Below are positions 1 to 64,000 of a DNA stretch of 64,000 bases, piece by piece. Every line of letters begins with the position of its first letter. Position 1 is the stretch's first letter. The notes beneath the pieces are model-generated. The model ran no database searches. It was not told where the DNA came from and worked only from the letters and a program-made list of their open reading frames with translations. The translations under genes were made by a program, and so were the position numbers. Source of the stretch: an uncultured Flavobacteriaceae bacterium (GTDB lineage: Bacteria; Bacteroidota; Bacteroidia; Flavobacteriales; Flavobacteriaceae); contig CANMFO010000002.1 of NCBI GenBank assembly GCA_947497245.1, positions 868,001 to 932,000 of the forward strand. The letters are read 5' to 3'.

Positions 1-13
1 GATTGAATTGGGC

Positions 14-1336
14 TTATTGCCTTCTGCCCGAGCTGCGGCTACTGCTACGACCCCCTGAGGACCTGGAACCACCTGATGAACTCCGGTAACTTCCACTGCT
101 CCTGGAAGAGCTTCCCGAACTTCTGTAGCTGCGACTGCTTCTCGAAGAACTTCCCGAACTTCTGTAGTTGCTGCTTCTAGGTGTGGAGCTCCTATAGGAC
201 TGGTTGGTCCTTGAACTGGAACTTCGGTAGGCACGATTACCACTGGTGCGGTTGCCGGAACTGCGGTACGAAGAGGTACGCGGTGCTGTGCCCCTCGTTC
301 GGTATCCTGTGGAGCCACTTCGATAGCCACTGCTACGGGGCGAGGTACTTCTATACGCTTGATTGCTCCTGGACGAGCTATTATAACGGGGTACTGCCCG
401 TGTGCTCCTGCTGGTTCTATAGGCCCGGTTTTGATCGACCCCTACCGTCCTTCCGCTCGTACTGCCACTGCGGTAATTTCGTGAGCTTCTGACGGAACTT
501 CTTAAAGTGCTGTTATTGTTTCTGGAAGAGGTTCGGTACCTTGATGCCGTGGTGCTGCCCCTTCGGGAGCTAAGGTTCGATCTCCCGCGCAGGGCATTTC
601 TCGAATTCGTACCGGCCACGGTATTGCTACGGTAATAGCCTCTCCTTCCCCGGTTGTATGCATAACCTCTGTTGTTATAGCCGTATCTTCCATATCTTCC
701 GTACCCGTAATATCCCGGGGTGTAGTACCAGGGGCTGTAATAACCGCCCCAACCATATCCATAACCAAATCCGCCCCATCCGCCATAATTCCAGCGGTTC
801 CATCTCCATGGATTGTAAAAGCCCCAGCCATATCCATATCCACCCCATCCATAATAGCCGCCATATCCACCCCATCCCCAGGAGTTCCATAACCAAGGGG
901 AGCCGAAGCCAAATCCGCCCCATCCCCAGCCATTGTCATAGATATTGATATTAACGCTGCTGGGGTTGTCCCCCCATCCGCCTTGGCCCGTATAATCGTT
1001 TTGGCCGCGATAGTAATCCGCCAATTGTCCTGTTTCCGTGCTATCGTTTTGCACCCCACTGGTATAGGAATCCACATCGGTGAAAATCTCGCTTTGCAAG
1101 ATTTCATCGTATTGGTTCGCCTGCTGCCCAAAATAGTCCGCATAGGGATCCTCTTGCTGTTTTTGCACAGACTTGGGAGGTCTTTCGACGCTAACCTGCC
1201 TGTTGCCGCTGGTATAGATGCCATCATTGTCGTAGTAGGAGGCCTGCTGGTAGGAACCGCAGGAAGCTGCCAAGACCACGACAAGGCCAAGTAAGGCCAT
1301 AGTGCGAATTCTTTGGAGGGGTGGGGATTGTATCAT
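14..1336 (-). CDS. Low-complexity Gly/Tyr/Trp- and Ser/Arg-rich lipoprotein
   Basis: No family recognised. The start at 1336 gives 440 residues with a hydrophobic N-terminus ending in LAASC (Cys at residue 26), a lipobox that predicts a lipoprotein. An in-frame extension to 1408 would put 24 residues before the signal sequence and is less likely. After a polar stretch of about 100 residues comes a segment dense in GGY, GYG, WGG and NPW, and then roughly 200 residues of Ser/Arg/Tyr repeats such as YRSSG. The composition suggests a disordered or sticky surface protein; its role is unknown. It is divergent from proS with a gap of about 95 bp. The Ser/Arg tail makes long ORFs on the opposite strand that are not genes. 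Confidence 0.75.
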   Translation of the reverse strand: MIQSPPLQRIRTMALLGLVVVLAASCGSYQQASYYDNDGIYTSGNRQVSVERPPKSVQKQQEDPYADYFGQQANQYDEILQSEIFTDVDSYTSGVQNDSTETGQLADYYRGQNDYTGQGGWGDNPSSVNINIYDNGWGWGGFGFGSPWLWNSWGWGGYGGYYGWGGYGYGWGFYNPWRWNRWNYGGWGGFGYGYGWGGYYSPWYYTPGYYGYGRYGRYGYNNRGYAYNRGRRGYYRSNTVAGTNSRNALRGRSNLSSRRGSTTASRYRTSSRNNNSTLRSSVRSSRNYRSGSTSGRTVGVDQNRAYRTSRSTRAVPRYNSSSRSNQAYRSTSPRSSGYRSGSTGYRTRGTAPRTSSYRSSGNRTSGNRAYRSSSSRTNQSYRSSTPRSSNYRSSGSSSRSSRSYRSSGSSSRSSGSYRSSSGGSRSSGGRSSSRSSGRRQ

Positions 1337-1432
1337 CGTTTCAAATTTATATTGTTGAACATAGTAAAAATACCTAGTTTTACCCAAATATTTCGTTAAT
1401 AACCGCACAAGTTCTGTGCCAAACTAGAATAG

Positions 1433-2908
1433 ATGGGTAAAAATTTGACCAAACGCACTGAGGATTATTCCAAATGGTACAATGAGTTGGTGGTAAAGGC
1501 GGATTTGGCCGAAAATTCGGGCGTTCGGGGCTGCATGGTCATCAAGCCCTATGGATTCGCCATCTGGGAGAAAATGCAGGCTGGGCTGGACAAGATGTTC
1601 AAGGAAACGGGGCACGAGAATGCCTATTTTCCCTTGTTCATTCCAAAGTCCTACCTGAGCAAGGAAGCAAGTCATGTCGAAGGTTTTGCCAAGGAATGCG
1701 CCGTGGTGACCCATTATCGGTTGAAAAATGATGAGGACGGAAAAGGTATCATCGTTGATCCCGAGGCGAAATTGGAGGAGGAGCTTATCGTTCGGCCCAC
1801 CTCGGAGACCATTATTTGGGATACCTATAGAAGGTGGATACAATCGTATCGCGACCTCCCCCTTTTGATCAATCAATGGGCAAACGTGGTGCGATGGGAA
1901 ATGCGGACGCGTTTGTTTCTTCGGACGACTGAGTTTCTATGGCAGGAGGGCCATACGGCCCACGCCACCGAAAAGGAAGCGGTGACGGAAGCAGAACTTA
2001 TTCTGGACCTCTATGCCGACTTTGCCGAAAACCATATGGCGGTACCGGTGATCAAGGGAACAAAGACCGAAAGCGAGCGTTTCGCCGGGGCCCTGGACAC
2101 CTATTGTATAGAGGCGCTGATGCAAGATGGCAAGGCCTTGCAGGCGGGGACCTCCCACTTTTTGGGACAGAATTTCGCTAAGGCCTTCGATGTGAAGTTT
2201 GCCAACAGGGAAGGCCGACAGGAGCATGTTTGGGCCACTTCCTGGGGAGTCTCAACACGTTTAATGGGGGCATTGATCATGACCCATGGCGATGACAACG
2301 GTTTGGTACTGCCTCCAAAATTGGCCCCGATCCAGGTGGTCATCGTACCCATTTACAAGGGGTTGGACCAACTGGACGCCATTTCCGAAATGGTAAACCC
2401 CTTGGTGCGGGAACTACGGCAGAAAGGCCTCTCCGTGAAATATGATGACCGGGATACCCACAAGCCGGGATTTAAGTTCAATGAATATGAGCTGAAAGGT
2501 GTCCCGGTCCGTATCGCAATTGGACAACGCGATTTGGAAAACGGCACTTTTGAGGTGGCCCGAAGGGATACTTTGGAAAAGGAAACGGTCGAGGAAGACG
2601 GGCTAGTTGCCAAAATTGAATTCTTGATGGAGGATATCCAAAAAAACATTTATAAGAAGGCGTTCGACTTTAGGAAAGAACATATCACCGAAGTGGATAG
2701 CTATGGGGAGTTCAAGGAGGTCTTGGAAAAAGATGGCGGTTTCCTCTCCGCGCATTGGGACGGGACCCATGCGACCGAAGAAAAGATCAAGGAGGAGACC
2801 AAGGCCACAATTCGCTGTATCCCGATCGATGCCAAGGAAGAGCCGGGGAGTTGCATGGTTACCGGAAAGCCATCCAAGTGCAGGGTACTCTTCGCAAAAG
2901 CCTACTGA
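1433..2908 (+). CDS. proS: Prolyl-tRNA synthetase (ProS type 3)
   Basis: Attaches proline to tRNA-Pro in the cytoplasm. The 491-residue length and N-terminus ([20 protein letters not shown]) match the archaeal/eukaryal-type ProS found in Bacteroidota, which lacks the bacterial INS editing domain. Class II motifs are visible: motif 2 around [17 protein letters not shown] and motif 3 near [17 protein letters not shown]. The anticodon-binding domain and a zinc-binding-like C-terminal extension follow, with the chain ending in CRVLFAKAY. The ATG at 1433 begins MGKNLTKR, the usual start. The next genes downstream are two tRNA-Glu copies with their own promoter-like sequence. Confidence 0.97.
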
Positions 2909-2951
2909 TTTGTTTTAATGGAGCATACCTCCAAAAAATAATAGCTAGCTG

Positions 2952-2981
2952 TTGTGGTAGTAAAAAATAATTGTATTTTTG
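2952..2981 (+). promoter_or_regulatory. Bacteroidota-type promoter for the tRNA-Glu/rpsT unit
   Basis: TTG at 2952-2954 is followed by a 19-nt spacer and TATTTTTG at 2974-2981. This fits the -33 TTG and -7 TAnnTTTG consensus of Bacteroidota housekeeping promoters. It lies about 65 bp before the first tRNA-Glu, and no other gene intervenes. Transcription probably starts near 2988 and may continue through both tRNAs into rpsT, because no terminator is visible before 3330. Confidence 0.6.
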
Positions 2982-3046
2982 CACCCGCCTGAATAGCATT
3001 AATTCTTTTTGTAAGTGTTGTTCGGGGCTGCCTTTGTGCAAGCAAT

Positions 3047-3118
3047 GGCCCGTTCGTCTAGGGGTTAGGACGCCAGGTTTTCATCCTGGTAACAGGGGTT
3101 CGATTCCCCTACGGGCTA
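3047..3118 (+). tRNA. tRNA-Glu (TTC), copy 1
   Basis: A 72-nt cloverleaf can be drawn. The acceptor stem is GGCCCGT/ACGGGCT with a G-U first pair. The D arm is GTCT/GGAC. The anticodon stem CCAGG/CCTGG encloses loop TTTTCAT with anticodon TTC. The T arm is AGGGG/CCCCT with loop TTCGATT, and the discriminator is A at 3118. The next three bases happen to be CCA. The second copy starts 154 bp later. Confidence 0.95.
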
Positions 3119-3200
3119 CCAAGGAAATGCGAAGTTGGATGTGCGGATACGAAAGATTGCCCTTTCAAGATCCATAGATCCAATTCCCCATTTTCGTAAT

Positions 3201-3272
3201 GGCCCGTTCGTCTAGGGGTTAGGACGCCAGGTTTTCATCCTGGTAACAGGGGTTCGATTCCCCTACGGGCTA
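3201..3272 (+). tRNA. tRNA-Glu (TTC), copy 2
   Basis: Identical over all 72 nt to the copy at 3047-3118, with the same arms and TTC anticodon. CCA is not encoded after the discriminator A here (the next bases are CAA). The roughly 80-bp spacer between the copies holds no gene. Confidence 0.95.
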
Positions 3273-3329
3273 CAACAGGTTCGAAGCTGGAAGGGGCGGA
3301 AAGAATAAAAAATAATTAAGAAACAAAAG

Positions 3330-3581
3330 ATGGCAAATCACAAGTCGGCATTAAAGAGAATTCGAAGAAACGAAGCGGTACGTTTGCGCAACAGGTACCA
3401 GCACAAAACCACCCGTAACGCAATCAAGAAACTGCGGTCCGAGGAGAAGAAAAAAGATGCTGAGGCCCTATTGCCAAGTGTGGTGAGCATGATCGATCGT
3501 TTGGCCAAGCGCAACATCATCCATGACAACAAGGCGGCAAACTTAAAGAGCAAACTGGCCAAGCACGTTGCTTCGCTGTAG
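3330..3581 (+). CDS. rpsT: 30S ribosomal protein S20
   Basis: A primary 16S rRNA-binding protein of the small subunit. The 83-residue Lys/Arg-rich chain starts [21 protein letters not shown] and ends with the helix [14 protein letters not shown], both typical of S20. It starts 57 bp after the second tRNA-Glu and probably shares the promoter near 2952-2981. A strong bidirectional hairpin terminator follows 23 bp after the stop. Confidence 0.98.
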
Positions 3582-3603
3582 GCCCGTCCTCTTATAAAAT
3601 TCG

Positions 3604-3637
3604 AAAAATGCCCTTACGGTACCGTAAGGGCATTTTT
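3604..3637. terminator. Bidirectional intrinsic terminator (rpsT / membrane protein)
   Basis: A perfect 34-nt inverted repeat is centred on GGTACC, with arms ATGCCCTTACGGT (3608-3620) and ACCGTAAGGGCAT (3621-3633). It is flanked by five A on the left and five T on the right, so it can act on both strands. It separates rpsT (+) from the convergent gene ending at 3663 (-). Confidence 0.85.
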
Positions 3638-3662
3638 ATGCGATATTGTTTCTTGATACGGG

Positions 3663-4346
3663 CTAATTTAAAATTTTGGAGAGCTTTCCCTTCATTCTTA
3701 GAAAACCCACGATAAAAGAGCCATACATGACCATTATGGTCATATGGTGCAGTGTGCGAATGTGTAATTTGGCATACAGTTCCGTGTTCAAGAGTCCAAT
3801 AAACATGATGATGGGATAGAAAGAATAAAACACCAGGATACCCGTACTTATCCAGAACATCAAATTTCTGTGGTTTGGGATCTTCTTTCCGGACTTCAAC
3901 TCCATGAGATACCGTCCCGCGCAAGCCAACAGAACAATCGAACCGACCAAAATAGCGTAGTACTGCGGGTACAAAAGCATATCGTGAACAAGGGGGTTTA
4001 TCAAACTGGCCACAAGAAAAAGGACCGCTCCATATTTTGGTAAGCTTTTGTTCACCGGTTTACGGAACGTCTTCCAGAACACATAACAGAAATAGAGGTA
4101 GAACACAATATCGAAAATATTGAAGATTATGGCGTTGTAATTCGAATATTGCGCTTTGTAAATGATCTGGAAACTCTCAAATTCATTGATCGAAAACCCC
4201 AAAACCTCACAGAGGAGGGCATAGGAAATCAGTATGGGCAGGTATTTTAAGACGGTGTCAAAATACAGGGGATACCTAAACACCGACAGCACCAACGCAA
4301 TGGCATAAATGAGTATGAAATAGTAATTTTCTAAAAAAACAATCAC
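3663..4346 (-). CDS. Integral membrane protein of unknown function
   Basis: 227 residues with about six or seven hydrophobic segments (for example FILIYAIALVLSVF, IFDIVFYLYFCYVFW, YYAILVGSIVLLACAG, FWISTGILVFYSFYPIIMF and MVMYGSFIVGFL). No catalytic motif is evident. Cytoplasmic loops carry Lys/Arg clusters (KTFRKPVNKSLPK, KSGKKIPNHRN). It resembles uncharacterised seven-helix proteins of flavobacteria, but I cannot assign a family. It follows the lipoprotein gene at 4385 on the same strand with a 38-bp gap, so the two may be co-transcribed. Confidence 0.8.
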   Translation of the reverse strand: MIVFLENYYFILIYAIALVLSVFRYPLYFDTVLKYLPILISYALLCEVLGFSINEFESFQIIYKAQYSNYNAIIFNIFDIVFYLYFCYVFWKTFRKPVNKSLPKYGAVLFLVASLINPLVHDMLLYPQYYAILVGSIVLLACAGRYLMELKSGKKIPNHRNLMFWISTGILVFYSFYPIIMFIGLLNTELYAKLHIRTLHHMTIMVMYGSFIVGFLRMKGKLSKILN

Positions 4347-4384
4347 CTGTCCGGGCCGTTATTGGGGTTTTGAAAATAAGAAAG

Positions 4385-5137
4385 CTACTTTTCGTTATAC
4401 GGAGGGGGGACACCCCCACCGCGATTCATGGTAACACTTCTTCCAGCGAAGTACGGGGCGATCGGGGCATTGGGATGGGCAGGCGCAAAGTTGGATAAAA
4501 ACGAGGCATACGACCGTTCCTCTTCAGAACCCAGCACTCCCACGTCTTCCGGATCGGCAGGTTTAAAACTATCGGTCAGCAAAGCGGCCCTTGGTTTTTC
4601 CGGGTTGGAATCATCGATATAGAACAGGTACTCCCTGTCGTTCTTATGGACGGTTGGTGAAAGCAGGATGGAATTTTGTCTGGGATGTACATAACCGGTA
4701 CTGTCCGGATAGTTGGTAAAATACAGGCGCAATGTGGAGATGTCCACATTTGCCGCTTTGGCCTCCTGTTCAATATACGCGATGTACTGTTTAATGGTGG
4801 CGTAGTCATAATAGACAAACCGGCCCACATCAAATTTGGCCGGACCTTGGTCTGCCCGGGTATCCTTTTGTCCCTCTTTTTGTTCTTGTTGCAGTTTGTC
4901 GTCATACCCCCTTCCGCGGTTGATCGAGTCCTCATAGCGCTGGATCAAGGGAACCCTTCGCTTGCTGTAGTTGTCGTACTGCATTTTTGCCTGGCCTATG
5001 CCCACAATTTGTTCGGGAGGGTCCACAGGTTCCTTATGCGGCCGCTCCTTATCTTCATTGAACTTGCAACTGCCGAATCCTATGAGGATTGCTAAAATGA
5101 GGCATAGTTGTACGGACTTTTTTCCATAGTCTTTCAT
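4385..5137 (-). CDS. Hypothetical lipoprotein
   Basis: 250 residues beginning with a Lys-containing n-region, then LCLILAILIGFGSC, where the Cys is a good lipobox. The mature part is polar, with FDVGRFVYYDYATIKQYIAYIEQEA, a segment reporting PTVHKNDREYLFYIDD, and a proline-rich end near VPPPYNEK. I recognise no catalytic family. It is probably anchored to a membrane leaflet. It lies upstream of the membrane protein at 3663 and downstream of the rho terminator. Confidence 0.8.
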   Translation of the reverse strand: MKDYGKKSVQLCLILAILIGFGSCKFNEDKERPHKEPVDPPEQIVGIGQAKMQYDNYSKRRVPLIQRYEDSINRGRGYDDKLQQEQKEGQKDTRADQGPAKFDVGRFVYYDYATIKQYIAYIEQEAKAANVDISTLRLYFTNYPDSTGYVHPRQNSILLSPTVHKNDREYLFYIDDSNPEKPRAALLTDSFKPADPEDVGVLGSEEERSYASFLSNFAPAHPNAPIAPYFAGRSVTMNRGGGVPPPYNEK

Positions 5138-5258
5138 CGATTGGGTTTTTAAGGTTACAAAACAAGGACACTACTTCTGCGCAAAAGGGGGGAAGGAATC
5201 TGCGATTGCGGCATAAAGATATTTATTTTGGTATTACCTTCCCACTTATTGGGAAGAA

Positions 5259-5320
5259 TTCCCAAAAACAAAAAACCCCAAATCCCCTGAGGTACCGGTA
5301 CCTTGGGATTTGGGGTTCCT
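5259..5320 (-). terminator. Rho gene intrinsic terminator
   Basis: Arms AACCCCAAATCCC (5274-5286) and GGGATTTGGGGTT (5305-5317) enclose a small GGTACC/GGTACC inner helix. Read on the minus strand, the hairpin is followed by a T-rich tract. It lies 30 bp past the rho stop codon. Confidence 0.85.
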
Positions 5321-5349
5321 TAAATAGGAATTTGCCGTTTTAACGGCCT

Positions 5350-6948
5350 TTATTGACTCATGGTCATCAAAAACTCCTCGTTGTTCTTGGTCTGTTTAAT
5401 TCGTTGTTCTATGAACTCCATGGCTTCCACCGGATTCATGTCGGCAAGGTACTTGCGCATGATCCACATACGTTGAATGGTACTTTCATCCAGAAGAAGA
5501 TCGTCCCTACGCGTACTGGACGACGTAAGATCGATGGCCGGGAATATCCTTCGGTTGGAGATCTTGCGATCCAACTGCAGTTCCATGTTACCGGTTCCCT
5601 TGAATTCCTCAAAGATCACCTCATCCATCTTGGATCCCGTTTCGGTCAATGCCGTTGCAATGATGGATAGGGATCCCCCGTTTTCAATATTCCGGGCCGC
5701 ACCGAAGAAACGTTTTGGTTTATGCAGGGCATTGGCGTCGACACCTCCACTAAGTACCTTGCCAGAGGCTGGTTGAACGGTGTTGTAGGCACGTGCCAAG
5801 CGAGTGATCGAATCCAACAGGATGACCACATCGTGTCCGCACTCCACCAAGCGTTTTGCCTTTTCCAGCACAATGTTCGCCACGCGTACATGTTCTACGG
5901 CCTCTTTGTCAAATGTGGACGCTACCACCTCGCCCCTGACATTCCGTTGCATATCGGTCACCTCTTCGGGACGTTCATCGATCAGCAGGATGATCTGGTA
6001 CACCTCGGGGTGGTTGGCGGCAATGGCATTGGCAATATCCTTCAACAGCATGGTCTTACCTGTCTTGGGTTGCGAGACGATCATACCACGTTGTCCCTTT
6101 CCAATAGGGGAGAACAGGTCCATGACCCGGGTCGATATGCTGCTCTGTCGTTCGGCAATATTGAATTTTTCCTGGGGGAACAATGGTGTCAGGTGCTCAA
6201 AGGACACCCTGTCCCGAACGACCTGCGGATCGATACCGTTGATTTTGTTCACCTTGATCAACGGAAAATACTTTTCACCCTCTTTTGGGGGGCGCACATT
6301 CCCTAAAACGGTATCTCCCGTTTTTAAACCGAACAATCTGATCTGGGACTGCGAAACATAAATATCGTCCGGGGAGGATAAATAGTTGTAATCCGAGGAG
6401 CGCAGGAAGCCATATCCGTCCTGCATAATGTCGAGCACACCCTCGCTCTCAATAATACTGTCGAATTCAAACTCCGGCTCCTTATATCGGTTCTTTAGGT
6501 CCTTGTCAAAATTACTTTTATCGAAGTTGGGGTTTTTTTGGGGACGCTGTGGCTTGTTCTGGCTTTTGTGCTGGGACCCGTTTTTGTGCTGGTCCCGGCG
6601 GTTGGCATTGTTGTTTTGTTCCAATCTTTTATCCTCCACCTTTTCCGTCTTTTCCGTGCTGCCCTGGGTTCGCTCAGGAGCTCGCTCCGGGGTTGGTTGG
6701 GGAGTGCTCACCGGCGGATTGGGTTTGTCCTTCGCCACGCGTTCCCTTTTGGGTCTGGGACTGGGTCTTTTGTTGGTTTCGGCAGGGGCCACATCTGCCA
6801 CTACCTTGGGATCGGAGGCCTGTAGATCCAAAATCTGATAGACCAGATCCAGTTTTTTAAGGGTTTTAAATTTGGGAACCTTTAATCCTGCCGCAATTTC
6901 CTGAAGTTCAGGTAGCTTTTTCGCTTTTAAATCTGAAATTTCAAACAT
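5350..6948 (-). CDS. rho: Transcription termination factor Rho
   Basis: A hexameric RNA-dependent ATPase that ends transcripts. The protein has 532 residues. The Rho N-terminal helical domain (residues about 1-45) is followed by a low-complexity basic and Pro/Gln/Asn-rich insertion (about 55-150), as is usual in Bacteroidota. Then come the RNA-binding cold-shock-like domain ([14 protein letters not shown]) and the ATPase core with Walker [12 protein letters not shown], Walker [17 protein letters not shown] and the R-loop region [21 protein letters not shown]. It is followed by a strong hairpin terminator and is divergent from the DUF4293 gene. Confidence 0.97.
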
Positions 6949-7112
6949 TAAATGTTGTGTAAGTTATACTTGTCTTGAAAACCTTAAAGAAGTGTATTGT
7001 TATTTGGGTATTACTCGGGATCGATATCCCAGCGGGTAAGTGCTATCACTAATAACGTGACAATAATACAAATTATTTTCTACTTTAAATGCATATTTTT
7101 TAAAAAGACACG

Positions 7113-7120
7113 TATTTTTG
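7113..7120 (+). promoter_or_regulatory. Putative -7 element of the DUF4293 gene
   Basis: TATTTTTG at 7113-7120 matches the Bacteroidota TAnnTTTG -7 consensus, 27 bp before the ATG at 7147. I do not see a convincing TTG at the -33 spacing, so only the -7 element is supported. Confidence 0.4.
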
Positions 7121-7146
7121 CAGTCCAACTTCCAAGAATAGGGATA

Positions 7147-7557
7147 ATGATCCAGAGAATACAGACCGTTTATCTAGTTGTGGTGATGCTGGTATCTCTG
7201 CTCTTGCCATTTTGGCTGGTGCTTTGGACAGATGAAAACGGGCTTGGAATTTATGCGAGGGACAGTACTGTAGTGGCTACCGCCTTTTATGTTGCCGCGG
7301 CGCTGGCCCTTGGCGCTATTTTTTTATACAAAAACCGAAAAAATCAATTTGTGCTGAACAGGTTGAACATGATATTGAATCTTATCTTACTAGGATTTTT
7401 CGTTTACCGGTCGCTAAGCTTATCCGGAGAAACTTCGGTTTCGGAGAAGGGTATTGGGATGCTGATTCCTGTATTTTCTATCGTTTTTTTGGTCCTGGCC
7501 AACAGGGCCATAAAGAAGGATGAAGATCTTGTAAAATCTGTGGACCGTTTGCGTTGA
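7147..7557 (+). CDS. DUF4293 family membrane protein
   Basis: 136 residues from the ATG at 7147. The frame stays open upstream to 6997, but MIQRIQTVYL is the typical DUF4293 start and a -7 promoter element lies inside that extension. There are four hydrophobic segments: VYLVVVMLVSLLLPFWLVLW, the segment near STVVATAFYVAAALALGAIFLY, LNMILNLILLGFFVY, and GMLIPVFSIVFLVLANRAIKKDE. It is a Bacteroidota-restricted inner-membrane protein of unknown role. It is divergent from rho and followed by a hairpin terminator. Confidence 0.85.
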   Translation: MIQRIQTVYLVVVMLVSLLLPFWLVLWTDENGLGIYARDSTVVATAFYVAAALALGAIFLYKNRKNQFVLNRLNMILNLILLGFFVYRSLSLSGETSVSEKGIGMLIPVFSIVFLVLANRAIKKDEDLVKSVDRLR

Positions 7558-7587
7558 ACCTAACATCTTAGTAGTATTAGTGCGTAG

Positions 7588-7616
7588 AAAACCCCGATGG
7601 AAGCATTGGGGTTTTT
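7588..7616 (+). terminator. Intrinsic terminator after the DUF4293 gene
   Basis: AAAACCCC (7588-7595) pairs with GGGGTTTT (7608-7615), followed by another T. It lies 30 bp beyond the stop at 7557. The reverse reading is also GC-rich with a short T run, so it may also serve the convergent phosphodiesterase gene. Confidence 0.7.
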
Positions 7617-7641
7617 GCATTTTTGAACCGTATGGGGAGAT

Positions 7642-8136
7642 TTACCGTTTTCCGAGTTCCACCACCTCAAGATTCTTAATGTCCGTTCCGTCAATGGTAA
7701 AGCGCAACATGGTGCGCACATGGTGAAAACCATGTTTTCCACAAGCGCCTGGGTTCATATGGAGTACACCCAATTTTTTGTCCCACATTACCTTAAGGAT
7801 ATGGGAGTGGCCACAGATAAACAGTTTTGGGGGATTGGTCTTTATCGCTTCCCTGGTCCGGCTATTGTATTTCGGGGGATATCCCCCGATATGGGTCATC
7901 AGTACGTCCACCCCTTCACAAAAAAAGCGGTCGTTCAGTGGAAACTCGGCCTGGGCAACGGCATCATCGATGTTTCCATAAACCGCCCTGACAGGCTTGA
8001 GTGCTTTTAGGGTGTCGATGACCTCGAGGTTACCAATATCCCCGGCATGCCAAATTTCATCCACCCGACGCGCATACTTTAAAATGGCATCATCGATATG
8101 GGAATGCGTATCGGAAAGAAGGAGGATGCGGGTCAT
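7642..8136 (-). CDS. YfcE/MJ0936-family metallophosphoesterase
   Basis: 164 residues with the calcineurin-like phosphoesterase motifs in order: the DTH motif in LLLSDTHSHIDD, GDIGN, GNIDD (the GN[HD]-type motif), and the His motifs MTHIGG and CGHSHI. Small proteins of this family hydrolyse phosphodiesters using a two-metal centre; the natural substrate is usually unknown. It is cytoplasmic and divergent from truA with a 111-bp gap. Confidence 0.92.
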   Translation of the reverse strand: MTRILLLSDTHSHIDDAILKYARRVDEIWHAGDIGNLEVIDTLKALKPVRAVYGNIDDAVAQAEFPLNDRFFCEGVDVLMTHIGGYPPKYNSRTREAIKTNPPKLFICGHSHILKVMWDKKLGVLHMNPGACGKHGFHHVRTMLRFTIDGTDIKNLEVVELGKR

Positions 8137-8214
8137 ATGGTATTTGGTGCTATGGGTTCAAGGAAGGGCAAAAAATCAAGTTTGACGCTTCTGGCTTCGT
8201 GTTTCCAACTTCCA

Positions 8215-8222
8215 TATCTTTG
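8215..8222 (+). promoter_or_regulatory. Putative -7 element of the truA-ABC transcript
   Basis: TATCTTTG at 8215-8222 fits TAnnTTTG and lies 25 bp upstream of the TTG start of truA. A TTG at 8182-8184 is too far for the usual 17-23-nt spacing, so the -33 box is unresolved. Confidence 0.4.
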
Positions 8223-8247
8223 CCCTTCACAAAACTAAGGGTTTCGA

Positions 8248-8991
8248 TTGAGATATTTCGTCCAATTTTCATACCAGGGGCAACGCTACCACGGCTGGCA
8301 GAACCAACCCAATGCCCTTACGGTGCAGTCGGTCTTGGAAGACGGTTTTTCGAAATTGCTTCGTGCCCCGATTGCGCTGGTAGGGGCGGGACGTACGGAT
8401 GCCGGAGTGCATGCCAGGCAAATGTATGCCCATTTTGATGCCGATGCCATTGAAAATTGCGCTGATTTGATATTCCGTTTGAATGCTTTTCTCCCGGAAG
8501 ACATTGCGGTACAGGCCCTTTTCGAGGTGGCCGACGATGCGCATGCGCGCTTTCACGCCACGGAACGAAAGTACGAGTATTGGATCGTGCAGGAAAAGAA
8601 TCCGTTTTGGTCTACAGGGGCACATTATATCAAACATCCCCTGGACATTGAAAAGATGAACGAAGCGGCGGCGATCTTGCTGGAGTACGAAGATTTTGAA
8701 TGTTTCTCCAAATCGAATACGGACGTAAGGACCTATCGGTGCGATATCAAATCGACACTTTGGGAACGGAGGGGCGAACGTCTTATTTTTTCGATCACCG
8801 CGGATCGATTTTTACGGAACATGGTACGGGCGATCGTGGGTACCTTGCTCGATGTCGGATCCGGAAGGATGGAACCGGATCAGTTGCGACAGATCATTGC
8901 GGGCAAGGACAGGTCAAGGGCAGGTGCCTCCGTACCCGCAAAAGGATTATATTTGACAAGGGTATTGTATCCCGAAGATATACTAAATTAA
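8248..8991 (+). CDS. truA: tRNA pseudouridine synthase A
   Basis: Makes pseudouridine at positions 38-40 of the anticodon arm. 247 residues. The catalytic motif GAGRTDAGVHA contains the nucleophilic Asp, and other family marks are YHGWQNQPNALTVQSVLE and FLRNMVRAIVGTLLDVG. The start is TTG: an in-frame TAA lies at 8236-8238, and MRYFVQFSYQGQRYHGWQ aligns with the usual N-terminus. The next gene starts at the base after the stop, so the two are translationally close. Confidence 0.95.
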   Translation: MRYFVQFSYQGQRYHGWQNQPNALTVQSVLEDGFSKLLRAPIALVGAGRTDAGVHARQMYAHFDADAIENCADLIFRLNAFLPEDIAVQALFEVADDAHARFHATERKYEYWIVQEKNPFWSTGAHYIKHPLDIEKMNEAAAILLEYEDFECFSKSNTDVRTYRCDIKSTLWERRGERLIFSITADRFLRNMVRAIVGTLLDVGSGRMEPDQLRQIIAGKDRSRAGASVPAKGLYLTRVLYPEDILN

Positions 8992-10758
8992 ATGGATAAA
9001 GGTTCAGGCAACGCTTTTGATTACAATTTGTTCAAAAGGCTTATGGCCCATACGAAACCGTATCGGGTCATTTTTTACACAGTGGCTTTGGCAGCAGTGC
9101 TATTGTCCGTTTTTGCGGTACTTACAGCGACCATAGCGGGCGATATTGTGAACGATGCCATCAAAAAGAACGACGCCGATAAGCTCTTGTACCTTACCCT
9201 GGCCATGTTGGGCGTTTTACTGGGCCAGGTAATCAGTCAACTCGGGTTCAATTACTACGCCAATTGGTTGGGGGAATCGGTCATAAAGGATGTCCGCATA
9301 GCGCTTTTCAAAAAGATGATCGGTTTCAGAATGCAGTATTTTGACAGTTCGTCCATTGGGGTGTTGGTTACCAGGGCAGTGGCCGATATGCAACGGATCG
9401 GCGAGATCTTCAGTCAGGGTTTTTTTGTGATTGTGGCCGATATGTTGAAAATGCTCACGGCGGCAGTGGTCATGCTGATCTTGAATTGGAAACTTGCCCT
9501 GTTGGTGTTCGCCCTGCTCCCTGTAATATTGTATGCGACCCGCCTGTTTCAAAAAGCAATGAAGATCGCGTTCACCGAGGTCCGGGCGGAAGTGGCCAAC
9601 CTTAACTCCTTTGTACAGGAACGCATAGGCGGAATGAAGATCGTTCAACTGTTCACCCGAGAGAATATCGAAAAGGAGAATTTTAGAAAAATCAATGAAA
9701 AGCACAAAAACGCCTGGTTGAAGACCGTCTGGTACAACTCCATTTTCTTCCCTATCGCCGAAATCGTGAGTTCCATTGCCGTAGGACTGGTCGTGTATTT
9801 TGGGGTGTTGCAGAATTTACAGGTCCTAGAGAGGGAAAACGTGGGGGTAATCGTTTCCTTTTTGTTTCTGATCGAACTGTTGTTTCGGCCCCTCCGTCAA
9901 ATTGCGGACAAGTTCAACACCTTACAAATGGGCATGGTGGCGGCCAATAGGGTATTTACAATTTTGGATACGGACAGCCAGATCGAGGATACCGGCAAAG
10001 TGGTCAAGGCGGAGGTGGAGGGCAGCATTGCCTTTTCCGATGTGCGTTTTGGGTATTTGGCCAATGAAGAAGTACTGCATGGTATCTCCTTCGATGTGCA
10101 GGTGGGTCAGACAGTGGCCATCGTCGGGGCAACAGGCGCCGGTAAATCGACCATTATCAACTTGCTCAGCCGCTTTTATGAAATCAATTCCGGGGCTATA
10201 CTGATCGATGGAGTGGACATAAAGGACTTTACCCTGACCTCCCTGCGTTCCCACATTGCGGTCGTGCTCCAGGATGTTTTTCTGTTTGCCGATACCATTG
10301 CCAACAACATATCCCTGAAGGACCCATCGGTCACCTTGGAGGATATTGAAAAGGCCGCCAAGCAGATCGGGGTGCATGAATTTATCAACAGCCTTCCCGG
10401 CGGATATACTTATAATGTAAAGGAAAGGGGGACCATGCTTTCCAGTGGACAGCGCCAGTTGATCGCGTTTTTGAGGGCGTATGTGAGCAATCCCAGTATC
10501 TTGGTTCTGGATGAGGCCACCTCTTCAGTGGACACCTATTCGGAACAACTGATCCAAAGGGCCACGGAAAAGATTACCGAGGGCCGGACGTCCATTATTA
10601 TCGCACATCGTTTGGCCACCATTAAGAAGGCCGATAAGATATTGGTCATGGACGCCGGTAGAATCGTTGAGACGGGCACCCATCAAACGCTGCTCAAAAA
10701 GGGGGGGTATTACAGTAACCTTTACGAGGCCCAGTTCCTGGCAGAAGAAGTGGCTTAG
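8992..10758 (+). CDS. MsbA-like ABC exporter (fused permease and ATPase)
   Basis: A 588-residue half-transporter. A six-helix transmembrane domain (residues about 20-310) is followed by a nucleotide-binding domain with Walker A GATGAGKST (about 379-387), a signature-like SSGQRQ, Walker B ILVLDEA (about 503-509) and the H-loop IIAHRL. Homodimers of this type export lipids or drugs. In Bacteroidota this gene commonly follows truA, but the substrate cannot be read from sequence. The signature reads LSSGQRQ instead of LSGGQ, a common conservative change in this subgroup. Confidence 0.92.
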   Translation: MDKGSGNAFDYNLFKRLMAHTKPYRVIFYTVALAAVLLSVFAVLTATIAGDIVNDAIKKNDADKLLYLTLAMLGVLLGQVISQLGFNYYANWLGESVIKDVRIALFKKMIGFRMQYFDSSSIGVLVTRAVADMQRIGEIFSQGFFVIVADMLKMLTAAVVMLILNWKLALLVFALLPVILYATRLFQKAMKIAFTEVRAEVANLNSFVQERIGGMKIVQLFTRENIEKENFRKINEKHKNAWLKTVWYNSIFFPIAEIVSSIAVGLVVYFGVLQNLQVLERENVGVIVSFLFLIELLFRPLRQIADKFNTLQMGMVAANRVFTILDTDSQIEDTGKVVKAEVEGSIAFSDVRFGYLANEEVLHGISFDVQVGQTVAIVGATGAGKSTIINLLSRFYEINSGAILIDGVDIKDFTLTSLRSHIAVVLQDVFLFADTIANNISLKDPSVTLEDIEKAAKQIGVHEFINSLPGGYTYNVKERGTMLSSGQRQLIAFLRAYVSNPSILVLDEATSSVDTYSEQLIQRATEKITEGRTSIIIAHRLATIKKADKILVMDAGRIVETGTHQTLLKKGGYYSNLYEAQFLAEEVA

Positions 10759-10936
10759 CCCCATGTCGGCATTTTTGGCCGGAACGCGCTCCAAGTGGGG
10801 CCCTGGTCCTCAAAAGATACCCTTTCCCAAGCCACGCATTCCAAAAAACCCGTGAAAAGGGTGCGGACCGTCGGAACGGGGTAGGAGAAGGGCCAACGGG
10901 ACAGGGCTCGGTGGCTTCAATAAAAAATAAGAAAGG

Positions 10937-10993
10937 AAGGGCGTGGAGAAATCGATCCCTCACCCTCTTTCACAAGTATGCGCCCTTTTTTCA
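10937..10993 (+). terminator. Possible long-loop terminator after the ABC exporter
   Basis: AAGGGCG (10937-10943) pairs with CGCCCTT (10981-10987), followed by a T run, but the loop is about 37 nt. It lies roughly 180 bp past the ABC exporter and just before the convergent cdaA stop at 11007. The rest of the 248-bp gap between the two genes holds nothing recognisable. Confidence 0.3.
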
Positions 10994-11006
10994 GGGGTTG
11001 GTGGAA

Positions 11007-11792
11007 TTATATCAAGTCCTCTTTGATCATGGAAGCCAATTCTTCCATATCGCCGAACGGCACGAACTCCCCATTTCTAACATAGGATATGTCCCCGGTT
11101 TCCTCGCTTACGATCAGGGCAATGGCATCGGTCTTCTCGGTAATGCCCACTGCCGCCCGGTGCCGTAGCCCGAAGCGTAGGGGAATGTTCCGCTCGTTCG
11201 ATACGGGAAGAATTACCCGGGTTGCCGTGATGTAGTTGTTCTCCACGACCGCAGCACCATCGTGTAAGGGACTGTTCTTGTAAAAAATACTTTCGATGAT
11301 CGGTTGGGTGATCTCGATATACATTTTGTCTCCAGAGGATTTTACGAAATCGAGCGAATTACTGCGCGCGAACACAATAAGGGCACCCGTTTTGGTGGCA
11401 CCCATTTTTTCACAAGCCCGTATCACGGCATCCACGTCCAAACTCGTTGTTAGCCCTTCCTGCCTAAGGAATTTGAAGTGTTTGATGAAGTTGCGCTTGT
11501 TCGCAAAATTAGTGGAACCGATCATGAGAAGAAATTTCCGGATTTCTTGTTGAAATACAATGATCAGGGCAATTAACCCGACCTGCATGAAAGCACCGAC
11601 CATGCTGCTGATCATTTCCATACCGAGCAGTTCGGTAAGTTTCCAAAACCCCCATACAATAACGATACCAATGAAAATATTGATGGCGACCGAACCCCGT
11701 ACCAGTTTATAGATGTAGTAGAGCAAAATGGCGACAAGGGTGATGTCGAGGACATCTGTAATTTTAAAGTCGATAAAATTCAAAAAATCCAA
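11007..11792 (-). CDS. cdaA: Diadenylate cyclase CdaA
   Basis: Condenses two ATP into the second messenger c-di-AMP. 261 residues. Three transmembrane helices lie in residues about 15-85 (ITLVAILLYYIY, AINIFIGIVIVWGFW, FMQVGLIALIIVF). The DisA_N domain has the DGA motif at 178-180 (SPLHDGAAV) and the RHR motif at 210-212 (GLRHRAAVGITEKTDA), both needed for catalysis. It lies 49 bp downstream of folP on the same strand, a conserved Bacteroidota neighbourhood. Confidence 0.95.
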   Translation of the reverse strand: MDFLNFIDFKITDVLDITLVAILLYYIYKLVRGSVAINIFIGIVIVWGFWKLTELLGMEMISSMVGAFMQVGLIALIIVFQQEIRKFLLMIGSTNFANKRNFIKHFKFLRQEGLTTSLDVDAVIRACEKMGATKTGALIVFARSNSLDFVKSSGDKMYIEITQPIIESIFYKNSPLHDGAAVVENNYITATRVILPVSNERNIPLRFGLRHRAAVGITEKTDAIALIVSEETGDISYVRNGEFVPFGDMEELASMIKEDLI

Positions 11793-11841
11793 TCCTTGCC
11801 GTTTTGGTAAATTTATGAAAAATAGGCGAACAATAACTGAA

Positions 11842-12672
11842 TCATTCCCCCTGCTTCAAATGCCGCATCAGGGTAATGCACTCCATGGCCTCCTTAACAT
11901 CATGGGCACGTAGAATATGGGCGCCATGGTCCAGTGCAAAGCTGTGCAGGGCCGTGGTGCCGTTGAGCGCGTCGTCCGCGTTGGAGTCCAGCGCTTTATA
12001 AATCATGGATTTTCGGCTTATCCCTACCAAAACGGGACGCCGTAAGGTGTGGAACAACTCCAGGTGGCGCAGCAGTTCATAATTTTGTCGCAAGGTCTTG
12101 GCGAAACCAAAACCGGGATCTATGATAATGTCGGACAGGCCCAATGCCGTGGCCTCCGCTATCCGTTTCGAAAAATAGGAAAGTATCTCGGTCAGCAGAT
12201 TTTCATAGGTCGTATGTTGTTGCATGGTCCGGGGCGTGCCCCTCATATGCATTAGGGTATAGGGCACTTTGAAATGCGCTATGACGGGCAACATATTCTT
12301 GTCGGCCTGCCCGCCGGAAATATCATTGATCAAGGCGGCACCGGCTTCCAGACATTTTTTGGCGATGCCACTGCGAAAGGTATCAATGGACAATAGGATA
12401 TCGGGAAACTTTTTGAGCAAAAGTTCCACAATGGGCAATATTCTGGCCAATTCTTCCTTTTCGGATACCGTTTCGGCCCCAGGGCGCGAACTGTAGGCGC
12501 CAAGGTCGATAAAAGTGGCCCCATCGGTCAACATTTTTTCCGCCTGGGGCAAAATGGATCTTTCATCCCTGTATTTTCCCCCGTCGAAGAAGGAATCGGG
12601 GGTGATATTGAGAATGCCCATAACACGGGGGGTGGAAAGATCGATAAGATTTCCTTTGCAATTGAGGGTCAT
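11842..12672 (-). CDS. folP: Dihydropteroate synthase
   Basis: Joins p-aminobenzoate to dihydropterin pyrophosphate in folate synthesis; it is the sulfonamide target. 276 residues from the ATG at 12672 (MTLNCKGNLIDLSTP). A TTG eight codons upstream is in frame but less likely. TIM-barrel motifs: GILNITPDSFFDGG, FIDLGAYSSRPGA, LSIDTFRS, INDISGG, MHMRGTP, IIDPGFGFAKT and VGISRKSMI. It lies upstream of cdaA, with which it is probably co-transcribed, and is divergent from the DUF1599 gene. Confidence 0.95.
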   Translation of the reverse strand: MTLNCKGNLIDLSTPRVMGILNITPDSFFDGGKYRDERSILPQAEKMLTDGATFIDLGAYSSRPGAETVSEKEELARILPIVELLLKKFPDILLSIDTFRSGIAKKCLEAGAALINDISGGQADKNMLPVIAHFKVPYTLMHMRGTPRTMQQHTTYENLLTEILSYFSKRIAEATALGLSDIIIDPGFGFAKTLRQNYELLRHLELFHTLRRPVLVGISRKSMIYKALDSNADDALNGTTALHSFALDHGAHILRAHDVKEAMECITLMRHLKQGE

Positions 12673-12829
12673 ATTTGGAAATGGATAATTTGACAAACCA
12701 AATTTAAAATGCGAATTTCGCAGCCGGACAAAAAAGTTTAAATGGCTCCGACCGTGGGCAATTCAATATTTTAAGCGAAATTTACGCAAATTATACCAGC
12801 TGGATTTTAAGCGGTATCAAAAAGATTCG

Positions 12830-13393
12830 ATGCAGCATACCTCACAACAATATGACGTGGTGATCAGGACCTGTCGGGATCTGTACGAGAAGAAGATGAG
12901 GGACTACGGCAGTGCTTGGCGTATTTTAAGGCTTCCCTCGCTTACCGACCAGATCTTTATCAAGGCACAGCGTATCCGAAGTTTGCAGGAAAACCAGGTC
13001 AGGAAGGTGGATGAGGGCGAAACCTCGGAATTCATCGGCATCGTCAACTATTCCATTATGGCACTGATCCAATTGGAAAAAGGCGTTGTTGAACAGCCCG
13101 ACCTTTCCGTTGACACGGCCCTCGCCTTGTTCGACAAACACGCGGCAGAAACCAAGGCCTTAATGGAAGATAAAAACCATGACTATGGCGAAGCGTGGCG
13201 CGATATGCGGGTAAGTTCCCTGACCGATTTGATCTTGCAAAAACTCTTGCGCGTAAAGCAGATCGAGGACAACCAGGGGAAGACCCTGGTGAGCGAGGGA
13301 ATCGAGGCGAATTATCAGGACATGGTGAACTACGCGGTATTTGCACTGATTCATATGGGGGTAAAATCAAAAATAAAAAATCCAAATTCCTAG
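12830..13393 (+). CDS. DUF1599 domain protein (tandem repeat)
   Basis: 187 residues made of two similar halves. Each half carries MRDYGSAWRILRLPSLTDQI or its equivalent HDYGEAWRDMRVSSLTDLI, followed by an Arg/Lys-rich helix and a VNYSIMALIQLE or VNYAVFALIHM helix. This is the DUF1599 (nucleotide modification-associated domain 1-like) fold. Its function is unknown. It is the first gene of a conserved flavobacterial string with the BT_3928-like gene, tpiA, prmA and clpS. Confidence 0.88.
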   Translation: MQHTSQQYDVVIRTCRDLYEKKMRDYGSAWRILRLPSLTDQIFIKAQRIRSLQENQVRKVDEGETSEFIGIVNYSIMALIQLEKGVVEQPDLSVDTALALFDKHAAETKALMEDKNHDYGEAWRDMRVSSLTDLILQKLLRVKQIEDNQGKTLVSEGIEANYQDMVNYAVFALIHMGVKSKIKNPNS

Positions 13394-13421
13394 GTCTGGA
13401 ATCTAATAGCTGTTACATGAA

Positions 13422-14519
13422 ATGAAGTATATCGTAAACTTTTGTAGGGTTTTGGTTGGTGCCTTGTTCATCATCAGCGGTTTCATTAAGTTGAACGATC
13501 CGGTAGGTTTTTCCTTTAAATTGGAAGAATATTTTAGTTCGGGCGTATTGGACCTGCCCTTTTTCGAACCTTTCGCACTATATATTTCCGTATTTGTCGT
13601 GATTTTGGAAGTGCTCTTAGGGGTAATGCTATTGGTGGGCTTTCGGGTAAAATTTACCATATGGAGTCTATTGTTGATGATCCTGGGCTTCACCTTTCTT
13701 ACTTGGTACTCGGCATATTTCAACAAGGTCACCGATTGTGGTTGTTTTGGGGACGCATTGAAATTAACGCCTTGGCAATCGTTTACCAAGGATGTGGTCT
13801 TGTTGGTGCTTATCCTGGTGCTATTTAAGGGGATGAAGCATATCAAGCCCATTGTGGGTTCCAGCCTCAAACGCATTATTACCTTGGTCGCCTTGGTGCT
13901 CTGTGCCCTTTATGCGAACCATGTATTGCGACATTTGCCGGTCATCGATTTTAGGCCTTATAAGATTGGGGCGAATATTGAGGATGGTATGACGGTTCCC
14001 GAAGGCGCTCCGAGGCCCATCCATGATTACGCCTGGAAGTTCAAGGTGGACGGAGAGGAGAAAATAATTGTTACCCAAGGGGATTATCCCACGGTGGATG
14101 GGGAATACATCGATGTAGAGACCACGGAAGTGCAGAAAGGTTACGAACCGCCCATTCATGACTTTACTATAGAACAAGATGGGACCGATTTTGCCCCTTC
14201 CCTATTGCAGGAACCCAAATTGGTCATGGTTATCGCCTACGACCTTCGAAAAACCCATAAGGATGTGTATTCCGAATTAAGGGATGTTGTCAATGCGGCC
14301 ATCCAAAAAGGATATAAGGTTATCGGTATGTCGGCCTCCAATAACGAACAAAGTGCACAACTCATCAAGGACCACCAACTCAATTTTGGGTTTTATTTTA
14401 CCGATGAGACCGCATTGAAGACCATTGTCCGTTCCAATCCGGGAGTTTTGGTCCTGGAGAAAGGAACAATAAAGCAGAAGGTACATTACAACGATTTGGA
14501 CGAATTGGAGTTTGATTAG
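13422..14519 (+). CDS. BT_3928-family (DoxX/MauE-like) membrane protein
   Basis: 365 residues. The N-terminal four-helix membrane domain (about 1-140) contains LVGALFIISGFIKLNDPVGF and the cysteine motif TDCGCFGDALKL, typical of the MauE/DoxX redox-linked membrane family. The C-terminal half (about 180-365) is soluble, has a thioredoxin-like look (LVMVIAYDLRKTHKDVYSE, GYKVIGMSASN) and lacks a CxxC. The likely role is membrane-associated redox or disulfide handling. It lies 28 bp after the DUF1599 gene. Confidence 0.88.
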   Translation: MKYIVNFCRVLVGALFIISGFIKLNDPVGFSFKLEEYFSSGVLDLPFFEPFALYISVFVVILEVLLGVMLLVGFRVKFTIWSLLLMILGFTFLTWYSAYFNKVTDCGCFGDALKLTPWQSFTKDVVLLVLILVLFKGMKHIKPIVGSSLKRIITLVALVLCALYANHVLRHLPVIDFRPYKIGANIEDGMTVPEGAPRPIHDYAWKFKVDGEEKIIVTQGDYPTVDGEYIDVETTEVQKGYEPPIHDFTIEQDGTDFAPSLLQEPKLVMVIAYDLRKTHKDVYSELRDVVNAAIQKGYKVIGMSASNNEQSAQLIKDHQLNFGFYFTDETALKTIVRSNPGVLVLEKGTIKQKVHYNDLDELEFD

Positions 14520-14598
14520 TTCGTGGTTCCGCCATCCAAACAATTAGATCCTAAGTTAGGAAACCGTTTAAGACTTGAAACAAAAAACCACCGAGAAA

Positions 14599-15348
14599 AT
14601 GAGAAGCAAAATAGTTGCAGGAAACTGGAAAATGAACAAAACATTAACGGAAACGGAAGCCTTGCTGGCCGAACTTTCCGCAAAATTGCCCGATACCGAC
14701 GCTATGGTCATGATAGCCCCTACCCATGTGAATTTGCCTGGAGCGGTAAGGAATTTGGTCCATTCGGCCATAGAGGTCATCGCCCAAAACATGCACTTTG
14801 CAGAAAGCGGTGCCTTTACGGGCGAGATTTCTGCCGATATGCTTTTGGATATAGGGGTGGAGACCGTAATCATTGGCCATTCCGAGCGACGGGCCTATTT
14901 CGGGGAGACCGATGGGCTTCTGGCAAAAAAGGTAAGCGCTGCCGTGGCCAAGGGCATGAAGGCCATGTTCTGTTTTGGTGAGGAATTGGAGGATCGTAAG
15001 TCGGGCAACCATTTCGCGGTGGTGGAAAGCCAGTTGAAAAATGCCCTGTTTTCTTTGGACGCCGCTGCTTGGGACAACATTGTATTGGCCTATGAGCCGG
15101 TGTGGGCCATCGGTACCGGTGAAACGGCATCACCGGAACAGGCACAGGAAATGCATGCCTTTATTCGCAAGACGATTGCCGAAGCGTACGATACAAGCGT
15201 GGCGGACGATGTTTCCATCCTGTACGGGGGCAGCGTCAAACCGGGTAACGCCGCGGAAATATTCTCCAAACCAGATGTCGATGGGGGACTGATCGGGGGC
15301 GCTTCCCTGGTCGCGGATGATTTTGTGGCCATCATCAAGGCCATTTGA
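14599..15348 (+). CDS. tpiA: Triosephosphate isomerase
   Basis: Interconverts dihydroxyacetone phosphate and glyceraldehyde 3-phosphate. 249 residues from the ATG at 14599 (MRSKIVAGNWKMNKT); an in-frame TTG at 14575 would add eight residues and is less likely. Visible catalytic residues are Lys in AGNWKMN, His in IIGHSERR and Glu in VLAYEPVWAIGTGETASPEQA, the last beside the mobile loop 6, plus the phosphate-binding YGGSVKPGN and GLIGGASL. Confidence 0.98.
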   Translation: MRSKIVAGNWKMNKTLTETEALLAELSAKLPDTDAMVMIAPTHVNLPGAVRNLVHSAIEVIAQNMHFAESGAFTGEISADMLLDIGVETVIIGHSERRAYFGETDGLLAKKVSAAVAKGMKAMFCFGEELEDRKSGNHFAVVESQLKNALFSLDAAAWDNIVLAYEPVWAIGTGETASPEQAQEMHAFIRKTIAEAYDTSVADDVSILYGGSVKPGNAAEIFSKPDVDGGLIGGASLVADDFVAIIKAI

Positions 15349-15401
15349 CCGAGATCAGCCGTACGAGGGTTCAACGCTTTTTGCGGTCAGACCATAGCAA
15401 T

Positions 15402-16247
15402 ATGCCCGATACTGTTTACATAGAATACACCTTTAAAATAAGACCGTGGCAACCCGTATGCGATATTTTGATCGCCGAATTGGGGGAAGTAGGTTTCGAG
15501 AGTTTCGTGGAAGGGGAAAATGAAATATTGGCCTATATCCAAAAAAAGGATTGGAGCCATGACATCCTGAACGGTATTGGGGCCCTTTCGAACCCATCGT
15601 GGGACATCTCCCATGAAATAAAGGAGATTGGACAGCAAAACTGGAATGCGGTATGGGAGGAAAATTTCGACCCCATTCAAATCGAGGACCAATGCGTGGT
15701 CAGGGCGCCTTTCCACGATACCCCGAAAGTGCGCTACGATATCGTCATCACCCCCAAAATGAGTTTCGGGACCGGTCACCATGAGACCACCCAAATGATG
15801 CTCCGACACATCTTGGAGACCGATTTCAAAGGGAAATCCGTTTTGGATATGGGCAGTGGTACCGGGGTGTTGGCCATATTGGCGGCCCTGAAGGGTGCCC
15901 GAACCGTTGATGCCATCGATATTGATCACTGGTGCTTTCTGAACGCCCAAGAGAATGCCGTGCGCAATAAGTGCGGCCACATTGCCGTGCGCGAAGGTGA
16001 TGCAAGCTTGTTGAAAGACCAGGAATACGATCTTGTCCTGGCCAATATCAATCGCAACATCCTGCTGAACGATATCCCTACCTACGCCCGGTGTTTGACG
16101 GAAAATGGGAAGTTGTTCCTGAGCGGGTTCTACGAATCGGATATGGAATTGATCACGGAAAAATGTGGAGAGGTGGGCCTGGTCTTTGACAAAAAACTGC
16201 GAAAAAACGATTGGGTATCCGCTGCGTATCGTACTTTCCAAACCTAA
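15402..16247 (+). CDS. prmA: Ribosomal protein L11 methyltransferase
   Basis: Methylates ribosomal protein L11 using SAM. 281 residues from the ATG at 15402 (MPDTVYIEYTFKIRPWQP); the frame is open back to 15345, but that start would overlap tpiA and extend past the usual N-terminus. SAM-binding motif I is VLDMGSGTGVLAILAALKGA, preceded by the PrmA signature TPKMSFGTGHHETTQMML; motif LVLANINRNIL follows. It lies 53 bp downstream of tpiA. Confidence 0.95.
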   Translation: MPDTVYIEYTFKIRPWQPVCDILIAELGEVGFESFVEGENEILAYIQKKDWSHDILNGIGALSNPSWDISHEIKEIGQQNWNAVWEENFDPIQIEDQCVVRAPFHDTPKVRYDIVITPKMSFGTGHHETTQMMLRHILETDFKGKSVLDMGSGTGVLAILAALKGARTVDAIDIDHWCFLNAQENAVRNKCGHIAVREGDASLLKDQEYDLVLANINRNILLNDIPTYARCLTENGKLFLSGFYESDMELITEKCGEVGLVFDKKLRKNDWVSAAYRTFQT

Positions 16248-16416
16248 AAAGAAAGATTAAAACCATGGGGATAGGAGAATGGGCAGCTTCCATCATAATG
16301 CCTACCATATCATTTTCCCCCGCTCCGGAAAACTGTTAAAAATACCTGAAATGGCACCTTTTTTCGTTTCTGTAGGTTATATTTAATTGGAAATAGGATA
16401 TCGAACCGAAAAATTG

Positions 16417-16698
16417 ATGTCTATGGGAACGAAAGAAAAACATCTTGAAGACCTGCTTTTGGAGGAAGAGACCGTAAAGCAGAGTGAGATTGTGCTCTTC
16501 AATGACGAGGTAAACACTTTTGACCATGTCATAGAAACCTTGATTGCGGTTTGCGAACACTCCCCGGAGCAGGCAGAACAATGTTCGCTCATTGTGCACT
16601 ATAAGGGGAAATGTACCGTGAAAACGGGAGAGTACAACGATTTAAAACCGCGCTGCAGCCGATTGCTCCAGGCAGGATTGAGCGCGGAAATTGTCTAG
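16417..16698 (+). CDS. clpS: ATP-dependent Clp protease adaptor ClpS
   Basis: Delivers N-degron substrates to ClpAP-type proteases. 93 residues from the ATG at 16417. The core IVLFNDEVNTFDHVIETL and VHYKGKCTVKTGEYNDL are the ClpS fold, including the NDE/NTFDHV substrate-pocket segment. The GH16 gene downstream appears to start with a TTG overlapping the last eight bases of clpS, although the two are functionally unrelated. Confidence 0.93.
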   Translation: MSMGTKEKHLEDLLLEEETVKQSEIVLFNDEVNTFDHVIETLIAVCEHSPEQAEQCSLIVHYKGKCTVKTGEYNDLKPRCSRLLQAGLSAEIV

Positions 16699-17467
16699 GT
16701 CCGGGCGGCATATCCTATGCATGATGCTTTGCTTGGCGACGGCGCATTCGTTTGCCCAACAATCCACCGAACTTTTTTGGGAAGATAATTTTGATGGTGA
16801 TGGCCTAAATGAATCCTATTGGAACCATGAATTGGGCGATGGCTGTCCCGACCTCTGCGGCTGGGGGAACAATGAACCACAGATCTACACCAAAACGAAC
16901 CATACGGTAAAGGACGGATTCCTCAATATCAGGATCAAGAAAGAAGGGGGCGTTTATACGTCAGCCCGAATTACCACAAAGAAAAAGCTGGAGTTTCAGT
17001 ACGGCAGGGTGGAGGTCCGGGCAAAGCTCCCGGTTGGAAAAGGAGTTTGGCCCGCCATTTGGATGTTGGGCTCCAATATATCCGAAGTAGGCTGGCCGCT
17101 ATGTGGGGAAATCGATATCCTGGAGTATGTGGGCCGTGAGCCCCATATGGTCTTCAACTCGCTTCATACCAAGGATAGCCATGGCAATACCATCAATACC
17201 AGGAAAACCCGGATCAAGGATATCGAGGAAGGGTTTCATACGTATGCGGCCGATTGGACGGCGGAAAAGATCACATTTTATATCGATGGGGATTTGGTGT
17301 ATACCTTTCAACCCAGCGAAAGAACGGAGGGCATATGGCCCTTCGATCAACCTTTTTACCTGATTTTGAATGTGGCCATTGGCGGTAATTTTGGCGGCCA
17401 TGATATTGATGATACCGCCCTTCCCCAAGATTTTGTGATTGATTATATCAAAGTGTTCAAGAATTAG
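16691..17467 (+). CDS. Secreted GH16 endo-beta-1,3-glucanase (laminarinase-like)
   Basis: 258 residues. A TTG start at 16691 gives an Arg-containing n-region and signal peptide ending near HSFAQQ; an ATG at 16721 would leave no positive n-region. The jelly-roll GH16 domain carries the catalytic motif GEIDILEYVG, with nucleophile Glu140, Asp142 and acid/base Glu145. Flanking signatures WPAIWMLG, ADWTAEKITFYIDG and LNVAIGGNFGG fit laminarinases. A sugar porter and a second glycosidase follow, suggesting a small beta-glucan utilisation set, but no SusC/SusD pair is present. Confidence 0.9.
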   Translation: MSRSGRHILCMMLCLATAHSFAQQSTELFWEDNFDGDGLNESYWNHELGDGCPDLCGWGNNEPQIYTKTNHTVKDGFLNIRIKKEGGVYTSARITTKKKLEFQYGRVEVRAKLPVGKGVWPAIWMLGSNISEVGWPLCGEIDILEYVGREPHMVFNSLHTKDSHGNTINTRKTRIKDIEEGFHTYAADWTAEKITFYIDGDLVYTFQPSERTEGIWPFDQPFYLILNVAIGGNFGGHDIDDTALPQDFVIDYIKVFKN

Positions 17468-17713
17468 TGCCCAAACCTCCAGGGCGATGGGAGTCGCTGT
17501 CCGCTATATGGAAAAATCTCTTTTCTCCTGCTCTGCTCGATACGCCCCAAACCGATACCGTTCAGCAGTACCCCTTAAGGACAGCTTTCCATTTCTTGTA
17601 CCCCTGAAAGGCATATCGTATAAGACTTCTGGGGGATAGGCATTTTTGTCATTTTTGTTTGTTACCTTTAGAAAGAGGGCATTACCCACCCAAAACCTAC
17701 CAAAACCAAAAAG

Positions 17714-19255
17714 ATGAAACCACCCGCTGCCGCAGTTAAATTGAACAAATCCTACACCATCCTTATTAGTCTTATAGTTGCCCTGGGCGGTTTTTTACTG
17801 GGTTTTGATAGTGCCGTTATATCGGGAGCGGTCAAGGGGATTACCATCCATTTTGAAATGACCAAGGCCATGGTGGGGTTCTCCGTAGGGTGCGTCATAT
17901 TTGGTGCGATGGCGGGAAATCTGGCGGCGGGCCCCGTAGCGGACAAATTTGGAAGAAAAAATGTATTGATCCTGGTGGCTGCCCTTTTTGCCATTTCTGC
18001 GACCTGGTCGGCCTTGGCAACGGGGTATGCCGAATTCGTAATTGCAAGAATCCTAGGTGGTATCGGCGTGGGGGGAGCTATCTTGATCGCGCCCATTTAT
18101 ATTGCTGAAATTGCACCGCCAAAATTAAGGGGGAGCCTGGTTTCCTTCAATCAACTGAATATCGTATTGGGCATTTCGGTAGCGTACTTCTCCAACTATT
18201 TCCTTGTAAATATCGAAGGGGACAGTTGGCGTTGGATGCTGGGAGTGGAAGGCATTCCGGCCCTGGTCTATTTTTTTGGGCTATTGGCGGTTCCCAAGAG
18301 TCCCAGGTGGTTGATACAAAGACGGAACAATGTCGGGCAGGCCCATAAGACATTAATGAAAATTGGTGGAGAGGGGTATGCCGAAACAACGGTTGCGGAA
18401 ATTCAACGCGGCCTTGCAAAAAAAGAGGAAAAGGGAAAACTCTCCGATATTTTTAAAAGCAAGTATGCTACCATAATGACCATTGCCCTGGGTATTGCCT
18501 TCTTTCAGCAAATAACGGGGATCAATGCAGTTTTCTATTACGCTCCGACAATCTTTGAACAAGCCGGCGGAAGTACCGATTCTTCCTTTTTACAGGCCAT
18601 AGTGGTGGGTCTGACGAATTTGGTGTTCACTTTAGTGGCTATTTGGCTGATCGATCGGCTGGGGAGAAAACCATTGCTTCTGATCGGCACCACGTTCATG
18701 ACCGTTGCCTTGTTGATGGCCACCTACGCATTCAACAATGCCACCTATGATTTTAACGATGCTACCCTGGCAAAGGTGGACGATGCAGGTATAAAGGCTT
18801 CGTTGACCGATCTGGAGGGAAGGTCCTTTGAAAGCCAGACCGCCCTATTTTCAGAAGTGAGAACCAAATTGGAACCAGAACAGTTTGTGGTTTTCGAGCG
18901 GGAGGAACTCAGTAATTTCATTCAGATCAACGCCACCCTGGTGCTTATTGCCATATTGCTCTATGTGGCATCCTTTGCGATTTCACTGGGACCGGTCATG
19001 TGGACCCTGATTTCGGAGGTGTTCCCAAGTAAGATCAAGGCAATTGCCATATCGGTAGTGGGTTTTTTCAACTCCTTGGTGAGCTATTCCGTAACACAGG
19101 TCTTTCCCTGGGAGCTATCGAGCCTGGGCCCCACAATGACCTTTGCCATTTATGCCCTGCTGTCGCTATGCGCCCTGCTGTTTGTGTACAAGTTTGTGAT
19201 TGAAACCAAAGGAAAGACCTTGGAGGAAGTTGAGGAATTGTTAATCAGAAAATAA
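17714..19255 (+). CDS. Sugar porter family MFS transporter
   Basis: 513 residues with twelve predicted membrane helices. Sugar-porter signatures: ADKFGRKNVL after TM2, IARILGGIGVGG, PIYIAEIAPPKLRGSLVSFNQ, PKSPRWLI after TM6, QQITGINAVFYYAPTIFE in TM7, IDRLGRKPLL after TM8, and a final segment ending ETKGKTLEEVEELL. A roughly 60-residue polar insertion (about 340-400) sits between TM9 and TM10. It probably imports mono- or disaccharides released by the neighbouring glycosidases. The 246-bp upstream gap holds no gene. Confidence 0.93.
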   Translation: MKPPAAAVKLNKSYTILISLIVALGGFLLGFDSAVISGAVKGITIHFEMTKAMVGFSVGCVIFGAMAGNLAAGPVADKFGRKNVLILVAALFAISATWSALATGYAEFVIARILGGIGVGGAILIAPIYIAEIAPPKLRGSLVSFNQLNIVLGISVAYFSNYFLVNIEGDSWRWMLGVEGIPALVYFFGLLAVPKSPRWLIQRRNNVGQAHKTLMKIGGEGYAETTVAEIQRGLAKKEEKGKLSDIFKSKYATIMTIALGIAFFQQITGINAVFYYAPTIFEQAGGSTDSSFLQAIVVGLTNLVFTLVAIWLIDRLGRKPLLLIGTTFMTVALLMATYAFNNATYDFNDATLAKVDDAGIKASLTDLEGRSFESQTALFSEVRTKLEPEQFVVFEREELSNFIQINATLVLIAILLYVASFAISLGPVMWTLISEVFPSKIKAIAISVVGFFNSLVSYSVTQVFPWELSSLGPTMTFAIYALLSLCALLFVYKFVIETKGKTLEEVEELLIRK

Positions 19256-19262
19256 GCTGCAT

Positions 19263-20582
19263 ATGAAACGAATACTGTTTTTTCTTTGCTTGACCATACT
19301 TTTGTCATGCAAGGATAAACCTCCCAAAACCACCTTGGAAACCAATTCTGGGAATCCGAAAGGCCCTGCCAAGGTTACAATGGGACAAAATGGGGATAGG
19401 TACGAGCTGGTTGTAAATGGGGAACCCTTTTATATCAAAGGCGCAGGCCTGGAGTTTGGCGACGTTCCCTCCCTGGCCGCGCACAATGCCAATTCGTTTA
19501 GGACCTGGAGAACTGAAAATGGCCAAAAATCGGCAAAAGAGGTCTTGGACGAGGCGTACGAAAATGGCCTTATGGTAACCATGGGACTGGAAGTGGCCAG
19601 GGAACGCCATGGTTTTGACTATAACGATCCCCAAGCTGTGGAAGAACAGTTATTGGAGTTAAAACAGAAAGTATTGGCCCTTAAGGACCATCCCGCGCTA
19701 TTGATATGGGGTATCGGCAACGAATTGAACCTGCACTATGAGAACCCGAAAGTGTGGGACGCGGTCAACGAAATCTCCCGGATGATACATGAGGTGGACC
19801 CGAACCACTTGACCACTACCAGCCTTGCAGGCCTCGCGCAGCGGGAAATATCCTATATCAAGGAGCGATGTCCCGATTTGGACATCCTCTCCGTGCAAAT
19901 GTATGGAGACCTGCCACAGGTTCCCGGGCTTATCCGGAAATATGGGTGGGAAGGTCCTTATATGATCACAGAATGGGGGGCCACCGGGCATTGGGAAGTG
20001 CCCACTACGGATTGGGGCGCCCCAATTGAGCAGAACAGTACGGTAAAGGCAGCAAACTATTTGCGACGTTATGAAGCTGGAATTGCTTCGGATAGCACCC
20101 AGTGCATAGGCTCCTATGTTTTTCTGTGGGGCAACAAACAGGAAAGGACGCCTACCTGGTACGGCATCTTTTTGGAAGATGGCCAGGAAACCGAATCCGT
20201 GGACGTAATGCACTATATATGGAACGGACAATGGCCAAAGAACAGGACCCCCGAAATAAAGGATTATAGGCTGAACGGCAAAATTGCCAAGGACAACGTG
20301 TATTTGAAGCCGGGGGTACAGTATACCTCGACCATCACCATGTTGGATCATGAAAATGACACCCTGACCTATTCCTGGGAAATAATGCCGGAAAGTACGG
20401 ACCTCAAAGATGGGGGCGATGCGGAAGAACGTCCCGCGGCCATTGAAGGTCTTATTGTCTCGCAAAAAGAGGGTTCTGTAACTTTCAAGGCACCTGAAAA
20501 AGGGGCATACCGGCTATTTGTGTACGTCAATGATGGAAACGATCACGCCGCAGCGGCCAACATCCCGTTTAAGGTCGAATGA
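19263..20582 (+). CDS. GH2-type TIM-barrel glycosidase-like lipoprotein
   Basis: 439 residues. The signal ends in LLSC with Cys16 as lipid anchor. A TIM-barrel domain (about 45-340) shows the clan GH-A acid/base pair Asn153-Glu154 in IWGIGNELNL and the probable nucleophile Glu237 in MITEWGATG, matching the GH2 catalytic-barrel pattern without the usual N-terminal sandwich domains. The C-terminal 85 residues look like an Ig-like domain (YSWEIMPEST, AYRLFVYVNDGNDHAA). It starts 7 bp after the sugar porter, so the two form an operon. The exact family and substrate are not certain; a beta-glucan is inferred from context. Confidence 0.82.
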   Translation: MKRILFFLCLTILLSCKDKPPKTTLETNSGNPKGPAKVTMGQNGDRYELVVNGEPFYIKGAGLEFGDVPSLAAHNANSFRTWRTENGQKSAKEVLDEAYENGLMVTMGLEVARERHGFDYNDPQAVEEQLLELKQKVLALKDHPALLIWGIGNELNLHYENPKVWDAVNEISRMIHEVDPNHLTTTSLAGLAQREISYIKERCPDLDILSVQMYGDLPQVPGLIRKYGWEGPYMITEWGATGHWEVPTTDWGAPIEQNSTVKAANYLRRYEAGIASDSTQCIGSYVFLWGNKQERTPTWYGIFLEDGQETESVDVMHYIWNGQWPKNRTPEIKDYRLNGKIAKDNVYLKPGVQYTSTITMLDHENDTLTYSWEIMPESTDLKDGGDAEERPAAIEGLIVSQKEGSVTFKAPEKGAYRLFVYVNDGNDHAAAANIPFKVE

Positions 20583-20652
20583 CGGAATGGATTCTTTCCA
20601 CCAAATATCAATATCACATTGAATTTGAGAAGGTGATGGGGCTGCTTCAAAA

Positions 20653-21066
20653 TTAATGGGGCAATTTGTCCTTCAGCAAGCCATAGGTAAAAGTCCCCAA
20701 GACCGCGGCGCCTATGACGATCAGCATACTGGTAACCCCGGTACCCACTAGGATATACATGGGCCCCGGGCAGGCTCCCGCCAGTGCCCAGCCCAATCCG
20801 AAAATGGTGCCACCTACAATATACCGGACAAACCCTCGATCTTTCGGTGGCAGATGGATTCGGCGACCTTCCGTGTTTTTTAGTTTGATTTTTTTCATGG
20901 CCCAAATGCCAAATGCCCCCAGCATCACGGCGGACCCAATGATTCCGTACATATGGAACGACTGGAATTTGAACATTTCAAAAATACGGTACCAGGAAAC
21001 TGCCTCGGATTTTACCAAGACAATTCCGAAAAAGATACCGACCAGGAGGAATTTTACAAACTTCAT
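20653..21066 (-). CDS. DUF6691/YeeE-YedE half-transporter, C-terminal half
   Basis: 137 residues with four hydrophobic segments. The signature GLGWALAGACPGPMYILVGTG carries the ACPGP cysteine motif of YeeE/YedE (TsuA-like) thiosulfate/sulfur transporters. It pairs with the gene at 21068, whose stop is one base before this ATG; together they equal one full YeeE/YedE protein. The split arrangement is common in Bacteroidota and Proteobacteria. Confidence 0.88.
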   Translation of the reverse strand: MKFVKFLLVGIFFGIVLVKSEAVSWYRIFEMFKFQSFHMYGIIGSAVMLGAFGIWAMKKIKLKNTEGRRIHLPPKDRGFVRYIVGGTIFGLGWALAGACPGPMYILVGTGVTSMLIVIGAAVLGTFTYGLLKDKLPH

Positions 21067-21067
21067 A

Positions 21068-21625
21068 TTAAAAAATTAATGGTAGTAAAAAATGGGTCAT
21101 GAGCAACCCCCCGATAAAAAAACCGATGACCGCGATCAGGGAGGGCCATTGAAGATTGCTCAAACCGGTGATGGCATGGCCAGAGGTACATCCTCCGGCA
21201 TATCGGGTACCAAAACCCACCAAAAATCCCGCTATGATCAAAATGGACAAGCCTTTTGTATTTAGGACGGCCTCCAGACCGTAAATTTCCGCGGGCATCA
21301 GGGAGGTCCCCGCATTTTGGAACCCCAGTGCCCCCAGGTCCGAAACAGTTTCCGGACTTAAGGCTATGACCGAATGGTCCGAAAGAAACCGAACCGCGAT
21401 AAATCCGCCAATAATGGCACCCATGACCACTATAAGGTTCCACCGTTGGGCTTTCCAATCGAACTTAAAGAAATCGGCGAATTTACCCGCACCACCTAGG
21501 GCGCATAGGGTTCTGAGATTGGACGACATGCCAAAGGTCTTTCCGAAATAGACCAACAGAAAGAGCACAGAGGCGATCAAGGGGCCCGAAACGTACCACG
21601 GCCAGGGTTGCAGTATGGAGTCCAT
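21068..21625 (-). CDS. YeeE/YedE half-transporter, N-terminal half
   Basis: 185 residues with about five helices and the cysteine motif FGTRYAGGCTSGHAITGLS, the conserved partner of ACPGP in the next gene. It probably moves thiosulfate-like sulfur compounds across the inner membrane. A -7 element TATCTTTG (minus strand, 21643-21636) and a palindrome at 21668-21682 lie just upstream. Confidence 0.9.
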   Translation of the reverse strand: MDSILQPWPWYVSGPLIASVLFLLVYFGKTFGMSSNLRTLCALGGAGKFADFFKFDWKAQRWNLIVVMGAIIGGFIAVRFLSDHSVIALSPETVSDLGALGFQNAGTSLMPAEIYGLEAVLNTKGLSILIIAGFLVGFGTRYAGGCTSGHAITGLSNLQWPSLIAVIGFFIGGLLMTHFLLPLIF

Positions 21626-21635
21626 ATTTTTTTTG

Positions 21636-21682
21636 CAAAGATAACCAGAATACCCATGGGGTTTTGTAATGTATGTTACATT
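21636..21682 (-). promoter_or_regulatory. Promoter -7 element and candidate Crp/Fnr operator of the YeeE/YedE operon
   Basis: On the minus strand TATCTTTG (21643-21636) fits the -7 consensus. About 32 bp upstream of it lies the inverted repeat AATGTA-TGT-TACATT (21668-21682), which can also be read as TGTAA-N6-TTACA. A palindrome centred about 41-45 bp before the likely start is where class II Crp/Fnr-type activators bind. The regulator is not identified. Confidence 0.4.
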
Positions 21683-21841
21683 CCGTCAAGGCAATTTGTT
21701 CCAGAACCGCACATCGAGTATACTTTAACGGTGGAGCGTAGGAATTCATGTACTTAAACTGAAAATATTACGTTTGATTCTCATGGGCTTCGGGATTCCC
21801 AGATTCCAAAAAAAGGTCCTATTGCTTAACCCAGGGGTACC

Positions 21842-24145
21842 ATGAAAAAGGTTGCTACGGTAGTATTGCTTTTTCTGTATGCACAGCAGGGCATGGCCCA
21901 GCATGAATCCGCCATTTGGTATTTTGGAGACCATGCGGGCCTCGATTTTAATAGCGGCGCTCCCGTTGTGCTCGAAAACGGTGCCCTAAACACGGCGGAG
22001 GGCTGCGCAACTATGGCCGATTCCCGGGGAAATCTATTGTTCTATACCGATGGGGTAACGGTATGGGGCAACGATCACCTGCCCATGCCAAACGGAACGG
22101 ACTTAAAAGGGCATTCCTCCAGTACCCAGTCCGCCATTATTGTCCCAGCGCCCAAAAATCCGGATAGCTACTATATTTTTACAACCTACTTCCAGGTACA
22201 GGGTGGACTGTACTATTCGGAGGTCGACCTAAGCCTCCATGGGGGCAGGGGCGATGTAACCAAAAAAAATGTATTGCTTCAAAATCCGGTTACCGAAAAA
22301 ATTACGGCCGTAAAACATCAAAATGGAACCGATGTTTGGGTTATCGGCCATGACTGGGGCAACAATGTCTATAGGGCCTATTTGGTCACCGAATCGGGGG
22401 TGGTAAACAGTCCAGTGATCAGCGCTGTCGGTTTCAGTTTGGACTATGCCACCTCTGGAAACGATGTCTTCAAAAGCAGGGGGTATTTGAAAGCTTCCCC
22501 GGATGGCCGTAAACTTGCTGCCTGTCATTCGTTCGTAGGGATTGAACTTTTGGATTTTGATACCGGAACAGGAAAGGTTTCCGGCCCGGAAGTACTGATG
22601 CAATCCACTGGCAGCGACTTTTACGGATTGGAATTTTCACCCTATGCCGATATGCTCTATGCGTCCATAATCAACAAAGATATCTATCAATTCGACCTAA
22701 AGTCCAAGGATGTGGCCGCTTCCAAGTACGCCTTGAGCGTTCCCCCTCCCATGACCGGAGCGCTCCAATTGGCACTTGACGGTAAGATCTACGTGGCGGG
22801 ATCTAAAAAACTGGCGGTTATCGAAAGCCCGGAAAAGCGAGGCATGGAATGCGGGTTTAGGCCCAATGTTATCGATTTGGGCACAGGACATAGCAATTAT
22901 GGCCTTCCCCCGTTCATCACTTCTTATTTTAATTTAGGGATACAGGCGGAAGGTCTTTGCTTTGGGGACACCACCTTGTTTTCCATTGTGGCTACCGAAC
23001 CCATCGACACCGCCGAATGGGATTTTGGGGACTCATATACCGCTTCTGGGGAAAACCCGGTGCATAGCTATGACACACCGGGAGATTATACGGTAAGCGT
23101 TACCGTGCAGATAGGGACAAAGATTAAAACGGAGACCAGGGATATCACCATCTATGAAAACCCAGCTGCTTTTGATGTTTCCCATGTGCGGTGCGATTCA
23201 GAGGGGACCGGTACGTATCGGATCGATCTTTCCGGGATGGACGACAAGATCCTGAACGGCCAGGATCCCACGCAGTTCCAGGTATCCTACTATCGGAATG
23301 AAGCAGATGCCTCCGCAGGCGAAAACGCCCTGGTAAAGGAAACCTATACAAACACCGCCACTCGGGAAACGCTGTTCGCCAGAGTGGAACATGTGGATTG
23401 GGAGCATTGTTTTGCGCTTTCCGAATTGGCCATTGTCATCAACCAGCTGCCCCGTCCAGTTTTGCAGGAGCGCTATTTTACCTGCCCCGACAGGCCGTAT
23501 TTGGAGCTCGATGGGGGCGATTTTGAGAGCTGGTCCTGGCGGGACGGCGAAGAAAGGGTGATCGGTACCTCGCAGATTATGGAGTTTACCGCATTGGGCA
23601 ACTATAGCCTTACGGTGACGATGGGACAAAATGGGACAAGTTGTGGGATAACAGTGTTCTTTGAGTTACTTCCCTCAGAAGTGCCCGAAGATTTTAGTGC
23701 CCAGGTAACGCATTTTTCGGAAGACCTTACCATAACGGTCCAAGTGGAGGGACAGCGACATTTTCAATACTCCATCGACGGGGAACATTTTCAAGAAGGA
23801 AATCAATTTCATGTCGATCCGGGCAAATACACCATTTTTGTTCGTGGGAAAGACGGATGCAGTACCCTCTCCAAGGAGGTCGTTGCCTTGGGCTACCGGA
23901 AATTTTTCACCCCCAACAACGATGGCATCAACGACCTTTGGAATATCGAGGGGGGAGAGTATTTTTCCGAATCCAGAGTCCTTATTTTTGATCGGTATGG
24001 GAAATTGTTGCGAAAGCTCACTACAAATGACAAAGGATGGGACGGCACGTATCAGGGCCTGGAAATGCCTTCTTCTGACTACTGGTTTCGTTTTGAGGAC
24101 ATGGAAGGCTCCGTGTTTAATGCCCATTTTTCCCTAAAGCGATGA
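21842..24145 (+). CDS. Type IX-secreted PKD protein (CHU_C/gliding-type C-terminal domain)
   Basis: 767 residues. A signal peptide ends at GMAQ. The N-terminal region (about 25-370) has beta-propeller-like repeats (NLLFYTDGVTVW, YLKASPDGRKLAACHSF, ALQLALDGKIYVAGSKKL). A PKD domain follows at about 390-435 (AEWDFGDSYTASGENPVHSYDTPGDYTVSVTVQ split over the fold). The final 80 residues, beginning RKFFTPNNDGINDLW and containing VLIFDRYGKLLRKL and GWDGTYQG, are the gliding-motility-associated type B sorting domain. It is therefore a cell-surface or secreted protein exported by the type IX system; the ligand is unknown. Confidence 0.9.
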   Translation: MKKVATVVLLFLYAQQGMAQHESAIWYFGDHAGLDFNSGAPVVLENGALNTAEGCATMADSRGNLLFYTDGVTVWGNDHLPMPNGTDLKGHSSSTQSAIIVPAPKNPDSYYIFTTYFQVQGGLYYSEVDLSLHGGRGDVTKKNVLLQNPVTEKITAVKHQNGTDVWVIGHDWGNNVYRAYLVTESGVVNSPVISAVGFSLDYATSGNDVFKSRGYLKASPDGRKLAACHSFVGIELLDFDTGTGKVSGPEVLMQSTGSDFYGLEFSPYADMLYASIINKDIYQFDLKSKDVAASKYALSVPPPMTGALQLALDGKIYVAGSKKLAVIESPEKRGMECGFRPNVIDLGTGHSNYGLPPFITSYFNLGIQAEGLCFGDTTLFSIVATEPIDTAEWDFGDSYTASGENPVHSYDTPGDYTVSVTVQIGTKIKTETRDITIYENPAAFDVSHVRCDSEGTGTYRIDLSGMDDKILNGQDPTQFQVSYYRNEADASAGENALVKETYTNTATRETLFARVEHVDWEHCFALSELAIVINQLPRPVLQERYFTCPDRPYLELDGGDFESWSWRDGEERVIGTSQIMEFTALGNYSLTVTMGQNGTSCGITVFFELLPSEVPEDFSAQVTHFSEDLTITVQVEGQRHFQYSIDGEHFQEGNQFHVDPGKYTIFVRGKDGCSTLSKEVVALGYRKFFTPNNDGINDLWNIEGGEYFSESRVLIFDRYGKLLRKLTTNDKGWDGTYQGLEMPSSDYWFRFEDMEGSVFNAHFSLKR

Positions 24146-24329
24146 CCAACAGGAGAAATGTGGTTCCGGAAGCAATGGTACGAACTAGGTTCAAATGCTT
24201 CCATTTGAACCCTAACACATTTCGAAGGGTCCGGGCATGCTCCGTGGGGATGGAGTCCTGATCGACATTTTCGAACATATTGTTCAGCGGAATAGTGCCC
24301 CAAACCAAAATGATCGTTCCCGTTTTCAT
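24117..24329 (-). CDS. Possible small protein downstream of the NAD(P)-binding gene
   Basis: A 70-residue ORF that starts 9 bp after the stop of the gene at 24339 on the same strand and overlaps the convergent PKD gene by 29 bp. It has an N-terminal hydrophobic stretch (TIILVWGTIPLNNMF) and a C-terminal one (TIASGTTFLLLVIALGK), separated by a basic loop. The close spacing and membrane-like pattern favour a real gene, but I recognise no family. Confidence 0.35.
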   Translation of the reverse strand: MKTGTIILVWGTIPLNNMFENVDQDSIPTEHARTLRNVLGFKWKHLNLVRTIASGTTFLLLVIALGKNGH

Positions 24330-24338
24330 ACCGTTTGT

Positions 24339-24971
24339 TCAATAGGACAATCCAGGAGTTTGATGCAAATAGCGTAGATCGCCCACCTGATTCAGGATAA
24401 AATGGGCAACATCGGCCCTCGATATCTTGAGTTTGACCGATTTGTCACCCGGGCCGAAACCATGCAAGTAACGCGTCGTCCGCTCCCCGTTGGTAAAAGA
24501 GCCCGGACGTACTATGGTCCAATTGAGCCCACTGTTCCTGACGTACCGCTCCTGTAGCTCATGATCCAAAAAGACCTGCTTCAAGAACCATCCGAACATG
24601 ATATGCTTCCAAAAAAAGTTGAGGTTGCCGTTGCTCTCACCGGCACCAAGGGTGCTTTGGCAGATCAAGCGTTCAACACCATTTGTTTTCATGGCCGCGA
24701 GGACGTTCCTTGTCCCTTCGGACCGAACAACGCTGTTTCTGCTTTTACCAGATCCCAGGGCGATTATGACGACCTCCTGGCCCTTGACCGCGGCATGGAC
24801 ATCGGTTGGGTTGAATACATCGCCCTGGACGGTTTTCAGAAGGGGGTGCGCAAACTGGGCCAGCTTTGAGGCATCCCTGCAAAAGGCCGTTACCTGATGT
24901 CCCTTTTCCAGAGACTGTTCAATGAGGTGTTTTCCTATGGTCCCAGTGGAACCGAATACGATTACTTTCAT
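24339..24971 (-). CDS. NAD(P)-binding protein (atypical SDR, NmrA-like)
   Basis: 210 residues. The N-terminal Rossmann motif is VFGSTGTIGKHLIEQSLEKG (GxxGxxG type), followed by TAFCRDASKL, VQGDV and VVIIALGSG, then an inner STLGAG and NWTIVRPGSFTNG. This fits the NAD(P)H-binding PF13460 family of small SDR-like proteins that act as oxidoreductases or redox sensors. No Tyr-x3-Lys catalytic pair is evident. The 256-bp gap upstream holds no gene. Confidence 0.85.
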   Translation of the reverse strand: MKVIVFGSTGTIGKHLIEQSLEKGHQVTAFCRDASKLAQFAHPLLKTVQGDVFNPTDVHAAVKGQEVVIIALGSGKSRNSVVRSEGTRNVLAAMKTNGVERLICQSTLGAGESNGNLNFFWKHIMFGWFLKQVFLDHELQERYVRNSGLNWTIVRPGSFTNGERTTRYLHGFGPGDKSVKLKISRADVAHFILNQVGDLRYLHQTPGLSY

Positions 24972-25227
24972 GTTTTTTTGTTTAAAAGTGATGGGGCAAA
25001 TGTAGGGGCCGGTTTTTCAAAAAAATTGGACAAAACCGGCAAAATTGGACTGTCGGGACCATCTGTCCCCCGGTCCCTATCCCTTGTACCGGAATTTAGC
25101 CTTGCCGATCGATCGTTGCTTTTTTGATTTTTACCGTGCCGGGAAGGACCAAAAAATACCTATCTTAATTTGAAACCGGTTTTCAGTAATCGTAGTCCAA
25201 TCTAGTAGAAACCAAAATCCGACAAAT

Positions 25228-25590
25228 ATGTATGCTTACTTTGTTATTATCGCAATCTGCCTAACCGTGTTCGGCACGATCTATACCTTTTTTACCTACC
25301 GCAACAAAGAGCGGATGGCACTGGTCGAATCTGGCATGGATATAGAGTATTTCAGGAAAACAGTGGGCCGTCAAAATTTCTTTTTGCTGAGTCTTGGTCT
25401 CGTGTTTATTGGTTTTTCAATAGGGGTCTTCAGCGGATTCTTTTTTGAGAAATACCTTCTGGAAAATTACAATCCCAACACCTATCGCAATTATCCACAG
25501 GCGTATATCTGCATGATAGCGTTCTTCATGGGTGCGGCCATGCTGGTTGCTTTTTTTGTAAACAAGAGGCTCAAAAGGAGAAGTGCATAA
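25228..25590 (+). CDS. DUF6249 membrane protein
   Basis: 120 residues with three hydrophobic segments (AYFVIIAICLTVFGTIYTFF, NFFLLSLGLVFIGFSIGVFSGFFF, ICMIAFFMGAAMLVAFFV) and the cytoplasmic stretch RNKERMALVESGMDIEYF typical of DUF6249. In flavobacteria this family sits directly before an ECF sigma factor, as here: a possible GTG start of the sigma gene overlaps its stop. It may be part of the membrane side of the signalling unit. Confidence 0.85.
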   Translation: MYAYFVIIAICLTVFGTIYTFFTYRNKERMALVESGMDIEYFRKTVGRQNFFLLSLGLVFIGFSIGVFSGFFFEKYLLENYNPNTYRNYPQAYICMIAFFMGAAMLVAFFVNKRLKRRSA

Positions 25591-25609
25591 AAAAACCGAG
25601 CCGCTGGGA

Positions 25610-26194
25610 ATGGATGAATCCAACAATTTAGAAGAGACCATTATCGATAGGGCGATCGATGGTGATGAAAACGCCTATCGGTATTTGTTGGAAAAGTACA
25701 AAAGCTTCGCATATACCGTGGCCTTTCGTATCGTGAAGAACGGGGAAGACGCCGAGGAAGTAGTACAGGATGCTTTTGTCAAAGCGTTTAAAAATATGCG
25801 CAAATTCAGTAGATCCGTAAAGTTTTCCACTTGGCTGTACAGAATAGTCTATAATACCTCGCTGACAAGTTTGAGGGGCCGTAGGATAATTTTGGATTCC
25901 TTGGAGGAACCGGAAAGTTACGAACTTGAAATACACGATGACTATGCCAACGGTTTTGAGAAACTTATCAGAAAAGATAAAATAACATACTTGAACAGGG
26001 CCATTTCCAACCTTTCTGAAGTGGAGAGCCTTGTGGTGACCTTGTATTACACCAATGAATGCTCAATAGTTGAAATAGGACAGATTACGGGCTGGAACAC
26101 TTCAACCATTAAGACGCGATTGTACAGGGCGAGACAAAATCTATATACGGCATTGCACCATTTATTGAAACATGAACTAAATGAACTGAAATGA
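25610..26194 (+). CDS. ECF RNA polymerase sigma factor
   Basis: 194 residues. Sigma-70 region 2 (about 20-90: YRYLLEKYKSFAYTVAFRIVKNGEDAEEVVQDAFVKAFKN and STWLYRIVYNT) and region 4 HTH (about 135-185: LSEVESLVVTLYYTNECSIVEIGQITGWNTSTIKTRLYRAR) are clear. I chose the ATG at 25610; a GTG at 25583 overlapping the upstream stop is an alternative. The next gene begins at ATGA overlapping this stop, so the trio is an operon. Confidence 0.93.
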   Translation: MDESNNLEETIIDRAIDGDENAYRYLLEKYKSFAYTVAFRIVKNGEDAEEVVQDAFVKAFKNMRKFSRSVKFSTWLYRIVYNTSLTSLRGRRIILDSLEEPESYELEIHDDYANGFEKLIRKDKITYLNRAISNLSEVESLVVTLYYTNECSIVEIGQITGWNTSTIKTRLYRARQNLYTALHHLLKHELNELK

Positions 26195-26574
26195 AAAAGT
26201 TGAATTTTGACAACAGGGAAGACGGGGACGATACGGATTTGATAGCCTTGTTGAAGGGGTCTACGGCCAAAAGCCCCTCCGACCGTTTCGTCGAGGACAC
26301 GATGCAAAAATTCCTTGCGAGCGGAATGACCGACGCCAAGGCGCACAAGCCGATAGTGTTTCCCCTTTACATCATGGGCGTTCTTGGAGCCTTTCTGGTG
26401 ATACCTTCGATTTTGGAACTTGATTTGGGGAGCTCCTTTTCCATTCCGTCCACGGAAATTTTCGGCTACCTGAAGAGCAAATCAACGGATATGGATTCCT
26501 GGTACATAACGTCCCCTGTGCTTCTGATGCTGGCCACAGGATTGGTGACCTTGGCGGAAACAAGGTTCAAATGA
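26191..26574 (+). CDS. Putative anti-sigma-like membrane protein
   Basis: 127 residues, overlapping the sigma stop by 4 bp. The N-terminal 50 residues are acidic and cytoplasmic-like (NREDGDDTDLIALLKGSTAKSPSDRFVEDTMQKF). Two membrane segments follow (VFPLYIMGVLGAFLVIPSIL and the segment near SPVLLMLATGLVTLAE). Position and topology suggest control of the ECF sigma. There is no zinc anti-sigma HxxxCxxC motif, so the role is inferred. Confidence 0.7.
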   Translation: MKKLNFDNREDGDDTDLIALLKGSTAKSPSDRFVEDTMQKFLASGMTDAKAHKPIVFPLYIMGVLGAFLVIPSILELDLGSSFSIPSTEIFGYLKSKSTDMDSWYITSPVLLMLATGLVTLAETRFK

Positions 26575-26624
26575 CATCAAAACCCGGCTTCCGGACAAAC
26601 AAGTACCCACTTAAAAAATGATAT

Positions 26625-27473
26625 ATGAAAATACTTTCAATGGTACCAAAAAAACTTCTTGCACCGACCTTGCTTGTGCTCACCACTTGGTTGTTGAGCT
26701 TTGATACATTCCGTTTCACAGGTATCATCCGACACGACGTCCCAATTGAAAAATATCGGGAGATGGCAAGCTTGCCCGAATTTGATTGTGTCGGAAGATA
26801 TTCCATTTCCGAAACCGATAGTAGCTATGCGGGTGGCGTTCTAATAGCTCCTAAATGGGTCCTGACGGCATCGCACTTTGTCCAAGATTCTTCCGTTTGG
26901 AGTTTCGGAAACGTGCTTTACAAGTCGAGCAGGATCGTAATGCATCCCAAGCTAAAACAGCTTCCCGCATCAAGAAAAAAGCAGTGGGATGGTTGGGATC
27001 TGGCCTTGGTTGAACTTGAGAAATCCGTGGCCCATATAAAACCCGCCGTTCGATATCGGGGAAGGTCCGAATTGGGACGGAAGGTTTTTAAAATCGGCTA
27101 TGGTTATATCGGAAATGGGCTGGTTGGGCAACTGTCCCCGGTGCGGCAGGAACGTCTTGGTGGAAACAATGTCATTGATTCCATAGGCGGCCTTATTGAG
27201 GGTATCCGACTTGGGGAAGATGTTCTGGTGTCCGATTTCGATGGGCCCCATACCACGGAATTCAACCAATGTGGGTCATCGATTCCCTTGGACTACGAAA
27301 TAGGAGGTTCAAAGGGAGATAGTGGAGGAGGTGTTTTCATAGAACATAACGGAGAAATGCAGCTGGTGGGCATTGTTTCCGGAGCGATCAACCGAGAGTT
27401 GGGGTATGGGTCGGTCATGTTGTTCGCCCGGGTTTCGTCTGCCAATGAATGGATAGACTCGGTCGTTGACTGA
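26625..27473 (+). CDS. Trypsin-like serine protease
   Basis: 282 residues with an N-terminal hydrophobic segment (LLAPTLLVLTTWLLSF) that may be a signal peptide or anchor. A chymotrypsin-fold catalytic triad is visible: His84 in WVLTASHF, Asp125 in WDLALVEL, and Ser233 in GDSGGGVF. The His motif reads TASHF instead of TAAHC. It starts 50 bp after the sigma/anti-sigma operon, so it may be a target or the proteolytic arm of that system. The protein is probably periplasmic or extracellular. Confidence 0.87.
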   Translation: MKILSMVPKKLLAPTLLVLTTWLLSFDTFRFTGIIRHDVPIEKYREMASLPEFDCVGRYSISETDSSYAGGVLIAPKWVLTASHFVQDSSVWSFGNVLYKSSRIVMHPKLKQLPASRKKQWDGWDLALVELEKSVAHIKPAVRYRGRSELGRKVFKIGYGYIGNGLVGQLSPVRQERLGGNNVIDSIGGLIEGIRLGEDVLVSDFDGPHTTEFNQCGSSIPLDYEIGGSKGDSGGGVFIEHNGEMQLVGIVSGAINRELGYGSVMLFARVSSANEWIDSVVD

Positions 27474-27564
27474 ACACCGTACTTTTTTGAACACTCTTAT
27501 TGATGGATTGTCGATACCTTTTGCCCCCATGACCATCGGACAATAGGGAAAACCCAAAGGCCGA

Positions 27565-28353
27565 TCATGGGTTCGAAAGTTGCCGAAGATAGTAGGAGGG
27601 CGTCTGCCCGGTATAACTTTTAAACGTTCTGATAAAATGCGATTGATCGGCAAAGCCGCTGTCCAGGCCAATGTCCAGAAGCGAATTGTAGCTTGATCGG
27701 GTGAGTTTGTTAATGGAGCTTTGAAACTGGATGATCTTGGCAAACTGCTTTGGGGTCAGACCCACATGGGTCACGAAATTCCGCTCGAAAGTACGTTCCG
27801 TCATATAAATTTGCTCCAAGATGTCTTTGATCCGAATTTGGCCATGATGGTCAAGAATGATGGAAATGGCTTTTTCAATTTTGTCGTTTTCCGATACTTT
27901 GTGGCATTGGATCAACTGCCGCATGAGGTCCGAAATGATGCTGATCTGTTCTTTCAGGCCGTTCGATCGGATGAGCCGCACCCTGAAATCCTCCATGGCA
28001 ATGTAATCCACTTGCAACAGGTCGAAGCAATCGTCGTTCAGCTCTTTGGGGTCGATATTGATCAGATATTTCGATGCAAACGGATACAATTGCACGACCA
28101 CATAGCGATGTGCCCCCCTTACATCCAGGGATATGGGGTCCAGGGTCTGCCCATACAGGAACAATTCGGATAATTTTTTGTTCTTGGGAAGCAGGTAGAA
28201 ACCATTTTGGGCCTGCTGGAACATGATTCCTGGATAACCGTCGGCATACAAGGGGATGTTGGTATGCGAATCACTGTCCGTATTTTCACCGGTCATAATG
28301 CAATTGACATAGGGTGCTAGGTCATCCGTTAAAAGGTAGTCCGATGCGATCAC
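27565..28353 (-). CDS. AraC-family transcriptional regulator
   Basis: 262 residues from a GTG start at 28353. The N-terminal half resembles the DUF6597 sensor domain common in Bacteroidota AraC proteins. The C-terminal HTH_18 (about 165-258) includes IRIKDILEQIYMTERTFERNFVTHVGLTPKQFAKIIQFQ and the second helix-turn-helix DIGLDSGFADQSHFIRTFKSYTGQTPSYY. The effector is unknown. An inverted repeat, ACTTTGT at 28365-28371 and ACAAAGT at 28387-28393, lies just before the start and could be an autoregulatory site. Confidence 0.9.
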   Translation of the reverse strand: MIASDYLLTDDLAPYVNCIMTGENTDSDSHTNIPLYADGYPGIMFQQAQNGFYLLPKNKKLSELFLYGQTLDPISLDVRGAHRYVVVQLYPFASKYLINIDPKELNDDCFDLLQVDYIAMEDFRVRLIRSNGLKEQISIISDLMRQLIQCHKVSENDKIEKAISIILDHHGQIRIKDILEQIYMTERTFERNFVTHVGLTPKQFAKIIQFQSSINKLTRSSYNSLLDIGLDSGFADQSHFIRTFKSYTGQTPSYYLRQLSNP

Positions 28354-28582
28354 GGTATTATTTTACTTTGTGGCCGGCCCAAGGAGACAAAGTGATGTGC
28401 CAGGGAAACAAATATAAGGATATCGCCCGGGAAATACACCTTTCGAACATTCGGCCCGTAAAACGGATGGCCTCCTGGCCCCCTACCCATTTATACCCTT
28501 TGTTTTGGAGGTGAATGTCATCCTAAATACGTACCTTAACAACACTGAATAGCAGATTATTTCATCGAACAACAGCCAGCCC

Positions 28583-29155
28583 TTGGAAAACCTCAAGAAT
28601 AAAATTTTATCCTATACGGCCGTCGATCCGGCCGATTTGACATATTTGTTCCAGTTCTATAGGAAGGTACAATTGAAAAAAGGGGAATCCTTGATCCGTC
28701 CCGGGGAACAGGTAAACAGCTTTTACTACCTGGATACCGGATGCGTGAATTATTATAAAGTGGAGGAAGGCGAGATCAAAGTGCTCGAGTTTTATACAGA
28801 GGACGTATTTTTCACAGATCTGTATGCCTACGTTTTGGACAAACCGGCGGCTTCTTTTTTGGAGGCTACCGAGAATTCCACGGTGTACGCGATCGATAAG
28901 ATGGATGTTGAACATGTTTTTCGAAAGTCCCACCAGTTGGAACGATTTGGACGCTTGTCGATGCAGGATGCTTTTATAAGGACCTTTACCCGGGTGGAAC
29001 GACTCAACAACCGGACGTATGAAGAGCGGTATGTGCGCCTATTGGAAAAGCGACCGGGACTCATTCAACGGGTACCGCAATACCTTATCGCCTCCTATTT
29101 GGGCCTTACACCGGTAGGATTGTCCAAGATCAGGAAACGGTTGGTCAAGAGTTGA
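28583..29155 (+). CDS. Crp/Fnr-family transcriptional regulator
   Basis: 190 residues from a TTG start at 28583. The cyclic-nucleotide-binding-like beta-roll (about 25-115) contains KKGESLIRPGEQVNSFYYLDTG. The C-terminal HTH is short: RVPQYLIASYLGLTPVGLSKIRKRL. No Fnr-type cysteines are seen. It lies directly upstream of the acyl-CoA catabolic cluster on the same strand, with a 96-bp gap, so it is a candidate regulator of that cluster. Confidence 0.88.
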   Translation: MENLKNKILSYTAVDPADLTYLFQFYRKVQLKKGESLIRPGEQVNSFYYLDTGCVNYYKVEEGEIKVLEFYTEDVFFTDLYAYVLDKPAASFLEATENSTVYAIDKMDVEHVFRKSHQLERFGRLSMQDAFIRTFTRVERLNNRTYEERYVRLLEKRPGLIQRVPQYLIASYLGLTPVGLSKIRKRLVKS

Positions 29156-29189
29156 TTTGAAACCCAGGAGGTTCCAGAACGCCATCTTT

Positions 29190-29205
29190 ATTAAACCAGT
29201 TTAAT
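29190..29205. promoter_or_regulatory. Palindromic operator candidate before the acyl-CoA cluster
   Basis: The 16-nt sequence ATTAAACCAGTTTAAT is a perfect inverted repeat (arms ATTAAAC and GTTTAAT around CA). It is 46 bp upstream of the first acyl-CoA dehydrogenase and 34 bp after the Crp/Fnr gene. Its symmetry and size fit TetR-like or Crp-like operators. Which protein binds it is unknown. Confidence 0.45.
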
Positions 29206-29251
29206 GGCAGGTACCCGCAATAAGCCTTATTTTTAGAAAACCTAAACCAAA

Positions 29252-31075
29252 ATGCGATTCGCCATGGCAAATGAGTATGTGGACCTGCAGACCCTAAAAT
29301 TTTTATTGTACAACGTACACGACCTTCAAAGTGTATTGGATCAGCCCCGTTATGCGGACTATGACCAGGAATCAGTGATGCTTTTTTTGAATGCGGCCAA
29401 AGACTTTTCCGATAAGGAATTGTTCCCGTTTTTCAGGGAAATGGATGCACGGCCTGCGCATTTTAAGGATGGGGAGATCATTGTACACCCCCAGGTCCTG
29501 AACTATATGAAGAAGGGAGGGGAAATGGGCCTCATTGCCGCCTTGTTCGATTATGCTGTGGGCGGCTTGCAGATGCCGAACATCGTGGTGCATGCCGCGG
29601 CCTATATCCAGGAAACGGCCAACAACCACCTACCGGGGTACATCGGGCTGACCCTGGGGGCGGCGGAACTCATCGTGCACTTTGCCGACAAGGAATTGAG
29701 CGATACCTTCCTGCCAAAAATGCTGACCGGTGACTGGGGCGGCACCATGTGCCTTACCGAACCGCAAGCGGGCAGTTCCCTCTCGGATATTGTGACAGCG
29801 GCAACTCCCGATGGGGACAGCTATAAGATCTCCGGACAAAAAATATTTATATCGGCAGGCGACTACCAGGGGGTCCAAAATGTGGTCCATTTGGTATTGG
29901 CGCGTATCAAAGGGGCCCCGGCCGGAACCAAGGGAATATCACTTTTCGTTGTGCCCAAGAACAGACCGTCTTCCAATGGCGGACTGGAGCCCAATGATGT
30001 GAACACTTTGGGCGACTTTGAAAAAATGGGCCAAAAAGGCTACTGTACCACGCATCTTTCCTTCGGGGATAAGGACGATTGTAGGGGATGGTTGGTAGGG
30101 GAAGCCAATCAAGGGCTAAAATATATGTTCATGATGATGAACGGTGCGCGTATTGGCGTGGGGCGGGGAGCTGCGGCCATAACGATGGCCGCTTACCAGG
30201 CCTCCTTGGCCTACGCGAAAGAAAGGCCCCAGGGCCGCAGCTTGACACGTATGGGCAAGAAGGATGTTACCCAGGAACAGACCTTGATCATCAATCACCC
30301 CGATGTCAAAAGAATGTTGTTGTTCCAGAAAGTAGTGGCCGAAGGAGCCTTGAGTTTGGTGTTGCTCTCGGCCAGGTACCAGGATCTTTCAATAACACAT
30401 CCCGACCCCGCAGAAAGGGAAAAATACCAGCTGTTGTTGGAAATGCTGACGCCAATAGCCAAGACATATCCCTCAGAAATGGGAGCGGCTTCCGTAAGCA
30501 ATGGTCTCCAGGTACTCGGGGGGTATGGATTTTGTACCGATTTTGTCCTGCAACAGTACCATAGGGACATCCGTATTTTTCCGATATATGAGGGAACCAC
30601 GGGAATCCAGTCACTGGACCTCCTGGGAAGAAAGGTCACCATGGACAATGGTAAGGCCCTGCAATTGTTGTCAGCTGAGATCCTGGGTACGATAAAGGAA
30701 GCTTCCGGACATGAAGCACTGGTGCCTTATTCCAAAAAGCTGGGCACCAAATTGGGGCTGGCCCAGGAGGTGTTGCAGTTTTTGCTGGAATTCGCCAAAA
30801 AAGGGGATTATGAACGTTTCCTATCGGATGCTACCGTATTTATGGAGTTTTTCGGGAATATTGTCGTCGGTTGGTTATGGCTCGATATGGCCACCAAGGC
30901 ACAAAATGCATTGGTATCGGACGACCAGCACCATACCCCGGATTTTTATGCCGGTAAGGTACAGGCGATGAAGTTCTATTTTAAGTACGAGCTTCCAAAG
31001 ACGGGCGCGTTGGCCGAGGTTTTAATGGATAAAGAAGTGTTGACCGTGGCGACGGATACCAAAATTTTCGCATGA
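29252..31075 (+). CDS. Acyl-CoA dehydrogenase, long form
   Basis: 607 residues; the usual acyl-CoA dehydrogenase core is about 380, and the extra C-terminal 150 residues fit the PF12806 extension of the FadE5/DmdC-type enzymes. FAD-site motifs: MCLTEPQAGSSLSDI and GQKIFISAGDY. The catalytic base is Glu447 in IYEGTTGIQSLDLLGRK. It introduces an alpha,beta double bond into an acyl-CoA. It is the first gene of the cluster, and an ATG at 29264 is an alternative start. Confidence 0.93.
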   Translation: MRFAMANEYVDLQTLKFLLYNVHDLQSVLDQPRYADYDQESVMLFLNAAKDFSDKELFPFFREMDARPAHFKDGEIIVHPQVLNYMKKGGEMGLIAALFDYAVGGLQMPNIVVHAAAYIQETANNHLPGYIGLTLGAAELIVHFADKELSDTFLPKMLTGDWGGTMCLTEPQAGSSLSDIVTAATPDGDSYKISGQKIFISAGDYQGVQNVVHLVLARIKGAPAGTKGISLFVVPKNRPSSNGGLEPNDVNTLGDFEKMGQKGYCTTHLSFGDKDDCRGWLVGEANQGLKYMFMMMNGARIGVGRGAAAITMAAYQASLAYAKERPQGRSLTRMGKKDVTQEQTLIINHPDVKRMLLFQKVVAEGALSLVLLSARYQDLSITHPDPAEREKYQLLLEMLTPIAKTYPSEMGAASVSNGLQVLGGYGFCTDFVLQQYHRDIRIFPIYEGTTGIQSLDLLGRKVTMDNGKALQLLSAEILGTIKEASGHEALVPYSKKLGTKLGLAQEVLQFLLEFAKKGDYERFLSDATVFMEFFGNIVVGWLWLDMATKAQNALVSDDQHHTPDFYAGKVQAMKFYFKYELPKTGALAEVLMDKEVLTVATDTKIFA

Positions 31076-31130
31076 CTGTAAGAATGAAAAAGCAGAACCT
31101 GCGTATATATCGAACGAATTAAGACAGTTT

Positions 31131-31907
31131 ATGGGTGATATAAGATCAAAATTTGACCTGAGCGGCAAAGTGGCCATTGTAACCGGATCGAGCAAGGGCA
31201 TTGGAAAGTCCATAGCCCAAGGCCTGGCTGAGAACGGTGCCAAGGTGGTGGTGAGCAGCCGAAAACAGGAGGCTGTGGATGCAGTGGCCGAAGAATTTAA
31301 GGCCTCCGGTCTTGAAGCGGTGGGGATACAATGCCACATCGGGGATTCGGAACAGCGAAAGGCCCTTGTTTCGAAAACGATGGAACAATACGGCAGCATC
31401 GATATCCTGGTGAACAATGCGGCCATAAACCCCTATTACGGCCCTATGGAAGGTTCGGATGAGGTGGTCTTCGACAAAATTATGGATGTGAACGTGAAGG
31501 CCCCCTGGATACTGTCGAACCTGGTCCTCGAACCCATGAAAGCCCAAGGTGGGGGTAGTATTATCAACATCGCCTCTGTCGAGGGTTTGCGGCCCGGTTT
31601 TGGCCTGGGGCTCTATAGCGCCACCAAGGCGGCCTTGGTCATGTTGACAAAAAATCAGGCCAAGGAGTGGGGACGGTACGGCGTACGTGCCAATGTGCTG
31701 TGCCCGGGACTGATCAAGACCAAGTTCAGCGAGGGTTTATGGGCAGATGAAAAATTGGTGGCAGGCCTGACAAAAGCGCTGCCCCTTGGACGCATTGCCG
31801 CACCGGATGAAATGGCCGGGGTGGTCATGCTGCTGGCGTCGGATGCGGGATCGTATATGACCGGAGGGGTATATACGGCAGATGGCGGCTATATGATCTC
31901 CGGCTAG
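31131..31907 (+). CDS. SDR-family oxidoreductase (cluster SDR 1)
   Basis: 258 residues. Classical SDR features: NAD(P) motif [27 protein letters not shown], catalytic Ser in INIASVEG and YSATKAA (Tyr-x3-Lys), and a PG motif in [11 protein letters not shown]. It probably oxidises a hydroxyacyl-CoA or related alcohol in the surrounding acyl-CoA pathway. It lies 55 bp after the first acyl-CoA dehydrogenase and 26 bp before the second. Confidence 0.92.
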
Positions 31908-31933
31908 TTATTGACAAGTTAAAGCGCGATACC

Positions 31934-33151
31934 ATGAATTTTGAATACAGCGAAAAATCCCTTGCCCTGCAAAAAAAGCTAAAGCTTTTTATGGCGACGC
32001 ATATCCTTCCCGTACAGGAGGAAGTGGAGGCGTTTCATAAAGATCCGGCCAATGCCTGGAAGAAATGGCCGGGCCTCGAAGCCTTAAAGGTTAAGGCCAG
32101 GGAAGCAGGGTTGTGGAATTTGTTTTTGCCCAAGGGTTACGGCGACCTAAGTCCCGGGTTGACCAATTTGGAATATGCGCCGCTGGCCGAGATCATGGGA
32201 AGAATCCTCTGGTCTTCCGAGGTTTTCAATTGCAGTCCGCCCGATACCGGGAATATGGAGGTATTGGCCAAATACGGGACCGCAGAACAGCAGGAACGAT
32301 GGCTGCGGCCACTAATGGACGGTGCCATACGATCGGCCTTTTTAATGACCGAACCCGAAGTGGCTTCCTCCGATGCCACCAACATCGAAACGGCCATTGT
32401 GGCCGATGGGGACGATTATGTGGTTACGGGCAGAAAGTGGTGGTCCTCCGGAGCGATGGACCCCCACTGTAAGATTGCCATCGTCATGGGTAAGACCGAT
32501 TTCAATGCTTCCCGACATTTGCAACAGAGCATGGTCTTGGTCCCGCTCGATACCCCGGGGCTGCAAATTGTACGACCCCTGAGTGTTTTTGGATATAACG
32601 ATTCCCCGGAAGGGCATGCCGAAATTATTTTGGACAAGGTTCGGGTACCCAAGGAAAACCTATTGCTGGGGGAAGGAAAGGGATTCGAGATTGCCCAGGG
32701 CCGTTTGGGACCGGGAAGGATACACCACTGCATGCGCCTGATCGGAATGGCCCAGCGTTCCCTGGAACTCATGTCGCAAAGGGCCGCTGTTCGAAGTCCG
32801 TTTGGAAGAACCCTGGATACCTACAGTAGCGTCCGCCAGGATATCGGGAATTCGCGTTGTGAGATCGAACAAACACGGCTCCTGGTACTTTCCGCGGCGG
32901 ATAAAATGGACAAAGTGGGTAACAAGGAGGCCAAAGACCTAATAGCCATGATTAAGATCGTGGCACCCAATATGGCCTTGCGCGTAATCGATCGTGCCAT
33001 CCAGGTCATGGGGGGAAAAGGGGTAAGTGGCGATACCCCCCTGGCGCATTTTTATGCCTCGGCCAGGACTTTGCGGTTGGCCGACGGGCCCGATGAGGTA
33101 CATTTGAGCCAATTGGGGAAAAACACGGTAAAAAAATATACGGAAGCCTAA
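31934..33151 (+). CDS. Acyl-CoA dehydrogenase, ACAD10/11-like
   Basis: 405 residues. Core motifs: [56 protein letters not shown] and [20 protein letters not shown]. Where ordinary members have YEGT, this protein has ADGPDE (residues 383-388), the pattern of mammalian ACAD10/11 and Pseudomonas LvaC. Those act with a partner kinase to eliminate phosphate from 4-phosphoacyl-CoA. The kinase gene starts 2 bp after the stop, strongly supporting that pairing. Confidence 0.92.
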
Positions 33152-33153
33152 AG

Positions 33154-34233
33154 ATGCCGGAACAAGAACTGACAAGGACCGTTCGAAAGGGAGAGGAACT
33201 CCATGAAAAAAACCTGAAACGGTTTTTGATGGGGCAGGGGCTGGTCCAAGATGAAAGGAGTGAATTGATGATCCGTCAGTTTTACAATGGCTATTCCAAC
33301 CTTACCTATTTGCTCAAAGTTGAGGGAAAAGAGTATGTGCTCCGCAGGCCGCCGTTCGCCGCCCCCAAACGGGGCCATAATATGGGTAGGGAATTCAGGG
33401 TACTGCACGGCCTTCATAAGGTATTCCATAAAACCCCGGAAACTTTTGCCTACTCCGAAGATGTCGATATCATCGGAGCTCCGTTCTATGTAATGAGCAA
33501 GGTCAACGGCATCATCCTGACGGCCAGAGAAGCTAAGGAAAGAGCGGTTTCGGCGCCGGAGTTCGGTACCATATCCGATACTTGGCTCGACACCTTTGTG
33601 GAGCTCCACAAAGTGGACTATATGGGGGCTGGACTGGAAACTTTGGGCAGACCCGAAGGTTATGTAGAACGACAGGTAACGAACTGGGGCAAGCAGTACC
33701 TTGCAGCGGCCACCGATACGGTTCCTTCCGCACAAAAAGTAATGGCCTGGATGGAAGGCCATCAACCCAAAGCATATCAGTACAGCTTGATTCACAACGA
33801 TTATAAATACGACAATGTGGTCTTTGCGGATGACCGGTGGCAAACGATTTCGGCCATACTCGATTGGGAAATGTGCACCCTGGGGGACCCTTTAATGGAT
33901 TTGGGGACCTCCTTGGGCTATTGGACCACCGCTTCGGACGCTGATTTTGTAAAACACGGACTGCCCTCACCAACGGTCATGGAAGGGAACCCGTCCAGAA
34001 CAGATGTGGTACAACAGTATGCCCTTAAAAGCGGTAAGGAAATAGACCACCTCACTTTCTATTTTGCATATGGCCTTTTTAAGATCGCCGTAATCGCCCA
34101 GCAAATATATTATCGCTTTAAGCATGGACATACGACCGATCCGCGTTTTGCGCAGTTGAACAAAGTATCGGCCCTGTGCTGCGATACCGCCTGGCAGGCG
34201 ATTCAGAAGAATAAAATTGATAATTTGTACTGA
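33154..34233 (+). CDS. APH-family kinase (ACAD10/11 kinase domain, LvaA-like)
   Basis: 359 residues of the aminoglycoside phosphotransferase fold. Motifs: nucleotide-loop region YNGYSNLTYLLKV, EYVLRRPPFAAPKRGHNMGREFRVL, the Brenner motif IHNDYKYDN (catalytic Asp216, metal ligand Asn221) and ILDWEMCTLGDPLMDLG (metal Asp237). The last motif is nearly the signature of the ACAD10/11 N-terminal kinase. It likely phosphorylates the 4-hydroxyl of a hydroxyacyl-CoA. It is cytoplasmic and translationally close to the dehydrogenase upstream. Confidence 0.9.
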   Translation: MPEQELTRTVRKGEELHEKNLKRFLMGQGLVQDERSELMIRQFYNGYSNLTYLLKVEGKEYVLRRPPFAAPKRGHNMGREFRVLHGLHKVFHKTPETFAYSEDVDIIGAPFYVMSKVNGIILTAREAKERAVSAPEFGTISDTWLDTFVELHKVDYMGAGLETLGRPEGYVERQVTNWGKQYLAAATDTVPSAQKVMAWMEGHQPKAYQYSLIHNDYKYDNVVFADDRWQTISAILDWEMCTLGDPLMDLGTSLGYWTTASDADFVKHGLPSPTVMEGNPSRTDVVQQYALKSGKEIDHLTFYFAYGLFKIAVIAQQIYYRFKHGHTTDPRFAQLNKVSALCCDTAWQAIQKNKIDNLY

Positions 34234-34257
34234 AGTTTAAAAAGCATTGTGGAGGAT

Positions 34258-34644
34258 ATGACCTACCTAAAAGTGAACACGGAAGAAATGCAGGCGCTCT
34301 CGAAATTGCCCGAAGGGCAAGAAATGGTCATGTTGAACCTTTTGAAATACAGGGAGAGCGTTTCCGAAACAGGACAGAGCGGAGCGGCGGGATACACCGA
34401 ATACCTGAGGGCCGCTGCACCCTTTTTTGCCAAGGTGGATGCGGAGATTGTTTTTTTTGGCCGCCCACAATCGATGTTGATCGGCCCTCTGGAAGATAAC
34501 TTATGGGATGCCGTTCTTCTTGTGCGGTATGGCAGTCCCGCAGATTTTCTTAATATGGTGCAGGCCGAGGGATATCCGGCGCACCTAAGGCAACGTGCCT
34601 TGAAGGACTCAAGATTGATCTATTGCAAACCTTCTGTCTCTTAA
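34258..34644 (+). CDS. DUF1330-family protein
   Basis: 128 residues from the ATG at 34258; a GTG at 34249 is also in frame. The pattern MLNLLKYRESVSET, AGYTEYLRAAAPFFAKVDAEIVFFG and VLLVRYGSPADFLNMVQAEGYPAHLRQRALKDSRL is the DUF1330 ferredoxin-like fold. The role is unknown. It follows the kinase at 24 bp and precedes an SDR, so it belongs to the same transcript. Confidence 0.85.
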   Translation: MTYLKVNTEEMQALSKLPEGQEMVMLNLLKYRESVSETGQSGAAGYTEYLRAAAPFFAKVDAEIVFFGRPQSMLIGPLEDNLWDAVLLVRYGSPADFLNMVQAEGYPAHLRQRALKDSRLIYCKPSVS

Positions 34645-34679
34645 GGGGAACAGGGGAGTTGGACAATAAAAAAAGTAGT

Positions 34680-35438
34680 ATGGATTTGGAAAACAAGGTA
34701 GTGGTCATTACCGGGGCCGGTAGTGGTATTGGGGCGGCAACAGCGTCGTTGTTGGGGGCCAACGGAGCAAAGGTCGTTGTATCGGATATCGATTTGGGAC
34801 GCGCCGAACAAGTGGCCGATGGGATAAAGGATGCAGGCGGTTATGCCCTTGCCATCCGCACCGATGTAGTGCAGTTCGAAGCGGTGGAGCAATTGGTGGC
34901 CAAAACGGTGGAAGACCTCGGAAGTCTCGATATCATGGTCAATAACGCCGGAATTGGAGGCGAACACCAAAGAAGGACCGCCGATCATACCCATGACGAT
35001 TGGCACAACGTCATTGCCGTCAACCAAACAGGGGTGTTCCATTGCATGAAAGCGGCCCTGCAGCAGATGATGAAGCAAGGACATGGGAATATTGTGAACG
35101 TGGCGTCCCTGGCTGGATTGATACCTTCGGGTTACAATCTCTCTTATAGCGCCAGCAAGTTTGCGGTGGTGGGGATGACCAAATCGGCCGCCTTGGAATA
35201 TGGGCGCAAAAATATCCGGATCAATGCAGTATGTCCTGGTTATACGAATTCGGCCCTCCTGGACAAACTGTTGTCGAGCCGTCCGGATATGGGGGATACC
35301 TTAAAAAAAATGATTCCCATGAATCGGTTCGGGGAAGCTGCCGAGATCGCCGAGGCCATAAAATGGCTGGCTTCGGACCGTTCGAAGTACATCACCGGTC
35401 AGACCATTACTTTGGACGGAGGGACCTCTCTGTCGTAA
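34680..35438 (+). CDS. SDR-family oxidoreductase (cluster SDR 2)
   Basis: 252 residues from the ATG at 34680 (MDLENKVVVITGAGSGIGAA); an open frame back to 34623 overlaps the previous gene and is unlikely. NNAGIGGE, VNVASLAGL, YSASKFA and AVCPGYTNSAL complete the classical SDR set. The C-terminus SKYITGQTITLDGGTSL is typical of alcohol or 3-hydroxyacyl dehydrogenases. Substrate not determinable. Confidence 0.92.
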   Translation: MDLENKVVVITGAGSGIGAATASLLGANGAKVVVSDIDLGRAEQVADGIKDAGGYALAIRTDVVQFEAVEQLVAKTVEDLGSLDIMVNNAGIGGEHQRRTADHTHDDWHNVIAVNQTGVFHCMKAALQQMMKQGHGNIVNVASLAGLIPSGYNLSYSASKFAVVGMTKSAALEYGRKNIRINAVCPGYTNSALLDKLLSSRPDMGDTLKKMIPMNRFGEAAEIAEAIKWLASDRSKYITGQTITLDGGTSLS

Positions 35439-35481
35439 TACTCCCGGGATTGTTCCCCGGGGATTAAAAAGAAAAACAGGT

Positions 35482-36276
35482 ATGAACACAATAGAGCGCA
35501 TAGAAAAGCACGGGTATACCATTGTTCGGATGAACCGTGGGAAGGTCAATGCCATTAACCATGAAATGGTACGGGAACTGCGACAAGTTTTTCAAGACAT
35601 TGAAGACGATCCGGAGGTCCATGGTGTAATCCTCACCGGACAGCCACACTATTTTTCGGCAGGCCTGGATTTGATCGAACTAATTAAATACGATGAGGCG
35701 CAGATCAAGGATTTTTTCACCGCCTTTGGTTCCCTTTACATCGAACTCGCACAATTTACAAAACCATTTATTTCGGCCATTACAGGGCACTCCCCAGCTG
35801 GAGGTTGCGTGCTTGCGGTGACCAGCGACAACCGGTTTATGGCAGAGGGGGAAGCCTATCGGATCGGCCTTAATGAAATGGCGGTGAACATCCAAATTTC
35901 ACAGAATCTCGTCGATGCCTATACCTTTTGGATGGGCGAGGGCCTGGCGAACAGGTTTATTCTGGAAGGGAAGCTGCTCACTGGAGCGGAGGCTGTGGCC
36001 GTCGGCCTGGTCGATGCGCTATACCCCTTGGATGAGGTACTGGAACAGGCCGAAAGTACCCTTCGGCACTATCTGGAAGCCGATCGGGAAATTTGGATCA
36101 ACACCAAAAAGAAACTTCGCAAGAATTTACTCCAAAAGCTTGACCGGGATGCCGAAAACTCCCTGAAGGAAGCAATGACACTATGGTGGAAACCGGAAAT
36201 ACGGACCAAGATGGAAGCGTATGTGCAGCACTTCTCGAACAAAAAGAAAACGAAAACGGATAACAAAAAGCGATGA
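35482..36276 (+). CDS. Enoyl-CoA isomerase/hydratase-like protein (ECI1 type)
   Basis: 264 residues of the crotonase fold. The oxyanion-hole motifs are HYFSAGLDLIEL and ITGHSPAGGCVLAVTSDNRFM. YRIGLNEMAVNIQI resembles the catalytic Glu region of mitochondrial delta3,delta2-enoyl-CoA isomerase, so isomerase activity is more likely than hydration. The C-terminal 40 residues are Lys-rich. The next gene starts at ATGA overlapping this stop. Confidence 0.88.
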   Translation: MNTIERIEKHGYTIVRMNRGKVNAINHEMVRELRQVFQDIEDDPEVHGVILTGQPHYFSAGLDLIELIKYDEAQIKDFFTAFGSLYIELAQFTKPFISAITGHSPAGGCVLAVTSDNRFMAEGEAYRIGLNEMAVNIQISQNLVDAYTFWMGEGLANRFILEGKLLTGAEAVAVGLVDALYPLDEVLEQAESTLRHYLEADREIWINTKKKLRKNLLQKLDRDAENSLKEAMTLWWKPEIRTKMEAYVQHFSNKKKTKTDNKKR

Positions 36277-37277
36277 ACAAACAATTGAAATTTGTAAAAA
36301 GACCAAAAGGCGCGGCCGATGCCTCGACCTGGTCGTTGGAAACGAATCCCATTCCAGAACCCGAAGCGGGTCAAATATTGGTGAAACAACATTATGTTTC
36401 CCTGGATCCCGCGATGCGGGGATGGATGAACGAGGGCAAATCTTATATAGAGCCCATGGCCATTGGGTCGGTCATGCGTGCAGGATCGGTCGGGGAGGTG
36501 ATCGCGGCCAACAACCATCCAAAGTTCAAGGTGGGCGATTTTGTGTACGGTCATGGGGGGGTGCAGCAATATGTGGCCACGAAAGGCAAAGGCTATTACG
36601 GTATCGATCCCAAGTTGGCTCCCCTTCCGCTATATCTGGGTACCTTGGGCATGCCCGGAATGACCGCATATTTTGGTATCCTCGAGGTGGGAAAGATCAA
36701 AGAAGGCGATGTGGTGGTGGTTTCGGGTGCGGCCGGTGCTGTGGGCAGTATTGTCGGACAAATTGCCAAACTCAAGGGATGTCATGTGGTCGGTATTGCC
36801 GGAGGAGCAGATAAATGCGATTACCTGATAAAGGAATTGGGCTTTGACGGGGCCATAGATTATAAGAACGAAGATGTTAAAAGTAGGTTGAAGGAAGAAT
36901 GCCCGAAGGGCCTGGACGTCTATTTTGACAATGTGGGCGGTGAGATTCTCGACATGGCCCTGGGCCGATTGCGAATGCATGCCCGAATTGTCATTTGCGG
37001 GGCCATTTCGCAGTACAACAACAAAGAATCGGTTAAAGGGCCCAGCAATTACCTTTCCCTTTTGGTCAACCGCGCCACCATGCAGGGGATGGTGGTATTT
37101 GACTGGGCCAACAGATATGGTGAGGCGGCCCGGGCAATGGGTACTTGGCTGGCCGAGGGAAAACTGAAAAGCAGGGAAGCGGTCTATGAAGGCATAGAAA
37201 ACTTTCCGGAGACTTTTAACCGCTTGTTTTCGGGCGAAAAACAAGGTAAATTGGTGTTGAAGGTTATGGAAGGTTAA
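36273..37277 (+). CDS. NADP-dependent MDR oxidoreductase (CurA/PTGR-like)
   Basis: 334 residues, medium-chain dehydrogenase fold without zinc ligands. Motifs: LDPAMRGWMNEGKSY, VVSGAAGAVGSIVGQIAKLKGCHVVGIAGG (nucleotide-binding site) and YFDNVGGEILD. This is the leukotriene B4 12-hydroxydehydrogenase/CurA group, which reduces alpha,beta-unsaturated carbonyls with NADPH. It overlaps the previous gene by 4 bp and the next starts 3 bp later. Confidence 0.92.
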   Translation: MNKQLKFVKRPKGAADASTWSLETNPIPEPEAGQILVKQHYVSLDPAMRGWMNEGKSYIEPMAIGSVMRAGSVGEVIAANNHPKFKVGDFVYGHGGVQQYVATKGKGYYGIDPKLAPLPLYLGTLGMPGMTAYFGILEVGKIKEGDVVVVSGAAGAVGSIVGQIAKLKGCHVVGIAGGADKCDYLIKELGFDGAIDYKNEDVKSRLKEECPKGLDVYFDNVGGEILDMALGRLRMHARIVICGAISQYNNKESVKGPSNYLSLLVNRATMQGMVVFDWANRYGEAARAMGTWLAEGKLKSREAVYEGIENFPETFNRLFSGEKQGKLVLKVMEG

Positions 37278-37280
37278 ATT

Positions 37281-38261
37281 ATGAAGGCAATACGGTGCAA
37301 AACATACGGTCCGCCTTCCTCATTGGTCTTGGAAGAGCTCGAACCCCTCGTGCCAAAGGCGAAAGAGGTGGTGGTAAGGGTCAAGGCCTGTGGGGTCAAC
37401 TTCCCGGATACGCTCATTATCCAGGGGTTGTACCAATTTAAACCCGAACTTCCCTTTACCCCGGGTAGCGACTTGGCTGGAGTGGTAAAGGAAGTGGGGG
37501 AAGGTGTGGAACATCTTAGGCCGGGCGATGAGGTATTCGGATTTGTACCTTATGGTGCGCTCGCCGAGGAGGTTGTTGTGCCCTCCAACGCCTGTTTCCA
37601 AAAACCCAAGGAAATGGACTATCCGGTCGCCGCCTCGTTTATGATGGCCTATGGTACTTCCTACCACGCGCTCCACGATCGGGGCAAGCTCGGGAAAGGG
37701 GAGACCCTAGTGGTACTCGGGGCTTCCGGTGGGGTTGGGCTGGCAGCTGTCGAATTGGGCAAATTGATGGGGGCCAAGGTCATAGCGGCGGCCTCCACAG
37801 ACAAGAAATTGGAACTCTGTCGCGATTATGGTGCGGACGAAACCATTAATTACAGCAAAGCGGATCTAAAATCCACCATCAAGGAGCTGACCGGGGGCAA
37901 GGGGGCCGATGTCATCTACGATCCCGTGGGAGGGGATTATTCAGAGGCTGCATTTCGGGCCACGGCCTGGGATGGAAGGTTTTTGGTCGTTGGTTTTGCC
38001 GCGGGCACCATTCCGAAGATACCGCTGAACCTTCCCCTGTTGAAGGGAGCTTCCATTGTCGGGGTGTTCTGGGGCGGATTTGCTCTCGGAAACCCCAAGG
38101 CCAACATGAAAAATACGATACGCCTGATGCAATGGTTCCGGGAAGGCAAATTGAACCCCCATATCCACAAGATCTATGATTTAAAGGATACGTCCAGGGC
38201 GCTGGAGGAAATGATGGATCGAAAGGTACGGGGAAAACTGGTCGTAGGGGTATCGGATTAA
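37281..38261 (+). CDS. Quinone oxidoreductase-like MDR protein
   Basis: 326 residues. N-terminal catalytic domain VKACGVNFPDTLIIQGLYQFKPELPFTPGSDLAGVVKEVGEG split over the motif, then the Rossmann motif VLGASGGVGLAAVELGKLMGAKVIAAAS and the end GKLVVGVSD. The zinc sites are absent, as in QorA-type NADPH:quinone or enoyl reductases. It is the second MDR enzyme of the cluster; the two differ in sequence and are not a recent duplication. Confidence 0.92.
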   Translation: MKAIRCKTYGPPSSLVLEELEPLVPKAKEVVVRVKACGVNFPDTLIIQGLYQFKPELPFTPGSDLAGVVKEVGEGVEHLRPGDEVFGFVPYGALAEEVVVPSNACFQKPKEMDYPVAASFMMAYGTSYHALHDRGKLGKGETLVVLGASGGVGLAAVELGKLMGAKVIAAASTDKKLELCRDYGADETINYSKADLKSTIKELTGGKGADVIYDPVGGDYSEAAFRATAWDGRFLVVGFAAGTIPKIPLNLPLLKGASIVGVFWGGFALGNPKANMKNTIRLMQWFREGKLNPHIHKIYDLKDTSRALEEMMDRKVRGKLVVGVSD

Positions 38262-38302
38262 ATTGAAATTACAAAAAGGAACAAAGCCTAAAAACAACTG
38301 AA

Positions 38303-39040
38303 ATGAGATTAAAAGACAAAATTGCCGTCGTTACCGGTGGCGCCCGTGGCATAGGACAGGCCGTATCGGAACTGTTTGCCCAAGAAGGGGCCACGGTAAT
38401 CATTATGGATCTTTTGCCCCAAGGGCAGGCTGTGGCCAATGGTATCAATGCGGCCCAAGGAAATGCGGAGTACCATTCCATTTCGGTAACCGACAAAGCG
38501 GCCGTGGAAGACCTTTTCAAACAGGTACATGCCAAGCATGGCAAAATCGATATCCTGATCAACAACGCAGGAATTACCAGGGATCGTACCCTTGAAAAAA
38601 TGAGCGAAGAGGAATGGAACGCGGTGATCGAAGTGAACCTTAAGGGGGTTTTCATATGCACCCAGGCCGTGGTTCCCTATATGAAGGAAAATAAATATGG
38701 CCGGATAGTCAGTGCCGCTTCCAATGTGGGCCTGCGGGGCAATTTTGGACAAACGAACTATGCCGCGACCAAGGCCGGGGTCATTGCCATGGCCAAGACC
38801 TGGACAGTGGAGTTGGGCAAGCACGGCATCACCGCCAATGCGATCGCGCCCGGTTTTACCATGACCGATATGGTGAAACAGATTCCGGAAGAACATTTTA
38901 AGGCGATCCAGGCCAGTATTCCCCTGCGAACCGTGGCCCAACCGATCGATATTGCCTATGGTTACCTCTACCTGGCGTCGGATGAAGCGCGTTTTGTTTC
39001 AGGCATATGCCTTACCATAGATGGAGGAACTTCACGATAA
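38303..39040 (+). CDS. FabG-like SDR (cluster SDR 3)
   Basis: 245 residues with the 3-oxoacyl reductase pattern: VTGGARGIGQAVSELFAQEG, INNAGITRDRTLEKMSEEEWNAVIEVNLKG, SAASNVGLRGNFGQTNYAATKAGVIA (Ser and Tyr-x3-Lys) and IAPGFTMTDM. It probably converts 3-hydroxyacyl-CoA and 3-oxoacyl-CoA in this cluster rather than serving fatty acid synthesis, because a MaoC hydratase and an acyl-CoA ligase follow. Confidence 0.92.
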   Translation: MRLKDKIAVVTGGARGIGQAVSELFAQEGATVIIMDLLPQGQAVANGINAAQGNAEYHSISVTDKAAVEDLFKQVHAKHGKIDILINNAGITRDRTLEKMSEEEWNAVIEVNLKGVFICTQAVVPYMKENKYGRIVSAASNVGLRGNFGQTNYAATKAGVIAMAKTWTVELGKHGITANAIAPGFTMTDMVKQIPEEHFKAIQASIPLRTVAQPIDIAYGYLYLASDEARFVSGICLTIDGGTSR

Positions 39041-39050
39041 CAACAAAAGT

Positions 39051-39515
39051 ATGGCGAAACTGGAACTGGAAAATTTCGAATCCTTTAGGGCCCTGGAAGG
39101 CCGGCCTTTCCCCAATGGGGATTGGCTTAACGTTACCCAGGAAATGATCAATGATTTTGCAAAAGCGACCATGGACTTCCAATGGATACATGTGGATGTG
39201 GAGAAGGCCAAAAAGTACTCCCCTTTTAAAAAACCCATAGCCCATGGCTTTATGTCGGTGGCACTTTTGTCAAAAATGTTGGAGGATGTCCTGCACGTCA
39301 AATCGGCGACCATGGGGGTAAACTATGGGTTGAACAAAGTCCGTTTTCCCAGCCCGGTCCTAGTGGATAGTAGACTGCGATTGACAGGGGGTGTCCAAAA
39401 AATCGAGGACTACGGGGAGACCGGTCTAAAAATCACATGGAACTGTGTTGTGGAAATAGAGGGAACCGACAAACCTGCCTGTGCAGCGGAGTTCATCAGC
39501 CTGATGTTCGAGTAG
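39051..39515 (+). CDS. MaoC-family (R)-specific enoyl-CoA hydratase
   Basis: 154 residues from the ATG at 39051; a start at 39021 would overlap the SDR. The hot-dog fold hydratase motif is FAKATMDFQWIHVDVEKAKK with Asp and His five positions apart, followed by PIAHGFMSVALLSKM. It hydrates 2-enoyl-CoA to the (R)-3-hydroxyacyl-CoA. It starts 10 bp after the FabG-like gene. Confidence 0.92.
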   Translation: MAKLELENFESFRALEGRPFPNGDWLNVTQEMINDFAKATMDFQWIHVDVEKAKKYSPFKKPIAHGFMSVALLSKMLEDVLHVKSATMGVNYGLNKVRFPSPVLVDSRLRLTGGVQKIEDYGETGLKITWNCVVEIEGTDKPACAAEFISLMFE

Positions 39516-39602
39516 TGTATTTGGGTGTTGAGTGGTATAGGAAGGCTCGCGGTTTTGCAATTTATTTTGTACATTCAACGGTAGCCAAACCAAACCAGAC
39601 CC

Positions 39603-41420
39603 ATGACCCGACTTTTCGACCTCCTATACCAACAATTGGAAAACCGCCCTTTAAAAGCCTCCGTCAGTGGCCGTGATGCTTCTGGAAATTGGAGGTCGTA
39701 CAGTACCGAAGAACTGTTGGACACTGCGGAAAGGGCCGCTTCCGGTCTTTTGAAGCTCGGGCTCCTTCCGGGCGACAAAGTGGCGCTGGTAGCCTATAAA
39801 AACAGGCCTGAATGGCTGATTATGGACTTTGCCATTCAAATGGCGGGTATGATCAGTATTCCGCTCTACCCGACAATCAGCACCGCGGAGTACGAATATA
39901 TTTTGAACGAAGCCGAGGTGAAAGCGGCCTTTTGCGGCGGACTCGATCTTTACGACAAACTGTCGGCCACCCAAGAAAATGCGCCCGGCCTTGCCCATAT
40001 CTACTGTTTTGATCAAATCGACGGAAACCCCTTCTGGCAGACAATTTTTGATTCCGAGGGCCTGTCGGAGGTGGAAAGAATAAAAGATACGATCAAAGGG
40101 GAAGATCTGGTTACCATTATCTATACCTCAGGTACGACGGGAAACCCAAAAGGGGTTATGTTGACCCATGACAATATCATGCACGTTATTTCAAAGACGG
40201 CGGACATCCTGGTGGCCAAGACCGGTGAAAAAGTGGTGAGTTTTCTTCCTTTGTGCCATATCTATGAACGGGCGGTTTCGTTCGCGTACTGTAATCAGGG
40301 CGTGTCGGTGTATTTCTGTGGTACCGACAACCTCAGCGGCCCGAACGGAGATCTGTTGGATGTACGGCCGGTAGCTTTTACCACGGTGCCCAGGCTTCTC
40401 GAAAAGGTATATGAGGCCATCTACAATAAGGGCCTTGCCCTGGACGGAACCAAGCGGAAACTGTTCTTTTGGGCACTCGCCCTGACCGATTCCTATGAAT
40501 TGGATCAAAAACGGTCCCTGGTCGACCGTTTGAAATGGAAGTTAGCGGACAAATTAATTTTCAGTAAATGGAGGGCCGCCCTGGGAGGGAACCTTAAATT
40601 GATCTTTACCGGAGCGGCCCCCTGTCCCTTTAAGATCATGCGGGTGTTCTGTGCAGCTGGGATCAATGTGCGGGAAGGCTATGGGCTGACCGAGACCTCC
40701 CCGACCTTGACGGCAAATACCATGGAGCCCCATGGGGCCATGCTGGGCACGGTGGGCACTGCGATCGAAGGGGTCGAATTGTTGATCGATACATCGTCGG
40801 GCGATTACAATGAAGGTGAAGGGGAAATCCTTGCCATAGGGCCCAATGTGATGTCGGGCTATTATAAAAAGCCTGAGGTCAATGCCCAAGTCTTCAAAAA
40901 GATCGATGGCAGAACATGGTTCTGTACCGGGGATATCGGGAAAATGGTCAAAGGTCCCAACGGGAAGGAGTTCCTTAAGATAACCGACAGAAAGAAAGAA
41001 CTCCTCAAAACCTCCGGGGGGAAGTATGTGGCTCCGGCCCCCATAGAGAATAGGGTCAAGGAAGATTTTCTCATTGAGCAAATGATGGTCATCGGAGATC
41101 GGCAAAAATTTGTCTCCGCGCTTATCGTTCCCGCCGAAGAAGCCTTAAAAGCTTGGTGCGATCACAAGAAAATAGGGTGGGAAGGATTGGAATCCATGGT
41201 GAAGCACAAGCGGGTCGTCAAAAAATACCAAAAAATAGTCGACCGCTACAATCCGGAATTCAGCCATATCGAGCAGATAAAGAAGTTTCGTTTGATCGCC
41301 TCCCCTTGGCTGCCCATACACGACGATCGGTCCGAGGCGGAATTGACCCCGACCCTAAAACTGAAAAGACGTGTGATACGTCAGAAATTCAAGGCCGAGA
41401 TAGCGGAAATGTACATGTAG
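39603..41420 (+). CDS. Long-chain acyl-CoA synthetase (AMP-forming)
   Basis: 605 residues. Motifs in order: P-loop IIYTSGTTGNPKGVMLTH, the FLPLCHIYERAVS segment, GYGLTETSPTLTAN, WFCTGDIGKM and the hinge DRKKELLKTSGGKYVAP. Length and motifs match Bacteroidota long-chain fatty acid-CoA ligases. It activates the carboxylic substrate of the pathway. It is the last gene of the cluster, 87 bp after maoC, and converges on the gene at 41479. Confidence 0.94.
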   Translation: MTRLFDLLYQQLENRPLKASVSGRDASGNWRSYSTEELLDTAERAASGLLKLGLLPGDKVALVAYKNRPEWLIMDFAIQMAGMISIPLYPTISTAEYEYILNEAEVKAAFCGGLDLYDKLSATQENAPGLAHIYCFDQIDGNPFWQTIFDSEGLSEVERIKDTIKGEDLVTIIYTSGTTGNPKGVMLTHDNIMHVISKTADILVAKTGEKVVSFLPLCHIYERAVSFAYCNQGVSVYFCGTDNLSGPNGDLLDVRPVAFTTVPRLLEKVYEAIYNKGLALDGTKRKLFFWALALTDSYELDQKRSLVDRLKWKLADKLIFSKWRAALGGNLKLIFTGAAPCPFKIMRVFCAAGINVREGYGLTETSPTLTANTMEPHGAMLGTVGTAIEGVELLIDTSSGDYNEGEGEILAIGPNVMSGYYKKPEVNAQVFKKIDGRTWFCTGDIGKMVKGPNGKEFLKITDRKKELLKTSGGKYVAPAPIENRVKEDFLIEQMMVIGDRQKFVSALIVPAEEALKAWCDHKKIGWEGLESMVKHKRVVKKYQKIVDRYNPEFSHIEQIKKFRLIASPWLPIHDDRSEAELTPTLKLKRRVIRQKFKAEIAEMYM

Positions 41421-41478
41421 TTTCGTACCAGCTTACCGTTTCTTTTCCCACAACAAGGGGCGATTCCGAGATGAGACC

Positions 41479-42588
41479 TCAATCCCCTAAGCGGGCGATG
41501 AAGCCCCAATTGGTATGCTGCAATCGTCCCATGGTCTTGAACCCTTTCCCGAAGAAAGCCGCATCGCCCTCGGAAACGACCATCAGTTCGTTAGCGCCTT
41601 TTTTAAGGTCCAGTTGTACCCTGAAGCTTCCGTCGAACACCCGTTCAAACCGGATCTTCCCATAATTGAAAACCTCTTCCCCGTTCAATAGGATCCGGAC
41701 CTTCCCTACAAAGTCGAAGTGGAGGGTCTTCTTTGCATCGGTTCTGGATGGCACGTTGGTCTTCGCCACCACTACCCCCTGTGGGAGCTCAAAATATTTG
41801 GAAAAATTGATATAATCGTCATTCGGATCGTAAATTTTCTTCCAGGTTTTTGAACTACTGGTCTTTTGCACCAACCGATCGAAGTAAGTGGCCGTGGTAT
41901 CCCTGGGAAACTCCTGGGAAACCTGCCATTCCCTCAGAAAGGACGGATCGCGGACCCCTGTCTTGCCATTTTCCATTTCCGGAAGGGGCTCATAGGTGAC
42001 GTTGGCAAAATAGGAAGGACCGAACATGCTCCGTAACAGAAAGTTTCCGCCCGTGACCGGGGTGTCCAAAAGGGTGATATCCATTTGGGGCGTCTTGCTG
42101 TTGTTCACAAAGACCTTGAGGTTGTCGCCCCGTACCTCCAGGGTGGCATGAAACCATTCGAGTGATTGGATGTCGGCCGTGGTCTCGTAGGTGGGGTAAT
42201 TATAAAAGACCCAACTTAGCGCCCCATTGTATATGGGAATGTACTGTATGGCCTCCCGCGTTCCCCCATATCCAGGCCTAAAGTACAGGAAGTGATAGTT
42301 GTTTTCATCTGCCACGCGAAAACCCAGTCCGGACATGACTGCTCCGGCTATATCCATCTCTACCCGGAAATTTTTGACATTCAAGGGGCTGGACAGGGCA
42401 ATGGACTGCTCTTTACTGTCCAATTTCAGACTGGACCTTCCTTTAAAAATGGTGTCCAGGAAAACAGTAGGTTTGTTGTCTTCCGATAGAATGGTACATT
42501 TACCTTGTTCAAACAAGGGGTTTTGCCCCACAGAGGATAGCATGGATGCAAGAGCCAGAAATGTTAAAGCGGTCGTTTGAAATTTCAT
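41479..42588 (-). CDS. Secreted LamG-like protein
   Basis: 369 residues. The signal peptide runs through TTALTFLALASMLSSVGQ. The N-terminal half (about 25-210) looks like a concanavalin A-like/LamG sandwich (VKNFRVEMDIAGAVMSGLGFRVADENNYHFLYF, WFHATLEVRGDNLKVFVNN). The C-terminal half contains TFS-like IRILLNGEEVFNYGKI and a glycosidase-accessory-like sandwich. No catalytic residues are evident. It is probably a surface or periplasmic carbohydrate-binding protein. It is divergent from the HTH-membrane-lectin gene. Confidence 0.78.
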   Translation of the reverse strand: MKFQTTALTFLALASMLSSVGQNPLFEQGKCTILSEDNKPTVFLDTIFKGRSSLKLDSKEQSIALSSPLNVKNFRVEMDIAGAVMSGLGFRVADENNYHFLYFRPGYGGTREAIQYIPIYNGALSWVFYNYPTYETTADIQSLEWFHATLEVRGDNLKVFVNNSKTPQMDITLLDTPVTGGNFLLRSMFGPSYFANVTYEPLPEMENGKTGVRDPSFLREWQVSQEFPRDTTATYFDRLVQKTSSSKTWKKIYDPNDDYINFSKYFELPQGVVVAKTNVPSRTDAKKTLHFDFVGKVRILLNGEEVFNYGKIRFERVFDGSFRVQLDLKKGANELMVVSEGDAAFFGKGFKTMGRLQHTNWGFIARLGD

Positions 42589-42707
42589 TGTAAGAGGTTT
42601 TTACTATTTTGAATGGCACCGAAGCTAGATTAAGCCCGGGAGCTTGGGTATTTCAAAACCCGTTTTTTTTAGAACTGTTTTTCAATCATTATCATATCGC
42701 GCTGTAA

Positions 42708-44015
42708 ATGAATTCTTTATCCCAATCAGACCAGGACCTTCTCGAACAGATAAAGAAGCAAATAGAAGTTGCATCGGGTCTGGGGTGGGGTACGGATTGG
42801 GTCCAGAAAGACTATGACTTCCTGGTTTTTTTCATTGAGGACCAAACGGGGGTATCCCTTAGCCTTTCCACGATCAAGCGCATATGGCGAAAGGGATACC
42901 GTAGGCTGCCCCATATCTCCACGCTGGATGTACTTTCCCAATTGGCCTACAAAAAAGATTGGCTCGCCCTGAAAAAAGATTGGTTGGAGCAGGGCCCGGA
43001 AAAACAGGGCACCGTTCCCGGTCCAGAATTGGGCAAGCGCAACCCCATGGTCTACATACTGGTACCGATGATACTCCTATTGGCGCTTTCGGTGGGCGTG
43101 CCCTGGGCCGTTGGAGGAAACGAAAAGGCAATTGTGGGAGCAGTTGGGAATGGTGCGCCAAAAGCAATGGGGGAGGTCCATTTTTCCTATAAAAAATCGG
43201 TCGATGGTCAAATTCCCAACACCGTGGTGTTCCAATACGATGTGGAATCGGTGGAGGCGGACAGCTTCTTTTTACAGCAAAATTGGGATGTGGGCAGAAG
43301 GGTGGAAATTTTTAAGGAGAACAAGGAACGGACGGACATTTATTACATCCCCGGGTATTTTACCGCACGGCTGTTAGCCGATGGCCAGGTAATCAAGCAA
43401 ATACCCATCCATATTACGTATGATGGCTGGTTCGCTGCTATCCGGCAACCGTTTCCAAAAGTCAAGGCCTTCGATAAAAAACATTGGGAAAACAAAGCAT
43501 ATTTGGGCATTGACAAACGAGATCTGAAATCCAATAACATCGACCTTTCACAAGATTTCCAGTTGTCGTATTACCAAGTCAGGGAATTTGGCTTGGACGG
43601 AGACAACTTTGCCTATGCCACCAAGTTTAAGATGGATCGCGTTGAAGCAGTGCGCTGCCCCCAGATCAGCCTTCATGTACAAGGAGATCAAGGATATTAT
43701 TGGATTATGTTTGGAAACAAGGGATGCGAGAGCGAACTGAGCACCCGGCTTGGGGATAGACTGCACTATGGAAAGACGGAAGACCTTACGATGTTCGGGA
43801 CCAATATGTACGAATGGCAGCAGGTAGATATTAGCGTGGTGGACAAGAAAGTCGAATTCGAGCTGAACGGAAAAAACATCTTTTCAAGTAAGTATGAACA
43901 ATCTATTGGGACCATCAAGGAGATCAGTTATTTTTTTAACGGTATAGGGATGATCGATGACGTAACGCTTTGGGATGCGGGACATACGGTCCAATTTTCA
44001 GACGATTTTGAATAG
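42708..44015 (+). CDS. HTH-membrane-LamG one-component-like protein
   Basis: 435 residues with three parts. The N-terminal domain (1-95: DYDFLVFFIEDQTGVSLSLSTIKRIWRKGYRRLPHISTLDVLSQLA split across helices) looks helix-turn-helix-like and is widespread in Bacteroidota. One transmembrane helix lies at about 113-133 (MVYILVPMILLLALSVGVPW). The outside part has a PKD-like segment and a LamG-like domain (YEWQQVDISVVDKKVEFELNGKNIFSSKYE) with a Cys pair. It may sense an extracellular ligand and act on DNA directly; that role is inferred. Confidence 0.78.
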   Translation: MNSLSQSDQDLLEQIKKQIEVASGLGWGTDWVQKDYDFLVFFIEDQTGVSLSLSTIKRIWRKGYRRLPHISTLDVLSQLAYKKDWLALKKDWLEQGPEKQGTVPGPELGKRNPMVYILVPMILLLALSVGVPWAVGGNEKAIVGAVGNGAPKAMGEVHFSYKKSVDGQIPNTVVFQYDVESVEADSFFLQQNWDVGRRVEIFKENKERTDIYYIPGYFTARLLADGQVIKQIPIHITYDGWFAAIRQPFPKVKAFDKKHWENKAYLGIDKRDLKSNNIDLSQDFQLSYYQVREFGLDGDNFAYATKFKMDRVEAVRCPQISLHVQGDQGYYWIMFGNKGCESELSTRLGDRLHYGKTEDLTMFGTNMYEWQQVDISVVDKKVEFELNGKNIFSSKYEQSIGTIKEISYFFNGIGMIDDVTLWDAGHTVQFSDDFE

Positions 44016-44116
44016 GATAGGATGGTACCTCCAGATAGGAACGGACCCTGGATCGTCATGTCGAGTGCAGGCCGTCCTAGAAAGTTAGAGCGGGTAATGA
44101 TATAAGCCACAGGGCA

Positions 44117-45427
44117 TTGAATGACCAATTGGAAATAAGCAGACTGGTAGAACACCTTTTCCGGCACGAATCGGGAAAGATGGTGTCCGTATTGACCGGT
44201 ATTTTTGGTACGGCGAACCTGGAGCTTGCCGAGGATGTGGTACAGGACACCTTGATCGAGGCGATCAGTCATTGGACGTACAGGGAAATTCCAAAAAATC
44301 CGACCGCCTGGCTGTACACTGTTGCCAAAAACAAGGCCTTGAACGCCTTAAAGCATGAAAAGGTCAAAAGCAAGTACATTTCCGACCTTCAGGGCGGGGT
44401 GGGCGCTGCACGGGAATTTGAAATGGATCTTGGGAATATTTTTTCCAAAGAGCGGATTTCGGATGAGCAATTGAAAATGATGTTCATGTGTTGCCATGGT
44501 GCCATTTCCAAGGATTCGCAGGTGGCACTCATATTGAAGACACTCTGTGGCTTCAGCATCCCTGAAATCGCAAGGGCGTTTTTGACCAGCCACGAGAACA
44601 TCAACAAACGGTTGGTCCGCGCAAGAAAAAAAATAAGGGAGCATGAAATTCCCTTCAAGATACCGGACGACCAAACGGTCAATGACCTGCTCCATGCGGT
44701 TTTGGACGCAATCTATCTCTTGTTCAACGAAGGCTACAGCGCCTCGAGCGGGGAACACCTAATTCGATACGACCTGTGTGAAGAGGCCATCAGGCTCTCG
44801 GAAATCTTGGTGGATCACCATACGATCAAGAACAAATCGGATATCCATGCCCTACTTGCCCTGATGCAATTGAACTGTTCCAGGTTTAGTTCAAGAATCG
44901 ATCAAAATGGAAATATTCGTACCCTGGGCGAGCAAAATAGGGCCCTCTGGGACCTGGAGATTATGGAAAAAGGGTTTTCCAACCTAAAATATGCGGCACA
45001 GAGCGGCCATATTTCCACCTACCATATTCTGGCCTCCATATCGTCGTTCCACTGTTCGGCCAAAGATTTTGAGCATACCGATTGGCAAAGCATCCTCGCC
45101 CTGTACGATAAGCTGCTCATCTTGGACCATTCACCAATTGTGGTACTAAATAGGGCCATCGCCGTGTCAAAAGTGGATGGTGCCGAAAATGCGATCGCGG
45201 AACTGGAAAAGATCCGGAATGCGAAAGCCATAAAATCCAACTACCTATACCATGCCGTGATGGCCGAACTGCACTTTCAACTCAACAGATTTACCGAGGC
45301 CCACGATGCCTTGAAAAAGGCCATGGATCTGGCTCCCTTGCCATCGGAAAAGGAAATGCTGGGAAGCAGGTTCCAGAACTATTTCAATAAAAAGAACGAT
45401 GGTGATGTCCCTAATGCCAAAGTCTAG
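44117..45427 (+). CDS. ECF42-type RNA polymerase sigma factor (SigJ-like with DUF6596)
   Basis: 436 residues, far longer than a minimal ECF sigma. Region 2: LTGIFGTANLELAEDVVQDTLIEAISHW and PTAWLYTVAKNKALNALK. Region 4: LILKTLCGFSIPEIARAFLTSHENINKRLVRARKKIRE. The C-terminal 230 residues are the DUF6596/TPR-like domain (YLLFNEGYSASSGEHLIRYDLCEEAIRL). A TTG start at 44117 is used. ECF42 genes are known to sit next to DGPF/YciI genes, as here. No anti-sigma gene is present. Confidence 0.93.
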   Translation: MNDQLEISRLVEHLFRHESGKMVSVLTGIFGTANLELAEDVVQDTLIEAISHWTYREIPKNPTAWLYTVAKNKALNALKHEKVKSKYISDLQGGVGAAREFEMDLGNIFSKERISDEQLKMMFMCCHGAISKDSQVALILKTLCGFSIPEIARAFLTSHENINKRLVRARKKIREHEIPFKIPDDQTVNDLLHAVLDAIYLLFNEGYSASSGEHLIRYDLCEEAIRLSEILVDHHTIKNKSDIHALLALMQLNCSRFSSRIDQNGNIRTLGEQNRALWDLEIMEKGFSNLKYAAQSGHISTYHILASISSFHCSAKDFEHTDWQSILALYDKLLILDHSPIVVLNRAIAVSKVDGAENAIAELEKIRNAKAIKSNYLYHAVMAELHFQLNRFTEAHDALKKAMDLAPLPSEKEMLGSRFQNYFNKKNDGDVPNAKV

Positions 45428-45468
45428 TTGTCATTGGGGTAGTACCATTATTCATTTAAAAAGTAAAT

Positions 45469-45822
45469 ATGAAAGATTTTTTGTTGATTATCAAGACCGA
45501 GGGCTGTGTATGGACCGATTTATCCCCTGAGCAATTGCAACGGCATATGGAGCATGGGAGTGCCTATATCGGGGGACTGGTCAAAGCGGGTAAATTAAAG
45601 AACGCGAACCCAATTGAAAAAGAGGGAAGTAGAATCGTCACCCGGGAGAACGGGGCATTAAAAGACGGACCCTTTAATGAGAGCAAGGAAGTAGTTGCGG
45701 GGTATTTTCATATTGTCACCGCCGATATGGCCGAAGCCCTGGAAATTGCCAAGACCAATCCCATTTTTGATGATATTCCCACTAAAATTGAAATCTACCC
45801 CATGATGCCCATTGGGGGATAA
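45469..45822 (+). CDS. YciI/DGPF-family protein
   Basis: 117 residues; a ferredoxin-like fold with the DGPF motif visible in KDGPFNESKEVVAGYFHIV. It follows the ECF42 sigma by 41 bp. The pairing is a hallmark of that sigma group, in which the DGPF protein gene is a likely target. Its own activity is unknown. Confidence 0.9.
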   Translation: MKDFLLIIKTEGCVWTDLSPEQLQRHMEHGSAYIGGLVKAGKLKNANPIEKEGSRIVTRENGALKDGPFNESKEVVAGYFHIVTADMAEALEIAKTNPIFDDIPTKIEIYPMMPIGG

Positions 45823-45905
45823 TAGGGCGAAAGGGCACCTAGTGCGTCCAATTTACTCGACCGTGCAATCCAAATACACTGGTTCCGGGAGTCGGGAAAA
45901 CAACC

Positions 45906-47459
45906 TTAATCCCAGTATTTATGTAATATTTCCTGCATTTCCGGATATGCGCCATCGGAGTCGCCCACCAAATCTTTTTGCTTCAACAGTTCCACTTTCA
46001 TCTCTTTGATGAGGGCGGCATATTGTGGGTCATGATATGCATTATGACCCTCGTCGGGGTCTTTTTCCAAATCGTAGAACTCCCAATTGGGAACCGTGGC
46101 CAAGGAGTCCGTACCTGGTTTCCCCAAGGGTTGACCATAGAAAAAGGCAAGTTTGTACCGATGGTCGCGTATACCAAAATGTCCCGGGCGATCCACGCTG
46201 TGCAGCCAATAGCGATAGTACATCGATTTACGCCAATCGTCCGGGGTATTTCCCTTTAGATTTTCCCGAAAACTCTTCCCTTGCATGTGCGCTGGGGTTT
46301 CCACTCCGGCATAGTCCGCGAAGAGCGTGGGAAAATCGATGTTGAGGATGAAATCATCCAATCGGGTCCCCCCCTGGATCTCCTTGGGATACCGAATTAC
46401 GAAGGGCATTCGCAAAGACTCCTCATAGATCAGGCGTTTATCAAAAAAGCCGTGTTCCCCTAAAAAATACCCCTGGTCCGCGGTATAGATCACCACTGTG
46501 TTCTCGGCCTGGCCGGATTCTTCCAGATAATCCAACAGACGCCCGATATTTTCATCGATTGCCGCCCCGCACCGCATGAAGTCCTTCACAAATTTTTGAT
46601 AGGTCTTTTTTCTTGCCTGGACGCTATCGAGTCCGTCCAAATCGAAGGGGAGACCGGGATAATCGGTCCACCAGGGACCTGTACTCGCCCGGATGTAACG
46701 TTTGCCCAAATTGTCCAGTGACTGGCCATTGAATGTCCTTCCGTTCGACTCCTTGCCGAACCCATAGAGCGATGCCGGCTCTGGAATTTCCATGTCCTTG
46801 TACAAATGGGCCAGTCTATCGGGGTAGTCGAAAGGTTCGTGGGTGGCCTTGAAGTGGCACATCATCATAAATGGCTTTAGGGAGTCCCTCTTTTTCAGCC
46901 ATTCTATGGTATGGTCCGTGATCACGTCGCTTGAAAATCCCGGATACTCCCTTCCGCCTTTGGAATGGTCTTCCCAATTGTCCACCGTTTTTAAGATGGG
47001 ATTGTGGTAGCGACCCTGCCCTGGCAAAACCATAAAATGATCAAACCCCGAGGGTTGTTTTTTTAGGTGCCATTTTCCGATAATGGCGGTCTGATAACCG
47101 TTTGCTTTCAGCACCTTAGCGATGTTCATGCTATCGGGCTCGTATCCCTCCGACAGCGTGTACACCCCGTTCAGATGACTGTACTGCCCACTTAAAATCG
47201 TTGCCCTGCTCGGCGTACAGATGGAGTTGGTACAAAATACGTTGTTCAACACGGCACCCTCGGCGGCAAGACGGGCAATGTTCTTATTCTGCACGTAGTC
47301 CTTCAATATGCCGCCGTAAATTCCCCAAGCCTGGGAGGTATGGTCATCCGACATGATGAACAATATGTTCGGCCGAATCGCTTCGCTCCGATCTTTTTGG
47401 GCGCACCCCAGTAGCAGGGCCACACCAACAAAACCTATCAATATGCCAATTTTCTTCAT
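45906..47459 (-). CDS. S1-family sulfatase lipoprotein
   Basis: 517 residues. The lipobox LLLGC puts a lipid on Cys19. The sulfatase signature CTPSRATILSG (residues 81-91) supplies the Cys that must be converted to formylglycine, and the metal pair Asp38-Asp39 lies in FIMSDDHTSQ. GKWHLKKQPSGFDHF and VVIYTADQGYFLGEHGFFDKR are further family marks. It probably releases sulfate from algal or host glycans at the cell surface. A maturase gene is not in the window. Confidence 0.94.
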   Translation of the reverse strand: MKKIGILIGFVGVALLLGCAQKDRSEAIRPNILFIMSDDHTSQAWGIYGGILKDYVQNKNIARLAAEGAVLNNVFCTNSICTPSRATILSGQYSHLNGVYTLSEGYEPDSMNIAKVLKANGYQTAIIGKWHLKKQPSGFDHFMVLPGQGRYHNPILKTVDNWEDHSKGGREYPGFSSDVITDHTIEWLKKRDSLKPFMMMCHFKATHEPFDYPDRLAHLYKDMEIPEPASLYGFGKESNGRTFNGQSLDNLGKRYIRASTGPWWTDYPGLPFDLDGLDSVQARKKTYQKFVKDFMRCGAAIDENIGRLLDYLEESGQAENTVVIYTADQGYFLGEHGFFDKRLIYEESLRMPFVIRYPKEIQGGTRLDDFILNIDFPTLFADYAGVETPAHMQGKSFRENLKGNTPDDWRKSMYYRYWLHSVDRPGHFGIRDHRYKLAFFYGQPLGKPGTDSLATVPNWEFYDLEKDPDEGHNAYHDPQYAALIKEMKVELLKQKDLVGDSDGAYPEMQEILHKYWD

Positions 47460-47692
47460 GGTGGTATTTTCATTTATAAAGCTATAATATCATTTCCATA
47501 CACACAATTAATTTTTGTTGGTGGCAAAAAAGGGTATCGGGCAACCGTTTTTGAATTTCTTCCAGGCGTATTTTTGCCGAAATCCCATGTTCCCAATTAT
47601 TTAATAAGGCCTTTGTTTCTGTAGCAGGGCAATCTAATTTGGAAGTAAACACATTTTATTGTTATGTTTAGCAAACTATAAAAATATTAACC

Positions 47693-48022
47693 ATGGGAAA
47701 ATTTGAAATCAAAAAGGACAAGGCAGGAAAATTTAGGTTCAATCTGAAGGCCTCGAACGGTCAGGTAATCCTCAGCAGTGAAGCCTACAACTCAAGATCC
47801 GCCTGCGATAACGGCATCGAATCGGTAAAGAAAAACTCTCAGAACGATGCCATGTACGAAAGGAAAACGGCCAAGGACGGAAGCCCTTACTTCAATCTCA
47901 AGGCCTCTAATGGACAGGTCATAGGCAGTAGTGAAATGTATGCCGCCGCATCGGGTATGGAGAACGGGATATCCTCTGTAAAAAAGAATGCTTCCGGAGC
48001 CGATATTGAGGACAACTCCTAA
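47693..48022 (+). CDS. YegP-family DUF1508 protein
   Basis: 109 residues made of two tandem DUF1508 repeats (FRFNLKASNGQVILSSEAY and YFNLKASNGQVIGSSEMY, each followed by a Gly-Ile-Ser/Glu-Ser-Val-Lys-Lys turn). It is a small cytoplasmic protein of unknown role. It is followed by a strong hairpin terminator at 48055-48090. The 233-bp upstream gap holds no gene. Confidence 0.92.
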   Translation: MGKFEIKKDKAGKFRFNLKASNGQVILSSEAYNSRSACDNGIESVKKNSQNDAMYERKTAKDGSPYFNLKASNGQVIGSSEMYAAASGMENGISSVKKNASGADIEDNS

Positions 48023-48054
48023 GTGTTGTCCCATATCCGGGATCAAGGATGAAA

Positions 48055-48090
48055 ACAAAAGGGCCGCCCCAATGGGGCGGCCCTTTTGTA
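48055..48090. terminator. Intrinsic terminator after the YegP gene
   Basis: ACAAAAGGGCCGCCCC (48055-48070) and GGGGCGGCCCTTTTGT (48074-48089) form a 16-bp stem with a 3-nt loop. The A/T flanks allow action in both directions. The small minus-strand ORF at 48105-48236 ends 15 bp beyond it. Confidence 0.88.
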
Positions 48091-48104
48091 TCGCTATGGC
48101 CTAT

Positions 48105-48236
48105 TTACAGGGGAACTTCCCGGGTCAAGACCTTCATTATAAAGAATATGGTGATCGAGATGACCAGGCAACTGGCCATGGCAAAACGATTTTCCGATTT
48201 GAATTCCCTCGCTACGTTAAGTACAATTTTTTTCAT
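48105..48236 (-). CDS. Possible small single-pass membrane protein (43 aa)
   Basis: The ATG at 48236 gives 43 residues. A basic N-terminal half (MKKIVLNVAREFKSENRF) is followed by one hydrophobic helix (ASCLVISITIFFIMKVL) and a short tail. A longer in-frame version back to 48386 looks non-coding in composition. Three other tiny membrane proteins occur in the next 14 kb. The about 305 bp between this ORF and 48542 otherwise shows nothing I can support. Confidence 0.4.
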   Translation of the reverse strand: MKKIVLNVAREFKSENRFAMASCLVISITIFFIMKVLTREVPL

Positions 48237-48541
48237 GGGGTTTGTTTTCCACAAAGTTGGGAATATCGACGCGGGGATCGAATTATTATCGTCAAGGGAA
48301 ATATATGGAGGTTGAATGGCCTGGAGCGGTGGTTTTGACGAAAATCGGACGCATTTCGACCATTTTATGTGGTTCCGAAAGTACACGGTACAACCGATTT
48401 ATCCGGAGTTTTGTCCAAGTCACCTGTTCCATTTGCCCTTGGGCACTCCGTAATTTTCCAATGGATATGGATTGCTCCCCCAGTAAGCCCCTGACCAATG
48501 TGTTCCCAGGTTTCATGTCGTCCTTTTTGAACCGGGGGGCA

Positions 48542-49288
48542 TTAGGTTATTTTCAAGAACTTGTTGAGCGCTTCCAACTTTCGTTTGGATACTGGAATGT
48601 AATTCCCATTTTGGAGCTCCAGATAGTTGCCCGCGGCCTTGTCGATGTGCTTTACATGGACGATGTTCACTATATAGGAATGATGCGGCCTGATGAACAG
48701 GTTGGGGTCGAGTAAATTGGCAAAAGATCCTAGATTTCGGCTTGATAATTTGGTCTCGCCGTTGCTCAGTAGAAAATTGGTGTAACGTCCTTCTGCCTTC
48801 AGGTAGAGAATATTTTTCTTGTTCACCAGTTCCACCCTGTCCTTTGAAGGAAGCGCCAGGATCTGTATATCATCTTCAACGGGCCCCAAGGGCATATGGC
48901 CGGCCCCGCGCCCATGTATGGATACTTTCTGTTTGGCCCTGTTGATAGCAACCAAGAGTTCTTTCAATTCCAAGGGTTTTAATAAATAGGCGATTACCCC
49001 AAGGGAGATGGCCCTAAGGGCATATCTTTCCGTTTTTGTGGTAATGATGAAGCTACAATTTTCACGACACCGTTCAATAATTTGAAATCCACAACCACGC
49101 TTTAGCGCAATATCCAAAAACACGATATCGGGCTTCAGCCTATGCATTTGGGATTTGGCATGCACCGCATTTTGGGCGCTTCCCAAAATCGCAACCTCTG
49201 GAAAGTAGTTTTTTAGGAGGGACAAGAGCCTTCCGAGGGCCATTGGGTCGTGTTCTACGATATAGGCCCGTAGTTTTGGGGGTGTCAT
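48542..49288 (-). CDS. LytTR-family response regulator, paralogue A
   Basis: 248 residues. The receiver domain (about 5-125) has the phospho-acceptor candidate Asp59 in IVFLDIALKRGCGFQII and Lys in YLLKPLELKEL, but the acidic pair after strand 1 is VEHDP instead of the usual DD. The C-terminal LytTR DNA-binding domain (about 150-245) shows YLKAEGRYTNFLLSNGE and IRPHHSYIVNIVHVKHIDKAAGNYLEL. Its closest relative in the window is the gene at 60753. A TACCTTTG -7-like element lies at 49327-49320. Confidence 0.93.
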   Translation of the reverse strand: MTPPKLRAYIVEHDPMALGRLLSLLKNYFPEVAILGSAQNAVHAKSQMHRLKPDIVFLDIALKRGCGFQIIERCRENCSFIITTKTERYALRAISLGVIAYLLKPLELKELLVAINRAKQKVSIHGRGAGHMPLGPVEDDIQILALPSKDRVELVNKKNILYLKAEGRYTNFLLSNGETKLSSRNLGSFANLLDPNLFIRPHHSYIVNIVHVKHIDKAAGNYLELQNGNYIPVSKRKLEALNKFLKIT

Positions 49289-49403
49289 AGCGTATCTTTT
49301 GGAGGTGAACCTTTTTCTTCAAAGGTAGGGGCGGGAGCACAAATGGGAAATAAGCGGCAATACGTATAATATGGGAGGTACTACGTAACACCAACAGGTC
49401 ATT

Positions 49404-50054
49404 TTAAAGTTCCAGAATGGTCTTTTTGTTGGTCAAGGCCCAATTGGTCAGGGTATTGGTACCGCTCTCCAGGGCCAATTTGGCGATAATATTGCTCCGG
49501 TGTTTCTCCACGGTCCTTACGGAAACGCTCAGCTTATCGGCAATGGTATTGGTGGAGGCCTGTTTGGCTATGAGTTTTAGAATGGCCCGTTCGGAAGGAG
49601 TGAGCAAGTACAACTTTTTCAGATCTTGACTGGCATTTTCCAGCGCACGGGTACCGAAGGACGAACTGAAATACACTTCACCTTTGAGTACCGCCCCAAT
49701 GCAACGTTCTATTTCAAAAAAAGGATCTTCCTTTAGCAGATAACCATGGATATGCAACGCTTTGGCATGGGTCACATACTCCAACCTTTTGTGGAACGAA
49801 AGCACAATGAATTTTGTTGACACCCCTTTTTCCCTGGCCATCCTTATCACTTCAAACCCTGTTAAAAGAGGCATATCTATGTCCAAAAGGGCCAGCGTGG
49901 GACGTTGGGTCAGGATAAGTTCCAGGGCCCTCATTCCGTCAGCCGCCTGGCCGACAACACGGTAGTTTTTGGCCGTCAGTTCCTCGTAGAGCCCCTTCAA
50001 CAACATGGGGTGGTCATCGGCAATTACCAGGGTGATGTTTGGCCTATCCTTCAT
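49404..50054 (-). CDS. NarL-type LuxR response regulator
   Basis: 216 residues. The receiver domain has the acidic pair IADDHPMLLK and phospho-acceptor Asp58 in ALLDIDMPLLTG. The GerE/LuxR HTH (about 150-205) includes LTPSERAILKLIAKQASTNTIADKLSVSVRTVEKHRSNI. It overlaps the histidine kinase gene by 11 bp on the same strand, so they are a cognate pair. The next gene on the same strand, LytTR-A, starts 115 bp further on. Confidence 0.95.
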   Translation of the reverse strand: MKDRPNITLVIADDHPMLLKGLYEELTAKNYRVVGQAADGMRALELILTQRPTLALLDIDMPLLTGFEVIRMAREKGVSTKFIVLSFHKRLEYVTHAKALHIHGYLLKEDPFFEIERCIGAVLKGEVYFSSSFGTRALENASQDLKKLYLLTPSERAILKLIAKQASTNTIADKLSVSVRTVEKHRSNIIAKLALESGTNTLTNWALTNKKTILEL

Positions 50055-52137
50055 TTTGGGCAGGTATCGTTAAAGCTATCGTTGTTCCTTTGGAATGGTC
50101 GCTTTCCACACGGAACTTCGATCGTATTATTTTGGCACGTTCCAAAAGCGTCCGCATTCCCAGGCTGGTACTTTGCCTGATCTTTTCTGCAAAATCGAAC
50201 CCCTTGCCATCGTCGGTGATGGCTACTTCAATGGTATCCCCTTTACATTGGATCAGCACGGAGGCTGCTTTGGCCCCGGAATGCTTTACCAGATTATTTA
50301 TGGCCTCCTGGACAATGCGGTACAGATGCAGCGAAGTATCCTTGTCCAACGCCCAGTCGATATCCTCTATTTCATGGGTGAACAAGATATCCGTGTGGGC
50401 GTCCACTTCGTCGACCATGGAAGCTATGGCCTTGGTAGCGCCCAAATTTTCCAGATCGGCCGGATATAGGCCCCTGGAAATGGACCGCAATTTTTCTAGC
50501 GCACTTTCTGCAAGGGACACGGTATCGCCATTTGCCAACTTCCTGATTTCTTTGGTCAACAGTATCAACTTTTGGCCCACGCTGTCGTGCAATTCACGCG
50601 AAACATGGGTGTACTGATCTTCCCGGTTTTTAATGAGGTGCTGTGAGAATTCCGTCTGTAATTTTCTCTTTTTTCGATTGAAATTCCGTGAATAGAGCAA
50701 AATAACGATAGAAAAGGAGGCCGCCAAGCCCAATCCGCCAAATAAGATCCACTGGGTCTTCAGTTTATTTTTGGTGTCCAGCAGGGCTATTTCTATATTT
50801 TGGGCCTTGATCTTGGAATCCTGTTTTTCCGTTTCGTACAAGGTTTGGTAATACGACAAGGCGTTTATCTTTTGAACACTACTGATGGAATCCTTGTGGT
50901 TCATATACGCCATATAATGGGTATAGGAAAGGGCCGTATCGCCCAAGACGTTGTATAGCTCGGCCAAAAGCCTGTTCGCATCATACGCCATTTCAAATTC
51001 ACCGGTACGGGTTCCGTATTCCAAGATCCATTTCGCGTCTCCCAGGGCTTTGGTGTACGCTCCCTTGGCCAAATGGTAGTTGGCAAGGGCTTCACGATAT
51101 AACCATTCGTAAGGGACGGGCCTTTGCAAGGCGAGCCCCTGCTGTACGGTCCTGAACATATGATCGGCCCGTACCATACTATCGTTCTGCGCATAGGCCT
51201 TCAACAGACCATAGGCAAGTATCGGGGCAAAGCTCTGATCGAGTTCCGGGTCGAGCATAAGTGTATAGGCTTCGGTTAGGGAAGCGATGCGTTCCTTTTG
51301 CCTGTCCATTTTGTCAAAATCACGGGAAGCATTGTACAAAAGGGGGATTAGGTGGTTGTAATCGTGCCTCGCCCTGATTATGGCCATAATTTCGTCCCGT
51401 CCTTTTTTGGCTTCTTTGAAAAAACCATTTTGACTGTAGAGGACGGATAGGGTGTTCCAAGCGGTCAATAGATTTGTGGTGTCCCGGGCACGCCCAAATA
51501 TTTGGGCACTCTCGGACAATAGCTGGGAAGCTCGGGCAAATTTGCCAAGGGAGGTGTAGGCAGTAGCCTTGTAGGTCCTGGCCAAAGCGAATAAAATTGA
51601 GTCCTGTCCTTTTAAGGCAAAGGCCTCCGCTGCGTCATAAATGGGAATGGCGGCGGCCAGTTCCCCGGAGAAAAAGTGGCTATCTGCCCCATTGGTGTAT
51701 AGCTGGGCAAACAACCGATCGTCGTCCAAAACGATATTTCGCTCCTGAAAATGCCTGAACACTTCAAGGCCCTCTTGTGCCCTTTGCGCCCGGTTGTTCA
51801 GATAGAATATTAGGTTTGAGATCTGTACCAAGGCCATTTCCGTGGAATCCAGTTCAAAGGCCAGATCAATGGTCTTTCGGGCAATGGAGTCATAGTGGAA
51901 TTCGGTCGTGTTCCGGATTTGCCCCAAAAGACTGTCCAGCAGCACAAGCTGGTCGCTTTTTTTTTGTGATTGCCCGATTTTTCGTTTTAGCGCTTTGACG
52001 GAGGCTTCCAGGTCGGACTCCTGTCCGAACAAGCTCAAACTGACAAAACACAGGCAAAAAAGGAGGAATAGCTTTTTAAGGGAACCAAAAAAAACTACAA
52101 AGGGGTGCATCCAATCATTTGTTTCCAAAAAACTCAT
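50044..52137 (-). CDS. TPR-containing sensor histidine kinase (HisKA_3 type)
   Basis: 697 residues from the ATG at 52137; a TTG two codons earlier is possible. The N-terminal signal or anchor is VVFFGSLKKLFLLFCLCFVSLSLFG. About 400 residues of helical TPR-like repeats follow, then a transmembrane helix (ILFGGLGLAASFSIVILLY) and a coiled segment. The H-box YTHVSRELHDSVGQKLILL contains His517, and the HATPase has TDDGKGFDFAEKI and GMRTLLERAKII. It is the partner of the NarL-type regulator. The sensing domain is probably periplasmic. Confidence 0.92.
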   Translation of the reverse strand: MSFLETNDWMHPFVVFFGSLKKLFLLFCLCFVSLSLFGQESDLEASVKALKRKIGQSQKKSDQLVLLDSLLGQIRNTTEFHYDSIARKTIDLAFELDSTEMALVQISNLIFYLNNRAQRAQEGLEVFRHFQERNIVLDDDRLFAQLYTNGADSHFFSGELAAAIPIYDAAEAFALKGQDSILFALARTYKATAYTSLGKFARASQLLSESAQIFGRARDTTNLLTAWNTLSVLYSQNGFFKEAKKGRDEIMAIIRARHDYNHLIPLLYNASRDFDKMDRQKERIASLTEAYTLMLDPELDQSFAPILAYGLLKAYAQNDSMVRADHMFRTVQQGLALQRPVPYEWLYREALANYHLAKGAYTKALGDAKWILEYGTRTGEFEMAYDANRLLAELYNVLGDTALSYTHYMAYMNHKDSISSVQKINALSYYQTLYETEKQDSKIKAQNIEIALLDTKNKLKTQWILFGGLGLAASFSIVILLYSRNFNRKKRKLQTEFSQHLIKNREDQYTHVSRELHDSVGQKLILLTKEIRKLANGDTVSLAESALEKLRSISRGLYPADLENLGATKAIASMVDEVDAHTDILFTHEIEDIDWALDKDTSLHLYRIVQEAINNLVKHSGAKAASVLIQCKGDTIEVAITDDGKGFDFAEKIRQSTSLGMRTLLERAKIIRSKFRVESDHSKGTTIALTIPAQNEG

Positions 52138-52315
52138 GATCAAGGGCGTTTAAAGTAGGCCGTACCCCGTGGGATTCGCTATTTGGCAGCTATTTCAAAA
52201 GTATAGCGGATTCCGTAGTACAAAACCTAGGGTGAAGGTACAAGAAATTATTCGAAGTGTGGGCCGCTGCACTAGGGTTTGGTACGATATAAACGTGCCG
52301 AATTCCGTCGATTTT

Positions 52316-52347
52316 ACCATTTATGACGATATAGCCCCGTTTATTAC
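52316..52347 (+). promoter_or_regulatory. Direct-repeat regulatory site A (20-bp period)
   Basis: ACCATTTATGAC at 52316-52327 and CCCGTTTATTAC at 52336-52347 start exactly 20 bp apart. This is one of five such sites between 52.3 and 61.7 kb. It lies 204 bp upstream of the 70-aa gene, and TTTAAT begins 21 bp after the second half-site. It sits in the 414-bp gap between the histidine kinase and that gene; the rest of the gap shows no gene. Confidence 0.5.
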
Positions 52348-52551
52348 TTGGGTTTTTCTTTTCAACCCTTTAATTAAGAGGTTTGTACTCGGGGGGAAAG
52401 GTATTGGCCCTGATCCAAGGTGGCGTGGGCTTGTCCGGAATGACCCTGTGCTGACGCCAAGGGCTTGGAAATAGGGCCATATAGGCAATGGCCAACGATA
52501 GCGTTGGGGAAGAGAAGCTAAAATAAAGTATAACCACATAATTTATGGGAT

Positions 52552-52764
52552 ATGAAAAATGATAGATATAGGTTTTACCTCAGGGACGTACTGGGCCTGA
52601 TCAAAGAAAGGACCGCAGTGTTGAAAAAAGATGCCAGCAAAGATGGGTTTTCCAAGGGAATGGAGTGTGGGTACAATGATGTACTGGACCTGTTCGAGAG
52701 CCAGGCAATAACTTATGAAATTGACCTGAAAGCCTTGGAATACGATGATTTTGGGCTTTCCTAA
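52552..52764 (+). CDS. Small acidic protein of unknown function (70 aa)
   Basis: 70 residues, soluble and mixed-charge (MKNDRYRFYLRDVLGLIKER, then KKDASKDGFSKGMECGYNDVLDLFESQAITYEIDLKALEYDDF). It looks like two helices with an acidic tail. I recognise no family. It stands downstream of regulatory site A and upstream of the HU-like gene by 133 bp. Confidence 0.6.
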   Translation: MKNDRYRFYLRDVLGLIKERTAVLKKDASKDGFSKGMECGYNDVLDLFESQAITYEIDLKALEYDDFGLS

Positions 52765-52897
52765 AAAAGGCACCGAACCCTTATCCTTGCAGCCTACGAC
52801 CGGATTTTTACCTCGGCCTATGGCTCCATCGGTTTATGGGCAATGACATGGAACGGTCCGGGGATTCCCAGAAGGGCACTTTAAAACAAATGGAATC

Positions 52898-53599
52898 ATG
52901 AACATACTGTATTATTTGCAAAACCTACCGAACGGTCCGGAAAAAGGACATAGGACGGGCAGGGTGCGGGCAAGGGGATCGCTCGATGAAAGGAGTATAT
53001 TGGACAGAATGGTCAGTAGGGGCACGGGTATCGGTCGGGGCGATATGCTGGCCATCCTGGAACTCTTTACCCAAGAGATCGCGGACGCCCTTGCGGACGG
53101 CTGGGCGGTAAATACTCGCCTTGCCCGATACCGACCGGATATCAAAGGGTTGTTTACCAGTACCACGGATCCGTTCGATCGGAGACGGCACCATTTCCGG
53201 GCGGTGTTGAGCGAGGGCCAGGAGCTGAAAAGAATAATGCGCGAAGCCACCGGGGAACGCATCAACGTACCCGCTCCGGTTCCCCATCTGATTCAATACA
53301 TGGATCACGGGAGCCATATGCCCGATGGACCACTTACCCCCGGCGGAACGGGAGAGTTGACCGGCCAGGGATTGAAATACGATGGGGCCAATGCCATGGA
53401 AGGCCTCTTCCTTATCCATGAGGCCGATAGCGAGTTCATCAAAATACGAAGCGTTTCGGTGGTTACCGAGGGCCGCTTGGTGTTCAAAGTGCCATCGCAC
53501 CTTGCCCCCGGGGAGTATATCCTGTGCATGCGAAGGAGCTATGCCAACGGGGCCAACCTTCGTGCCGGCAGACTGCACACTACCCTTACCGTGGGCTGA
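52898..53599 (+). CDS. HU-like DNA-binding protein with DUF4469 domain
   Basis: 233 residues. The N-terminal half (about 1-115) has the beta-rich IHF/HU-like DNA-binding fold seen in Bacteroidota (RGSLDERSILDRMVSRGTGIGRGDMLAILELFTQEIADALADGWAVNT). The C-terminal half carries the DUF4469 Ig-like module (LFLIHEADSEFIKIRSVSVVTEGRLVFKVP, YILCMRRSYANGANLRAGRLHTTL). It may bind DNA or a structured surface. It is followed by an mreB paralogue 200 bp downstream. Confidence 0.85.
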   Translation: MNILYYLQNLPNGPEKGHRTGRVRARGSLDERSILDRMVSRGTGIGRGDMLAILELFTQEIADALADGWAVNTRLARYRPDIKGLFTSTTDPFDRRRHHFRAVLSEGQELKRIMREATGERINVPAPVPHLIQYMDHGSHMPDGPLTPGGTGELTGQGLKYDGANAMEGLFLIHEADSEFIKIRSVSVVTEGRLVFKVPSHLAPGEYILCMRRSYANGANLRAGRLHTTLTVG

Positions 53600-53681
53600 C
53601 CTACCAACCGGCGGGCCGTTGATTTGGACAAATTTTGAAATAGGATCCCGCATTGAACGCGCTGGCCCATGTTCCATAGGT

Positions 53682-53713
53682 TCCATCCATTCCCGTATAT
53701 GCCCGTTTATTAC
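53682..53713 (+). promoter_or_regulatory. Direct-repeat regulatory site E before mreB
   Basis: TCCATCCATTCC at 53682-53693 and CCCGTTTATTAC at 53702-53713 start 20 bp apart. The second half-site is identical to that of site A; the first is a weaker match. It ends 86 bp before the mreB start. The TTTAA that follows sites A, B and C is absent. Confidence 0.4.
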
Positions 53714-53799
53714 ATGGCTTTTGAATCCCGGTCCCAAAGAGGATATTTTTATCAATGGAATACAAGATGATTCGACTACAAACAACCAAACTGTGAAAA

Positions 53800-54828
53800 A
53801 TGAGTTTTTTTGATTTCATGATCGAGGAAATAGCCATCGACCTAGGTACGGCGAACACACTGATCATGTACAACGGAAAAGTAGTGGTTGACAGCCCTTC
53901 CATAGTCGCTCGGGACCAAGTATCGGGCAAGATCATCGCGATTGGCAAAGAGGCCCGGACGATGCTGGGAAAGACCCATGGCAACATCAGCACGATAAGA
54001 CCCCTAAAAGATGGGGTAATTGCGGACTTTGATGCTTCTGAAAAGATGATCAAAATACTTATAAAGAACATTCCCGAACTGAGAAAAAGATGGTTCCCGC
54101 CCGCATTGCGAATGGTCATTTGCATTCCCTCGGGTATTACCGGGGTGGAAATGCGCGCGGTCAAGGAATCTGCGGAACGGGTCAATGGCAAGGAAGTTTA
54201 TCTGATCCATGAGCCTATGGCAGCGGCTATGGGTATCGGATTGGATGTGATGCGGCCCAAAGGTCATATGATCGTGGACATAGGCGGAGGTACTACGGAA
54301 ATTGCCGTCATCGCCCTTGGCGGAATCGTCTGTGATAAATCCGTTAAGATAGCGGGTGATGTTTTTACCAATGACATCATCTATTATATGCGTACGCAGC
54401 ACAACCTGTACATCGGGGAGAGAACTGCAGAAAAGGTAAAAATGGAGATTGGTTCCGCAATTGATGATTTACGCGTGCCACTAATTGAAAAAATGGTCCA
54501 TGGCAGGGATCTGTTGACCGGTAAACCAAAACAGGTACAGGTTTCCCACCGTGAAATGACCGTGGCACTGGAAAAATCCATCAGCAGAATAGAGGATGGA
54601 ATCATGGAAATCCTCTCAAAGACCCCTCCGGAACTGGCCGCGGATATCTACAACACGGGCATTTATATGGCTGGGGGCGGTTCCATGCTCCGCGGTCTGG
54701 ATGAACGATTTTCCCGGAAAACAGATTTGCCCGTATTTGTGGATGAAGATCCCTTGAGGGCCGTGATACGGGGAACGGGTATCGCCTTGAAAAATATGGG
54801 GCGGTACAAAAATGTCCTGATCAGCTGA
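53800..54828 (+). CDS. mreB: MreB paralogue (actin-like rod-shape protein)
   Basis: 342 residues, full length for MreB. Phosphate 1 motif AIDLGTANTLIMYN, phosphate 2 VDIGGGTTEIAVIALGGIV and adenosine motif GIYMAGGGSMLRGLDERF are intact, and IRPLKDGVIADFDA and CIPSGIT are conserved. The normal flavobacterial order mreB-mreC-mreD-mrdA-rodA is absent: a methyltransferase follows. It is therefore likely a second, solitary copy with a special role, unless the genome has lost the standard locus. Confidence 0.9.
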   Translation: MSFFDFMIEEIAIDLGTANTLIMYNGKVVVDSPSIVARDQVSGKIIAIGKEARTMLGKTHGNISTIRPLKDGVIADFDASEKMIKILIKNIPELRKRWFPPALRMVICIPSGITGVEMRAVKESAERVNGKEVYLIHEPMAAAMGIGLDVMRPKGHMIVDIGGGTTEIAVIALGGIVCDKSVKIAGDVFTNDIIYYMRTQHNLYIGERTAEKVKMEIGSAIDDLRVPLIEKMVHGRDLLTGKPKQVQVSHREMTVALEKSISRIEDGIMEILSKTPPELAADIYNTGIYMAGGGSMLRGLDERFSRKTDLPVFVDEDPLRAVIRGTGIALKNMGRYKNVLIS

Positions 54829-54918
54829 ACACGGCATCGGAAAAGTACGGAATGGAATACTTCACTCTATAATAATGAAGTCCAATCTTGCAACGGATAA
54901 CCTATTGAAAAGACATAA

Positions 54919-55680
54919 ATGAACAAACCGCATTTTGTAAAAGCATACGACTCCCAGAGCAAGGCCTATCGCAAGGCTTTCAAGGTTTTCCTGGAACATA
55001 CCGATCAGAAAGTGAATCTCTTGGAATGGTTGGAGAACTTTCTATCTGCCCTTCCCCGCAGGCAACAGTTCATTGACGCAGGTGCCGGAACCGGTCAGCT
55101 TACATCGTGGGTCGCCCACTACTTCGAATCGACCGTTGCCATAGAGCCCAGTACATTTTTACGCAGGGAGTTCCGGAAGAACTTCCCGGATTGTCCGTTG
55201 TTATCGGGTTTTATAACCGAGGCCAGGCCACCGGCCGCCGATATGGTACTCTGTTCGCACGTGTTCTACTACATAACCCCCGCCCGATGGATGATCAACC
55301 TGGAAGCACTTGTTTCCTGGCTAAAACCGGGAGGGGTGGCGCTGGTGATCTTACAGAACGGACAAACAGATTGTAATCGGATGATCGACCATTTTCTGGG
55401 GAAACACCTGGACCTGATGCTGTTGGGCGACCGGTTTCAAAAAAAATGTAAAAAAGATTTCTCGGTAAAGCTCGGTACCGTCAAGGCCCACATCACCCTT
55501 CCCGATCTGGATGCCACCTATTTGGTGGCGGAGTTTATGCTCAATCTCCGTCCCATGGAAAATCCACCGAGCCGCAAAGAATTGGAAGCCTATATTTTAA
55601 AAAACTTTGCCGCCCCCCAAGGCGGTTACCGTTTTTCCTGCCACCAAGACATTTTGCAAATCCATCGCGCGCTATTGTAG
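54919..55680 (+). CDS. Class I SAM-dependent methyltransferase
   Basis: 253 residues. SAM motif I is FIDAGAGTGQLTSWVAHYF, followed by VAIEPSTFLRREFRKNFP and ADMVLCSHVFYYI (motif II/III). A Lys-rich helical segment (GDRFQKKCKKDFSVKLG) follows. The substrate is unknown. It lies 90 bp after mreB and may be co-transcribed. Confidence 0.87.
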   Translation: MNKPHFVKAYDSQSKAYRKAFKVFLEHTDQKVNLLEWLENFLSALPRRQQFIDAGAGTGQLTSWVAHYFESTVAIEPSTFLRREFRKNFPDCPLLSGFITEARPPAADMVLCSHVFYYITPARWMINLEALVSWLKPGGVALVILQNGQTDCNRMIDHFLGKHLDLMLLGDRFQKKCKKDFSVKLGTVKAHITLPDLDATYLVAEFMLNLRPMENPPSRKELEAYILKNFAAPQGGYRFSCHQDILQIHRALL

Positions 55681-55929
55681 GCTTTTTGGATCTGGGTTTC
55701 CATTCCCAATATGGGTTTGATCTCAAAAAAATCATTTCATGGCCCGGTTTTTACGTACAGTCCCATTGTTGGAATCCAAGGCTTTTGCAACACCCATTTT
55801 AAACAACCTTATACCAACCTGGAATCCGCCTTAGGGGTTGTCCCTTTGTATTTTTATGGATTTTCCTTTTCGGGGGTGTAACCAAAATAAAAATAAGGTG
55901 TCTACAAAGTACCATTAAAAACAGCGATT

Positions 55930-56907
55930 ATGGACCACACTTTAAAGCGTTGCCTTTCCCTTTTTCTACTTGCCTCCACCCCTTTTATGTCCCATGCCCA
56001 GTTGGTGGATCGTTTTAAGTCCCATACATCATACCTGGCGTCCGATGAACTGAAGGGACGGGGAACCGGAAGTGAAGGGATCAAACGCGCTGCGGAATAT
56101 GTGGAAATGAAGTTTAAATCGATCGGGCTTGATCCCGGGGTGGACGGATCCTATTACCAGCCGTTCCATATTGCGGGGTATTCGGAAAGTGAGGCAAATA
56201 TTATCGGGGTCATCCGAGCGGCCGTGCCAACGGATCGTTCTTTGGTGTTCACCGCCCACTACGATGCTCTGGGAGCCACAATATCGAACGGAGAAGGCGA
56301 TACCATTCACAATGGCGCTCAGGACAATGCCGTGGGGGTGGCCGCATTGATAGAGATGGCACGGTTGTTCATGCACGGGGAACCTCCACTACAGAACCTG
56401 GTCTTTGTAGCCACCGCCGGTGAGGAAGTGGGCCAGTATGGGAGTCTTTTCTATGTGGAAAACCCTGTTTTTCCCCTTACCGAAATCACCATTTGTCTAA
56501 ATTTTGATGGATTCAATGTCACCGGACCGAGGGAGGACTACTTTGTAATGCCCCGCCAGGGCGTTGACTTTATCGACGAGATCCGATCCATTGCAAGATC
56601 TACGGGATGGGTTTATGACCCACCGGAATGGATAGATGGAATGGACACGAATTTTGACACGGCTTCCTTTCTGGCAAAAGGCGTACCGGCCCTTACCCTC
56701 TGGACCGGTACCCGGATGATCGGGGGCAAGAAGGCCGGGCCCATCCCATTTGGAAGCATACACACCCCTGATGATGAGATCAACCCCTACTGGAACTGGG
56801 AGGGCGTCGAGGCACATTTAAAATTGTACAAGCGCATAGCGGACTTTTTTCTTGAACACCCTGAAGGCATAACGGTTACCGACCCAGAACGATTTGTTCG
56901 TCGATGA
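55930..56907 (+). CDS. Secreted M28-family zinc aminopeptidase
   Basis: 325 residues. A signal peptide ends at SHAQ. Zinc ligands are visible: His110 and Asp112 in TAHYDA, Asp132 in GAQDNAVG, the Glu165-Glu166 pair in TAGEEVGQYGS and Asp193 in LNFDGFN, with a final His in GSIHTPDDEINP. It is a di-zinc aminopeptidase or related amidohydrolase, periplasmic or secreted. The 249-bp gap upstream holds no gene. Confidence 0.92.
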   Translation: MDHTLKRCLSLFLLASTPFMSHAQLVDRFKSHTSYLASDELKGRGTGSEGIKRAAEYVEMKFKSIGLDPGVDGSYYQPFHIAGYSESEANIIGVIRAAVPTDRSLVFTAHYDALGATISNGEGDTIHNGAQDNAVGVAALIEMARLFMHGEPPLQNLVFVATAGEEVGQYGSLFYVENPVFPLTEITICLNFDGFNVTGPREDYFVMPRQGVDFIDEIRSIARSTGWVYDPPEWIDGMDTNFDTASFLAKGVPALTLWTGTRMIGGKKAGPIPFGSIHTPDDEINPYWNWEGVEAHLKLYKRIADFFLEHPEGITVTDPERFVRR

Positions 56908-57040
56908 GCGTTCCAAATGCGGGCCAGTGCTGGAGCGGTGTTTGGCGTTGTTCTAAGCGGAGCGAGGTTACCCATGGCCGATTCGGTCTTTCCTCCTATA
57001 CCATCGACCTTTAATTCTATCCACCAAAAGCATCCATTTT

Positions 57041-57072
57041 ACCACTTATTCGTCATAGCTACCAGTTACTAC
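57041..57072 (+). promoter_or_regulatory. Direct-repeat regulatory site D
   Basis: ACCACTTATTCG at 57041-57052 and ACCAGTTACTAC at 57061-57072, start to start 20 bp. It lies 77 bp upstream of the 40-aa membrane protein at 57150, in a region between it and the M28 gene that has no other gene. Confidence 0.5.
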
Positions 57073-57149
57073 TTTGGTTTAGGTTTTATTGTGGAAAAGT
57101 GTTTAGTTGCTCTTTCTTAAAGTTCAATTTAAACGAAAGGAGGGCAGTT

Positions 57150-57272
57150 ATGTTAGAAGATATCGAATTCAGTGTGGACCTTATCGAGCGGAGGCTATGG
57201 GCATTTATAACCGGTTTTCTTTTTTTCTTGGCCATAGTTATTCTATTGCTTGGCAGAAGGAAAAAACGATGA
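57150..57272 (+). CDS. 40-aa single-pass membrane protein
   Basis: MLEDIEFSVDLIERRLW is followed by the hydrophobic helix FITGFLFFLAIVILLLG and a tail of basic residues (RRKKR). The ATG has a strong Shine-Dalgarno, AGGAGGG at 57138-57144, which is rare in this window and supports translation. Regulatory site D lies 77 bp upstream. Confidence 0.65.
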   Translation: MLEDIEFSVDLIERRLWAFITGFLFFLAIVILLLGRRKKR

Positions 57273-57574
57273 TTGCCCAAGGAAGTCCGGACACTCTTCA
57301 AAAGAGGCCTGTCGGGACCGGGACAAAGCTCTCGCAAACCCAAAACATTACCAATTGGACTTCATCGTTTGTCTCGCCTTGTCCATTTTTTCAATAGACC
57401 CATAAACCACAGGCGATGTACCTTGTTCTTGGTCTTTCCATTAGGGAATATGCTTGCCAAGGGAGGGTGGACGCAAGCCTTATCCACAAGTACCATCTAT
57501 GGAGGATCTGTGGAGAAAAGCCTACGTAATTCGGTTTTTGAAGGTCCACAAAACATCAAAAACCCATTATTTTT

Positions 57575-57606
57575 CCCACTTATTACGAAATACTCCCACT
57601 TATTAC
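57575..57606 (+). promoter_or_regulatory. Direct-repeat regulatory site B (perfect repeat)
   Basis: CCCACTTATTAC occurs twice without mismatch at 57575-57586 and 57595-57606, start to start 20 bp. TTTAAT begins 21 bp after the second copy, as at site A. It lies 180 bp upstream of the ATG at 57787. The other bases between 57273 and 57786 show no supported gene. Confidence 0.6.
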
Positions 57607-57786
57607 ACCAGTTTTTCTTTCCGACGGTTTAATCGTGAACTTGCCCACTAAAATGTGCCAAACAGAGATCAATGGACCAACATCTGCAAATTTCGGAAAG
57701 ACCGGAACGGCAGAAGTGTCTTTGATCCCTCCATCGCGGGAATTCCAAAAAATCCTGGGCATAGGCACCATCATTATACAATTGTT

Positions 57787-59709
57787 ATGCGACCGAGCAT
57801 GGATATTAAAATTTTAGAACAAGATCTACAGCGTATCAGGGGCAAGATTGCCTTTAACATGAACCAATTGTGGTTGCTCCATGACCCGACCGATCAAAAA
57901 TTGTCCATAAATGGGGTCTATACCGGCACTTTGGTCCAGATCGAGGAACTGTTAGGGGCAGATGCGGTTGTCCACGACTGGTACAAGGACGCCTTTCATG
58001 ATGTCCACGACAGGAAAACAATTGAGGAGCTAAAGCTGTATATGGGACACTACAAAGACTTTGAAGGGGTCGATGCATCGGAGCAGGACCACGGTATTCC
58101 GTCAATCGATGACCTTCCCACTGTCGGTCAGTACAAAGATTATATGAATCTGGAACGTCAACTTTTGGAGTTCCTTAAATCAAAGACCGGGCATGTGCAT
58201 GTGCCCATGGATCTGGATTGCAGGAATCTTGACGAGTTAAAAAAATGGTACGATACGCTGATCGGTCTTTACGACAAGGTGGACACTTTTCAGATCCATT
58301 TTACCGTAGACATCATAGCGGACTATCTCCATGGAAACATCGTTTTTTGGGAAAAGAAACTATTGGACTCCATGCAGATCATAAATACCCTCGAGGAGGA
58401 AGATCTCATGCGGATAGACCGCGATACGGATATTGTCCATCGCACAGATATCGCCCTATCCCTGCTGATGCAGGACGCCGAATGGCTGCTGGAGTATGTC
58501 AAAAAGGGCAACCCTCTTTCCGGTCCCCGCTTCATCCTGAAAAAACCGTTTTTATCAAAAGCGGCGAAAAGAAGGCTGTACGTCATTGATATGATTTGCG
58601 TTGGCGGTGGCCCCTGCAATACCGAGAAACGGCTGGGCTCCCTGATAGACGACCTGAAGTTGCGGTTGGATTTCAAGAAGATGGCCCAAATATGGGATAC
58701 GGATATATCGGAGGTTGCCCTGCACGTGCATCGGTACATTTTCTTTAAAAAGCTCCTTCTTGACGTAATCGACCTTATTGCTCTTATCGAGGAGGCGGAA
58801 AAGGTCCGTTCAAAGATACAGGAGATTTCCGACCTGAAAGTGCGCCCCTTCGACAAAAAAGGGGCACAGCACCAAAAGAACGGAATAGTGCGCGACCAGT
58901 TATTGGAAAAGTACTTTCGACTGCGAAAGAGGTTTAAAAGGACCGAAGCCCACTTGAGCGGTCTAAAAGGACTGCATCCCATAAAACAAAGACTTTTGAA
59001 AGATCTTACCGAATTGAACGGCAAAAATTACAGTGCTTCCATAGAGCTGCTGACCATGTTCTGGGAAAAGAAGACCGATCATAGGGAGTTCCAAAAACTA
59101 AGGGCCGGGCTGGGCAAGGTATTTCCCAAGCTGTTGCAATCGATTGCCCAAGGGATTTTTACCGTATCGGATATGCCAAAACTGGAAAAGGCGCTGCGTT
59201 TCCGACATACGCGCAATAGGTTCAAAAAGCTTACGGACCCGGATTACGGCAAGGAGCTGTTTGCCGAGCTACGGGAACTTGGACATCAGGAAGCGCACCT
59301 CCTGTTGGAAATTGCCCGGCGAAAGATCCATAGCGAGGGGGACAAAGATGGATGCGGTAAGTATTTAGGGCCTGCAGGCCATACCGGCGGGCATCCCAAG
59401 GCGGTATCCCATTCCGATTCTTCCCCGACCGATGGTACTGCACAGGGTATTGACCGAATCGCCGTTGGTGGCGAGGTAGATCGACCGGCTTCCGATCCGA
59501 TGTTTCTTTCCTTACTGGCCAAGAACCTGGTGGTTTTTGGGGAAGGGCCCCGGACCCGGTCAGGCCACGCGGACACGGATACCTTGAACAGCCTGGAACG
59601 CTACCTCAAGGAACTTTACTTGGATAAAGGTGCCCCCACATATGGGCTTTTGGACATTATAAAACCGTATTGTGATCAAAGTGCCATTGATCTAAGGGAA
59701 CAGGAATAG
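57787..59709 (+). CDS. 640-residue protein of unknown family
   Basis: The frame opens at 57655; the ATG at 57787 (or 57799) fits better because the first 44 residues look non-coding. The protein is helical and soluble, with no transmembrane segment and no Walker A or B. Distinctive pieces are KTIEELKLYMGHYKDFEGVD, CVGGGPCNTEKRLGSLIDDL and KVFPKLLQSIAQGIFTVSDM. The middle faintly resembles inter-domain helices of large SF1-type helicases, but without ATPase motifs this is only speculation. Site B lies 180 bp upstream. Confidence 0.8.
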   Translation: MRPSMDIKILEQDLQRIRGKIAFNMNQLWLLHDPTDQKLSINGVYTGTLVQIEELLGADAVVHDWYKDAFHDVHDRKTIEELKLYMGHYKDFEGVDASEQDHGIPSIDDLPTVGQYKDYMNLERQLLEFLKSKTGHVHVPMDLDCRNLDELKKWYDTLIGLYDKVDTFQIHFTVDIIADYLHGNIVFWEKKLLDSMQIINTLEEEDLMRIDRDTDIVHRTDIALSLLMQDAEWLLEYVKKGNPLSGPRFILKKPFLSKAAKRRLYVIDMICVGGGPCNTEKRLGSLIDDLKLRLDFKKMAQIWDTDISEVALHVHRYIFFKKLLLDVIDLIALIEEAEKVRSKIQEISDLKVRPFDKKGAQHQKNGIVRDQLLEKYFRLRKRFKRTEAHLSGLKGLHPIKQRLLKDLTELNGKNYSASIELLTMFWEKKTDHREFQKLRAGLGKVFPKLLQSIAQGIFTVSDMPKLEKALRFRHTRNRFKKLTDPDYGKELFAELRELGHQEAHLLLEIARRKIHSEGDKDGCGKYLGPAGHTGGHPKAVSHSDSSPTDGTAQGIDRIAVGGEVDRPASDPMFLSLLAKNLVVFGEGPRTRSGHADTDTLNSLERYLKELYLDKGAPTYGLLDIIKPYCDQSAIDLREQE

Positions 59710-59845
59710 GGCATGGTTGGGGGCGACCGCTAGGGTAAAAGGCCTATGTGGGGCCTGGAATTGGGAGTTCAGAAGCCCGCTCAAGAAATGGGTAATGTGA
59801 CTCACAAGGGCGGAGCCGTACCAAAAATCATCTTTTTTATACCAA

Positions 59846-59971
59846 ATGGAAACATTTTTTGGCACACTGATCACCTTGGTCGCGATCAATATACTCTTGC
59901 TGTTCCTTAGTACCAAAACAAAGGACGGGCCGGTCAAAAAGACCAAGGACAAAATGGCCAAAAAACAATGA
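59846..59971 (+). CDS. 41-aa single-pass membrane protein
   Basis: METFFGTLITLVAINILLLFLS forms one membrane helix, and the tail TKTKDGPVKKTKDKMAKKQ is strongly basic. It lies 136 bp after the 640-aa gene and 120 bp before the antiterminator. No Shine-Dalgarno or direct-repeat site is evident, but the topology matches the other two tiny membrane proteins. Confidence 0.55.
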   Translation: METFFGTLITLVAINILLLFLSTKTKDGPVKKTKDKMAKKQ

Positions 59972-60091
59972 ACGTTTTCTATTTGTGCGTCCCCAACCAG
60001 GCCGGTGCAGTATGAGCCCATAGATTGCCCCCGGTAGCATTGAGCTACAAAAACCCCCGATTGTTCTTCACCTGCCCAATTGAAGGGGGCA

Positions 60092-60607
60092 ATGAAGGAA
60101 ATGGTTGATTTGCCCATAAATAAAACTCTTGATATGCCCTGGTACGTCCTCTACACAAAACCCAGAACCGAAATGAAGGTCAGTGAATATTTAAGGAATA
60201 TGGAGATCATGGTCTATTGTCCCCTTATCACAGAAACACGGCAATGGAGCGATAGAAAAAAGAAAGTGACCACACCACTGTTCAGATCCTTGGTGTTCGT
60301 GCAACTGGAACCCAAGGAGCGGAGCAGGGTTTTTGGGGTTCCCGGGGTGCTCAACTATCTTTTTTGGTTGGGAAAACCTGCAACGGTCAGCGATATGGAA
60401 ATCAAGGTGATAAAGGACTGGAACAGGAACGGGGAAAAGGAACGGATGAAAGTGGAACAACTTTCACCAGGGGACCAGGTGGTGATTTCACGTGGACCGT
60501 TCAAAAACCAGAAGGCACTCATACGGCACATTGGTAAAGGGCGCTTTCGCCTGCTTCTACCAAGTTTGGGATGTGTAGTGGTCATCAGTGCCAAAGAGGT
60601 CGTCTAG
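60092..60607 (+). CDS. UpxY/NusG-like transcription antiterminator
   Basis: 171 residues from the ATG at 60092; an ATG at 60134 (MPWYVLYTKPRTEMKV) is an equally good start because UpxY proteins often begin with that NGN motif. The NGN domain (MPWYVLYTKPRTEMKVSEYL to LVFVQLEPKERS) is followed by a C-terminal KOW domain (GDQVVISRGPFKNQKALIRHIGKGRFRLLL). UpxY-type proteins usually start polysaccharide loci and let RNA polymerase read through terminators. A terminator-like hairpin follows directly. Confidence 0.9.
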   Translation: MKEMVDLPINKTLDMPWYVLYTKPRTEMKVSEYLRNMEIMVYCPLITETRQWSDRKKKVTTPLFRSLVFVQLEPKERSRVFGVPGVLNYLFWLGKPATVSDMEIKVIKDWNRNGEKERMKVEQLSPGDQVVISRGPFKNQKALIRHIGKGRFRLLLPSLGCVVVISAKEVV

Positions 60608-60671
60608 GGTATGGACCAATGCGACGACCTTCCATGCACCGATGTTTAGACGGCAAGAAGGGTTTTTTACC

Positions 60672-60700
60672 AGAGACCACCAAAGGTCATCTCTTTTTTT
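60672..60700 (+). terminator. Terminator-like hairpin after the antiterminator gene
   Basis: AGAGACC (60672-60678) pairs with GGTCATCTCT (60685-60694) with one bulged A, followed by a run of six or seven T. It lies between the UpxY-like gene and LytTR-B, so it could end the transcript or be a read-through control point. Confidence 0.5.
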
Positions 60701-60752
60701 GACTTCCCGATTTTGGTTCCGGTTAACGAATAATAAAATTGACATAACTAGG

Positions 60753-61481
60753 ATGGTAGCACAACTAAAAGCTTTTATTGTAGAAAATGGAATTACGGGG
60801 GGAGAGGGCCTCTCTGTCATTTTAAAGAAGTATTTCCCGGAAATTGACGTTTTGGGGCTGGCCGACAATGTAGAAGCTGCCCTGGGCCGCATAGCCAAGT
60901 TAAAGCCCGACATCATTTTTCTGGACATTGAACTAAAAAAAGGTTGCGGGTTCCAGATCATTGAAAACCTAAGTGCCAAAAGCAAGTATTTTTTTATCAT
61001 TACATCACATGTGGAAAAGTATGCGCTCAAGGCCATATCCTATGGTGTGACCGATTATTTGTTGAAGCCCTTCCAATTGGAGGACATCGTACTGGCCCTG
61101 AACAAGGTAAAGAAGAAAACGGAGGCCAGATCGAACAAAGTGGATGATATTGAAATCGTTGCATTGCCCTCGGGGAACAAGGTAGAACTCATAAAAAAGG
61201 AAGACATCATCTATTTGAAGGCGGAAGGCCGGTATACCCGTTTTTTCTTGAAGGGGGACATCAACTTAATAGCCTGTAGGAACATTGGGGAGTATGAGAA
61301 ACTTTTGGATCCCAAAATGTTCTTTCGGATTCACAATTCCTTTATGGTGAACATTACCCAGGCAAAGAACATCAACAAGGCCGCAGGCAACTATCTGGAA
61401 CTGAAAGCGGCCAATTGCGCTCTGTTGCCAATAGCCAAAAGAAAATATGATCTGCTGAAAAAATTTTTAAACATAAAGTAG
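60753..61481 (+). CDS. LytTR-family response regulator, paralogue B
   Basis: 242 residues from the ATG at 60753 (MVAQLKAFIVENGITGGEGL); the frame is open to 60588 but that part is inside the terminator region. The receiver keeps Asp58 in IIFLDIELKKGCGFQII and Lys in YLLKPFQLEDI, but the pocket after strand 1 is VENGIT with a single acid. LytTR domain: YLKAEGRYTRFFLKGDI, RIHNSFMVNITQAKNINKAAGNYLEL. The motif-level match to the gene at 48542 shows they are paralogues. It lies beside regulatory site C. Confidence 0.92.
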   Translation: MVAQLKAFIVENGITGGEGLSVILKKYFPEIDVLGLADNVEAALGRIAKLKPDIIFLDIELKKGCGFQIIENLSAKSKYFFIITSHVEKYALKAISYGVTDYLLKPFQLEDIVLALNKVKKKTEARSNKVDDIEIVALPSGNKVELIKKEDIIYLKAEGRYTRFFLKGDINLIACRNIGEYEKLLDPKMFFRIHNSFMVNITQAKNINKAAGNYLELKAANCALLPIAKRKYDLLKKFLNIK

Positions 61482-61637
61482 GGCAGGCCGAAAAGCTGGG
61501 ACTTCCACAACGCAGTCTTGGAATACGTAGGGTCCTTGGAGATGAATCCTTGGACAAGTGCACCGTACGGCATGGAAATACATAGGGCCCACTTTGGCAA
61601 TACGCCCTATAAAGGAGACCAATAAAGGTGTTTTCGT

Positions 61638-61669
61638 ACCACTTATACCGTATTCTTACCGACTATTAC
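61638..61669 (+). promoter_or_regulatory. Direct-repeat regulatory site C
   Basis: ACCACTTATACC at 61638-61649 and ACCGACTATTAC at 61658-61669, start to start 20 bp. TTTAA begins 21 bp after the second half-site, as at A and B. It lies 281 bp upstream of the 33-aa ORF. The rest of the 469-bp gap from 61482 to 61950 holds no gene I can support. Confidence 0.5.
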
Positions 61670-61950
61670 ATGGGAATTGACTTTCTAGGTTTTAAGTATT
61701 TAATTCGAATCGTAATAAGGATTGTTTAGGTTCTGTTTAGATGTTTGTTTGTTGATCTGCTCATGGTAGAGAAGGTTCTGGGCCAGGGTCGGGTCATGAA
61801 AATGATTCGGCCCCTTCGCCCAGAATATTTTAACGATGTACGATGGAAACCTGCCCAAAGCATTCTCTTGTTGGCTTTACTGACAGATGTTTCTTGGTCC
61901 ACGGCCATTTGCCACCAATGGCATTGCCCTATTCACGATCCGATGTAGAT

Positions 61951-62052
61951 ATGACGGCACTTGTTTTAATATTGTCCTTCCTGTTCCTATTGGTGGTCCT
62001 TGTTTTTCTAATGAGAGACCCTTCCAATCCGAACAGACATCGGGATATTTGA
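61951..62052 (+). CDS. 33-aa single-pass membrane protein
   Basis: MTALVLILSFLFLLVVLVFLM is a single membrane helix, followed by RDPSNPNRHRDI. It precedes the probable receiver-like gene by 23 bp and may be co-transcribed with it. There is no clear Shine-Dalgarno. Together with the ORFs at 57150 and 59846 it makes a set of three tiny membrane proteins. Confidence 0.5.
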   Translation: MTALVLILSFLFLLVVLVFLMRDPSNPNRHRDI

Positions 62053-62075
62053 TCCTCAAACAACAAAAATGCTCT

Positions 62076-62480
62076 ATGACCAGCAACAAATTTGAAAAAA
62101 GAACGGTCCTGTTCTATGACAGTTGCAAGGCTCATGGGGCATACGGTAAAAAAGTGATGCAATCGAAAGGAACGTATGACATGGTGGTCCACAACATTGA
62201 AAGGTTGGAAGATGCGGATCAGTACCTGCCCGCACTTACCGCTGTCGTACTGTTCATATACAACAGGAGGGCCCTGTTTCAACTGTTCCCGTTCCTGAAT
62301 AGGAAGATCAAGCTCATCCTATGTACAAATTCCTACATCATGGGATGGCTAAGCCGTGTTTTTCAAAGCGACATCACCATGTTGGATATCGCAACCCCAA
62401 AAACGGAGCTTTTTTACCAAATCGAAAGGAATTTGTTCCAATCTGACAGGGGTCATACGGAGAGCGATGTCCTGGGATAG
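62076..62480 (+). CDS. Probable degenerate receiver-like protein
   Basis: 134 residues from the ATG at 62076; an open frame extends to 61887 but has non-coding composition. The pattern of five alternating strands and helices (TVLFYDS, YDMVVHNI, AVVLFIYN, IKLILCTN, ITMLDIATPK then FYQIERNLF) looks like a response-regulator receiver. The strand 3 Asp is missing (LFIYN) and a Pro-Lys similar to the receiver KP motif is kept. This assignment is inference; an unrelated Rossmann-like fold is possible. Confidence 0.55.
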   Translation: MTSNKFEKRTVLFYDSCKAHGAYGKKVMQSKGTYDMVVHNIERLEDADQYLPALTAVVLFIYNRRALFQLFPFLNRKIKLILCTNSYIMGWLSRVFQSDITMLDIATPKTELFYQIERNLFQSDRGHTESDVLG

Positions 62481-62562
62481 CGGGATTTCCATATCCGATC
62501 GCTTTGCTGTGGTACGGCCGGTCATACACCTGGGAACTGATAATGTATAGACACCGCAACCT

Positions 62563-63354
62563 ATGAAGGTATTCCTCGGCTTTTTGATAGTGCTCATCCC
62601 GACGACCAAATTCATATTTGTCGAAGTGCCTCGACAGGAAAGAGAGGCCTTGCTGGACCTCTACAATGCCACCCAAGGTGCGGGTTGGAACAAAACCTGG
62701 GATTTGCAGGCCCCTGTTTCCAGTTGGTACGGTATAAAAGTGGCCGGCGGACATGTTGTGGAAATCGACCTATTCCGGAACAAGTTGGTGGGATCCATTC
62801 CCAGGAGCATCAAAAAACTAAAATATCTGGAATACCTTGACCTTTCGTTCAACGTGATCAGTGGATCACTGCCACACCACCTTATGGAGCTGGATCGCTT
62901 AAAGACCCTAAAGTTGGAGATGAACGGGATGACCGGGACCCTTCCGAGGAATATAGGAAGGTTGAAAAACCTGGAGGAACTAACGATATTCAACAACTTC
63001 ATATCCGGTGACATTCCACCTAGCATGGGTGAAATGGTATGTTTAAGAGTGTTGAACCTTTCGAGCAACAAGCTCAGCGGACAGATTCCCAAAACCTTGG
63101 GAAACCTTACCAAATTGGAAAGTTTGGGACTCTTTGACAATATGCTGAGCGGTCGCTTACCTCCGGAACTGGGAAACTTGGTCCGATTACAGGAACTGGC
63201 ACTGGCCAATAACCGATTGGAGGGTGAAATACCGATAGAATTGGGTCGATTGACCAATCTTCGGGTATTTATCATCCAGAACAACAGGTTTGATTCCCTT
63301 GACAATCTAAAACAAATTGACCGTGGCCGATTTCTAATATTTGAGCATGATTAA
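62563..63354 (+). CDS. Plant-type leucine-rich repeat protein
   Basis: 263 residues. An N-terminal hydrophobic segment (VFLGFLIVLIPTTKFIFV) may be a signal or anchor, followed by an LRRNT-like stretch (EREALLDLYNATQGAGWNKTW) and about six repeats of the form LPxxIGRLKNLEELTIFNN, with the IP/LP plant-type consensus (NKLSGQIPKTLGNL, NRLEGEIPIELGRL). It probably binds a protein or glycan outside the cell. No catalytic domain is present. Confidence 0.85.
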   Translation: MKVFLGFLIVLIPTTKFIFVEVPRQEREALLDLYNATQGAGWNKTWDLQAPVSSWYGIKVAGGHVVEIDLFRNKLVGSIPRSIKKLKYLEYLDLSFNVISGSLPHHLMELDRLKTLKLEMNGMTGTLPRNIGRLKNLEELTIFNNFISGDIPPSMGEMVCLRVLNLSSNKLSGQIPKTLGNLTKLESLGLFDNMLSGRLPPELGNLVRLQELALANNRLEGEIPIELGRLTNLRVFIIQNNRFDSLDNLKQIDRGRFLIFEHD

Positions 63355-63518
63355 GAGCACATGATAAACGAGATGTATAGATTTTACCACGGCCGGTATG
63401 CCGTATGGAATCCACGTCCAAAACCGTTAAAAATGGGGAATGATCCATGCGTTGGGCCTGTTCTTTTCAGACGCAAATTTGGATTCTTTTCCAATTGTTT
63501 CACCAAAATTTTCCAATA

Positions 63519-64000
63519 ATGCCCAAACACTATCTGGACGAAGATGTCTGCACCACGGCCAAAAAACGGCTCAGGAGCATCTTTAGGACCTTCCCAAAGG
63601 TCTATCTTGCCTTCAGTGGGGGCAAGGACAGTTCGGTAATGCTGCATTTGGCCCTGGAAATGGCGAAATCCATGAACCGCCTGCCATTGGACGTCATGTT
63701 CATAGATTTGGAGGGACAATATGATGTAACCATAAAATATATCGAAGAAACCGTTCTTGGTACGGATGAGATCAAGCTGCATTGGATCTGTCTTCCCCTG
63801 AACCTTCGCAACTCCGTGAGCGTTTTCCAGCCCCATTGGCGCTGTTGGGACCCTGAACTATCGGACGTATGGATACGGCCCATGCCAAGGCATCCACAGG
63901 TGATATCGGACATTGGCCACTATCCGTTTTTCCGATACGGCATGGAGTTCGAGGATTTTGTCTATAAATGGGGGAACTGGTTTGCCAACGGGGAGCTGTG
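63519..64000 (+). CDS. PAPS-reductase-like PP-loop protein (DUF3440), 3' end outside
   Basis: An ATG at 63519 opens a frame of at least 160 codons that runs off the window. MPKHYLDEDVCTTAKKRLRS is followed by the PP-loop VYLAFSGGKDSSVMLHLAL at about residues 29-47 and VMFIDLEGQYDVTIKYIEE. This is the phosphoadenosine-phosphosulfate-reductase-like family, close to DUF3440/IbrA, which is often paired with a ParB-like IbrB gene. A partner would be beyond the window. The antisense ORFs here are not genes. Confidence 0.8.
   Translation, partial: MPKHYLDEDVCTTAKKRLRSIFRTFPKVYLAFSGGKDSSVMLHLALEMAKSMNRLPLDVMFIDLEGQYDVTIKYIEETVLGTDEIKLHWICLPLNLRNSVSVFQPHWRCWDPELSDVWIRPMPRHPQVISDIGHYPFFRYGMEFEDFVYKWGNWFANGEL

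Follow-up and report, generated by a model that had tools for sequence, protein, structure and literature searches.

A dispersed set of about 30 direct-repeat sites in an uncultured Flavobacteriaceae bacterium as candidate operators of LytTR-family regulators

The direct repeats described for LytTR regulators have the forms ACCACTTAT-12 bp-ACCGCTTAT and ACCACTTAT-11 bp-GCCACTTAT, lie mostly 10 bp upstream of the -35 element, and usually display a period of 21 bp, which corresponds to a 12-bp spacer, with an 11-bp spacer in a minority of cases (sections of PMC6193735). No LytTR regulon or operator in Flavobacteria was found in the open-access literature, in which the part on LytTR and Bacteroidetes was sampled; flavobacterial papers that combine LytTR with a direct repeat concern, in the portions consulted, other repeats, LytTR gene counts or mutations. 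The listed matches to the letters of the motif presented here looked unrelated, judging from titles and the openings of abstracts, and the same literature yielded neither UpxY nor a pseudo-receiver together with LytTR.

The window analysed here, a stretch of 64,000 nucleotides from an uncultured Flavobacteriaceae bacterium, contains five pairs of direct repeats (Table 1), all on the + strand in gaps upstream of + strand genes and all with a start-to-start period of exactly 20 bp, as a preliminary description of this DNA had reported. That description likened the period to that of LytTR repeats: the type of half-site, the spacer and the promoter position do resemble the published repeats, while the period is 20 bp here versus the usual 21 bp (sections of PMC6193735). 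The consensus proposed for the ten half-sites, MCCRNTTATTAC, is exact in four of them, among which both halves of the pair at 57575/57595 that had been singled out as perfect, and mismatched in the other six. The first half of pair 53682, TCCATCCATTCC, is a poor match, and this pair was accepted because of its profile score and because a site is located at a similar distance upstream of an orthologous mreB. Allowing up to three mismatches, the proposed pattern finds four of the five pairs, and has no match in 100 shuffles of the window. A known structured RNA was rejected as an explanation of the repeats, two tRNAs being the only such matches in the window.

Table 1. Repeat pairs and genes of the window; positions are counted from its first nucleotide, mismatches (first half, second half) are relative to MCCRNTTATTAC, and G158 and G249 are two other genomes.
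Feature	Position	Strand	Remarks
Candidate operator pair ACCATTTATGAC/CCCGTTTATTAC	52316..52347	+	Mismatches 1, 0; 5' of 70-aa gene; profile E 2.7e-15 (in training set); divergent kinase gene alongside
Candidate operator pair, half 1 poor, half 2 perfect	53682..53713	+	Mismatches 4, 0; 5' of mreB; profile E 5.8e-12 (in training set)
Candidate operator pair, weakest of the five	57041..57072	+	Mismatches 2, 1; 5' of 40-aa membrane protein gene; profile E 4.2e-5 (training set)
Candidate operator pair, perfect	57575..57606	+	Mismatches 0, 0; 5' of 640-aa gene; counterparts before relatives of the gene in G158 and G249
Candidate operator pair	61638..61669	+	Mismatches 2, 1; between LytTR gene and receiver-like gene; counterparts in G158 and, weak (E 0.012), G249
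LytTR response regulator 48542	48542..49288	-	Same clade as 60753, 50% identical; acidic pocket VEH
LuxR/NarL-type response regulator 49404	49404..50054	-	Rival candidate
TPR histidine kinase	50044..52143	-	HATPase_c; HisKA_3 just below cut-off; divergent from site 52316
70-aa protein	52552..52764	+	Homolog adjoins UpxY-LytTR in G158
HU-type DNA-binding protein with DUF4469	52898..53599	+	Domain matches
mreB	53800..54828	+	One of two full-length genome copies
40-aa small membrane protein	57150..57272	+	Behind site 57041; membrane segment by eye
640-aa protein	57787..59709	+	Scanned as 684-aa ORF
41-aa METFF membrane protein	59846..59971	+	Relative in same place in G158
UpxY-family NusG antiterminator	60080..60607	+	Directly 5' of LytTR gene
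LytTR response regulator 60753	60753..61481	+	Acidic pocket degenerate (VEN); best regulator candidate
33-aa membrane peptide ORF	61951..62052	+	Membrane segment by eye
134-aa stand-alone receiver-like protein	62076..62480	+	No Asp at acceptor place

The five pairs are the local part of about 30 similar control sites dispersed through the genome. With up to three mismatches, the proposed pattern gave 22 matches in the 5.25-Mb genome (four inside the window and 18 outside, one overlapping pair included) versus none for the reversed pattern, so that the motif does not occur at random frequency. Profile searching, in which separate runs scored 150, 78 or 11 first-look candidates and may have missed weak sites, found 30 sites, five in the window and 25 elsewhere. 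The claim that the repeats extend across an accessory locus is thus too narrow, and a purely local regulon is ruled out. Eight of the 30 sites are located within 26 kb of contig C2 (920-946 kb) that hold the LytTR gene 60753. No ORF of at least 150 aa covers 27 of the sites, whereas only 19% of points drawn at random from the loci concerned lie clear of such ORFs; among the three sites that are covered, the mreB site sits in an ORF that is antisense to real genes. Elsewhere in the genome, three relatives of the HU-type protein are encoded directly behind a site.

The spacing is fixed. When the gap was left free over 17 lengths (CCCANNTATN{4,20}CCRNNTRTTAC), all 14 matches in the whole genome had one gap length, and the control had none. 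The half-sites, LytTR-like direct repeats about 9 bp long, are separated by 11 bp, a constant spacer within the 11-13 bp range. In a survey of loci from this genome and from G158, a member of a second genus, 53 pairs exceeded the threshold at period 20 (next best period: 11), the loci having been picked for their sites and a few overlapping; three of the 30 G158 sites have, by eye, a 12-bp spacer. Downstream of the repeat, a near-invariant TTT (columns 39-41) and a TT (columns 67-68) form a candidate promoter. The TT of the predicted -7 box, which corresponds only partially to TAnnTTTG, is present in 30 of 30 own sites and in 29 of 30 G158 sites, sets that were selected with or for the profile. 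Among the 60 own half-sites, 16 have the last eight letters of one of 15 published half-sites, hand-picked from the tables of PMC6193735, and 44 match none of these 15 (commonest: CCCACCTAT and CCCGAATAT).

From these features we consider it likely that a LytTR-family activator uses the pairs as operators and controls a regulon of about 30 promoters, with 60753 and/or 48542 as the most probable regulator. The proposal of a dedicated LytTR regulon is supported by the frequency of the sites, by their likeness to published repeats and by their co-occurrence with relatives of 60753 (see below), with the correction that it would be genome-wide: a dispersed, patchy regulon apparently centred on the window. 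Two LytTR monomers would occupy the two 9-bp half-sites, 20 bp apart on one face of the helix; the repeats end about 9 bp before the predicted -33 element of a Bacteroidota promoter, and bound LytTR would help RNA polymerase to start. We infer activation rather than repression. The promoters would join outer-membrane and surface proteins, HU-type proteins, an extra MreB and small membrane proteins in one regulon. Behind site 57575, the genes for the 640-aa protein, METFF, UpxY and LytTR 60753 follow in the same direction as a putative operon, and 60753, being downstream of this site, probably feeds back on itself.

Both 60753 and 48542 have REC and LytTR domains above the cut-off, and solved sequences near 60753 match mostly with its receiver domain. 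The receivers keep the Asp and the Lys and have a reduced acidic pair, a constitution that would not be expected of a phosphorylatable receiver. The two belong to a clade of seven LytTRs (tree support 100/99, in a tree that took in 26 of the 35 other own LytTRs), in which the second acidic residue is lost in all seven and the phospho-acceptor Asp is replaced by Glu in three. The run of genes with 60753 also holds small membrane proteins and a site. No Pfam or NCBIfam match was found for the 640-aa protein (as the 684-aa ORF); relatives with 36% (G158) and 37% (G249) identity over about 220 aa are encoded behind a site. The UpxY protein scores 124.4 bits with NCBIfam NF033644 (cut-off 100), and its G158 ortholog (71% identity) is also encoded upstream of a LytTR gene. 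A receiver-like fold has marginal support in the 134-aa protein: its model, built from a single sequence, has a pLDDT of 67, and a Foldseek search with this model gave nothing at E 0.001, with the best receiver match at E 5.7e-3 and a top match that is unrelated by its title.

Site matches and 60753 relatives co-occur across the family. Among 397 Flavobacteriaceae genomes, in searches scoring 11 and 7 candidates per genome, 19 had site matches, 16 had a relative of 60753 (E 1e-40) and eight had both (p 5.6e-8, by a Fisher test that treats related genomes as independent); with the own genome left out, seven were common to 18 and 15 (p 5.8e-7). The five-of-five co-occurrence obtained at E 1e-5 without the own genome depends on a cut chosen post hoc. 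Eleven of the 19 genomes with site matches do not have the LytTR at E 1e-40, nine of them with a single match, and the 16 LytTR-bearing genomes include eight in which no site was matched. A pattern scan found seven genomes; G060, G062, G063 and G066, with six, five, ten and one matches, gave no 60753 relative at E 1e-25, and G064 just a 29% one. In other genomes, a 470-kb search of 22 loci with a 60753-type LytTR gave matches with E values up to 0.05 at nine, including all three G249 loci, and none at this level at the other 13. These siteless loci and the partial likeness of the half-sites are the reason why we rate the operator reading as likely and no higher. No comparable site set was found in nine other genomes of the same genus, six of which have a LytTR 34-42% identical. 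At six same-genus loci around LytTR relatives (L288, L291-L295), the best repeat scores range from 8.4 to 27.7, L292 being highest. Four of the six exceed 18.7, the highest score reached when three loci were plainly shuffled 30 times in all, so that these LytTRs may be served by separate local sites.

The sites could also be LytTR operators bound chiefly by another LytTR, or common to several, given that the genome encodes 37 LytTR domains, that some site-bearing genomes have no close 60753 relative, and that LytTRs from unrelated bacteria have similar half-sites (sections of PMC6193735). We regard this as rather unlikely, because site matches track 60753 relatives across the 397 genomes, the sites adjoin genes of the 60753 clade in the own genome, G158 and G249, and the C2 stretch of 60753 holds its eight sites; on these grounds we infer which of the 37 would act at the sites. 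Less probable still is binding by the LuxR/NarL-type regulator 49404 with its kinase. Its gene adjoins site 52316; in G158 and G249 it again neighbours LytTR genes and sites, and relatives of the kinase are also present there. Of the 21 genomes with a close homolog at E 1e-70, six are among the 19 site genomes (p 1.8e-4). At E 1e-40, however, 49404 occurs in 169 of the 397 genomes with a weak link to the sites (12 of 19, p 0.053); it is the best match of no gene at the locus analysed from a Winogradskyella record, in which a site match lies between two LytTR genes, and half-site and spacer are of the LytTR kind. It was rejected as the likeliest binder on its weaker co-occurrence.

It seems very improbable that the 32-bp element is no operator but forms a module of mobile or repeated DNA. 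Its patchiness within the genus, the location of one site inside a 10-kb block that has 97-98% identity with another genus, and two pairs of sites with common flanks (C1:855403 with 864729 and C2:609983 with 611958) would fit such a module, but most flanks differ, the position relative to promoter and gene is fixed, and sites are kept before orthologous genes. G158 has 30 site matches and a 66% ortholog of 60753 with sites alongside; the UpxY-LytTR locus recurs there, and sites again precede mreB, a gene for an HU protein and one related to the 640-aa gene. Between the mreB orthologs, the site is at a similar distance with 22 of 32 core positions shared, while the upstream flank (8 of 40) is near background; sites are likewise kept with near-background upstream flanks at an epimerase gene, the 640-aa gene and HU b, core likeness being evidence for the retention of a site and not for its common ancestry. 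Chance similarity among AT-rich promoter regions, for which the first half of 53682 and the weak 57041 pair could be cited, is next to negligible; the reversed controls (0 versus 22 and 14 matches) rule it out for the complete set, though not for the weak members individually.

Returning to LytTR operators, the links of the sites with mreB, HU-type proteins, the UpxY antiterminator and surface proteins suggest that a single switch acts on both the surface and the shape of the cell, and the pairs look like sites through which two unusual LytTR-family regulators may turn on surface, cell-shape and DNA-packing genes together. The sites define an operator and give about 30 target promoters as well as two candidate regulators, so that LytTR binding and control become directly testable in the Flavobacteriaceae. 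More tentatively, and rather doubtful as a whole, LytTR master regulators with dead receivers might act independently of phosphorylation, in positive feedback governed by micro-membrane proteins encoded with them and by a stand-alone pseudo-receiver, and might have spread sideways between Flavobacteriaceae genera with operator-bearing surface-gene cassettes, about 30 promoters being under one switch.

Among described systems, Bacteroides LRS-like operons are also from Bacteroidota, with an 11-bp spacer and repeats 11 bp before the promoter; they differ by 11-bp repeats of another sequence and a transmembrane LytTR, and the sections of PMC6193735 consulted mention no large regulon. PlnC and PlnD of Lactobacillus plantarum are two LytTRs, 59% identical (50% here), that share one set of tandem 9-bp repeats, with a 12-bp spacer and in a bacteriocin locus (parts of PMC2714321). 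The VirR boxes of Clostridium perfringens are likewise directly repeated CCAnTT motifs in front of the genes under control, and a LytTR-family regulator binds them; their period is 21 bp, and phylum and targets are others (consensus in Table 5 of PMC4747519). The LytTR Regulatory Systems (HdrR and BrsR of Streptococcus mutans, with the relatives listed for them) resemble the present case in their direct repeats, which are 9 bp long, of the ACCACTTAT type and some 10 bp from -35, and in a regulator operon with its own site, which the putative operon of 60753 would also have; their spacer is mostly 12 bp, with a minority of 11 or 13 bp, compared with 11 bp here, and they pair a regulator with a membrane inhibitor, whereas the present system combines a REC-LytTR protein with about 30 dispersed sites at a predicted Bacteroidota promoter (sections of PMC6193735).

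All five direct-repeat pairs of the preliminary description lie at the positions it gave, each with a period of exactly 20 bp; its consensus fits four of the ten half-sites and misfits the rest, the first half of site 53682 by four mismatches. With up to three mismatches allowed, this pattern, which was drawn up from window sequence only, recovers four of the five window pairs (0 in 100 shuffles), and in the 5.25-Mb genome it finds 22 matches against 0 with the reversed pattern, a frequency that is hence non-random. Eighteen of the 22 lie beyond the window, so a regulon confined to the window locus is too narrow a reading. With the inner gap left free over 17 lengths, 14 matches were obtained, all with a single gap length (control, 0). 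A period of 20 was found in 53 above-threshold pairs (next best period, 11; period 21, 8) from own loci and those of G158 (CANLWN01, a second genus of the family), which were selected for having sites and a few of which overlap. A first profile, built on 21 pattern matches and site 53682 (22 sites), found 30 places in the genome at E 7.7e-4 or better. A second, of 80 columns and trained on these 30 sites, again lists 30 places at E 0.001 or better; because it thus recovers its own training set, its E-values do not count as independent proof. Eight of the 30 sites are clustered in 26 kb around the right end of the window, and one place elsewhere has three half-sites.

Positions of sites and genes (window coordinates unless a contig, C, or a fetched locus, L, is named)
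Feature	Position	Remark
Repeat pair	52316	
Repeat pair	53682	before mreB
Repeat pair	57041	
Repeat pair	57575	before 640-aa gene
Repeat pair	61638	
Three half-sites	C1:998840	
LytTR regulators	48542; 60753	
LuxR/NarL-type regulator	49404	next to TPR histidine kinase
mreB	53800-54828	
Second full-length MreB	C3:552034	
HU-type proteins	L059 2430; L061 2454; L070 14885	
Fourth HU-type relative	52898	
Four small homologous proteins	C4:390629-392620	L068, L069
Leucine-rich-repeat-like protein	62563-63354	
Block near-identical to G158	C2:933429-943144	L064
Site within this block	C2:939367	

The 30 aligned sites have the consensus CCC[AG]C[CT]TATT, a TATA-rich middle unit, CCC[AG]N[TA]T[AG]TTAC and then ATGGGTTTTTCTTT. 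Columns 39-41 are each T in 29 or 30 of the 30, column 64 is A in 23, and columns 67-68 are TT in all. These elements resemble the Bacteroidota -33/-7 promoter, TTTG/TAnnTTTG (PMC6847099), with 20 columns between them, although the -7 box is weak at its first T and last G. The putative -33 element lies 9 columns past the second 9-mer, and the repeat therefore ends immediately upstream of it. Twenty-seven of the 30 sites are outside ORFs of at least 150 aa, whereas such ORFs contain 81% of random points taken from these loci. From a site to the first plausible start, which was assigned mechanically and not from annotation, the median is 113 bp.

A relaxed pattern, which recovers 23 of the 30 own sites, was scanned against 84,980 species genomes (the own genome possibly absent), yielding 18 stretches in seven assemblies, all Bacteroidota by title. 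Seven stretches belong to G158, in which the profile has 30 matches (E 0.002 or better). Its ortholog of 60753 (66% identical) comes after a UpxY gene (71%), with sites behind this LytTR gene and a receiver-like gene downstream; the 640-aa gene has a relative there (36% over 221 aa), itself preceded by a site, and G158 also carries the kinase-LuxR-LytTR cluster (73, 85 and 64%). Eleven of the 30 own sites stand before genes, 10 in number, that match a site-linked G158 gene at E 1e-4. When the two mreB sites, which end 86 or 92 bp ahead of the ATG, are compared, the core is identical at 22 of 32 positions, against 8 of 40 in the 40 bp upstream. A third genome, G249, carries three LytTRs of the clade of seven that includes both window LytTRs (support 100/99). 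It also shows an arrangement that runs from a site through a 640-like gene and more ORFs to a LytTR gene, then to another site and a receiver-like gene; the two sites score weakly (E 2.6e-5 and 0.012).

Among 397 family genomes, profile matches were found in 19 (11 candidates scored each) and relatives of 60753 (E 1e-40) in 16 (7 candidates scored each). Both occur together in eight (p 5.6e-8) and, minus the own genome, in 7 common to 18 and 15 (p 5.8e-7), the test treating genomes as independent. Against this, 11 of the 19 have no 60753 relative at E 1e-40 and 8 of the 16 no site match. Among the fetched loci that hold a 60753-kind LytTR, own and G158 excluded, nine of 22 contain a profile match with an E-value up to 0.05, and the other 13 contain none at that cut. 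Four of the seven pattern-scan genomes (1 to 10 matches) lack a 60753-type LytTR at E 1e-25, and G064, one of the seven, has only a 29% relative. No close relative of 60753 was found in G060 and G063, whose sites may be used by another LytTR. These two are fragmented metagenome-assembled genomes with site-like promoters (L214-L223), several before probably secreted proteins. Loci L276, L277 and L281 (G161, G352) show two or three tandem CCGTTTRTTAC-type half-sites in steps of about 20 bp, some arrays preceding secreted VGVGT-type proteins. Binding by the LuxR/NarL-type regulator instead of LytTR would agree with its close homologs in 21 genomes, 6 of them shared with site matches (p 1.8e-4), but the regulator is widespread (169 genomes), and at that breadth its link to site matches is 12 of 19 (p 0.053).

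With LytTR as the preferred binder, 60753 (and 48542) would bind the direct repeat and switch on the adjoining promoter; 60753 likely feeds back on its own expression, since its gene follows site 57575 in the same orientation. Throughout the clade of seven, both window LytTRs included, the receiver acidic pair is E-N, E-K, E-H or E-P, not D-D or E-D, and in three members, all among the five kin of the two other genera, the phospho-acceptor Asp is replaced by Glu. Such sequences suggest that control may not be via phosphorylation. The 134-aa receiver-like protein has no Asp where the acceptor would likely be, in three of three sequences; it and the co-encoded 41-aa membrane protein are, speculatively, candidate controllers.

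Genes behind sites encode, among other products, a TonB-dependent receptor, an N-acylglucosamine 2-epimerase, small membrane proteins, an Ig-rich surface protein (with an RHS-type protein farther along the same gene run) and one of the two full-length MreBs of the genome. Each of three related HU-type proteins has a site immediately before its gene, and the window encodes a fourth relative. Four small homologous proteins lie close to a site and an RHS-type gene on C4. The leucine-rich-repeat-like protein of the window matches NCBIfam effector models far under their cut-offs, probably reflecting repeats only.

Nine other genomes of the same genus, searched by profile, hold no comparable site set (one match, E 6.3e-4, in one); in six of them a LytTR match was obtained at E 1e-30, with 34-42% identity. 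About 10 kb directly right of the window, including a site, is 97-98% identical to G158, whereas identity is 64-92% for the majority of the remaining matches in these loci, which points to a probable recent horizontal transfer. Together, this absence and the near-identical block indicate that the regulon has a patchy distribution and is mobile, at least in part.

LytTR operators generally have 9-11-nt repeats, 11-13-nt spacers and no shared consensus (PMC4847170), and VirR boxes consist of CCAnTT repeats spaced at a period of 21 bp (PMC4747519). The last 8 letters of 16 of the 60 own half-sites are identical to one of 15 selected published half-sites; the commonest own forms, CCCACCTAT and CCCGAATAT, differ in having no such match. 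The proposed likeness to LytTR repeats is supported by the half-site type, spacer and promoter distance, in which the own sites resemble published direct repeats (PMC6193735). The putative operator belongs to this known kind; for Flavobacteriaceae, a large LytTR regulon that is dispersed over the genome and tied to the window locus appears to be new, as far as the literature was searched.
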